From assembly GCA_030696085.1 (NCBI GenBank), contig JAUYNL010000090.1, forward strand, positions 1 through 38,478: a stretch of DNA of 38,478 bases, given 5' to 3'. Under the pieces are notes generated by a model that saw only the letters and a program-made list of their open reading frames with translations, was not told where the DNA came from and did not search any database. The stretch comes from Luteolibacter sp. GTDB taxonomy: Bacteria > Verrucomicrobiota > Verrucomicrobiia > Verrucomicrobiales > Akkermansiaceae. The position numbers and the translations under genes are program-made. The first letter of the stretch is position 1, and every line of letters starts with the position of its first letter. Positions 1-38,478 of the stretch are shown here, piece after piece.

Positions 1-1
1 G

Positions 2-121
2 GAATACCTTGCCGACGTGCTCACCCGACTGCCCGGCATGCTGGCCAAAGACGCCATCACGCTGACCCCGGCCAACTGGCTCAAGGCCCGCAGCGGCAAG
101 CCGGTCCGTATGGCAGCCTGA
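2..121 (+). CDS. tnpC: IS66-family transposase, C-terminal fragment (cut by window start)
   Basis: Reading from base 2 gives 39 residues and a TGA at 119-121. The segment YLADVLTRLPGM, then LTPANWLKAR, matches the short C-terminal element found after the DDE domain in IS66 TnpC transposases, where a 'L-x-R-L' stretch is followed by a Pro/Trp motif. The catalytic DDE residues would lie upstream of the window, so activity cannot be judged. The non-coding tail up to the CGCTTAC terminus at 209 belongs to the same element. Confidence 0.8.
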   Translation, partial: EYLADVLTRLPGMLAKDAITLTPANWLKARSGKPVRMAA

Positions 122-130
122 CTTCATAAG

Positions 131-209
131 TGTCATAGATCAGCAAACTATGACATCTATGAATCTGCCGGTGCAAATGTCTATGCAAGGCGCTTGGGAC
201 TACGCTTAC
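131..209 (+). repeat. IS66 terminal/subterminal repeat, copy 1 (right end of element A)
   Basis: This 79-bp segment matches 659-737 without gaps at about 64 of 79 positions by hand count. Both copies end in CGCTTAC and contain a TCATAG...CTATGA inverted repeat (in this copy TGTCATAG at 131 and CTATGACA at 148). Because the two elements point in opposite directions, one copy is a right end and the other a left end. The small palindromes probably serve as transposase-binding sites (inference). Confidence 0.75.
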
Positions 210-281
210 GTTGAAGCTGCGGCGCATGTCGCAGGGTTCGACCGCCAGGAACACTTTCAAGCTGCCGGAAAAACTCAGCAT
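210..281 (-). pseudogene. tnpB: IS66 TnpB (Orf2-like) N-terminal fragment, disrupted
   Basis: The first 24 residues, starting MLSFSGSLKVFLAVEPCDMR and ending RRSFN, are the conserved N-terminus of IS66 Orf2/TnpB proteins, which are normally about 110-120 residues. The start codon at 281 lies just inside the end of tnpA, as is normal for this family. After Asn24 similarity stops because element A begins. The frame stays open to 81, but those residues are translated from element A's terminal DNA and are not TnpB. Confidence 0.8.
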
Positions 282-655
282 GGCCGCGAGTGGTTCAGTT
301 CGCGGATCAAGGCAACGGCTAGATCAACCTGCCCGGGTGGGGAGATGAGGAGTTTCGCGCCACCGGGGAGCAACACCTCCATGGCGCTGCCCGAACCGTT
401 GGCGTTGAAATGGTCGATTTCCGCTGGAACCAGAGACAACAATGCCGAATGGAGCAATCTCGGTGCGGCCTTCGTCCCTTGAATTTCACCCTTCCTGATC
501 CAGGAAACCAGGGTCTGATAGTTCACGCCGTGAAGCGTTGCGAATCGCGGAGCGCTCAACCCGCTGGCCAGATAGGCATCAACGATGGTTTTTTTCTGCT
601 CAGGGCTATAGCGCAGACGGCCCCGCCGGTCGGTCTTCATTATGGATTCATTCAT
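275..655 (-). CDS. tnpA: IS66-family TnpA (Orf1), helix-turn-helix accessory transposition protein
   Basis: This is the small first protein of IS66 elements. An N-terminal helix-turn-helix lies in the segment RLRYSPEQKKTIVDAYLASG followed by HGVNYQTLVSWIRKG. The C-terminal part carries VEVLLPGG-like residues (here MEVLLPGGAKLLIS), which are typical of IS66 TnpA. The likely start is ATG at 655; ATG at 640 (MKTDRRGR) or 664 are alternatives. The stop overlaps the tnpB start. The frame is intact, but the element around it is broken, so it is probably non-functional as a transposon. Confidence 0.75.
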   Translation of the reverse strand: MNESIMKTDRRGRLRYSPEQKKTIVDAYLASGLSAPRFATLHGVNYQTLVSWIRKGEIQGTKAAPRLLHSALLSLVPAEIDHFNANGSGSAMEVLLPGGAKLLISPPGQVDLAVALIRELNHSRPC

Positions 656-658
656 AGC

Positions 659-737
659 TGTCATAGATCTGCAAACTATGAGACCTATGAATTCACCGTT
701 GCAAACACCTACGCACGGCGCTTCGGACCCCGCTTAC
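659..737 (-). repeat. IS66 terminal/subterminal repeat, copy 2 (left end of element B)
   Basis: This is the partner of 131-209, in the same orientation on the + strand, and it also ends in CGCTTAC at 731-737. It lies directly upstream of tnpA, so it probably carries the element's promoter as well as transposase-binding sites. TCATAG/CTATGA half-sites recur several times between about 650 and 690. Confidence 0.7.
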
Positions 738-1120
738 TCCCTAGAGCACCGGAGTTCGTTTGCTGAAATGGAGACCTGGCGCAAGGTCTGATGGGGCCCG
801 GAGGGTTTCCGGGCGCATTCAGTCGAAGCGCAGCAACGCGTGGCCGATGTTGATGGCGAACTGGCCGGGAACGCGGAAGCGGTATCGATATCGTAATTTC
901 CGCCATACCTGCGGCGGGCGGTGCCAATGATTGGGAACGGTTCCGGATTTGCTGAAGACCAGGCGGAAGGTGGATGGGAGACGGATTCTTCGAGGCGTTT
1001 CCATTCGGTGAGGGCGGGAATTTGCTCCCTGGCTTGGTTGCCCTGGCATATCCCCGCCGCGCGGGCCTTGCGGAACGCCGCATCCGCGGTTATGCGTCTC
1101 CGCGAAACAAGCAATACCCC
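738..1120. other. Gene-poor stretch with no supported gene; possible decayed coding DNA
   Basis: This 383-bp stretch lies between the IS66 remnant and the glutaredoxin start. Several overlapping frames stay open because of high GC, but none has a recognisable domain or a good start. A minus-strand frame ending near 819 (…RVPGQFAINIGHALLRFD) looks vaguely protein-like, and the adjacent minus frame (IPALTEWKRLEESVS) looks similar, which would fit a frameshifted relic. I could not assign a family. Confidence 0.4.
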
Positions 1121-1492
1121 ATGAGCGACCCATCCCCGAAAATCACCGCGTATTTGAAAACCTTCTGTGGCTGGAGCGAGGGCATCCGCGCCATCATGCG
1201 CAAATACGGCCTCGAATATGAGGAGAAGGACATCATCAAGAACCCGGCGTTCCGCTGGGAAATGGAACAGCGCAGCGGCCAGCCGCTCTCACCCTGTGTG
1301 GAGATCGACGGCCACATGCTGCCGGACATCAGTGGCGAGGAAGTCGAAACATGGATGCTCGAAAACGGCTATCTCCAGGAAAACGACACCGCGCCCGATG
1401 CACCGATCAATTCCTCCTGCACCGACGAGCAGCACGAGGCAATGGCGCCCGGTCGCCTGCCGGTTCCGGGAAAAATCAGGTTTCTCGACTAA
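1121..1492 (+). CDS. Glutaredoxin-like protein with CGWS active site
   Basis: The protein is a 123-residue thioredoxin-fold protein. Near residue 16 it reads FCGWSEG, a CxxS site like the CGFS/CGYS site of monothiol glutaredoxins. The loop SGQPLSPCVEIDGHML supplies the cis-proline and substrate-binding region, and DISGEEVETWML is the C-terminal helix. Monothiol glutaredoxins bind glutathione and handle Fe-S clusters or glutathionylated proteins in the cytoplasm. The frame is open further upstream, but homology begins at ATG 1121, so I used that start. A tail of about 35 residues follows the core fold and carries one more Cys. No Shine-Dalgarno is visible (upstream bases are A/C-rich). Confidence 0.8.
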   Translation: MSDPSPKITAYLKTFCGWSEGIRAIMRKYGLEYEEKDIIKNPAFRWEMEQRSGQPLSPCVEIDGHMLPDISGEEVETWMLENGYLQENDTAPDAPINSSCTDEQHEAMAPGRLPVPGKIRFLD

Positions 1493-1564
1493 AATCCGCC
1501 AACTCCGCGGGCAGTCCACGCTTTTTCCAGACAAAAGCCACGCGCCGGGGCATTACCCACTCGC

Positions 1565-2095
1565 ATGACGCATTCACCCGCGACCGCATGGAAACAGTGG
1601 CTGGCCGAAAACGGCCCGCGGCTGCTTCTTTTCGCGCGCGGCTGGAGCCAATGCCGCGAGGATGCGGAAGACCTCGTGCAGGAGGCCGTCCTGAGGATGT
1701 GGCACCACCAGGCCGATAAAGCCCATGTACCACCGGACCTGCCGCTGGTTTTCTCCACGATCCGCTTCTGCGGGCTCAACCACCACCGCAGCGAGACGCG
1801 CCGCCGGAAACGCGAGGAGTCGGTGATTTATCTCAACGACTTCCAGGACGTCTGGCTGGATCCGGTGCTGGAAGAGGACGAGGAGGCGGTGTTGATGCGG
1901 AATGCCGTCCAGAATCTCAGCCCGAAGCTGCGCGAGGTGGTGGTCATGAAATTTTGGGGTGGGTTGACGTTTTTGCAGATTTCGGAAACCCTCGCGATCT
2001 CCCCGAATACCGCGGCTTCCCGCTACCGCTACGCATTGGAACAACTCGCGCTCGATCTGCGCGGCATCAAGAAGGACCGCCATGCACATGCCTGA
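1565..2095 (+). CDS. ECF-type RNA polymerase sigma factor
   Basis: This 176-residue sigma-70-family protein of the extracytoplasmic function type binds core RNA polymerase and directs it to a small regulon. Region 2 is clear (EDAEDLVQEAVLRMW at about residues 36-50). Region 4 follows (SPKLREVVVMKFWGGLTFLQ, then ISETLAISPNTAASRYRYAL as the DNA-binding helix-turn-helix). The acidic linker between them (EEDEEAVLM) is short, as usual. The next gene overlaps the end by 14 nt and encodes a membrane protein, the normal place for an anti-sigma factor; the PDZ gene after that probably belongs to the same unit. The start is ATG 1565 without a clear ribosome-binding site. Confidence 0.88.
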   Translation: MTHSPATAWKQWLAENGPRLLLFARGWSQCREDAEDLVQEAVLRMWHHQADKAHVPPDLPLVFSTIRFCGLNHHRSETRRRKREESVIYLNDFQDVWLDPVLEEDEEAVLMRNAVQNLSPKLREVVVMKFWGGLTFLQISETLAISPNTAASRYRYALEQLALDLRGIKKDRHAHA

Positions 2096-2540
2096 TCCAG
2101 TCGAAACCATCCTGGCGCGCCTCATGCCGCCCGCCCTCAGCGTGAGCGGCCAGCGTGAAATCGAGGCCATGCTCGATGAACTCGCCGGTCCGGCGGTGGC
2201 AAAGATTCCCAAGCCCCACCGCTTCCATTTCCCGCTGATCGCCGGTGGCATCGCCGCCGCCTTCGCGGCTGCGGCGGTGATTTTCCCGCTTGCTCATCCT
2301 CTTTCCCCGTCCGGTGAGGCCGGAATCACCAGCCCCGACATCGTCCTGGTCAGCGAGTCCGACCGAGTGGAATCGATGAGCGACGAAGGTTGGCGCGACA
2401 GCCCCGATGGCAGCACCATGCGCGCCATGCGCCTCAATGTGATCGAGGAAAACAGCCTGCTGGATGAGGAAACCGGCATCGTGATACAGGTTTCCGAGCC
2501 GCGGGAGGAGCTTCTGCTCATGCCGATCAGCACGTTCTGA
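2082..2540 (+). CDS. Single-pass membrane protein, possible anti-sigma factor
   Basis: The protein has 152 residues. The N-terminal cytoplasmic part (about 45 residues) is followed by one hydrophobic segment (LIAGGIAAAFAAAAVIFPLA, about residues 51-70) and a polar, acidic C-terminal part. The gene overlaps the sigma gene by 14 nt and has one of the few good Shine-Dalgarno sequences in the window (AAGGA, 5 nt before ATG 2082). Position, topology and translational coupling suggest it holds the ECF sigma factor at the membrane. I see no zinc-binding HxxxCxxC anti-sigma motif, so this role is an inference. ATG 2088 is an alternative start. Confidence 0.65.
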   Translation: MHMPDPVETILARLMPPALSVSGQREIEAMLDELAGPAVAKIPKPHRFHFPLIAGGIAAAFAAAAVIFPLAHPLSPSGEAGITSPDIVLVSESDRVESMSDEGWRDSPDGSTMRAMRLNVIEENSLLDEETGIVIQVSEPREELLLMPISTF

Positions 2541-2541
2541 C

Positions 2542-3306
2542 ATGAAAGCCCTCCTGGTCATTACGTTCCTGCTTGCCCGCGCGGTCTCATGCGCGGAGGA
2601 CATGCCCGAATCGCCCCATCCAATGCCGCCGCCGATGCCGCATGAGGTGCCGCGCGCCTGGCTCGGCCTGGATGTTTCCAAGCCGGACGAAACCATCACC
2701 GCCCACCTTCCCTCGCTGCCACCCGGCATCGGATTCGTCATCCGTTCCATCGACAAGGATGGCCCGGCCGCCGCCGCCGGTCTCAAGGAACTCGATATCC
2801 TGTGGAAACTCGGAGACCAGATGCTCGTCAACGAAAGCCAGTTGGCCACCCTGCTGCGCCTGGCGAAACCCGGCGATGAAATCACCCTCGCGGGCTTCCG
2901 CTCCGGAAAACCGCTGGATGTCACCCTAAAACTCGGCGAGGCCCCCGCCTCGATGAGTGTCTTCCCTGGCGATCTGATGGACGCCGCCATCCTGCCCGGC
3001 GAGTGCGGCGGGCCCATGCGCGTGGTCAATGTGGCGGAAAAAGTCGCCAGCTACTCCACCCTGGAAGGCCGTGCCGAGGTGCGCCGCGATGGATCGTTCT
3101 ATCAGGTGAAAATCCAAGGCCCCAAGGATGAGTTGATTTATGAGGGAAAACTCCCCGCCGATGGCAGCCTCGACAAGATCCCGCTGGAATGGAAACGCCG
3201 GGTCCTCGCCCTGCGCCGCGGGCTGGATCACACGCTCGACGGTCGCATGATGCCCAGCCGCCAACCGCGGCCCCGCGTGGTCCCTCCCCCGGGGGGGAAA
3301 CCTTGA
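2542..3306 (+). CDS. Secreted PDZ-domain protein
   Basis: The protein has 254 residues. A signal peptide (MKALLVITFLLARAVSCAE) is followed by a Pro/Met-rich linker and one PDZ domain at about residues 35-130 (PRAWLGLDVS, GIGFVIRSID, GPAAAAGLKELDILWKLGDQ). The domain includes the ligand-loop and the 'GL…GD' pattern of HtrA/RseP-type PDZ domains. No protease catalytic triad follows; the rest is a beta-rich region and a basic, proline-rich tail. The gene begins 1 nt after the stop of the membrane protein. PDZ proteins of this type often sense misfolded envelope proteins, so it may feed a signal to the ECF system (inference). Confidence 0.75.
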   Translation: MKALLVITFLLARAVSCAEDMPESPHPMPPPMPHEVPRAWLGLDVSKPDETITAHLPSLPPGIGFVIRSIDKDGPAAAAGLKELDILWKLGDQMLVNESQLATLLRLAKPGDEITLAGFRSGKPLDVTLKLGEAPASMSVFPGDLMDAAILPGECGGPMRVVNVAEKVASYSTLEGRAEVRRDGSFYQVKIQGPKDELIYEGKLPADGSLDKIPLEWKRRVLALRRGLDHTLDGRMMPSRQPRPRVVPPPGGKP

Positions 3307-3378
3307 TTCACCGGCATTTGAAAGATTTCCAGAGGGAATGCCTTGCGTTTTCCAAGTTGCCTTCCCATCTTGCGCCGC

Positions 3379-5220
3379 ATGCATCCTGACGTGGCGAAGC
3401 TGGTTGAAGCCGGCCGCATTCCTAAACCAGTCGGCGAGCGCCTTACCCAATTGGCTCCCGGAAACTTCTGTATTCACAAATCCTTCGGCGCCGGCAAGGT
3501 GATCGATTGGGACCTGCCCGGAAAAAAAATCATCATCGATTTTGAAAAATCCACCGGCCAGACCATGGAACTCCAGTTCGCGTTCCAAAAGACCGAGTGG
3601 ATCCCCGGGGACGACTTCCGCGCGAAAAAAATCGAGCAACTCGAAGAACTCCGCGCCCTCTCCAAGAGCGATCCCATCAACCTGGTCATCCACCTGCTCC
3701 AAAGCCACGGCGGCAGCATGAGCGGAGACGCCCTCGAAAAGGAACTCTGCGGTGCCGTCATTCCCGAAGCCGGATTCAAAAAATGGTGGGATACCACCAA
3801 AAAGGCGCTGCGCGAAAGCCGCCTCGCCGTGGTCCCGCAGAAACGCACCGAATCCATCGTGCTTCGCACCGGCGATCAAACTCCCGCCCAGGCCCTCGTC
3901 GCCGATTTCGAAGCCGCCCGTGACATCAAGGGCATGATCCGCGCCCTCGAAGCCATCGCCGCCGACATCGGCGCTTTCGAGCACGATACCGAAGCCCTCA
4001 AACGCCTGCTCCATGACATCGACGAAGGCGCAAAAAAGGCCGCCCGCGTCCAACTCGGCCAGGCCCTGCAACTCGTCGCGGCCCGCGATGAAGTGATCGG
4101 CTCCTCCAAAACCCTGGAACTCGATCCCACCGCCGTGCGCCTCTCCGATCTCCTGCTCTCCGCGGAGCCGGTGAAACTCGCCGAGGAAGCCGGAGCCCTG
4201 CCATCCGGCCGCCAACGCGCCGTTTATGAAGCCTTCCCCGATGCCTTCGCCGAAGTCTGGGTGGAGAAAATCGTCCGCGTCTTCGACCGCGTCGGTGCGC
4301 GCGGCGTGACGGAAATCGCCCGCATCCTGCTGGAGTGTGGCGAGCTGCCCGCCCTTGTCACCCACCTTCGTTCGGCCATCGCCCGCCGTGATCTCGGCTC
4401 CGATGCCCTCATCTGGGTCTGCCGCGAGCGCAAATCCGCATCCTCGGAAGTCTTCAGTGCCGATGTCGGAGCCTCCATTCTCAACCTGTTGGAAAACGAC
4501 CACCTTTCCGACGGCCCGCGCAAGACCTCACGCCTGCAAAGCCTGTTAGGCGATGACAAGAACCTCCTGACCGATCTCGTCGGCATCATGGATGTCAACG
4601 AAACCCGCAATTTCGCCCGCCGCCTGCTCGACTGCCCGGTCTTCGCCGATCTTGAGAAAAAATCGCTGATGGCCCGCATCATCAGGGCCCGTCCCGAAAC
4701 CGCCGAACTCGTCAACGGCAGCAACGCCAAGCGTCCCGAAGAAGCCCTGCTCGTCTCGTGGGAAAGCCTCGAAAGGAAAAAGGCCGAACTCGACGACATC
4801 ATCCGCAACAAGATCCCGCAGAACATCAGCGACATCAAGATTGCCCGCTCCTACGGCGACCTCCGCGAAAACTTCGAATACAAGTCCGCCAAGGACCTGG
4901 AAAAATACCTCGGTCACCGCCGCAACGCGCTGGACAAGGAAATCAACGCCGCGCGCGGCACCGACTTCAAGGGCTCCGATGCCTCCAAGGTCAACATCGG
5001 CACCATCGTCACCCTCACCGACGCATCCGGCAATGAAGTCGAAATGACCCTGCTGGGCGCATGGGATTCCGATCCTGACAAAAAGATCGTCTCGTATCTA
5101 TCCGAAGTCGGCAAGGCGCTCATCGGCCGCGCCCCGGGCGACACCGTCCAGGTGCGCGACGAAGCCAGCGAGCAGATGCGGACACTCACCGTAAAATCCA
5201 TCAGGCCCTACAATCCCTGA
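3379..5220 (+). CDS. GreA/GreB-family transcript cleavage factor with a long N-terminal extension
   Basis: The protein has 613 residues, against about 158 for E. coli GreA. The last 150 residues are a full GreA-type module: a coiled coil with the conserved acidic tip (ARSYGDLRENFEYKSA, Asp494 and Glu497), then the FKBP-like C-terminal domain (IGTIVTLTDASGNEVEMTLL … GKALIGRAPGDTVQV). GreA factors insert the coiled coil into the RNA polymerase secondary channel and stimulate cleavage of backtracked RNA. The first ~450 residues are mostly helical, with an N-terminal beta-rich part (FGAGKVIDWDLPGKKIIIDF) and helical-repeat character. Chlamydial GreA has a similar long extension. The start is ATG 3379 (MHPDVAKLVEAG), where protein-like sequence begins; an upstream ATG at 3343 is unlikely. 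Confidence 0.85.
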   Translation: MHPDVAKLVEAGRIPKPVGERLTQLAPGNFCIHKSFGAGKVIDWDLPGKKIIIDFEKSTGQTMELQFAFQKTEWIPGDDFRAKKIEQLEELRALSKSDPINLVIHLLQSHGGSMSGDALEKELCGAVIPEAGFKKWWDTTKKALRESRLAVVPQKRTESIVLRTGDQTPAQALVADFEAARDIKGMIRALEAIAADIGAFEHDTEALKRLLHDIDEGAKKAARVQLGQALQLVAARDEVIGSSKTLELDPTAVRLSDLLLSAEPVKLAEEAGALPSGRQRAVYEAFPDAFAEVWVEKIVRVFDRVGARGVTEIARILLECGELPALVTHLRSAIARRDLGSDALIWVCRERKSASSEVFSADVGASILNLLENDHLSDGPRKTSRLQSLLGDDKNLLTDLVGIMDVNETRNFARRLLDCPVFADLEKKSLMARIIRARPETAELVNGSNAKRPEEALLVSWESLERKKAELDDIIRNKIPQNISDIKIARSYGDLRENFEYKSAKDLEKYLGHRRNALDKEINAARGTDFKGSDASKVNIGTIVTLTDASGNEVEMTLLGAWDSDPDKKIVSYLSEVGKALIGRAPGDTVQVRDEASEQMRTLTVKSIRPYNP

Positions 5221-5230
5221 GCCAATTTGA

Positions 5231-6649
<1,419 letters not shown>

Positions 6650-6681
6650 TCCTTCCGGATACACGGAAACTCCAGTCAATC

Positions 6682-6714
6682 AAAAGCCCGGGGTGGAAAC
6701 ACCCCGGGCTTTTT
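6682..6714 (+). terminator. Strong rho-independent terminator after eno
   Basis: A perfect 14-bp stem (6682-6695 with 6700-6713) closes a GAAA tetraloop (6696-6699), and four or five T follow. The 5' arm starts with AAAA, so the structure can also terminate minus-strand transcripts. Confidence 0.9.
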
Positions 6715-6790
6715 CGCGCCCAACTTTCTCACATTTCGAGGTGGCGGAGCCTGCGGCGGACTGATTGGATTCGCGGGTCATCATATCACC

Positions 6791-8077
6791 ATGAAACACA
6801 CACTTTTCATCCCCATCGCCTGCGCCGCCATGCTCGCGCCCGCTGCCGCACAGGACGCGCCTGCCGCCGCCTACGAGCAGGGCGCGCTGCTCAATGCCGC
6901 CGATCTCCTGCCCGCCGGCATGCTGCGCGGGACCTCGCACCGCGTCCGCGAACAAGTCGCAACGGATGGTTTCATGGCCCACTTTGAAATCGATACCGAC
7001 TTCGGCACCTTCGATGCCGTCGGCGTGCCCCAGGCAAAAAGCCGGATCGTCGAAGCGGACGCCATCCGCAAACTGGTGGAAACCAGCAAGGGCGATCTGT
7101 TTGCCGAAGGCTTGAAGCGCTCGATCAACCAACCCATCGATGCGGTGAAAAACATCGTCAAGGACCCCGTGCGCGCGGCGAAACAAGCGCCCAAAACCGT
7201 GGGCCACTTTTTCAGCAAGATCGGCACCTCCATCCAGCGCGGAGCCGAACGGGCCGGAGAGCAGATCCATGAGGCCTCCACCGGCGAGGTGGATTCCGGC
7301 ACCGCCGCATCACAAGCCGGCCGGGGCATCGGCGAGGCAGCCAAAAACGCCGCCGGTTTCGACAAGGCGCGGCTCGACACCGCGAAGCAACTCGGCGTGG
7401 ATCCCTACTCGGACAACGCCCGCCTTCAGGAGGAAATCGACAAGGTGACCTGGGCATTCTTCGCGGGCGGGCTGCCGCTGCGCATCGGCGCGGCCGTGGC
7501 CTCCGCCGGCGTCGCCGTGGCCGCCACCAACATGGTCGGAATCCCGGACGACACCTACGCCCTGACCCAGGCGGAACTCACCCTGCGCGATGCGAAATCC
7601 CTCAGCGCCATGGGAGTCAGCGAAGCGGACATCAAGGCCTTTCAATTGAGCCGCATTCTGAGCACCACGCGCCGCCACCGCATTGTGACCTCCTTGGCAG
7701 ACCTTTCCCATGCCAGGGGCCGCGGCGACATCGTGCAACTTGCCAGTTCATGCAGCACGGCCGGACAAGCGGATTTCCTCATCGGCGCGCTGGCGATCCT
7801 GGTGGAACGGCAACGCGGAGGCGCGGCCGATTACGTGGCCCTCAGCGTGCTTGGCCGCCTCCCGGGAGCCACCACCGCAGCCGGTGCATTGGAAGTGCCC
7901 GCACCCGTCGATCACGTCACCTGGACCGGGCAAGTCGCGGATTTTGCAAAGCGCGACGACCTTGGCACCGCGCCCAAAATGCTGGTTCACACCGGCACCC
8001 TCTCGCCCGCCACCACCGCCGGCTTCGCCGCAGCAGGCTGGCAGACGCTAGGCGTGGCCTATCCGCACGGGCGCTGA
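6791..8077 (+). CDS. Exported protein of unknown function
   Basis: The protein has 428 residues and I do not recognise its family. It starts with a signal peptide (MKHTLFIPIACAAMLAPAAA, cleavage probably after AQ-DA). Residues ~110-190 form a basic, Ala/Lys-rich helical region (INQPIDAVKNIVKDPVRAAK, HFFSKIGTSIQRGAERAGEQ). A small hydrophobic stretch near residue 225-245 (LPLRIGAAVASAGVAVAA) may enter the membrane, and the C-terminal half is mixed and has two Cys. No catalytic motif is visible. The gene stands alone after the eno terminator and converges on the AraC-type gene with 65 bp between stops. Confidence 0.6.
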   Translation: MKHTLFIPIACAAMLAPAAAQDAPAAAYEQGALLNAADLLPAGMLRGTSHRVREQVATDGFMAHFEIDTDFGTFDAVGVPQAKSRIVEADAIRKLVETSKGDLFAEGLKRSINQPIDAVKNIVKDPVRAAKQAPKTVGHFFSKIGTSIQRGAERAGEQIHEASTGEVDSGTAASQAGRGIGEAAKNAAGFDKARLDTAKQLGVDPYSDNARLQEEIDKVTWAFFAGGLPLRIGAAVASAGVAVAATNMVGIPDDTYALTQAELTLRDAKSLSAMGVSEADIKAFQLSRILSTTRRHRIVTSLADLSHARGRGDIVQLASSCSTAGQADFLIGALAILVERQRGGAADYVALSVLGRLPGATTAAGALEVPAPVDHVTWTGQVADFAKRDDLGTAPKMLVHTGTLSPATTAGFAAAGWQTLGVAYPHGR

Positions 8078-8142
8078 GGCGAAATCTTCCAATCGGCCTT
8101 CCACGACCCACCACAAGCATCCGGCCTTGGACGAATGCAACA

Positions 8143-9126
8143 TCATGCCGTCGTTGCTGGTCCGCAGGCATCACCGCCACCATTTCCCAGCGTTTCCGAA
8201 GGGGACTCTCCAAACAGGTGCCTGTATTCCACGGCGAATCTTCCGAGTTCCCAGAAGCCACTGGCCAGCGCGATCTGTTTCACGCTGTGATCCAGCCTGT
8301 CCGCCTGCTGCAAGGCCTGGCGGACCTGGCGCATCCGCCGGAGCTGGAGGTATCTCAACGGGCTCACGCCGAGAATCGACTGGAAAATGTCCCGCAGGGT
8401 TCGTTCGGGCACTCCCGTCGCGGCGCAGAGTTCGGCGAGATACACCGGTGCGTGGGATTTCTCATGGAGAAACGACTGGGCCCTGCGGAAAACCCTCATG
8501 CGCTCGTTCCGGTGCTTGAGTTCATGGGGAGGAGCCGCAGGTCCGATCACCAAGGCGAGCCGGGTGATCAATTCCCGTTCGGCGGTGCGGCGGACTTCTC
8601 CGGATAGAAACATTTCGGGCGAGCTCCGGGCACTGGTCCGCAGGGAATCGATGGTATCCAAGAGCATGCGGAAAGTCTCGCTTTCCGGTCGCAGGGCCGT
8701 GAAACAGCCGGAATCGACGGGCATGTGATCGATCCCCAAATCGCGCAAGGCGTTTTCCACAATTTGATTGGGAATGGGTACCAGCGCATACTCGCCGCTT
8801 TCGGTGGTCATCGAGCAATGCTCCGATCCGCCACCATATAGCTGCACGAGAGGACCGCTGTCCTGACGGATACCGTTGATGGTCGGAAATATCTGATAGT
8901 TGAGATCCACCAACATGGAAACGTGGCCCGGAACGGCGGTTCCGCAGGCGATCCATGGGGTCGTTTTGGTGCCGTAGCGGAAAACCATGCGCTCCAGCGG
9001 CACCAGAGACATCGTGTTGAAGAAACGGCCCGCCCTGATCTGGGTGATTTCGGCGTCCTCGTGTTTCAGGACATCCTTGAAGGAGTCGCAGTCCGAGAAC
9101 GAGAGATTGACGGCTTGAGGCAGCAT
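8143..9126 (-). CDS. AraC-family transcriptional regulator
   Basis: The protein has 327 residues. The N-terminal ~200 residues look like the sensor domain of the AraC_binding_2 group (FeaR/XylS-like). The C-terminal ~100 residues hold the two helix-turn-helix units: PVYLAELCAATGVPERTLRD and, after RYLQLRRMRQVRQAL, VKQIALASGFWELGRFAVEY with RHLFGESPSETL, the classic AraC signature. The gene is divergent from the SphA-sulfatase gene set, with 166 bp between starts, so it probably controls that set in response to a substrate-derived ligand. The start is ATG 9124-9126, without a clear ribosome-binding site. Confidence 0.9.
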   Translation of the reverse strand: MLPQAVNLSFSDCDSFKDVLKHEDAEITQIRAGRFFNTMSLVPLERMVFRYGTKTTPWIACGTAVPGHVSMLVDLNYQIFPTINGIRQDSGPLVQLYGGGSEHCSMTTESGEYALVPIPNQIVENALRDLGIDHMPVDSGCFTALRPESETFRMLLDTIDSLRTSARSSPEMFLSGEVRRTAERELITRLALVIGPAAPPHELKHRNERMRVFRRAQSFLHEKSHAPVYLAELCAATGVPERTLRDIFQSILGVSPLRYLQLRRMRQVRQALQQADRLDHSVKQIALASGFWELGRFAVEYRHLFGESPSETLGNGGGDACGPATTA

Positions 9127-9182
9127 GGGAGGGGGAAATGACGAATCAATTGCCGAATTTGCATACTGTTTTTCCTCGAAAT

Positions 9183-9207
9183 GGACAGGAAATAATCGAG
9201 ACTGTCC
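9183..9207. promoter_or_regulatory. Inverted repeat in the araC-type / sphA divergent region, candidate operator
   Basis: GGACAG (9183-9188) and CTGTCC (9202-9207) are perfect inverted 6-mers separated by 13 bp of AT-rich sequence. They lie in the only divergent region in front of the sulfatase gene set and are centred about 100 bp before the sphA-type start. The spacing places the half-sites about two helical turns apart. AraC proteins often use direct repeats, so a different regulator is possible. Confidence 0.4.
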
Positions 9208-9292
9208 GCTTCATTGATTTTTCCCCCGGTGCATTCAAGCGCCAAACTTGGAGCCACTCCCCTGCCCCGCCAGGTCCAAATCACGCCCAGCC

Positions 9293-10252
9293 ATGTTTCG
9301 CAAACCTACCAGAAAACCACTCGTCGCTCCCCTGTTACTCCTCACCCTGGCATCCGTCGTCCGTGCGGAGGAAGGTGGCAGCGGCCACTATCTGCCGGGA
9401 TCTATGTCCTCCTTCGCGGATGCGGTTCCACCGGCAGAAACGTTCATCACGCGTTTTAATTTCGTGACCTACAATGGGGACTTCAGCAAAGGCCAGCCGC
9501 TGCCCATCGCCGGACTAACGGTGCTGGGCGTGGATGCGGAGTCCACTGCCGCAGGACTCACTATGCTGTGGCGGCCGCCCGTTGAAATCGGCGAGGGCTG
9601 GTCATACGCCATGAGCGCGACGATTCCCTATGTCTGGCTGGATGTTTCCGGTGGGGCCACGGTAGGCAAGCTGACCAAATCCATTTCCGATAGCGAGGAC
9701 GGGCTGGGTGACATCGTGCTGATGCCGCTCATGCTCAACTACAAGGCCTGCGATGATCTGAACTTCAATTTCCGTGTCGCCGCCTACGCGCCCACCGGCG
9801 AATACGAGGTCGGCCAACTTGCCAACACCGGCAAGAACTTCTGGACCATCGAGCCGACGGTGGCCGTGATGTATTTCGGGAAAGAGAACGGCATCGAGGC
9901 ATCCTTGTTCTTCGGCGCTGATTTCAATTTCGAAAACGAGGACACGAACTATCAGTCGGGCGCCCAGCTCCACCTCGATGGCACGCTGGCCCAGCATTTC
10001 CCGCTCTGGGGCGGCCTCGCAGGAGCGGGCATCAACGGTTACTGGTATGAGCAGGTGGAGGGCGACAGCGGATCCGGTGCGAATTTCGGCGATTTCAAGG
10101 GCCGCACCGCAGGCCTCGGTCCGGTGGTTTCCTATGTCACGAAAATTGGCGGGCAGGATGTCATCGCCGAGTTGAAATGGCTGCATGAGTTCGAAACCAG
10201 GAAGCGTCTGGAGGGCGACCTCGTCTGGTTCAAGATGCTCTTGAAATTCTAA
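9293..10252 (+). CDS. SphA-type outer-membrane channel (Phenol_MetA_deg family)
   Basis: The protein has 319 residues with a signal peptide (MFRKPTRKPLVAPLLLLTLA). The mature part opens with GHYLPGSMSSFADAVPPAET, the typical start of the 'transporter involved in phenol degradation' family (PF13557; SphA/MetA-like). It continues with alternating amphipathic strands (AYAPTGEYEVG, ATIPYVWLDVSGG) and ends in an aromatic residue (LVWFKMLLKF), as outer-membrane barrels do. These proteins are thought to let hydrophobic or aromatic compounds cross the outer membrane. It is the first gene of the sulfatase set, so it may import the sulfate ester or its product. The start at 9293 fits the signal peptide; an upstream start does not. 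Confidence 0.82.
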   Translation: MFRKPTRKPLVAPLLLLTLASVVRAEEGGSGHYLPGSMSSFADAVPPAETFITRFNFVTYNGDFSKGQPLPIAGLTVLGVDAESTAAGLTMLWRPPVEIGEGWSYAMSATIPYVWLDVSGGATVGKLTKSISDSEDGLGDIVLMPLMLNYKACDDLNFNFRVAAYAPTGEYEVGQLANTGKNFWTIEPTVAVMYFGKENGIEASLFFGADFNFENEDTNYQSGAQLHLDGTLAQHFPLWGGLAGAGINGYWYEQVEGDSGSGANFGDFKGRTAGLGPVVSYVTKIGGQDVIAELKWLHEFETRKRLEGDLVWFKMLLKF

Positions 10253-10269
10253 CCTCTCAACCGCCTTCC

Positions 10270-11019
10270 ATGAAATTCCGACAACTATTGCCAGCTCTCG
10301 CAGGGTTGCACTGCGCTTCTGCCGCGGATAACAACGAACTCTCCCGCCAGGCCACGGATCCGACGGCTTCGCTGATGGCGCTGAATTTCCAGTGCACCTA
10401 CATCGGCGGCTATCATGGCGCGGCTCCTCCCGGACAGCCGGATGACGCCTTCCAATTCGCCTTCCGGCCTGTCATCCCGTTCGAGGCATTCGGCAAGCCC
10501 AACATCCTGCGGCTGACGATGCCGTTTCAAACCGGCGGCCGCGGAGAGGAGGGCTTCAAGCCGATCTCGCTATTCGACCTGATGGTTTTCAACGAGAGCT
10601 GGGGCCGCTGGGGAATCGGCCCGGTGATGACCTTCGACACCACGGGCGACCTGCCCGACGAATTCGTCATCGGCCCGGCAGTCGGCGGAGTCTGGCAGGT
10701 GAACAAGAAGTTCAACATCGGTCTCTTCACCCAGAACGTCTTCTGGAGCGACACCGCCGTCACCCAGATCCAACCGGTCATTGCCTATCAGCTAGGCGAC
10801 GGCTGGTCTCTCAGCGCGGGCGATCTCCAGTTCACCTACGATTGGGATGCCGCCCGCTGGGTGGATGTGCCGATCGGGATCCAGCTCGGCAAGGTGGTGA
10901 AACTCGGCGGCCTGCCCACCCGCTTCGCGATCAATCCACAATACAACCTCAAGAACGACCGCGGGCTCGAGGAGTGGCAGGTCACGTTTACCTTTACCGC
11001 GCTGTTCCCAACGTTTTAA
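10270..11019 (+). CDS. Predicted outer-membrane beta-barrel protein
   Basis: The protein has 249 residues with a signal peptide (MKFRQLLPALAGLHCASAAD). The mature part begins with NELSRQATDPTASLMALNFQ and continues as aromatic, amphipathic strands (YIGGYHGAAPPG, FAFRPVIPFEAFG, WGIGPVMTFDTTGD, FTFTALFPTF at the end). This pattern resembles the bacterial proteins often labelled 'neuromedin U' or hypothetical transporter, which are small barrels related to the Phenol_MetA_deg group. It follows the SphA-type gene by 17 bp, so the two are probably co-expressed and may act in the same transport step. The function is inferred from fold and context. Confidence 0.65.
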   Translation: MKFRQLLPALAGLHCASAADNNELSRQATDPTASLMALNFQCTYIGGYHGAAPPGQPDDAFQFAFRPVIPFEAFGKPNILRLTMPFQTGGRGEEGFKPISLFDLMVFNESWGRWGIGPVMTFDTTGDLPDEFVIGPAVGGVWQVNKKFNIGLFTQNVFWSDTAVTQIQPVIAYQLGDGWSLSAGDLQFTYDWDAARWVDVPIGIQLGKVVKLGGLPTRFAINPQYNLKNDRGLEEWQVTFTFTALFPTF

Positions 11020-11121
11020 ATTTCATGCGAAGCAAGGTGAAAATGGCAGCGTGCTCAAGACTCACTCGCCGGTATTGAACCGCGCCTCATTTCGCCTTGT
11101 GAAAACACAGTAACCAAAATC

Positions 11122-12669
11122 ATGAAACCAATTCGCAACCTGCTCGTGCTCGGGCTGGCACTCCTCGGATCTGCCGCATACGGGCAGCAGAAGAAGCCCA
11201 ACATCCTCGTCATCTGGGGTGACGACATCGGCAACCAGAACATCAGCTACAACAGCCGTGGCATGATGGGCTACCAGACACCCAACATCGACCGCATCGC
11301 CAAGGAAGGCGTCGGTTTCACCGACTACTACGCCCAGCAGAGCTGCACGGCGGGGCGCGCGGCCTTCATCGGCGGCTCATGCCCGCTGCGCAACGGCATG
11401 CTCAAGGTCGGACTGCCCGGCGCGAAGGAAGGCTGGCAGAAGACCGACGTGACGATGGCCACGGTGCTCAAGGCGCAAGGCTACGCCACCGGCCAGTTCG
11501 GCAAGAACCACCAGGGCGACCGCGACGAGCATCTGCCCACGATGCACGGCTTCGACGAGTTTCTCGGCAATCTCTATCACCTCAATGCCGAGGAGGAGCC
11601 GGAAAACCTCGACTACCCGAAGGACCCGGCGTTTCTGAAAAAATACGGCCCGCGCGGCGTGCTCCACTGTTGGGCCGACGGCAAGGGCGGCCAGAAGATT
11701 GAAAACACCGGCCCGCTGACCAAAAAGCGCATGGAGACCATCGATGATGAAACCGTGGCAGCCGCCAAGGACTTCATCACCCGCCAGGCCAAGGCCGACA
11801 AACCGTTCTTCTGCTGGTGGAACGGCACCCGCATGCACTTCCGCACCCATGTGAAGGCGGAGCACCGCGGCATTTCCGGGCAGGACGAATACAGCGATGG
11901 CATGGTCGAACACGACATGCAGGTGGGCGAGTTGCTCAAGGTCATCGACGAGCTCGGCCTCGCGGACAACACCATCGTCCAATATTCCACGGACAACGGT
12001 CCGCATTACAATTCGTGGCCGGATGCCGGGACCACGCAGTTCCGCAGTGAAAAGAACACCAACTGGGAAGGTGCCTATCGCGTTTCCTGCTTCGTGCGCT
12101 GGCCTAACCATATTCCTGCGGGCACCATGCTCAACGGCATCGCCTCGCACGAAGACTGGCTGACCACCTTCGCCGCCGCCGCCGGTGCGCCGGACATCAA
12201 GGAAAAGCTGCTCACGGGCGTGGAACTCAACGGCCGCACCTACAAGAACCACCTCGATAGCTACAACCTGCTCGACTACCTGAGCGGCAAGACCAAGGAA
12301 TCGCCACGCAAGGAGTTCATCTATGCAAATGACATCGGCGAGATCGTGGCCGCCCGCGTGAACGACTGGAAGGTCGTTTACATGGAAAACCGGGCCGAGA
12401 CCATGTCTCTGTGGCGCGAACCATTCGTCGAGCTGCGCGCCCCGCTGCTCTTCAACCTGCGGCGCGATCCATTGGAAAAAGCCCAGCATAACTCGAACAC
12501 CTACAACGATTGGTGGATCGATCACGTTTACGGCATCACGCCGGCCACGGATGTGGTCGCGAAGTTCCTCATGACCTTCAAGAATTACCCGGCCAGCCAG
12601 ACGGCGGGTTCGTTCAACCTGACGAAAATGCAGAAGCAGATCGAGGAAATGGGCAAAGCCAGCAAGTGA
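11122..12669 (+). CDS. Exported type I sulfatase (CTAGR active site)
   Basis: The protein has 515 residues and a signal peptide (MKPIRNLLVLGLALLGSAAY). It hydrolyses sulfate esters in the envelope. The metal-binding pair is Asp34-Asp35 (VIWGDDIG). The formylglycine cysteine is Cys75 in SCTAGRAAF, a C-x-A-x-R form of the sulfatase signature. The second metal site is Asp291-Asn292 (STDNGPH). The cysteine must be oxidised by a formylglycine-generating enzyme or anSME, neither of which is in the window. It is more compact than the two sulfatases downstream and is not a close copy of them. A hairpin follows the stop. Confidence 0.9.
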   Translation: MKPIRNLLVLGLALLGSAAYGQQKKPNILVIWGDDIGNQNISYNSRGMMGYQTPNIDRIAKEGVGFTDYYAQQSCTAGRAAFIGGSCPLRNGMLKVGLPGAKEGWQKTDVTMATVLKAQGYATGQFGKNHQGDRDEHLPTMHGFDEFLGNLYHLNAEEEPENLDYPKDPAFLKKYGPRGVLHCWADGKGGQKIENTGPLTKKRMETIDDETVAAAKDFITRQAKADKPFFCWWNGTRMHFRTHVKAEHRGISGQDEYSDGMVEHDMQVGELLKVIDELGLADNTIVQYSTDNGPHYNSWPDAGTTQFRSEKNTNWEGAYRVSCFVRWPNHIPAGTMLNGIASHEDWLTTFAAAAGAPDIKEKLLTGVELNGRTYKNHLDSYNLLDYLSGKTKESPRKEFIYANDIGEIVAARVNDWKVVYMENRAETMSLWREPFVELRAPLLFNLRRDPLEKAQHNSNTYNDWWIDHVYGITPATDVVAKFLMTFKNYPASQTAGSFNLTKMQKQIEEMGKASK

Positions 12670-12690
12670 GCCCGCACTGAACCTATCACC

Positions 12691-12721
12691 GGGCCGCACC
12701 TGTTCCATTCGGGTGCGGCCC
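12691..12721 (+). terminator. GC-rich hairpin between sulfatase 1 and the HAD-2H gene, possible terminator or RNA-stability element
   Basis: GGGCCGCACC (12691-12700) pairs with GGTGCGGCCC (12712-12721) in a perfect 10-bp stem with an 11-nt loop. Only ATTTC follows, so there is no real T-tract. Inside a co-directional gene set it may lower read-through or protect the upstream mRNA from 3' decay, rather than end transcription fully. Confidence 0.5.
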
Positions 12722-12747
12722 ATTTCAACTCCAACAGCACTCTAACG

Positions 12748-14403
12748 ATGAGAATCAACCACAAGCCTGACATCACCGCTGTTGCGCTCGCTTGCACGCT
12801 GGGTTTCATCACAACCATCGCCCGCGCCGAAGACCCGCTTCCGTCCTGGAACGACGGCAAGGCCAAGCAGTCGATCATTGATTTCGTCACGAAAGTGACC
12901 AAAGCAGGCTCGCCGGATTTCGTGCCCGTCCCCGAACGCATTGCCGTGTATGACAACGACGGCACGCTCTGGTGCGAACAGCCGGTGCCAGTGCAGTTTT
13001 ACTATGTGGCGGACCGGGTGAAAGCGCTCTCGCCTCAGCATCCCGAGTGGAAAGAGAAGGAGCCGTTCGCCTCGCTGCTCCGGGGCGATGTGAAAGCTGC
13101 GCTCGAAGGCAGCGGCGATCACGGGCTCATGGAACTCTTCATGGCCACACACACCGGCATGACCACTGACGAGTTCGCGCAGCAGGTCAAAGACTGGATC
13201 ACCACCGCGAAACATCCGCAGACCGGCAAGCGCTTCGTGGACATGACCTATCAGCCGATGCTCGAGGTGCTCGCCTATCTGCGCGCCAACGGCTTCAAGA
13301 ACTTCATCGTCTCCGGCGGCGGCATCGAGTTCATGCGTCCGTGGACGGAAGCGGCCTATGGCATCCCGCCGGAACAAGTCGTCGGCAGCAGCATGAAGAC
13401 GAAGTTCGAGCTGCGCGACGGCAAGGCCGTGCTCGTGCGCCTGCCGCAGTTGAACTTCAATGACGACAAGGCAGACAAACCCGTGGGCATCAACCAGCAC
13501 ATCGGCCGCCGGCCCATCGCCGCGTTCGGAAACTCCGTGGGTGACCAGCAGATGCTCGAATACGCGCAAGGCGGCAGCGGCGCGCGCTTCGAACTGCTCG
13601 TGTTGCACGATGACGCCGCCCGCGAATTCGCCTATGGCCCGGCGCGCGGGCTGCCGGATGTGAAATACGGTTACTTCACGCCCGCGCTGGAAGAACATGC
13701 GAAGAAGGACGGCTGGACCGTGGTCAGCATGAAGGACGATTGGAAGCAAGTCTTCCCCGCCGCGCCGTCGGAGGTCACGGCCATCGACATCCTGCTAGAG
13801 CCGGATGCCACGATGCTCAAACATTCCGCCGGGAACAACGCCCGCCTGCTCAAGGCCTATCCGAAAGGTTTCTCCCTCGATGATGCCCACACGCCGCACA
13901 TCACGATGCTCCAGTGCTTCGCCCGCACCGCGGATATCGACAAGCTTTATGCCGCCGCCGGCAGGGTGCTGGCCGCCGCGGATGTGACCTCGATGAAGCT
14001 GGAGGCCTTCAAATACTACTACGCCCCTGCCGGCGCGACGGGCGTGGCCGGGATCTGCGCGAAGCCGACGCCGGAAATCCTCAAACTCCAGGCGGACATC
14101 ATCGCCGCGGTGAAGCCCTATCTGGCGGAAGCCGGCCCCATCGGCGCGTTCACCGCGCCGCACGATGATGCAGCCACCGACAATGCCCTCATCGGATATG
14201 TTTCCGCGTTTGTGCCGAAGTATTCCGGAGCGAACTTCAATCCCCACGTCAGCACCGGCGTCGCGCCCAAGGAATACCTCGACCGGATGCTCCAGGAGCC
14301 ATTTGAAGCATTCACCTTTTCACCCGCAGGAGCGGCCGTTTACCAACTCGGCCCATTCGGCACGGCGGCGAAAAAACTCAAAGCATGGGATTTGAAACAC
14401 TAA
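12748..14403 (+). CDS. Exported HAD phosphatase fused to a 2H phosphoesterase-like domain
   Basis: The protein has 551 residues and a signal peptide (through ~residue 27, TTIARAED). Residues ~30-335 are a HAD-superfamily hydrolase: nucleophile motif YDNDGTLW (Asp69, Asp71), motif II VSGGG, and motif IV GNSVGDQQM. Residues ~345-551 look like a 2H phosphoesterase / 2'-5' RNA ligase-like domain, with two H-x-[ST] motifs: HIT (His384) and HVS (His500), about 115 residues apart. HAD enzymes of this type remove phosphate from monoesters, and 2H enzymes open cyclic phosphates or cleave 2'-5' links, so the two halves could act in sequence. The gene lies between two sulfatase genes. The 2H assignment rests on motifs only. 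Confidence 0.75.
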   Translation: MRINHKPDITAVALACTLGFITTIARAEDPLPSWNDGKAKQSIIDFVTKVTKAGSPDFVPVPERIAVYDNDGTLWCEQPVPVQFYYVADRVKALSPQHPEWKEKEPFASLLRGDVKAALEGSGDHGLMELFMATHTGMTTDEFAQQVKDWITTAKHPQTGKRFVDMTYQPMLEVLAYLRANGFKNFIVSGGGIEFMRPWTEAAYGIPPEQVVGSSMKTKFELRDGKAVLVRLPQLNFNDDKADKPVGINQHIGRRPIAAFGNSVGDQQMLEYAQGGSGARFELLVLHDDAAREFAYGPARGLPDVKYGYFTPALEEHAKKDGWTVVSMKDDWKQVFPAAPSEVTAIDILLEPDATMLKHSAGNNARLLKAYPKGFSLDDAHTPHITMLQCFARTADIDKLYAAAGRVLAAADVTSMKLEAFKYYYAPAGATGVAGICAKPTPEILKLQADIIAAVKPYLAEAGPIGAFTAPHDDAATDNALIGYVSAFVPKYSGANFNPHVSTGVAPKEYLDRMLQEPFEAFTFSPAGAAVYQLGPFGTAAKKLKAWDLKH

Positions 14404-14424
14404 CCTCACTTGAACCGCATCACC

Positions 14425-16776
14425 ATGAAAACCAAACTCGTTTGCCTCGCACTGGGCACGTTCTTATGCCCTGTGGCCGGCGCGCAGGAAATCCTCCCCT
14501 TCCCGCCCGTGCCCTCCGGCTCCACGGCGGGACTGACGATTCAGGATTCCACCTATAAGAAACGCGTCGAGCCGAAACGCCTGGCCGAAGGCGCGCCCAA
14601 CATCCTGATCATCCTGATGGACGACGTGGGACCGGGAACTCCATCCACCTATGGCGGAGAAATCAACACGCCGACGCTGGATCGCGTGGCAAAACTGGGC
14701 GTTTCGTTCAACCGCTTCCACTCCACCGCCATGTGCTCCCCGACCCGCGCGTCCTTGCTTTGCGGACGCAACCACACGCGCGTCGGCAATGGCCAGATCG
14801 CGGCGATCGCGAATGATTTCGATGGCTTCAGCGGCACGATCCCGAAATCGTCCGCGACGGTCGCCGAAGTGCTGAAAAACTACGGCTACAACACCGGCGC
14901 TTGGGGCAAGTGGCACAACACGCCCGAGGAGCAGATCACCAGCAAAGGGCCGTTCGACTATTGGCCGACCGGCTACGGTTTCGAATATTTCTACGGATTC
15001 CTGGCAGGTGAAGCCTCTCAGTATGAACCGACACTCACCCGCAACACCAGCCCGGTCACCGCGCATCTTCCCAAGGATTACCATCTAACGGACGATATCG
15101 CGTCGGACGCCATCACCTGGCTGCGCGAGCAGAAAGCCTACGCACCGGACAAACCCTTCTTCATGTATTGGGCACCGGGCGCATCCCACGGACCGCACCA
15201 GATCATGAAAGAATGGGCGGACAAGTACAAGGGCAAGTTCGACGACGGTTGGGACAAGTATCGCGAACGCACGTTCGCACGCGCGAAGGCGAAAAGCTGG
15301 ATCCCGCAAAACGCGCAACTCACACCGCGCCCGGAATCGATGGCTTCGTGGGATTCCATCCCCGAGGACGAAAAACCCTTCCAGCGCCGCCTGATGGAAG
15401 TATTCGCCGGTTTCACCGAACATGCCGACTACAACGCCGGGCGAGTGATCGACGAAATCGAGCGTCAGGGAAAACTCGACAACACCCTCATCTTCTACAT
15501 CTGGGGCGACAACGGTTCCTCCGCTGAAGGCCTCTACGGCACCATCAGCGAGCAGCTCGCGCAGAACGGCATCCCCACGAAAATTTCCCAACACCTTGAC
15601 GCACTCAAGGAACTCGGCGGACTCGACGCCCTCGGTGGCCCGAAGACCGACAACATGTATCACGCCGCCTGGGCCTGGGCGGGCAGCACGCCTTACAAGT
15701 CCACCAAACTCGTCGGAGCCCACTTCGGCGGCACCCGCCAGCCGATGGCCGTTTCATGGCCTAAACGCATCAAGGCGGACCCGACCGCACGGCCGCAGTT
15801 CCACCACGTCATCGACATCGCACCGACGATTTATGAACTGACGAAAATCACTCCTCCCAAGGTCGTGAACGGCTTCGAACAGGATTCCATCGACGGCGTG
15901 AGCATGGCCTACACCTTCGCGGATGCCAAGGCACCGGGTACCCGCAAAACCCAGTTCTTCGACATCATGGCCAGCCGCGGGATCTATCATGACGGTTGGT
16001 TCGCCAGCGCCCCGGGACCGCGCGAACCATGGGTTGGCGGAATCCCGAAAGGTGTGAAGGAATGGTCGCCCCTAACCGACAAATGGGAGCTCTACAATCT
16101 CGAAGAAGACTGGAGTCAGGCAAACGATCTAGCCGCCAGCAACCCCAAGAAGCTGGAGGAAATGAAACTGCTTTTCCTAGTAGAATCCACGAAGAACAAA
16201 AACCTGCCCATCGGTGGCGGTTTGTGGTCCACCGCGCTGTTCCACCCGGAAGACGCGCCCGCATCGCCACTCACCGAGTGGACTTTCGATGCCCCCATCA
16301 CCCGCATGCCGGAATCCGCCGCCCCCAAACTCGGCAAGCAGGACAGCCTGGTGACCATGGAAGTGGACGTTCCTGAAAACGCAAACGGCGTGCTTTACGC
16401 GCTCGCCGGTTTCTCCGGAGGCGTCACCTGCTACGTGAAAGACGGTTTCCTCTGTTATGAGTTCAACCTGTTCGAAGTCCAGCGCACCAAGCTCAAGTCC
16501 AAGGACAAGCTGCCGACCGGAAAAATCAAAGTCGAAGTCGAATCGAAACTAACCGCCAAGATCGGCGGGCCGATGGATGTCTCGCTCAAAGTGAACGGCA
16601 AGGAGGTGGCGAAAGCCCAGGTCCCATCCGCCATGTCGCTCCACTTCACTTCCAACGCGACTTTCGACATCGGCACGGATCTCGATTCGCCAGTCTCGCT
16701 CGACTACTTCGACCAGGCACCTTTCGCCTTCAATGGCACCATCGGCACCACGACGATCAAGTATCTGAAAAAGTAG
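14425..16776 (+). CDS. Long exported arylsulfatase (CSPTR active site), copy 1
   Basis: The protein has 783 residues with a signal peptide ([20 protein letters not shown]). The sulfatase core has the metal pair in ILMDDVG, the formylglycine cysteine Cys104 in [24 protein letters not shown], the substrate-side [14 protein letters not shown] and the second metal site WGDNGSS. After ~residue 600 comes a beta-sandwich-like C-terminal domain ([17 protein letters not shown]). Length and internal motifs match the ~790-residue arylsulfatase type known from mycobacterial AtsA/AtsD. It is strongly similar along its whole length to the gene at 17617. An in-frame TTG at 14410 is less likely as a start because the signal peptide begins at ATG 14425. 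Confidence 0.9.
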
Positions 16777-16822
16777 GAATCCTCTGTTTCCAGCTCATCT
16801 CCAACAACAACATACCACACAC

Positions 16823-17545
16823 ATGAGAAACAAACTGATCGCCGAGTTTTTCGGCACCTTCTGGCTCGTCTTCGGCGGCTGCGGCAGCGCGGTCCTCGCG
16901 GCACTCTTCCTTACCAACGATGCGTCGCCCGTACAACTCGGAATCGGCTTCGTCGGCGTCTCGCTCGCCTTCGGCCTCACCGTGATGACCATGGCCTATG
17001 CCATCGGTCACATTTCCGGCTGCCATCTCAATCCCGCCGTCACCATTGGATTGTGCGTTGCAGGCCGCCACCCGAAGCAAGAAGCGCTTCCATACATCAT
17101 CGCCCAAGTGCTAGGCGGTCTGGCGGGAGCCGGGGTCTTGTATCTGATCGCAAGTGGTAAGGCCGGATTCAGCACAGCGGGCGGTTTCGCGTCCAATGGT
17201 TTCGGCGAACACTCCCCAGGCGGATATTCAATGGTCGCGGCGCTAGTTGCGGAGATCGTGCTCACGTTCTTCTTCCTGCTGATCATTCTTGGTGCCACCG
17301 ACAAACGCGCACCGCAGGGTTTCGCTCCCATCGCCATCGGCCTTGGCCTGACCTTGATCCACCTCATCGGCATCCCGGTCACCAACCTGTCAGTGAATCC
17401 AGCCCGCAGCACAGGCCCCGCGGTATTCGTCGGCGGCTGGGCCCTGGCTCAGTTGTGGCTGTTCTGGATCGCACCGATCGTCGGTGCCGCGCTGGCCGGC
17501 ATCGTCTATCCGCTGATGGCGGGAACTCCAAAAAAGGACATCTGA
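16823..17545 (+). CDS. aqpZ: Aquaporin Z-type water channel
   Basis: The protein has 240 residues with six membrane helices and two NPA loops: [10 protein letters not shown] and [13 protein letters not shown]. The N-terminal [18 protein letters not shown], the stretch EHSPGGYSM and [13 protein letters not shown] are near-identical to E. coli AqpZ. In the selectivity filter the His (LIHLI) and Arg (NPAR) are kept, but the residue matching Thr183 of AqpZ is Leu (TNLSVNP). The filter fits water rather than glycerol. It sits between two closely related sulfatase genes with short gaps (46 and 71 bp), an unusual home for a water channel. It may relieve osmotic load while sulfate is released, which is a guess. 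Confidence 0.93.
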
Positions 17546-17616
17546 TTCAAACCGCTTTTATACCTATCGATTCGGCGTGCTGAGGATTCATCCTGTAACC
17601 ATCAAAAAATTCCAAA

Positions 17617-19971
17617 ATGAAACTCCACCTCCTGTTGCTATCCGCAATTCTCAGCGTGCCTGTCTCCGCCGCGACGCCCGACGACGGCTCCGTGCTGCCG
17701 TTTCCACCCACGCCGATGTCCGACAGCGTGGCCAAGCCCCGCCTCCAGGACTCCACCATGAAATGGCCCGCGCAGCCGCAGCGCCTGCCGAAGGACGCAC
17801 CCAACATCCTCATCGTGCTGCTTGACGACATCGGCTTCGGCGTGGCGGACACCTTCGGCGGCGAGGTCCACACGCCGACGCTCACCAAGCTCGCCAACGA
17901 GGGACTGCGCTACAATGCCTTCCACACCACCGCCATCTGCTCGCCTACCCGTGCCGCGTTGCTGACAGGCAGAAACCACACCCGCGTCGGCTCCGGCACC
18001 ATCGCCGAGCGCGCGGTGGCTTTCGACGGCTACACCGGCGTGATCCCGAAGGAGGCCGCGACCGTTGCCGAAGTGCTGCATCACTACGGTTACCGCACCT
18101 CCGCCTTCGGCAAGTGGCACAACACGCCCGCGACCGAAACCACCAACATGGGACCGAAGGACCGCTGGCCTAACGGCTATGGCTTCGACTACTTCTACGG
18201 CTTCCTCGCCGGCGAGACCTCGCAGTGGGAACCGCGACTCGTGGAAAACTACAACACCGTCGAACCGCCGCACGACGATCCGAAGTATCACCTCACCGAA
18301 GACATGGTGAACAAGGCCCTCGCATGGATCGACGACCGCCAGTCCTATGCTCCTGACAAACCCTTTCTCATGTATTGGGCACCGGGCGCGGTCCACGGCC
18401 CGCATCACATTTTCCCCGAGTGGGCGGACAAATACAAAGGCAAGTTTGACGACGGTTGGGACGCCTATCGCGAACGCGTCCACAAGCGTCAGCTTGAGAT
18501 GGGCATCATCCCGCCCGGCACAAATCTGACGGTGCGCGACGAAACGATGGCCGCCTGGTCGGACATCCCTGAAAACCAACGCGATTTCCAACGCCGTGGC
18601 ATGGAACTCTTCGCCGGCTTCGTCGAACACACCGACGTGCAGGTCGGCCGCATCGTGGACGGCTTGGAACAACGCGGCCTGCGCGAGAATACGCTCATCC
18701 TCTACATCGTCGGCGACAACGGCTCCAGCTCCGAAGGCCAGCAAGGCTCCATCAGCGAGTTGTTAGCCCAGAACAACATTGCCAACACCGTGGAGCAGCA
18801 GATCGCCGCACTCGACAAACTCGGCGGCCTGCCCGCACTCGGTTCGCCAAAGACCGACAACATGTATCACGCCGGCTGGGCCTGGGCCGGATGCACGCCG
18901 TTCCGCAGCACCAAGCTCGTCGCCGCGCACTTCGGCGGCACCCGCAATCCGCTCGTCATTTCATGGCCGAAGGGCATCAAGCCGGACAAAGCCGTGCGCT
19001 CCCAATTCGCCCACTGCACGGACGTGGTGCCTACGATTTATGACCTGCTGAAGATCACACCACCGAAAACGGTGAACGGCCTGGACCAGATGAAAATCGA
19101 CGGCCACAGCTTCGCAGCCACCTTTGACAAGGGCGACACGCCCCCGGCTAACACCGTGCAGTTCTTCGACAACAACGGCAGCCGCGCCATCTACAAGGAC
19201 GGCTGGATGGCCTGCGCCTTCGGCCCGCTCTATCCGTGGAACACACCCGCCTCGCTGCCGCGCCTCGCCAAATGGGACTCCGCCACTGACGAGTGGGAGC
19301 TTTTCAACATCAAGGAGGATTTCTCCCAAGCTAACAACCTAGCCGCCTCCAACCCCGAAAAACTCGCGGAACTCCAGAAGGAATTCCTCGTCCTCTCCGA
19401 GGACAACCACGCCTTCCCGATCGGTGCGGGCAATTGGCTCCGCATGCGCCCTCAAGACCGCGTCTCCACACCTTACCGGAGCTGGACTTTCACCGAGAAC
19501 ACCCGCCGCATGCCCGAATTCACAGCACCCGGTCTCGGCCGCGAGAGCAACGTGGTGGAGATCGACCTGGAATGCGGCGACAACGCGAGCGGCGTGCTCT
19601 ACGCCCTCGGCGGTTCCGGCGGCGGCCTCGCGCTCTACATGGACAAAGGCTACGTCGTTTATCTCTACAACATGATGATCATCGAGCAATACGAAGCCCG
19701 CAGTGAAAAACCACTGGCCGCAGGCAAGCACAAGATCGTCATTGATACGACCATCGCCGGCCCCGGCAAGCCCGGCACCGCGGTGATCACCGTGGATGGC
19801 ACCGAGATCGGGAAAACCGAACTCAAACGCACCGTGCCCGCGGCCTTTACCGCCAGCGAGAGCCTCGATATCGGCATGGACCTCGGCTCCACCGTCGCCG
19901 AGGCCTACGCCGAGCGCCGGCCTTACAGGTTCGACGGCAAGATCAGCACCGTGAAGGTCGCATTGAAATAA
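17617..19971 (+). CDS. Long exported arylsulfatase (CSPTR active site), copy 2
   Basis: The protein has 784 residues with a signal peptide (MKLHLLLLSAILSVPVSAAT). It shares the motif set and domain order of the 14425 gene: VLLDDIGFG, Cys108 in ICSPTRAALLTGRNHTR, FGKWHNTP, FRSTKLVAAHFGGTR, VGDNGSSSEG, then a C-terminal beta-sandwich (CGDNASGVLYALGGSGG). The two clearly arose by duplication, but they differ throughout, so the duplication is old and the copies may prefer different substrates. FGly maturation is required for activity. The stop lies 4 nt before the DUF502 start, so the two are likely co-translated. Confidence 0.9.
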   Translation: MKLHLLLLSAILSVPVSAATPDDGSVLPFPPTPMSDSVAKPRLQDSTMKWPAQPQRLPKDAPNILIVLLDDIGFGVADTFGGEVHTPTLTKLANEGLRYNAFHTTAICSPTRAALLTGRNHTRVGSGTIAERAVAFDGYTGVIPKEAATVAEVLHHYGYRTSAFGKWHNTPATETTNMGPKDRWPNGYGFDYFYGFLAGETSQWEPRLVENYNTVEPPHDDPKYHLTEDMVNKALAWIDDRQSYAPDKPFLMYWAPGAVHGPHHIFPEWADKYKGKFDDGWDAYRERVHKRQLEMGIIPPGTNLTVRDETMAAWSDIPENQRDFQRRGMELFAGFVEHTDVQVGRIVDGLEQRGLRENTLILYIVGDNGSSSEGQQGSISELLAQNNIANTVEQQIAALDKLGGLPALGSPKTDNMYHAGWAWAGCTPFRSTKLVAAHFGGTRNPLVISWPKGIKPDKAVRSQFAHCTDVVPTIYDLLKITPPKTVNGLDQMKIDGHSFAATFDKGDTPPANTVQFFDNNGSRAIYKDGWMACAFGPLYPWNTPASLPRLAKWDSATDEWELFNIKEDFSQANNLAASNPEKLAELQKEFLVLSEDNHAFPIGAGNWLRMRPQDRVSTPYRSWTFTENTRRMPEFTAPGLGRESNVVEIDLECGDNASGVLYALGGSGGGLALYMDKGYVVYLYNMMIIEQYEARSEKPLAAGKHKIVIDTTIAGPGKPGTAVITVDGTEIGKTELKRTVPAAFTASESLDIGMDLGSTVAEAYAERRPYRFDGKISTVKVALK

Positions 19972-19975
19972 GCCT

Positions 19976-20563
19976 GTGAAAAATATCTTCAACTCCATCA
20001 AGTCGGTTTTTGTAACCGGACTTTTGATCGTGTTTCCTGCATGGCTGGCGTCACTCCTCTTCATCAAGGTCCTCTTGCATCTCAGGGGGCTTGTGAAGCC
20101 GATCACCGTCGCCATGCCGGATGGCGTCAATCACCCGATGCCATGGTCGATCCTGGCATTCATCCTGACCTGTTTCGCGGTGGGACTGCTTTTCCACACC
20201 GCAATTGGAAAACTGGCAGGGCGCGCGATTGAACAAACCGTGCTACATAAAATCCCGGGATATATCTCCCTGCGGAACATCGCCAACCAGGTCGCCGATT
20301 TCGAATCGGAGGAAGGTTTCAAACCCGCGCTCATCGAGATCGAGGACGGCTGCCTGACACCCGCGTTCCTGATCGAGACCCATGATTGCGGGCGCTCCAC
20401 GGTCTTCATCCCCTCCGTGCCCACCCCCATGGCCGGATCCATCCTCATCATGCCTTCCGAACGCGTGCATCCGGTGGATGTGCCCGTTCCCACCATGATG
20501 AAATGCATCTCCAAATGGGGTACCGGCTCCTCCGGGATTCTATCAGCAATGAACACCAACTGA
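19976..20563 (+). CDS. DUF502-family inner-membrane protein
   Basis: The protein has 195 residues. Two membrane helices lie near the N-terminus: VFVTGLLIVFPAWLASLLFI (~11-30) and WSILAFILTCFAVGLLF (~57-73). They are followed by a soluble domain with the family's conserved HKIPGYISLRNIANQVADF and FIPSVPTPMAGSILIMPSER (PG…Y and P.P.T.P.G pattern). The biochemical role of DUF502 is unknown. The start is GTG at 19976, 4 nt after the sulfatase stop, and the next gene follows by 7 bp. Its place inside the sulfatase set hints at an envelope role tied to it, but DUF502 genes also occur elsewhere. Confidence 0.85.
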   Translation: MKNIFNSIKSVFVTGLLIVFPAWLASLLFIKVLLHLRGLVKPITVAMPDGVNHPMPWSILAFILTCFAVGLLFHTAIGKLAGRAIEQTVLHKIPGYISLRNIANQVADFESEEGFKPALIEIEDGCLTPAFLIETHDCGRSTVFIPSVPTPMAGSILIMPSERVHPVDVPVPTMMKCISKWGTGSSGILSAMNTN

Positions 20564-20570
20564 CTCCACC

Positions 20571-21476
20571 ATGAAAACCAGCATCATCATCTGTCTCGCC
20601 CTGGTCTGCACCCTGCGGGTCCGCGCACAGGAACCCACGCCCGAGATCGCCGGACTCCGGATGGCCGCGTCTGATTTCGTCACCGCCTATAACAAAAAAG
20701 ACGCAGCAGCCATCGCGGCACTCTTCACCGAGGACGGTGAAATGGCCGATCTATCAGGAACCAATCCCACCTCGGGCAGCGGCGACATCCAGGCCCGTTA
20801 TGAGGAAATTTTCGCCGATACTCCTCCCCAGATCGCCATCGAGGTCGATTCCGTTCGACTCGTCGCCCCGGGTCTCGCCATCGAGGACGGCACCTACCAT
20901 CTCACCCCGGCTGACGACGAAACGGCTCCGCCGCGATCGACCACCTACACGGCGGTGCTCATGAAGGACGCCGCCGGAGCCTGGCGGATCGCCAGCACAC
21001 GCAGCATCAAGGATGTCACCGGAGCCGCCGGCCAGCTTTGCGACCTCGCCGAAGTCCTCAAAGGCGAGTGGACCAGCCGCACCAGTGATGGCGTCCAGCT
21101 CGACCTCGCCTTCGGCTGGGACTCCACCGGCAGGTTTCTATCAGGGAAAATGCTCACCACCGCCGCCGACTCGGAGCCACAGGAAGGCGACATCCGCATC
21201 GGTTGGGACGCCGCGCGGAAATCCATCGTTTCCTGGATGTTCGATGCCGCCGGTGGATCGACCCACGGGGTATGGACGCCCACCGAGACCGGCTGGCTGA
21301 TTCGTTCCGAAGGCACCACCGCCGAAGGCGAAACCCTCAATGCAAACCAGGAACTCACCACGGAAGGCAAGGACACCCTCATCTGGACCGCCACCAACCG
21401 CGTGATTGATGGTGAAAAGCAAGAAGACAAAACCCTGCGCATCGTCCGCCAGGCACCACAACCCAGCGAAGACTAA
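20571..21476 (+). CDS. Exported SgcJ/EcaC-type SnoaL-like protein
   Basis: The protein has 301 residues with a signal peptide (MKTSIIICLALVCTLRVRAQ). Residues ~28-145 are a SnoaL/NTF2-like domain of the SgcJ/EcaC group (FVTAYNKKDAAAIAALFTED, then GSGDIQARYEEIF and YTAVLMKDAAGAWRIASTRS). The C-terminal ~150 residues are a second beta-rich region (LKGEWTSRTSDGVQLDLAFG) that resembles a repeat or a lipocalin-like fold. NTF2-like domains form cone-shaped pockets that bind small hydrophobic ligands or catalyse simple isomerisations. No catalytic residues are certain here. In this locus it could be a periplasmic ligand-binding partner. Confidence 0.75.
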   Translation: MKTSIIICLALVCTLRVRAQEPTPEIAGLRMAASDFVTAYNKKDAAAIAALFTEDGEMADLSGTNPTSGSGDIQARYEEIFADTPPQIAIEVDSVRLVAPGLAIEDGTYHLTPADDETAPPRSTTYTAVLMKDAAGAWRIASTRSIKDVTGAAGQLCDLAEVLKGEWTSRTSDGVQLDLAFGWDSTGRFLSGKMLTTAADSEPQEGDIRIGWDAARKSIVSWMFDAAGGSTHGVWTPTETGWLIRSEGTTAEGETLNANQELTTEGKDTLIWTATNRVIDGEKQEDKTLRIVRQAPQPSED

Positions 21477-21495
21477 CACCCATCCGATTCCAGTT

Positions 21496-23457
21496 ATGAA
21501 ACTAATTCCCACTTTCCTTTCCCTTCTTTTCGGATTTGCGTTGATCGCGTCCACCGCAGACGCCCGCGGTGATCGTGGTGATCGCGATCATGACGGTGGC
21601 AGCCGCTCCAAAACATCCGCCCCACAGCGCAGCAGCAGCAAGCCGGACAAACGCAGCCCGATGACCGGTTCCAAAATGGAGCGCCCCTCCTCACGGCCAC
21701 AGCCCAAACCCGTCACCCGCCCGCAAGCCAAGCCCACCACACGTCCCGAAAGCCGACCCACCACCCGGCCGACCGAACGTCCTTCCGTTCAAAAACCTTC
21801 GGTCCAGCGGCCAGAAACCCGCCCCGACAAGCTGCCGGACCGCAAACCCGAGCTCACCCGTCCGACACAACGGCCAGAAACCCTCCCTGGAAATCTGCCG
21901 GACCGCAAACCCGAACTCACCCGCCCGACGCAACGCCCGGAAACTCTCCCCGGCAAGCTGCCGGACCGCAGACCCGAGTTTACGCGACCCGACAAGCGTC
22001 CTTCCCTGGACCGCCCCGGAACCAACCGTCCCTCGACGCTGCCCGGCATGGTCAGCTATCCAAACCGTGCGGACAAACGCCCTAATCTCGGTGATCGTGA
22101 TCGTCCGACCAACATCGACCGCGACAAGATCAGGATCGATAACAGCCGCAATCGCGTCCACATCGACAAGGTGAACATCGGCCGCCACAACGTCGGACTC
22201 AACCGACCGGCCACCCTGCCCGCCAATCGGCGCAACTGGGATAACAACCGATGGGGGGGCAATCACGGGGTCTGGGGCAACAATGTGAACGTCAACATCA
22301 ATAACAATTTCCACCACAGCAACAACTTCTCCTACCGCCCGAATTATTGGGGCGCGCGTCCGTGGTGGGGAGCCGGCAACTGCCACAACTGGCATCACGG
22401 CCACTGGAAATATGGCTATAACAGTCATTACCACCACAGTCATTGGTATCACGATGACGATGATTTCGCCTCGGGTTTCATGTGGGGCATCGCCGTCTGG
22501 AGCCTTGGCAACCTGATCTATGACATGGGGTATCAATCCTATCGGAATCCCTATCCGGCACCGCCCGTGCAATACAATGGCGGCAAGTCTTCGATCAGCT
22601 ACACCCAGCCGGTCTCAGTGACCGCCGCCGCCAACCCTCCCGGCGAGGAAAAGGCCGCGGAACTCGCCGAAACCAAGTCCAACGAAGCGCTCGACCGCTC
22701 CCGCACCGCCTTCAAGCTAGGTGACTACCTCACCGCCTCGAAGGCCGTGGATGAAGCGATCGGCCACACCCCCGGTGACGTCACGCTGCATGAATACCGC
22801 GCGCTGGTCTTCTTCGCGCTTGGCAAATACTCGGACGCCGCCGGAGTGCTCAATCCCGTGCTCGCCTCCGGCCCAGGGTGGGCTTGGGAAACGATGATCG
22901 GCCTCTACAACGACTCTGAAACCTACGCCGGGCAACTCCGCGATCTTGAGAGTTATGCAAAAAACTCTCCTGAGAAGGCCGATGCGAGGTTCCTGTTGGG
23001 ATATCATTACATGGTCTGCGACTACATGGAAAAAGCCTACGCGGAGTTTTCCAAAGCCGCGGAACTCCAGCCTGCCGACTCCATCTCGCGCCAGCTTCGT
23101 GATTTGACAAAATCCTCCATCCCGGATGGCGGCGAGTCGGATATCGAAGCACCCGCCCAACCCGCACCCGTTCCGAGCGAGAAACTCGTCGGCACCTGGG
23201 TGAGCGATCGCGGCGCGGACGGCAAGGTCACCTTCACCATGACCGAAGGCGGCGACTACACCTGGGTTTTCATGAACGGCGGCCAGTCGTCCGAACTGAA
23301 GGGCACCTACGGCCTCAATGACAAGGGCCTGCTCGTCCTCACCTCGGACGATACCCAGATGGTCTCGGCCATCGAGATGAAGGAAGGCTCCAGGCTGCAC
23401 TTCACGCTCGTCGGCGCACCCGATGGTGATCCCGGCCTCGATTTCACGAAGGGCTGA
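21496..23457 (+). CDS. Exported repeat protein: Pro/Arg-rich repeats, His/Asn/Trp-rich core, TPR and a beta-barrel-like end
   Basis: The protein has 653 residues with a signal peptide (MKLIPTFLSLLFGFALIAST). The order is: a Pro/Arg/Lys-rich region (~30-200) with three 21-residue repeats (RPETLPGKLPDRKPEL type); a region rich in Asn, His, Trp and Tyr (~255-370; NNVNVNINNNFHHSNN, WHHGHWKYGYNSHYHHSHWY, then DDDD) that could bind metal; TPR-like helices (~395-550; ALDRSRTAFKLGDYLTASKA); and a final ~80-residue beta-rich domain (LVGTWVSDRGADGKVTF) like a small lipocalin. It probably acts as a cell-wall or envelope scaffold. It is the last gene before the terminator. ATG 21496 is the start that gives the signal peptide. 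Confidence 0.75.
   Translation: MKLIPTFLSLLFGFALIASTADARGDRGDRDHDGGSRSKTSAPQRSSSKPDKRSPMTGSKMERPSSRPQPKPVTRPQAKPTTRPESRPTTRPTERPSVQKPSVQRPETRPDKLPDRKPELTRPTQRPETLPGNLPDRKPELTRPTQRPETLPGKLPDRRPEFTRPDKRPSLDRPGTNRPSTLPGMVSYPNRADKRPNLGDRDRPTNIDRDKIRIDNSRNRVHIDKVNIGRHNVGLNRPATLPANRRNWDNNRWGGNHGVWGNNVNVNINNNFHHSNNFSYRPNYWGARPWWGAGNCHNWHHGHWKYGYNSHYHHSHWYHDDDDFASGFMWGIAVWSLGNLIYDMGYQSYRNPYPAPPVQYNGGKSSISYTQPVSVTAAANPPGEEKAAELAETKSNEALDRSRTAFKLGDYLTASKAVDEAIGHTPGDVTLHEYRALVFFALGKYSDAAGVLNPVLASGPGWAWETMIGLYNDSETYAGQLRDLESYAKNSPEKADARFLLGYHYMVCDYMEKAYAEFSKAAELQPADSISRQLRDLTKSSIPDGGESDIEAPAQPAPVPSEKLVGTWVSDRGADGKVTFTMTEGGDYTWVFMNGGQSSELKGTYGLNDKGLLVLTSDDTQMVSAIEMKEGSRLHFTLVGAPDGDPGLDFTKG
21808..21996 (+). 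repeat. Three 63-bp tandem repeats inside the exported repeat protein
   Basis: The units start at 21808, 21871 and 21934 and encode 21-residue blocks of the form RPETxPxxLPDRxPExTRPxx. The third is the most diverged. They keep the reading frame, so they form a protein repeat. A partial fourth motif (RPSTLPG) follows near 22030. Confidence 0.85.
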
Positions 23458-23481
23458 GATTTCCACCCGCATCACGGCCGG

Positions 23482-23505
23482 GGCGGTGTCCGCTCCCGCC
23501 TTTTT
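23482..23505 (+). terminator. Rho-independent terminator at the end of the sulfatase gene set
   Basis: GGCGG (23482-23486) pairs with CCGCC (23496-23500) across a 9-nt loop, with an added G-T pair at the base, and TTTTT follows at 23501-23505. It lies 25 nt after the stop of the repeat protein and separates this set from the DUF1501 operon. Confidence 0.6.
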
Positions 23506-23577
23506 GTGTCCACCCTTGGGAGGAAATACGAGCGTAGGATACCGCATTCGTTCCGTTCGTTTTTTCCCGCTGTTTTC

Positions 23578-23595
23578 ATTTCAATCCTATGAAAT
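23578..23595. promoter_or_regulatory. Inverted repeat upstream of the DUF1501 operon
   Basis: ATTTCA (23578-23583) and TGAAAT (23590-23595) flank ATCCTA in an AT-rich patch about 50 bp before the operon's first start codon. It may be an operator or overlap the promoter. The 23506-23642 stretch carries no other gene signal. Confidence 0.35.
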
Positions 23596-23642
23596 AGTGT
23601 TCCGCTTCACCGCCGTATCCTGTTTTTGCAACAATCACGCCC

Positions 23643-24974
23643 ATGAAACCGATCTGCCCCGGCAATCCGCTCGACCGCTACGTGTCGCGCCGCGAGTTCC
23701 TCCATGTCGGCCTGCTCGGTGGGCTCGGCCTGACGCTACCGCAGTTCCTCCGCCAGCAGGCGCTGGGCGCGCAGAAATTCTACGAGACGCGTGAAGGCGT
23801 GGCGAAAGGCATCATCCATGTTTTCCTGCCCGGCGGCATGGCGCATCAGGAGTCCTTCGATCCGAAACCCTACGCCCCAGCCGAATACCGCGGGCCTTTC
23901 GGTGCGATCGACACCAAGCTGCCCGGTGTCCAGTTCGGCGAGAAAATGAAGGACCTCGCGGCAATCGCCGACAAGCTGACGATCATCCGCTCAATGTCCC
24001 ACGGCGAGGCCGCCCACGAGCGCGGCACCCAGAACATGTTCACCGGCTACCGCCCGTCGCCGGCGCTGGAGTATCCCTCCTATGGCTCGGTGATTTCGCA
24101 CGAACTCGGTTCGCAAAACAACCTGCCGCCCTACGTTTGCGTGCCCACCGTGCCGAATGAGTTCGCCGGCTCCGGTTATCTTTCCTCGGCATACGGCCCC
24201 TTCGCGATCGGCTCGGATCCGGCCAAGGGTGATTTCCAAGTGCGCGATCTCAATCTGCCCGGCGGCTGCGACGAGTTCCGCTTCTCGCGCCGCCGCTCGC
24301 TGCTGGAAACGGTGGATTCCCATTTCCGCGCACTGGAGAAATCCGATGCCATCGACTCGATGGACGCCTTCTATCAGCATGCCTACAAGCTCATCGCCTC
24401 GGAAAAGGCGCGCGAGGCGTTCAATCTCAAAGCCGAGCCGGATGCCATCAAGGACGAATACGGCCGCACCGAAGCCGGCATGCGCATGCTGCTGGCCCGC
24501 CGCCTGATCGAAGCCGGCACCCGCTTCGTCTCACTGACCGCCGGCGGCTGGGATCACCACGACAACCTCAAGGCCGGTATCGAAACCCAGCTCCCGCCGG
24601 TGGACAAGGCCATCGCCAGCCTGATCCGCGATCTCGAACGCCGCGGCATGCTCGATTCCACCCTCGTCATGGTCACCACGGAATTCGGCCGCACGCCGAA
24701 AATCAATCCGACCGGCGGCCGCGACCACTGGCCGAATGTGTTCTCCGTGATGATGGCCGGCGGCGGTTTCAAACAAGGCCATGTTTACGGTGCGTCGGAC
24801 GCCCTCGGCGGAGCAGTCGATACCGACGGACTCACTGTGACAGACCTTTCCACCACGATCTACAACCAGATCGGCATCACCGCTGACAAGGAGCTGATGG
24901 CTCCCGGCGGACGGCCCATCGAAATCATCGCCGACGGCCAGGTGATCGACGCGCTGCTTGCCAAAAAAGCATGA
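23643..24974 (+). CDS. DUF1501 protein with Tat signal
   Basis: The protein has 443 residues. The N-terminus has a twin-arginine signal (SRREFLHVGLLGGLGL, Arg16-Arg17), so it is probably exported folded. The body matches DUF1501 (PF07394), which belongs to the alkaline-phosphatase/sulfatase fold clan: HVFLPGGMAHQESFDPKP, RSMSHGEAAHERGTQNMFTG, SLTAGGWDHHDN, MVTTEFGRTPKI and RDHWPN carry His/Asp residues that could form the metal site. No substrate is known for the family. The stop overlaps the next gene's start by 4 nt (ATGA). It opens a four-gene operon with two cytochrome proteins. Confidence 0.9.
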   Translation: MKPICPGNPLDRYVSRREFLHVGLLGGLGLTLPQFLRQQALGAQKFYETREGVAKGIIHVFLPGGMAHQESFDPKPYAPAEYRGPFGAIDTKLPGVQFGEKMKDLAAIADKLTIIRSMSHGEAAHERGTQNMFTGYRPSPALEYPSYGSVISHELGSQNNLPPYVCVPTVPNEFAGSGYLSSAYGPFAIGSDPAKGDFQVRDLNLPGGCDEFRFSRRRSLLETVDSHFRALEKSDAIDSMDAFYQHAYKLIASEKAREAFNLKAEPDAIKDEYGRTEAGMRMLLARRLIEAGTRFVSLTAGGWDHHDNLKAGIETQLPPVDKAIASLIRDLERRGMLDSTLVMVTTEFGRTPKINPTGGRDHWPNVFSVMMAGGGFKQGHVYGASDALGGAVDTDGLTVTDLSTTIYNQIGITADKELMAPGGRPIEIIADGQVIDALLAKKA

Positions 24975-27367
24975 TCGCCCGCCTGACAGTCGCGCTGCTT
25001 TGCTGTGGAACGGCCTTGGCCGGATTCTCGCCGGTTCTTACCCGGATCGAGCCCTGCGGCGGACAGCGCGGAACGGAAATGGTGATGCATTTCCATGGCG
25101 AACGCCTTGATGGCTTGCAGGAACTGCTCGCCTACCAGCCGGGCATCGAGGTCCGCGCGCTCGCGGCGGAAAACGACAAGCACGCCACCGCGAACATTTT
25201 CATCCGGCCGGATGCGCCGCTCGGCGAGCACCAGTTCCGCATCCGCTGCAATGGCGGGATCACCTTCCAGCGCTCGTTTTTTGTCGGCCAGTTTCCCACC
25301 GTGAACGAGGTTGATCCCAACGACACGCCGGAACAGGCGCAGCGGATAGAACCTAATACCACCATCCAGGGAGTCGCCAAGGCGGAGGATGTGGACTACT
25401 ACGTCTGCAGCCTGAAAAAGGGCCAGCGCTTCAGCGCCGAGGTGGAGGCCATGCGTCTTGGCCGGACGATGTTTGACAGCCATGTGGCCATCGTCGACGC
25501 CAAAGGCTTTGAAATCGCCGCCTGCGACGATGCTCCGCTTCTGCGCACCGACTCCTTTGTTTCGGTCCTGATTCCCGAGGACGGCGACTACCGCGTGATC
25601 GTCCGCGAGGCGGCCTACGAAGGCAGCGATGCCTGCCAGTATCGACTGAGCGTCGGTACTTTCACCCGCCCGACGGCGGTGTTTCCGAGCGGTGCCAAGC
25701 CGGGTGAAACGGTGGAGTTCAAATTCATCGGCGACCCAGCCGGAGAGTTCACCGAGGCCATCACGATTCCCGGCGATGTCAGCGGGCGCTTCGCCTTGTT
25801 TCCATCCCGCGATGGCATGCACCCGCCTTCTCCGCTGTGGATCATGGTCTCGCCGCTGGCTTCCGCGAAGGAGGTGGAACCCAACGCCAGCGTCAAGGAG
25901 GCGAGTCCGGCACCGGAGATTCCATTTGCCATGCAAGGCATCATCGGCGGCGGGCAGGATGTTGATTTCATCCGTTTCAAGGCGGCCAAGGGTGAAAACC
26001 TAACACTCAAGGTGCTCGCCCGCGATCTCCGCTCACCGCTGGATGCGGTGCTCGACGTGCGCGATGCCAAGGGCAAGAACCTCGCCAACAACGATGACCA
26101 GGGCGGCCTTGATCCGATCCTCCAGTGGGCAGCCCCGGAGGATGGCGAATACCACGCCGTGATCCGCGATCATTTGCAGCGCGGCGGCCCGGATTTCACC
26201 TATCGCCTCGAAGTCACCCGCCGCAGCGCCGCCATCGGCGGCTCGCTGCCGGTCGTCGAGCGCAACAACTCGCAGAAAGGCAAGGTCATCAGCGTGCCGC
26301 GCGGCAACCGCTATGCCACCGTGGTCAATTTTACACGCGAAAACATCGGCTGCGATTTGAAATTCGAAGCCGAAAGCCTGCCCGCCGGAGTATCGTTGAA
26401 CGCCCCTCTGATCCCGCGTTCGGCAAATGCCGCGCCAGTCGTTTTCGAGGCAGCCGCGGATGCTCCGCTGGCAGGTGCCTTGCACCGCTTCAAGGTGAAG
26501 TCCGCCGGTGACGCGCCTCCGCTGGAAGGCTGGCTGCGCGATATCGTCCATCATGTGGAGGTGAACAATCAGGGCTCCTATCACTCAGTGGAATCCGACC
26601 GCATCGCGGTGGCGGTGATCGATGAAGCGCCGTTTCTTCTCGAACTCGAAGCGCCTCCCATCCCGATCGTGAAAAACGGGACGCTGCATCTGAAAGTCCG
26701 CGCCACCCGCAAGGAAGGATATGCCGAGCCCATCACCCTGCGTTTCCTTTGGAATCCTCCGGGGATCGGCACGCCGGCCAACATCACCCTGCCCGGCGAC
26801 AAGTTGGAGGCGCTCTACGAGATCAATGCCACCGCCGACGCCGCTCCCGGCGAGTGGCAGGTCTGCGTGGTGGGTGAGGCCAAAACTCCCCGGGGGCCGG
26901 TGCAGGTTTCCACCGCTCTGGTGCCCTTGCGCATCGCGGAACCCTATCTCGCCATGACCATCGATATGGCGGCCACCGCGCAAGGCAGGCCGGTCACCAT
27001 GATCTGCAAAATCGATTACACCGCGAACTTCACCGGCACGGCCAGCGCCGAGTTGTTAGGGCTGCCGCACGGAGCCAAAACCCCGCCCGTATCCTTTCCA
27101 CATGGCCAGGCCGAAGTGCATTTCCCCGTTGAGATCGCCGCCGATGCCAGGCCCGGAAAACACAGCGCCCTCTTCTGCCGCGTATCCGTGCCGGAAAACG
27201 GCCACCGCATCCTCCACCAGGTCGCTCAAGGCGGCACATTGCGCATCGATCAAGCGGCTGCCGCATTGGCCGGGACAGTCGCCAAACCTGTAGCCGCCGC
27301 ACCGGCCGCCGAAAAACCGCTTTCGCGCCTCGAACAACTCCGCCAACGCGGCGGCAAGTCCCCATGA
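24971..27367 (+). CDS. Exported PPC-domain (pre-peptidase C-terminal-like) beta-rich protein
   Basis: The protein has 798 residues with a signal peptide (MIARLTVALLCCGTALAGFS). An N-terminal Ig/IPT-like domain (~22-105; RIEPCGGQRGTEMVMHFHGE) is followed by a first PPC domain (~115-230; EVDPNDTPEQAQRIEPNTTI, DVDYYVCSLKKGQRFSAEVE) and a second one (~300-415; KEVEPNASVKEASPAPEIPF, DVDFIRFKAAKGENLTLKVL). Further beta-sandwich domains follow, then a short Ala/Pro tail (KPVAAAPAAEKPL). No catalytic site is visible. Such proteins are regular neighbours of DUF1501 and PSCyt1 genes in Planctomycetes and Verrucomicrobia and probably serve as structural or adhesive partners. It overlaps both neighbours by 4 nt. 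Confidence 0.85.
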   Translation: MIARLTVALLCCGTALAGFSPVLTRIEPCGGQRGTEMVMHFHGERLDGLQELLAYQPGIEVRALAAENDKHATANIFIRPDAPLGEHQFRIRCNGGITFQRSFFVGQFPTVNEVDPNDTPEQAQRIEPNTTIQGVAKAEDVDYYVCSLKKGQRFSAEVEAMRLGRTMFDSHVAIVDAKGFEIAACDDAPLLRTDSFVSVLIPEDGDYRVIVREAAYEGSDACQYRLSVGTFTRPTAVFPSGAKPGETVEFKFIGDPAGEFTEAITIPGDVSGRFALFPSRDGMHPPSPLWIMVSPLASAKEVEPNASVKEASPAPEIPFAMQGIIGGGQDVDFIRFKAAKGENLTLKVLARDLRSPLDAVLDVRDAKGKNLANNDDQGGLDPILQWAAPEDGEYHAVIRDHLQRGGPDFTYRLEVTRRSAAIGGSLPVVERNNSQKGKVISVPRGNRYATVVNFTRENIGCDLKFEAESLPAGVSLNAPLIPRSANAAPVVFEAAADAPLAGALHRFKVKSAGDAPPLEGWLRDIVHHVEVNNQGSYHSVESDRIAVAVIDEAPFLLELEAPPIPIVKNGTLHLKVRATRKEGYAEPITLRFLWNPPGIGTPANITLPGDKLEALYEINATADAAPGEWQVCVVGEAKTPRGPVQVSTALVPLRIAEPYLAMTIDMAATAQGRPVTMICKIDYTANFTGTASAELLGLPHGAKTPPVSFPHGQAEVHFPVEIAADARPGKHSALFCRVSVPENGHRILHQVAQGGTLRIDQAAAALAGTVAKPVAAAPAAEKPLSRLEQLRQRGGKSP

Positions 27368-30147
27368 GATCCGTCCCACTGCTGATGCTATCGCTCACGC
27401 TCGCCGCGTCCGCCGCGGACTCGTTCGAGCGGGCGCGGCTGCTTCTCGAAACCCGCTGCCTCTCCTGCCATTACCCGGAAAAAACCAAAGGCGATCTTCT
27501 CCTGACAACCCGCGACGCCGTCCTCAAAGGCGGCGAGTCCGGCGCGGCGATCAACCTCGATCAACCCGCGAAATCCGTGCTTCTGGTCCGCGTGAAACTC
27601 GATGAGGACGACGACGAGATCATGCCGCCGAAAGGCAAGCCGCTCGGCACGGAGCAAGTCGCGATCCTCGAAACGTGGATCAAGGAGGGCGCTCCGTGGC
27701 CGCATGGCATTGTGCTCGCACCGCGACCGAAAACCGCGCTGCCCGACTGGAATTCCGCACCGGATCCGGCGATCAGCGCCATCGAGGCGTTTCCAAAAGA
27801 CGTGACGCTCGAAACCGCGGCCGATTTTCACAAAGTGCTGGTCATCGCCCGTTTCAATGATGCGGCGACGCAGGACATCACCCGCCAGGTGAAGGCGACA
27901 CTCGCAGATCCCACACTGGCGAAACTCGAAGGCACATTGCTCAAGCCGCTCAAAGATGGAGCGACGACTTTGACGCTCGAATACCGCAGCCTGAAAACCG
28001 AAGTGCCGGTGGTGGTGAAACAGGCGGCCACGCCGCGGCCGCTTTCATTCCAACTCGATGTGATGCCGGTGCTCACCTCCGCCGGTTGCAACACGGGATC
28101 GTGCCACGGCTCCGCGAGCGGCAAGGACGGCTTCCATCTCACGCTCTATGGCTTCGATCCCGAGGGCGATCATTTCCGCCTGACCCGCCAGAGCCCGGGC
28201 CGCCGGATCAATCTCGCCATTCCGGAGGAGTCTCTGCTGCTCACCAAGGCGACCGGCGGCGTGCCCCACACCGGCGGCAAGTTGTTTGATAAAACCAGCG
28301 CCCCCTATCAGACGCTAGTCGCATGGATCGAATCCGGCGCCGAATATGACAAGGGCGAAATCCCCACGCCCACCGGCATCACCATCGAGCCAGCCCAGGT
28401 CGTGCTCAAGGGAGGGGACCTGGAAACCCCGTTCACCGTCAGGGCCACCTATTCGGATGGCAGCGACCGCGATGTCTCCACGCTTTCCTCCTTCTCCACC
28501 TCCAATGACAACTCGGTGGCCATCCATCCGCGCAGCGGTCTATCCACTTCGGTGAATCGCGGCGAGGCATTTTTGTTAGGACGCTTCATGAACTTCACCG
28601 AGGTCGCCCAGGCCATCGTCATCCCGAAGGATCTGGCCTACACGCGCCCGGAACTGCCCGAGGCCAACTACATCGACAAGCATGTGCATGGGAAACTCCA
28701 CAAGCTGCGCATCATCCCCGCGCCGTTGTGCGAGGATGAAACCTTCCTGCGGCGCGTGTTCCTCGATGTGATCGGCCAGCTTCCCAAGCCCGCGGAGCGC
28801 GAAAAGTTCCTCGCCGACACCAGTCCCGGGAAACGCGCCGCGCTGGTGGACGAGTTGATCGCCCGCAGGGAATTCTCCGACATCTGGGTGATGAAATGGG
28901 CGGAGCTCCTGCAGATCCGCACCTTCAACAACGGCCCGCGGCAGGTTTCCTACAAGGCGGCGCTCGGATATCACAACTGGCTGCGCGAGCGCATCGCCGC
29001 CAATGTCCCGCTCAATGAAATCGTGCGCGAGCTGCTGGCATCCGAGGGCGGCACCTTCTCCAGCCCGCCCACCAATTTCTATCAAATCGAGCAGAACGTG
29101 CTCAAGCTCACCGAGAATGTGGCGCAGGTGTTCATGGGCACGCGCATCCAGTGCGCGCAGTGCCACAACCACCCCTTCGACCGCTGGACGATGGATGATT
29201 ACTATGGCTTCGCCTCGTTTTTCGCGCAGGTGAAACGCAAGCCGGCGGAAGATCCGCGGGAACGCATCGTCTTCGACGGCGGTGGCGAGGTGCCGCATCT
29301 CGTGACCAGGAAACCCGTCAAACCACGCTTCCTCGGAGCCGCGACACCGGACGACTTCGGCAAGAAATCACGCCGCGAGGCGATGGCGGAATGGCTGACT
29401 TCCGCCGATAACCCGTGGTTCGCGCGCAATGTGTCGAACATCGTTTGGGCGCACTTTTTCGGCATCGGCATCACCGATCCCGTCGATGACGTGCGGATTT
29501 CCAACCCACCCTCCAATCCCGCGCTGCTCGCGGCGCTATCGGAATCATTCGTCGCGTCCAACCATGACCTGCGCAAGCTGGTGCGCGATATCTGCAACTC
29601 GCGCACCTATCAGCTTTCCAGCGCCACCAACGAAACCAACGCCACCGACACCCGGAATTTCTCGCGCGCCACTGTCCGCCGCCTCCGCGCGGAGGTGCTG
29701 CTGGACTGCATTTCACAGGCCACCGCCACACCTAACAAATTCAAGGGCCTGCCGCCGGGTGCGAATGCCGTGCGGATCGCCGATGGCAACACCACCAATT
29801 ACTTTCTCACCACCTTCGGCCGCGCCACGCGCGCCACGGTCTGCTCCTGCGAGGTGAAGATGGAGCCGAATCTCTCCCAGGCGCTCCACCTGCTCAATGG
29901 CGACTCCACCCACCAGCGCATCCAGCAGGGGAAACAGGTCGGGACAATGCTCAAGGAAAACAAATCGCCGAAGCAAATCATCCGCCTGCTTTACCTGCGG
30001 ACCGTCTGCCGCGACCCGGTGGCCGATGAAGTCACCAAACTCCTCGCGGCCGTGGAGGTGGGGAAAGATCCTGCGGAAAAACAACAGATACTCGATGATA
30101 TCTTCTGGGCGCTTCTGAACTCGAAGGAATTCATCTTCAACCATTGA
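27364..30147 (+). CDS. Multi-heme DUF1549/DUF1553 protein with PSCyt1 domain
   Basis: The protein has 927 residues with a signal peptide (MRSVPLLMLSLTLAASAADS). Domains in order: PSCyt1 (PF07635) with CLSCH (Cys32-His36) and EIMPPKGKPL; a second cytochrome-like segment with CNTGSCHGSASG (Cys242-Cys247-His248, a CX4CH spacing) and GGKLFDKTSAPYQTLVAWIESG; an Ig-like domain (~350-420); DUF1549 (PF07583; FLRRVFLDVIGQLPKPAERE) with CAQCHNHPFDRW (Cys597-His601); then DUF1553 (PF07587; SREAMAEWLTSADNPWFARN-type segment and the C-terminal LLNSKEFIFNH). It could bind three hemes and act in electron transfer in the periplasm. It overlaps the PPC gene by 4 nt. Confidence 0.9.
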   Translation: MRSVPLLMLSLTLAASAADSFERARLLLETRCLSCHYPEKTKGDLLLTTRDAVLKGGESGAAINLDQPAKSVLLVRVKLDEDDDEIMPPKGKPLGTEQVAILETWIKEGAPWPHGIVLAPRPKTALPDWNSAPDPAISAIEAFPKDVTLETAADFHKVLVIARFNDAATQDITRQVKATLADPTLAKLEGTLLKPLKDGATTLTLEYRSLKTEVPVVVKQAATPRPLSFQLDVMPVLTSAGCNTGSCHGSASGKDGFHLTLYGFDPEGDHFRLTRQSPGRRINLAIPEESLLLTKATGGVPHTGGKLFDKTSAPYQTLVAWIESGAEYDKGEIPTPTGITIEPAQVVLKGGDLETPFTVRATYSDGSDRDVSTLSSFSTSNDNSVAIHPRSGLSTSVNRGEAFLLGRFMNFTEVAQAIVIPKDLAYTRPELPEANYIDKHVHGKLHKLRIIPAPLCEDETFLRRVFLDVIGQLPKPAEREKFLADTSPGKRAALVDELIARREFSDIWVMKWAELLQIRTFNNGPRQVSYKAALGYHNWLRERIAANVPLNEIVRELLASEGGTFSSPPTNFYQIEQNVLKLTENVAQVFMGTRIQCAQCHNHPFDRWTMDDYYGFASFFAQVKRKPAEDPRERIVFDGGGEVPHLVTRKPVKPRFLGAATPDDFGKKSRREAMAEWLTSADNPWFARNVSNIVWAHFFGIGITDPVDDVRISNPPSNPALLAALSESFVASNHDLRKLVRDICNSRTYQLSSATNETNATDTRNFSRATVRRLRAEVLLDCISQATATPNKFKGLPPGANAVRIADGNTTNYFLTTFGRATRATVCSCEVKMEPNLSQALHLLNGDSTHQRIQQGKQVGTMLKENKSPKQIIRLLYLRTVCRDPVADEVTKLLAAVEVGKDPAEKQQILDDIFWALLNSKEFIFNH

Positions 30148-30154
30148 AGACGCC

Positions 30155-32020
30155 ATGCGCAGCACCCACGCAGCATTGTTCACCGCCCTGACCCTTGCAG
30201 GCTCGGGCGGGTCCCTGCCTGCCGCGGAGAAAATCACCTATGACGATCACATCCTGCCGCTCTTCCAGCAGAGCTGCCTGAACTGCCACAACCCGGACAA
30301 GAGCAAGGGCGGGCTCGATCTATCCACCTACTCCGGGGCCATGAAGGGCAGCTCCGGCGGCAAGATCGCCGAGCCCGGCGATGCCGGATCCAAGCTCATC
30401 GCCGTCGTCATGCACACCGCCGAACCTGCCATGCCGCCGGAAGGCGACAAGCTCGGCGGCGCACAGATGAAACTCCTGCAATCATGGATCGAAGGCGGAT
30501 TGCTGGAAAACAAGGGCTCCACCGCGCGCAAGGTCTCGAAACCGAAATTCGACACCGCCCTCACCACGGCGGGCAATGCCAGGCCGGAAGGGCCGCCCCC
30601 GATGCCGCGGCACGTTTTGTTGGACCCGCCGGTGCTTTCCGCCCGCGCCTCATCGGTGCATGCCATGGTGGCCTCGCCGTGGGCTCCCCTGCTCGCCGTC
30701 ACCGGCCAGCGCCAGGTTTTGTTATATGATGTTCACTCGCTGGAACTCGCCGGCATCCTGCCATTTCCCGAAGGGGATCCCGTGGCCCTCGCCTTCACGC
30801 CGAACGCCCGCTACCTGATCGTCGGCGGCGGCGTGCCCGGAAAATCCGGCATTACCGTCACCTTCGACGTGGTCACCGGCGAGCGCATGCTGGTCGCCGC
30901 GAAGGAATTCGACAGCGTGCTCGCCACCGACCTCAGGCCGGACCTCTCGATGATCGCCACCGGCTCGCCGTCGCGCCTCATCAAGATCTGGAACCCGGAG
31001 GATGGCTCCCAAGTCCACTCGATCAAGAAACACAGCGATTGGGTCACCGCACTGGATTTTTCACCCGATGGCATCCTGCTCGCCACCGGCGACCGCAATG
31101 GCGGCGTCTGGGTATGGGAGGCGGATGGAGCCAGCGAGTTCCACACCTTGAGAGCCCATCAGGCAGCCATCACAGCACTTTCCTTCCGCGCGGATTCCAA
31201 TCTGTTAGCGAGCGCTTCGGAGGACGGCAGCGTGCGTTTCTGGGAAATGAACGGTGGCGGCGAAGTCCGGAAACTCGATGCCCACGCGGGCGGCGTGCTC
31301 GCCTTCGCCTGGGCGCGCGACGGCTCCTTCATCACCTCCGGGCGCGACCGGACGGTGAAGTTATGGAAAGCGGATTTCAGCCTGTCGCGCGAGATCAAGG
31401 ACCAGGCCGACCTGCCGGTGGCCGTGGCCATCGATTCCGAGGGCGCGCGCGCCTTCGCCGCCGACTACCGCGGCCGGATCACCGCATGGGAGATCGCCGG
31501 CGGAAACGCAGTCGGTGGATTTGATGCGAATCCTCCGTCGATCGCGCAGCGGCTGGTTTCCCTGCGCGAGGAAATCCTCAAACAGCCTGAAAACGCCGCA
31601 CTGAAAGCCAGCGAGCGCCGCTGGACCGCCGCTGGACTCAATGCCGAAGCGATGAAAATCCGCGCCGAGGCCGATCAGCACGACCCCGAAGCCGAAGCGT
31701 TGATTGCTGATTTCGGAGCCCTCGCCAAGTCCGTGGAAACCCAAAGCGCCGCCATCGCCACCGCGCACCATGCCGTGAAGGAACTGCAAACACTCGCTGA
31801 CGCGGAAAGCGCCCTCGCCGCGGCACACAAGGCGCTTGCAGCACTCGAAGCCGGGCTGGCGACCAGCTCCAAGAACCTCGCCGACGCCAAAGCCAAGGCG
31901 GAATCCTCGCTGGCCACGGTCCACACCCTTCGCAACCAGGCCGATGTTCTGAAATCACGCTATCACATCCTGCACCCGGAAAGCTCAGCAAACATCAAAG
32001 CGCCGCAGGATGCTCGGTGA
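30155..32020 (+). CDS. PSCyt1 cytochrome fused to WD40 propeller and C-terminal coiled coil
   Basis: The protein has 621 residues with a signal peptide ending near SLPAAE. Residues ~27-125 form a PSCyt1 cytochrome c domain with CLNCH (Cys41-His45) and MPPEGDKLGGAQM. Residues ~160-445 form a WD40 beta-propeller (IKKHSDWVTALDFSPDGILL, HQAAITALSFRADSNLLASA, HAGGVLAFAWARDGSFITSG). The last ~150 residues are Ala/Glu/Lys-rich and helical (LADAESALAAAHKALAALEA), likely a coiled coil. It follows the DUF1549 gene by 7 bp. The protein probably docks on a partner through the propeller and passes electrons from its single heme (inference). It converges on the YbjN-like gene with 5 bp between stops. Confidence 0.88.
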   Translation: MRSTHAALFTALTLAGSGGSLPAAEKITYDDHILPLFQQSCLNCHNPDKSKGGLDLSTYSGAMKGSSGGKIAEPGDAGSKLIAVVMHTAEPAMPPEGDKLGGAQMKLLQSWIEGGLLENKGSTARKVSKPKFDTALTTAGNARPEGPPPMPRHVLLDPPVLSARASSVHAMVASPWAPLLAVTGQRQVLLYDVHSLELAGILPFPEGDPVALAFTPNARYLIVGGGVPGKSGITVTFDVVTGERMLVAAKEFDSVLATDLRPDLSMIATGSPSRLIKIWNPEDGSQVHSIKKHSDWVTALDFSPDGILLATGDRNGGVWVWEADGASEFHTLRAHQAAITALSFRADSNLLASASEDGSVRFWEMNGGGEVRKLDAHAGGVLAFAWARDGSFITSGRDRTVKLWKADFSLSREIKDQADLPVAVAIDSEGARAFAADYRGRITAWEIAGGNAVGGFDANPPSIAQRLVSLREEILKQPENAALKASERRWTAAGLNAEAMKIRAEADQHDPEAEALIADFGALAKSVETQSAAIATAHHAVKELQTLADAESALAAAHKALAALEAGLATSSKNLADAKAKAESSLATVHTLRNQADVLKSRYHILHPESSANIKAPQDAR

Positions 32021-32025
32021 TGAGT

Positions 32026-32580
32026 TCAGTATTCCTCCTCCTCGTCGTCCCCCGGTAGCGGCGGGATCACATCCTCGCGCTGCAGCAGCCGCTGGAGATC
32101 CAGATCCACCAGAAGATCCGCCGGCGTGTCCCGGGTGATCGCGGCGTAAGGAATGATGCGGTCGAGCTCGGCAATCGCACAGTGGACCATTGAGGAAATG
32201 ATGTCCGGATCGAAGCGCTCGCGTTCAAATAGATTGGTGATGCGGAAGACGAGCATGCCGCGGTCCAGATCGTATTCAAAGCCACCCAGGGTGAGCTGCT
32301 TGTTGGCGCGGGCCAGCAATTCGAGCACGACTGGCAGGTGCTCCTCGTCGAGCTCCATCGGCGATTCGCTAACGATGCCCAGGGCATTGAGCTGCGGATA
32401 GGCCTGGGCGATCAGATCCACGCGAGTGTGGTGGGCTTCGAATCCGGCGCGCAACACATCGCGACCCTCGACGAGTTCGCAATGCCAGCCGTTTCTGCCG
32501 AATGCTTCTTCCACCGTGAGGATTTGCCGGGAATGGGTGCGCATGGCCGGACTGTGCGGCCGCGGGGCACCGATGGACAA
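32026..32580 (-). CDS. YbjN-domain protein
   Basis: The protein has 184 residues. It resembles the YbjN family (PF10722), which has a type III secretion chaperone-like fold: EEAFGRNGWHCELVEGRDVL, LPVVLELLARANKQLTLGGF, EYDLDRGMLVFRITNLFE and IISSMVHCAIAELDRIIPYA. YbjN proteins are linked to stress and motility control in enterobacteria, but the molecular role is unclear. The C-terminus is strongly acidic (GDDEEEEY). Starts at 32580 and 32544 are both possible; homology begins near the second. It is divergent from dapA with a 63-bp gap. Confidence 0.75.
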   Translation of the reverse strand: MSIGAPRPHSPAMRTHSRQILTVEEAFGRNGWHCELVEGRDVLRAGFEAHHTRVDLIAQAYPQLNALGIVSESPMELDEEHLPVVLELLARANKQLTLGGFEYDLDRGMLVFRITNLFERERFDPDIISSMVHCAIAELDRIIPYAAITRDTPADLLVDLDLQRLLQREDVIPPLPGDDEEEEY

Positions 32581-32606
32581 TGATTTTCAGGTTTCAAACT
32601 CCGGCT

Positions 32607-32634
32607 TTGACCTGCGGCGCGGATGGGGCATTCT
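32607..32634 (+). promoter_or_regulatory. Candidate promoter for dapA, with a near-leaderless start
   Basis: TTGACC (32607-32612) is a good -35 (5/6). CATTCT (32629-32634) after 16 bp is a weak -10 (3/6). Transcription would begin about 32641, which leaves almost no untranslated leader before ATG 32644 and agrees with the lack of a ribosome-binding site. This is by eye only. Confidence 0.3.
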
Positions 32635-32643
32635 CACCGCGCC

Positions 32644-33525
32644 ATGCGCTTTTCCGGCACCTACACCGCCCTCATCACGCCGTTTCGAGACGGAGCCATC
32701 GATGCTCCCGCCTTCCAATCCCTGATTGAACGCCAGATTGCCGGCGGCGTGGACGGCATCGTCCCCGTCGGCACCACCGGCGAGTCCCCCACCCTCGATA
32801 CGGACGAGCACATCGAGGTGATCCGCCTCGCGATCGAATTCGCGGCAGGCCGCTGCGAGGTGCTGGCCGGGACTGGTGCCAACGCCACCGCCGAAGCCAT
32901 CGAACTCACCGAGGCCGCCGAAAAACTCGGGGCCACCGGCTCGCTCCAGGTATGCCCCTACTACAACAAGCCCTCCCCGGAAGGCCTCTACCTGCATTTC
33001 AAGGCCATCGCCGAATCCACCAACCTGCCGATCATGCTCTACAGCGTGCCCGGTCGCTCGGTGATCGAGATTTCTCCGGAAACCACCGCCCGGCTCGCAG
33101 CGGATTTTCCGAACATCGTGGCCATCAAGGAAGCCGGCGGCTCGGTGGACCGCGTGAACCAACTGATCCAGGCCGTGCCCGATGATTTCGGCATCCTCTG
33201 TGGCGACGATCCGCTCACCCTGCCCTTCATCGCCGCCGGCGCCTGCGGCCTCGTTTCCGTGACCTCCAACCTGATCCCGGACATCATGGCCCGCCTCGTC
33301 CGCGCCTGCCTCAACGGCTCGTTCGACGAAGCCCTGATCCTTCAAAAACAATACTACCCGCTGATGCGCGGGCTGATGTCCCTGGATGTCAACCCGGTGC
33401 CCATCAAGAGCGCGGTGGCCCTGCAAGGGCATTGCACGCCGGAACTCCGCCTGCCACTCGCTCCGCTCAGCGTGGACCACAACGCAAAACTCAGCGCCCT
33501 GCTCGAATCCTACAATCTCCTCTAA
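32644..33525 (+). CDS. dapA: 4-hydroxy-tetrahydrodipicolinate synthase
   Basis: The protein has 293 residues, the family's usual length. It condenses pyruvate with aspartate semialdehyde, the first step specific to lysine and diaminopimelate synthesis, in the cytoplasm. It has the substrate loop GTTGESPTL, PYYNKPSPEGLY, Tyr133 in LYSVPGRS and the Schiff-base Lys162 in AIKEAGGS, and it aligns with E. coli DapA almost without gaps at the N-terminus. ATG 32644 (MRFSGTYTALITPF) matches the family start; ATG 32623 would add seven atypical residues. The next gene follows after 57 bp. Confidence 0.96.
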   Translation: MRFSGTYTALITPFRDGAIDAPAFQSLIERQIAGGVDGIVPVGTTGESPTLDTDEHIEVIRLAIEFAAGRCEVLAGTGANATAEAIELTEAAEKLGATGSLQVCPYYNKPSPEGLYLHFKAIAESTNLPIMLYSVPGRSVIEISPETTARLAADFPNIVAIKEAGGSVDRVNQLIQAVPDDFGILCGDDPLTLPFIAAGACGLVSVTSNLIPDIMARLVRACLNGSFDEALILQKQYYPLMRGLMSLDVNPVPIKSAVALQGHCTPELRLPLAPLSVDHNAKLSALLESYNLL

Positions 33526-33582
33526 CAAGCCATCTCCCGCATTCATAATTCATCATCCCACATTCAAAATTCCCCACCTACC

Positions 33583-34647
33583 ATGGCCAAACTCTTCATT
33601 CCCGGACCGATCGACGTTTCAAAGGAAACCTTCTGCGCGATGAGCCAGCCGATGATCGGCCACCGCGGCAGCGAGTTCGAGGCGCTCTACGCCTCCACCC
33701 AGCCGATGCTCAAGGAACTCGGCGGCACCGTCCGCCCGTTTTTCCTCTCCACCTCCTCCGCCTGGGGCGTGATGGAAGCCTCGCTGAAAAACCTCTGCGC
33801 GAAAAAAGTCCTCACGCTCTGCTGCGGCGCGTTTTCCGACAAGTGGTTCAGCGTCGCCAAAAGCATGGGCCTCCAGGCCGACAAGGTGCAGGTCGAATGG
33901 GGCGAGGCGATCAGCCCGGAAGCCGTGCGCGCGAAACTCGCGGAAGGTGGCTTCGATCTCGTCACCCTGATCCACAATGAAACCTCCACCGGCGTCATGA
34001 ACGACGTCGCGGGCATCGCCAAGGTCGTGAAATCCTTCCCCGGCGTGCTGCTGGTGGTCGATGCGGTTTCCTCGTTCTCCGCCGTGCCGCTCGAAATGGA
34101 CAAGCTGGGCATCGATGTCCTGTTAGCCGGCGTGCAGAAGGCGCTGGCGCTGCCGCCCGGGCTCACGATCTTCGCCTGCTCCCAGGCCGCGCTGGAACGC
34201 GCGGAAGGCATGCCGAACCGTGGTTATTACTTTGATTTCATCGAGTTCGCGAAGAATGCGGAGAAGAACAACACGCCCTCCACCCCGGCGATCTCGCTGA
34301 TCTTCGGACTCCAACACATCATGGGCGTCATCGCGGCGGAAGGAGCCGCGAAACGTTACGCCCGCCATGCCGCCAACAACGCCCTCATCCACGAGTGGGG
34401 GAAACGCCACGGCTTCAAGAACTTCGCACCGGAAGGCAACCAGTCGGTTTCCCTCACCTGCTTCCACACGCCCGCCGGCTTCGACCAGGCGGCCTTCATC
34501 AAGACCCTCAAGTCCAGGCACGGCTTCGTCATCAACGGCGGCTACGGCAAGATCAAGGGCCTCACCTTCCGCATCTCCAACATGGGCAATGAAACCGCCG
34601 CCACCATGAAGGAACTCATCGATGCGATGGACGATGTGCTCGGCTGA
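33583..34647 (+). CDS. Class V aminotransferase, alanine-glyoxylate aminotransferase-like
   Basis: The protein has 354 residues with the PLP-enzyme fold type I. The N-terminus FIPGPIDVSKETFCAM resembles the start of alanine-glyoxylate and serine-pyruvate aminotransferases. Conserved parts include LTLCCGAFSDKW, HNETSTGVMND, LVVDAVSSFSA and the Schiff-base Lys186 in GVQKALALPPGL. Substrates could be alanine, serine or phosphoserine with glyoxylate or pyruvate; sequence alone does not decide. It may be co-transcribed with dapA. The stop lies 9 bp from the convergent hemB stop, so there is no space for a separate terminator. Confidence 0.88.
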   Translation: MAKLFIPGPIDVSKETFCAMSQPMIGHRGSEFEALYASTQPMLKELGGTVRPFFLSTSSAWGVMEASLKNLCAKKVLTLCCGAFSDKWFSVAKSMGLQADKVQVEWGEAISPEAVRAKLAEGGFDLVTLIHNETSTGVMNDVAGIAKVVKSFPGVLLVVDAVSSFSAVPLEMDKLGIDVLLAGVQKALALPPGLTIFACSQAALERAEGMPNRGYYFDFIEFAKNAEKNNTPSTPAISLIFGLQHIMGVIAAEGAAKRYARHAANNALIHEWGKRHGFKNFAPEGNQSVSLTCFHTPAGFDQAAFIKTLKSRHGFVINGGYGKIKGLTFRISNMGNETAATMKELIDAMDDVLG

Positions 34648-34656
34648 TGGACGGCT

Positions 34657-35658
34657 TCAGCGCTCGCTCAGCCAGGTGGCGGCCTGCCTCGCGAAGTAGG
34701 TCAGGATCATGGAGGCTCCCGCGCGCTTGATGGCGATGAGCGACTCCAGCACGGCGGCGCGCTCGTCCAGCCAACCGGCGGCGACGGCGCTCTTGAGCAT
34801 CAGATACTCGCCGCTCACCTGATAGGCGGCCACCGGCAGCGTGCTGGTCTCGCGCACTTTCGAGATGACATCCAGGTAGAGTCCGGCGGGCTTCACCATC
34901 AACATGTCCGCGCCCTCCGCCTCATCGAGCAGCGCCTCCCTGATCGACTCGCGGATGTTTCCGGGATCCATCTGATAGGTCTGCTTGTCGCCCTCCTTCG
35001 GCGAGGAGTCCAGCGCTCCGCGGAAGGGTCCGTAAAAGGCGGATGCGTATTTCGCGGTGTAGCTGAGAATGGAAACATCGGTGAAATGCTCCGCATCCAG
35101 CGCGTCACGGATCGCGGCGACACGGCCATCCATCATGTCGGAGGGGGCGACGATGTCAGCTCCGGCGCGGGCGTGGCAGAGCGCCTGCAGGCAGAGGATC
35201 TCCACGGTTTCGTCATTGAGGATGTTGAGCTCGCCCGATGGTTCCCGGTGGACGAGGCCGTCGTGGCCGTCGGAATTGTAGGGATCTAGCGCCACATCCG
35301 TGATGACGCATAGCGTGGGATGAGCCGCCTTGAGCAGGCGGACCGCATGGGGCACGAGGCCGTCGTCATTGTGGCATTCACCGGCTTTCGGCGATTTGAG
35401 CTCCTCGTCGATTTTCGGAAACAATACGATCGCCGGAATCCCGAGCGCGTGCGCCTCGCCGGCCTCACGCACCAGGCTTTCCAGGGACCAGCGGGTGACG
35501 CCCGGCATCGAGGTGATCGGCGTGTCCGCGGATTCCTTGTGCAGGAACAAGGGCAGGATGAAATCCGCGGGCGAGAGTGTGGTTTCGCGGACCAGCGAGC
35601 GGATCGCGGGCGTGCGGCGGTTGCGGCGTGGACGAAGCATGGCGGGGAGGATGGACAT
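34657..35658 (-). CDS. hemB: Delta-aminolevulinic acid dehydratase (porphobilinogen synthase)
   Basis: The protein has 333 residues. It joins two 5-aminolevulinate molecules to porphobilinogen in heme synthesis. It has RRNRRTPAIRSLVRET, FPKIDEELKSPKAGE, the two active-site lysines in ILSYTAKYASAFYGPFR and DMLMVKPAGLYLD, and AYQVSGEYLM. At the zinc-site position, where E. coli has Cys residues, it reads VALDPYNSDGHDGLV with Asp, so it belongs to the Mg-type enzymes without catalytic zinc. I used ATG 35658; ATG 35640 (MLRPRRN) is possible. It is last in the pdxJ operon and supplies heme that the cytochromes nearby would need. Confidence 0.95.
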   Translation of the reverse strand: MSILPAMLRPRRNRRTPAIRSLVRETTLSPADFILPLFLHKESADTPITSMPGVTRWSLESLVREAGEAHALGIPAIVLFPKIDEELKSPKAGECHNDDGLVPHAVRLLKAAHPTLCVITDVALDPYNSDGHDGLVHREPSGELNILNDETVEILCLQALCHARAGADIVAPSDMMDGRVAAIRDALDAEHFTDVSILSYTAKYASAFYGPFRGALDSSPKEGDKQTYQMDPGNIRESIREALLDEAEGADMLMVKPAGLYLDVISKVRETSTLPVAAYQVSGEYLMLKSAVAAGWLDERAAVLESLIAIKRAGASMILTYFARQAATWLSER

Positions 35659-35719
35659 GGATCCCCGGACGATCAACTTCGAAGGTGGGAATCGATTCGC
35701 GGCATTCGCACGGACGCGC

Positions 35720-36280
35720 CTACCCACCGCCGCCTTCTCGCTCCTCGCGGCGGAATGCCTCCATCTCGCGCTTGAGCGGTTCCCAATATTGACGCTCCTT
35801 CTCCTGCTCCACGCGGACTTCGGCGTCGAGCGCGGCGCGGAGTGACGGCAAGTCGCCATCGCGGGCAAGGGCCAGCAGCGGACGGGCGGAGAGGAGCTGT
35901 TCGGTTTCCTGCGGAAAGCGGCGGGTGAGTTCGGCGGAGCGGGATTTCTTCAACCAGAAATCGATCCATTCGGCTGTCGGTTGAGAGCGGTTTTCCCGGT
36001 AGTGGATTGAAACCAGCGCATCAATGACGGGCCAATCTTTCGCACGCTGGGCCTTCTTGGCTTCCACCAGATCAGGCACGCTCAACAGGTTGAAAACCTC
36101 ACCATCCGCGCCAGCCACAACGGTCCGCCGGTCCCGGAGCAATTCAAATGACGCCAAGCCGCGCAGACGGGTCATGATGTCGATTCTCAAACCCTCAACG
36201 ACGGGTGCGCCGCAGCGGAAATGGACCGCATGCCCCTTTTCCAATAGACCGGGGCCGAATCGCGGGCGGGGTTTGTCCAT
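35720..36280 (-). CDS. Nucleotidyltransferase-like protein lacking the catalytic N-terminal half
   Basis: The protein has 186 residues. Residues ~18-85 (HFRCGAPVVEGLRIDIMTRL, then VFNLLSVPDLVEAKKAQRAK and DWPVIDALVSIHY) resemble the second half of small minimal-nucleotidyltransferase proteins of the 'LSLxDLixAKxxxxRxKD' type. The usual GS-x(8)-DxD catalytic motif should lie upstream, but upstream of 36280 the frame reads into acpS. The C-terminal ~60 residues are charged and helical (AEVRVEQEKERQYWEPLKRE). It is either truncated or a family that does not need the catalytic half. It sits 19 bp after acpS and 61 bp before hemB. Confidence 0.6.
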   Translation of the reverse strand: MDKPRPRFGPGLLEKGHAVHFRCGAPVVEGLRIDIMTRLRGLASFELLRDRRTVVAGADGEVFNLLSVPDLVEAKKAQRAKDWPVIDALVSIHYRENRSQPTAEWIDFWLKKSRSAELTRRFPQETEQLLSARPLLALARDGDLPSLRAALDAEVRVEQEKERQYWEPLKREMEAFRREEREGGGG

Positions 36281-36299
36281 GGGTTTGACCCTGGGTTTT

Positions 36300-36686
36300 T
36301 CAGTGGCCACAGAGCGCGATGGCATTGGCGGCGGCGTAGTCGCGGGCGTGGGTGAGGCTGATCTGGATTTCGGTGATGCCGTGTTGTTTGGCAAACGCTT
36401 CGGCGGCGCCACTGAGGCGGAGTTTCGGTGCGCCGCTTGCGTCGTGGATCACTTCCAGATCGTGCAGGCCGGCGTGAGCGCCGATGCCGGTGCCCAGGGC
36501 CTTGGAAACCGCTTCCTTGGCGGCGAAACGCGCGGCGTAGTGCATGGAGGATTGTTTCCGCGTCTCGCAGTAGGCGCGCTCCGCAGCCGTGAAGATTTTC
36601 GCTAGAAACGGCTCTCCATGACGCCCGATGGCGGAGGCGATGCGCTCCACCTCCACCACGTCGATGCCGATGCCGAAAACACGCAT
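36300..36686 (-). CDS. acpS: Holo-[acyl-carrier-protein] synthase
   Basis: The protein has 128 residues, the standard length. It transfers 4'-phosphopantetheine from CoA to acyl carrier protein, and is cytoplasmic and Mg-dependent. Signature blocks are MRVFGIGIDVVEVERI (metal Asp), FTAAERAYC and FAAKEAVSKALGTGI, with a C-terminal ISLTHARDYAAANAIA. It starts 2 bp after the pdxJ stop. The pdxJ-acpS pair is widespread in bacteria, including E. coli. Confidence 0.95.
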   Translation of the reverse strand: MRVFGIGIDVVEVERIASAIGRHGEPFLAKIFTAAERAYCETRKQSSMHYAARFAAKEAVSKALGTGIGAHAGLHDLEVIHDASGAPKLRLSGAAEAFAKQHGITEIQISLTHARDYAAANAIALCGH

Positions 36687-36688
36687 GA

Positions 36689-37435
36689 TCAGCCGGGGTA
36701 GGAGGCCATGAGATCCTTCATTTCGCGCACGGCCACGGTCATGCCGACCCGCATGGCGCGCGATACAATGCTGTGGCCGATATTGAGCTCCGCCAGGTGG
36801 GGAACACCCCACAGGCGGGTGAGGTTCTGATAGTTGATGCCGTGGCCGGCGTTCACCTGGAGGGCGGCGGCATGGCCGGCTTGGGCGGCATCGATCAGGC
36901 GCTGGAGCTCGGTTTCCACGGCAGCGCCCGTGGCATTGGAGAAACATCCGGTGTGCAGCTCGATCATTTCCGCGCAGGTCTCGGCGGCGGAACGCACCTG
37001 GGCGACATCCGGATCGATGAACAGACTGACCTTGATGCCCGCATCCTGCAAACGGGCGACCGCCATGCGGATCTTGTCGAAACCAGCGCTCACATCCAGG
37101 CCGCCCTCGGTGGTGATTTCCTGGCGCGACTCCGGCACCAGACAAGCAAAGTCCGGCTTGAGCTTCAGGGCGATGCCGATCATTTCATCCGTCACCCCCA
37201 TCTCGAAATTGAGCGGCAGCGGAATCTCGGAGCGGATCCGGAAGGCATCCGCATCCTGCATGTGGCGGCGGTCGCCGCGGACGTGGATGGTGAGGGAATC
37301 CGCGCCACCAGCGAGGGAGTCCTGGCCGGCCACCAGCGGGCTGGGCTCCACATTCGGAGACTCCGGCATCCGCGCATAGCGGGCCTGGCGCAGAGTGGCG
37401 ATGTGATCGATGTTGACTCCCAGCAGCAATGGCAT
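36689..37435 (-). CDS. pdxJ: Pyridoxine 5'-phosphate synthase
   Basis: The protein has 248 residues. It makes pyridoxine 5'-phosphate from 1-deoxyxylulose 5-phosphate and 3-amino-2-oxopropyl phosphate, and acts in the cytoplasm as a ring of TIM barrels. It has LLGVNIDHIATLRQARYARM, GADSLTIHVRGDRRHMQD, FEMGVTDEM, LVPESRQEITTEGGLDV, SLFIDPD, VNAGHGINYQN and ELNIGHSIVSRA. The start ATG 37433-37435 has a TAAGG about 7 nt upstream, one of the few Shine-Dalgarno-like sites here; a longer open frame upstream is not family-like. It is the first gene of the minus-strand operon. Confidence 0.96.
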   Translation of the reverse strand: MPLLLGVNIDHIATLRQARYARMPESPNVEPSPLVAGQDSLAGGADSLTIHVRGDRRHMQDADAFRIRSEIPLPLNFEMGVTDEMIGIALKLKPDFACLVPESRQEITTEGGLDVSAGFDKIRMAVARLQDAGIKVSLFIDPDVAQVRSAAETCAEMIELHTGCFSNATGAAVETELQRLIDAAQAGHAAALQVNAGHGINYQNLTRLWGVPHLAELNIGHSIVSRAMRVGMTVAVREMKDLMASYPG

Positions 37436-37724
37436 GCGCCGCCTTAGCGCCGGGAGAGGCGGCAGGCAAGACCGGTATTTCATTTCAGGGCGCATGGCTT
37501 CCCCGGGCGGGTCCCTTGAGGAGATTCCATCCCTGGATGAACCCGGATGATCGATGAGAATCAGGCCCATTCAACGCTGCCAGTCGAAAAGCCATCGCCG
37601 CCTTTGCGTGCTCTATTCGCCCCCCCCGGAGAAGGCATCGCAGCCCCGGCGCTCACCTTTCGTGGCGTTCCGGCATCCGCCAATCTCACCCAGCCGCCTC
37701 ATACACGCACTCCCGGCTTTCCTG

Positions 37725-38345
37725 TTACTTTTCCAGCACATGTTGGAAAAGCACTCCGAATTTCTACTCGAATAGCGCGGTCGTGTATTTCTCGGGCAAT
37801 CCGGCATCCCGCATCTTTTCAAACACCACCCGCACAGCGGCTCGCGTCGTTCGTTTCGTCCGCCATGCGAGAACAAGCTTCTCGGCCTTCAGTTTCGCTG
37901 GCAGATCCTTGCACACCTTCCTAATCGCTTCGATTTCCTGCGGCGCGAGATCCGGGACGGAGCGGGTGAGGAAATCGTCTTCGCTTCCGTGCCGGGTTTC
38001 TTCCGCGCATCGGTGACGATGGACTTATCCGGCACCTCGGAAATTTCGCCCATCACTTTCGTGATGTTCACCGGGTCCTTGTCGGAGCGCACCGCTTTCG
38101 CCAGCTCGGAGATCACCGGCACCCTTGGCGCTAACAACGGGATCACCAGGTCCGGCATCACCGCCTTGTAAAGCCGCGCCACTTCGTTCGCCTTGTCGCC
38201 ATACACCCGGTTGGCACTGGCGATGGTTTGCATCAACGTGCGACCGCGCATCGGCTTGTCCAGATAGAGCCGGCGCGTCGAAGCCCGTGAGCCACATCGC
38301 GCAGACGAAGACCATGCGGAAGAAATCGGCGGGATTCCAGGGCAT
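37725..38345 (-). pseudogene. hsdR: Decayed type I restriction enzyme HsdR, C-terminal remnant
   Basis: The minus strand carries pieces of the HsdR helicase and C-terminal (DUF3387) regions in order. FRMVFVCAMWLTGFDAP (near 38330) is followed by a frameshift near 38270, then RLYLDKPMRGRTLMQTIASA with NRVYGDK. Sequence normally found after that is missing, and AKAVRSDKDPVNITKVMGEI comes next. A second frameshift lies near 37980, then DFLTRSVPDLAPQEIEA and KAEKLVLAWRTKRTTRAAVR. An in-frame TAG at 37764-37766 is followed by KFGVLFQHVLEK and the true-end TAA at 37725. It has at least two frameshifts, one deletion and one stop, so it is non-functional. No hsdM or hsdS is in the window. Confidence 0.85.
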
Positions 38346-38382
38346 CTACATTTGAAATTGGCTAACAATCAGGGCTTGTACT

Positions 38383-38394
38383 AAACGGTCGTTT
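38383..38394. promoter_or_regulatory. TetR-type palindrome upstream of a partial gene
   Basis: AAACG (38383-38387) and CGTTT (38390-38394) flank GT; outer bases extend the symmetry (CTAAACG…CGTTTGAT). The core resembles AAACGACCGTTT-type sites bound by some TetR/AcrR repressors. It lies 15 bp before the possible start at 38410. Confidence 0.4.
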
Positions 38395-38409
38395 GATTTA
38401 TTGGGCCGG

Positions 38410-38478
38410 ATGGCCACCCCGAACCACACTCATTCCACTATCGATTTCCGCCGCGGACTCCCCAATGGTCTTGAAATG
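38410..38478 (+). CDS. Possible start of a gene running off the right edge
   Basis: ATG at 38410 opens a frame (MATPNHTHSTIDFRRGLPNG, 23 residues to the edge) without a stop. Too little is present to name a family. A palindromic operator-like site just upstream supports a real gene start. The frame could also be chance. Confidence 0.3.
   Translation, partial: MATPNHTHSTIDFRRGLPNGLEM

Follow-up and report, generated by a model that had tools for sequence, protein, structure and literature searches.

Why should a bacterium carry two hydrolases of phosphate esters in a single, apparently exported chain, and why should the gene for this chain lie among sulfatase genes? This is the question raised by a locus of Luteolibacter sp., contained in a window of 38,478 nucleotides (the whole stretch of DNA that was analysed), in which an initial annotation had recognized a haloacid dehalogenase-type (HAD) phosphatase fused to a 2H phosphoesterase-like domain. 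The open reading frame at 12748-14403 on the plus strand codes for 551 amino acids, starts with ATG and runs without an internal stop, and the gene occurs only once in the genome, which comprises 3.77 Mb in 110 contigs. The HAD-2H fusion is confirmed as a real two-domain reading frame.

A two-domain protein between sulfatases

The gene and its immediate surroundings are composed as follows.

11122-12669, plus strand: sulfatase A, 515 amino acids, 78 bases upstream of the HAD-2H gene (PF00884; closest solved chain, the arylsulfatase 7aj0)
12748-14403, plus strand: HAD-2H fusion gene, 551 amino acids, both domains in one reading frame
12748-12828, plus strand: residues 1-27, signal-peptide-like N-terminus ahead of the HAD half (read from the sequence)
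12829-13764, plus strand: HAD phosphatase half, residues 28-339 (phmmer match to 4ovy, Z 30.9, invariant motif residues)
12952-12966, plus strand: DNDGT, residues 69-73, HAD motif I (sequence and alignment of the fused rows)
13774-14400, plus strand: 2H phosphoesterase-like half, residues 343-551 (PF13563; Z 13.4-15.3 to many 2H structures)
13897-13905, plus strand: H384-I-T386, first H-x-[ST] motif (alignments A2 and A4)
14245-14253, plus strand: H500-V-S502, second H-x-[ST] motif (alignments A2 and A4)
14410-16776, plus strand: second sulfatase, 788 amino acids, 6 bases downstream of the HAD-2H gene (PF00884; grouping with the PDB arylsulfatases 7all and 1hdh)
16823-17545, plus strand: aquaporin Z, probably part of this gene run (NF003838, over the cut-off)
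17617-19971, plus strand: third sulfatase, 784 amino acids (PF00884)

The placement between sulfatase genes, as originally described, is borne out by the PF00884 matches on either side. Two further features of the window may be recorded here. Namely, a 249-residue protein encoded at 10270-11019 has no Pfam match at E 0.1, and relatives of it turn up next to HAD genes at several loci, while the segment 23643-32020 holds genes for DUF1501, DUF1549/DUF1553 and planctomycete cytochrome C and WD40 proteins, a set often met in Planctomycetes.

The N-terminus of the fusion protein has a basic start, a hydrophobic core and the sequence ARA/ED, which by eye make a putative signal peptide; residues 1-27 have pLDDT values below 50 in the structural model, and the match to 4ovy starts only at residue 28. 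Judging by this stretch, the protein is probably exported. The HAD half passes Pfam PF12710 with 44.1 bits (cut-off 27) and finds its closest solved relative in 4ovy, a HAD hydrolase of Planctomyces limnophilus, with E 9.4e-110 over residues 28-339 in phmmer, and with 55% identity in the Foldseek alignment and Z 30.9; the solved chain, however, has 310 residues and is without a 2H half. The phosphorylcholine phosphatase of P. aeruginosa, 4as2, resembles the HAD half at Z 15.7 with an rmsd of 5.3 over 241 residues, but it is only 17% identical and likewise has no 2H domain. The aspartates of the DNDGT sequence, D69 and D71, stand where they had first been reported, and together with S189, K244, N262 and D266 they are unchanged across the 29 fused rows of the alignment. 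We take these residues to be HAD motifs I-IV (D-x-D, S/T, K and the acidic motif, respectively), which are complete except that motif IV opens with Asn262 instead of Asp. Within the HAD half, the model is weak around two stretches, with block pLDDT values of 56 at residues 71-80 and 42-56 at residues 211-250.

The C-terminal half belongs, by its predicted fold and its motifs, to the 2H phosphoesterase superfamily. In particular, residues 341-550 are modelled with block pLDDT values of 76-97, and the half aligns over approximately residues 341-551 with YjcG (Z 15.3), the plant Appr>p CPDase (14.9), drCPDase (14.8) and LigT (14.0), these alignments covering 161-174 residues at an rmsd of 3.3-3.7. 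The structure prediction originally proposed as a check thus returned a 2H fold carrying both motifs, and the refuting result named beforehand, a C-terminal half lacking this fold, did not arise. These are HIT at H384 and HVS at H500, as the initial annotation had them, and they lie at the starts of the modelled strands 385-393 and 500-507. Both histidines are kept in 36/36 proteins of alignment A2 and in 14/14 of alignment A4, which includes actinobacterial relatives, and it is this invariance that argues against a chance occurrence of the motifs. A further histidine, H381, three residues ahead of H384 in a D-x-x-H-x-P-H context, is invariant in the same 36 and 14 proteins. Pfam PF13563 (2_5_RNA_ligase2) scores 25.1 bits with the whole protein, under its cut-off of 27, and 28.7 bits, over it, with the 2H half by itself; all 14 proteins in the 2H alignment match it, with E values of up to 0.1.

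Compared with the four 2H enzymes named above, which share the fold and the two H-x-[ST] motifs, the Luteolibacter domain is distant in sequence (8-19% identity in the 2H alignments listed), and it differs from LigT-type enzymes in being fused, in the signal-like N-terminal stretch and in the additional H381. The LigT/ThpR family TIGR02258 had no match across the genome at E 0.001 and was absent from the NCBIfam matches at E 0.1; a profile comparison of the 2H half with four LigT-like proteins was poor, with a probability of 4.9%, E 0.008 and the first motif only. Similarly, the 2H half matched no PHROG or PADLOC family and no phage record.

Recurrence of the 2H domain and its phosphatase partners

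Genome contigs were scanned with the 209-residue 2H half, giving 51 loci, a set that was drawn by exact peptide patterns of the Luteolibacter domain and is therefore biased to close relatives. They span Verrucomicrobiota, Planctomycetota, Pseudomonadota, Acidobacteriota and Thermodesulfobacteriota. In 31 of them HAD and 2H share one reading frame, three of the 31 being imperfect: in L035 the HAD domain is truncated and preceded by a sulfatase stub, and L071 and L074 have a partial 2H domain. Six loci (L031, L042, L050, L053, L059 and L066) have a PAP2 phosphatase and 2H in one frame. In two (L025 and L029) 2H is a gene of its own, immediately preceded by that of a PafA relative, and in three (L057, L068 and L070) a separate HAD frame lies directly ahead of 2H, with L057 and L070 seemingly broken or incomplete. 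A HAD gene lies elsewhere in the locus in two cases (L046 and L067); in the latter, at 5908-7732 in Paraburkholderia, the order is reversed, with the 2H gene first and the HAD gene second. Neither HAD nor PAP2 nor PafA was found in four of the 51 loci (L037, L063, L064 and L069), and three (L048, L073 and L075) are too incomplete for classing.

Among the PAP2 fusions, the domain was confirmed by Pfam PF01569 in each of the three proteins scanned, out of eight PAP2-2H proteins known (E 2e-19 to 3e-18). The N-terminal part of L031 matches solved class A acid phosphatases (9htz at 2.7e-69, the E. blattae-type 1d2t at 5e-51 and PhoN 2akc at 3.5e-40), and the six PAP2 rows of alignment A3 carry K-x6-RP, PSGH and SR-x5-H-x3-D, which we take to be the class A acid phosphatase signature. 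The structural model of a PAP2-2H protein is poor (pLDDT 67 from 13 alignment rows). In sequence, the 2H domains fused to PAP2 are up to about 76% identical to that of Luteolibacter. In the PafA pairs, the phosphatase lies 42 (L025) and 57 (L029) bases upstream of 2H; the gene in L029 matches PafA (5tj3, 3.6e-86) and PhoK (3.7e-44), and the one in L025 matches PF01663 and the L029 protein. The HAD, PAP2 and alkaline-phosphatase folds are mutually unrelated, and three unlike phosphomonoesterases hence occupy the same place beside one 2H family.

Other searches added PAP2-2H fusions outside the 51 loci, namely L021 in the same phylum (a larger stretch of this locus is L092) and L076 on a complete Ensifer plasmid. 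In all, 2H was found on seven plasmid records, six of which were examined; three of the six, from Streptomyces and Rhodococcus (L023, L024 and L078), have adjacent separate HAD and 2H genes, and on one, L079, 2H is present and HAD was not found. L079, L084 and L091 are further 2H genes, also outside the 51, without a phosphatase found nearby, and L091 is among the stand-alone 2H genes with signal-like starts. The stand-alone gene of L084 (4896-5675), on a contig from a viral collection, has such a start as well and adjoins a resolvase-like frame. Genes for a metallo-beta-lactamase fold and DUF1254 occur near 2H at 6640-8675 of L025, a Verrucomicrobiales MAG in which DUF1214 is also present, and at 1015-2391 and 9612-11141 of L024, a Rhodococcus plasmid.

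In sampled genomes the 2H half matches in two of 387 genomes of the phylum and in four of 386 of the order, own included in each case; two of the other three in the order are L025 and L046. The phylum figure excludes L022, which was dropped as a 2H locus, its sequence reading as methionine synthase. HAD relatives without 2H are far commoner than fused ones. Namely, 17 of 59 genomes have a HAD relative, and only Luteolibacter's own match extends beyond residue 367; on plasmids, at least 80% of the query is covered in two of 223 records. As for the initial remark that no enzyme of this form had been described, we found no description of a HAD-2H fusion in the open literature covered by our search, but in genomes the form is widespread. 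The superfamilies themselves are known, but the architecture and the putatively exported 2H family appear, on that search, to be new.

If a sulfatase A relative is counted when it lies no more than 500 bases ahead of the unit, or ahead of the phosphatase gene where this is separate, 31 of the 51 loci have such a sulfatase: 20/31 HAD fusions, 3/6 PAP2 fusions, 2/2 PafA pairs and 3/3 split HAD pairs, along with L037 (a distant sulfatase of 33% identity), L046 and L069. HAD genes that lack 2H often have a sulfatase too, sulfatase A lying in the short flanks of nine of the 17 HAD loci from the 59 genomes, and for this reason the link to sulfatase is no less a feature of the phosphatase than of 2H; a PAP2 gene near a sulfatase but lacking 2H gave one weak lead in 288 genomes. 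The proposal that the substrate bears both phosphate and sulfate gains nothing here, as the sulfatase link does not point to one substrate esterified with both. When the other neighbours were clustered crudely, no family reached more than eight loci, and the largest clusters partly resemble shadow reading frames.

Partner exchange and apparent loss of the phosphatase

The tree of 54 2H domains leaves out L022, four fragments shorter than 150 residues (two from L069 and one each from L071 and L074), and L073 and L075, for which no 2H frame was obtained. Long branches are those of L024, L079 and L077 in this tree and of L039 in the HAD tree. On the 2H tree, the eight PAP2-fused rows need eight changes, at least six of which are forced by well-supported branches, and it follows that the pairing of 2H with PAP2 arose repeatedly. 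The PAP2-fused rows come together in 0/200 bootstrap trees, and the PAP2 label is no more clustered than shuffled labels (500/500 as low). Among the fused rows, switches between HAD and PAP2 take seven steps; L042, a PAP2 fusion, is sister to the HAD fusion L049 with support of 97/93, while some single placements are weak, such as that of L061 with L076 (98/56). Of the PAP2 loci, L031, L042 and L050 have a complete sulfatase A next to the fusion; these three sulfatases are closest to one another, at 80-85%, but the nearest relatives of their 2H domains sit in HAD-fused or PafA-adjacent loci, which indicates that 2H is the part that moved.

The same picture emerges from the HAD fusions. The Luteolibacter HAD domain groups with those of L049 and L058 (100/99), but its 2H domain falls outside the clade (100/99) holding the 2H domains of these two loci, and the HAD data reject this 2H clade (AU test, p 2.1e-5). 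Distances between HAD domains and between 2H domains are almost uncorrelated (Spearman 0.17 over 32 loci; 0.13 over 406 pairs). As judged from these trees and distances, the HAD and 2H halves recombine.

There are also loci that appear to have lost the catalytic part of the phosphatase, in or near frame, and to have kept 2H along with a signal-like stretch at the N-terminus. DNA comparison suggests this for L037 (5902-6642, Pseudomonas moorei) and L069 (5842-7483), where the signal region and 2H are kept and HAD is removed at the 2H boundary, and for L035 (5137-6627), where the start of a sulfatase, the end of HAD and 2H are kept. In the case of L037, a loss is favoured by its nesting among HAD-fused Pseudomonas rows on the 2H tree; L069, in contrast, has its 2H split over two frames and may be decayed or misassembled. 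Together with the stand-alone genes, such loci imply that a fused phosphatase is not required for 2H to act.

A possible two-step release of phosphate

What could the two halves do together? On balance we lean towards an exported enzyme that would release phosphate in two steps within one chain, as the initial annotation had envisaged. The 2H half would open a cyclic phosphodiester and so yield a phosphomonoester, from which the HAD half would then strip the phosphate; the likeliest substrate would be a 2',3'-cyclic nucleotide or another five-membered cyclic phosphate of that kind. With the sulfatases, the protein would form an outside-the-cell set for scavenging esterified phosphate and sulfate. 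A cyclic phosphate as the 2H substrate is suggested by superfamily membership, and we likewise infer the order of the steps and the nutritional role. Characterized 2H enzymes open 2',3'-cyclic phosphates. LigT converts 2',3'-cAMP to 2'-AMP (PMC5283653), and by this analogy the product of 2H would be a monoester on which a phosphatase could act. The best support for the two-step idea, albeit indirect, is the recurrent pairing of one 2H family with three unrelated phosphomonoesterases, by fusion to HAD or PAP2 or by adjacency to PafA, which suggests that the two halves work in succession. That said, the prevalence of HAD genes without 2H, the stand-alone 2H genes and the loci that lost their phosphatase all speak against it.

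The first two of these observations fit well with the chief rival, namely that the halves act on different substrates, HAD, PAP2 and PafA being general exported phosphatases and 2H an independent exported phosphodiesterase, so that the fusion merely shares a signal peptide and an expression unit in an esterase-scavenging operon. The recombination of the halves and the sulfatase as the commonest neighbour of all forms are in keeping with it too. However, an irrelevant partner would lead one to expect partners other than phosphomonoesterases, and the fused partners in the 51 loci are all phosphatases (HAD in 31, PAP2 in six), save for the sulfatase stub before the truncated HAD domain of L035. 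We regard independent halves as a possibility, though a rather doubtful one. Improbable, in our view, is that the 2H half instead cuts linear 2'-5' or 3'-5' linkages or, like some 2H proteins, merely holds nucleotides and leaves them uncleaved: the reaction cannot be read from the fold by itself, since Usb1, viral 2',5'-phosphodiesterases, Acb1 and the AKAP18 domain also match at Z 10-14, but both catalytic histidines are invariant, and beside a pure binder the phosphatases would be without a role.

A phosphomonoesterase as the natural next step after 2H has parallels in CpdB and the TULA proteins (PMC4905662, PMC10253181). E. coli CpdB, described there as a periplasmic 2',3'-cyclic phosphodiesterase and 3'-nucleotidase in one chain (PMC4905662), resembles the Luteolibacter protein in the proposed overall reaction and the exported location, but it has a metallophosphoesterase fold with one catalytic domain in place of HAD and 2H. 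TULA/STS (UBASH3) proteins likewise have a 2H and a phosphatase domain in one chain, and the 2H domain of TULA-2 is reported in that source to act on 2',3'-cyclic phosphate ends (PMC10253181); they are, however, eukaryotic signalling proteins with a histidine-phosphatase fold and SH3 and UBA domains. The CpdB family TIGR01390 had no sequence match anywhere in the Luteolibacter genome, and we considered this absence as support for a two-step role and set it aside: the family was unmatched in 21 of 39 genomes (own and 20 of 38 others), with none over the cut-off, so that its absence in one genome says little. The same holds for RNase T2, for which the Luteolibacter genome gave no match.

More tentatively, and with somewhat less than even confidence, we suggest a widespread modular system in which recombination, always at one domain boundary and reaching across phyla, may have coupled a single exported 2H cyclic-phosphodiesterase domain again and again to the exported phosphomonoesterase that happens to follow the sulfatase gene, be it HAD, PafA or a class A acid phosphatase. 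Such an exported route of cyclic-phosphate scavenging would have evolved independently of CpdB. To our knowledge, bacterial members of the 2H superfamily are mostly without an assigned role. The HAD-, PAP2- and PafA-2H loci show plainly how a domain can change partners time after time at its boundary, and the natural series of partners (HAD, PAP2, PafA and none) may be read as so many separate hints, one for each partner, that the 2H product is a phosphomonoester. If the two-step reading is true, then Verrucomicrobiota, Planctomycetota, Acidobacteriota and Pseudomonadota would have a 2H-based means of using cyclic phosphates outside the cell.
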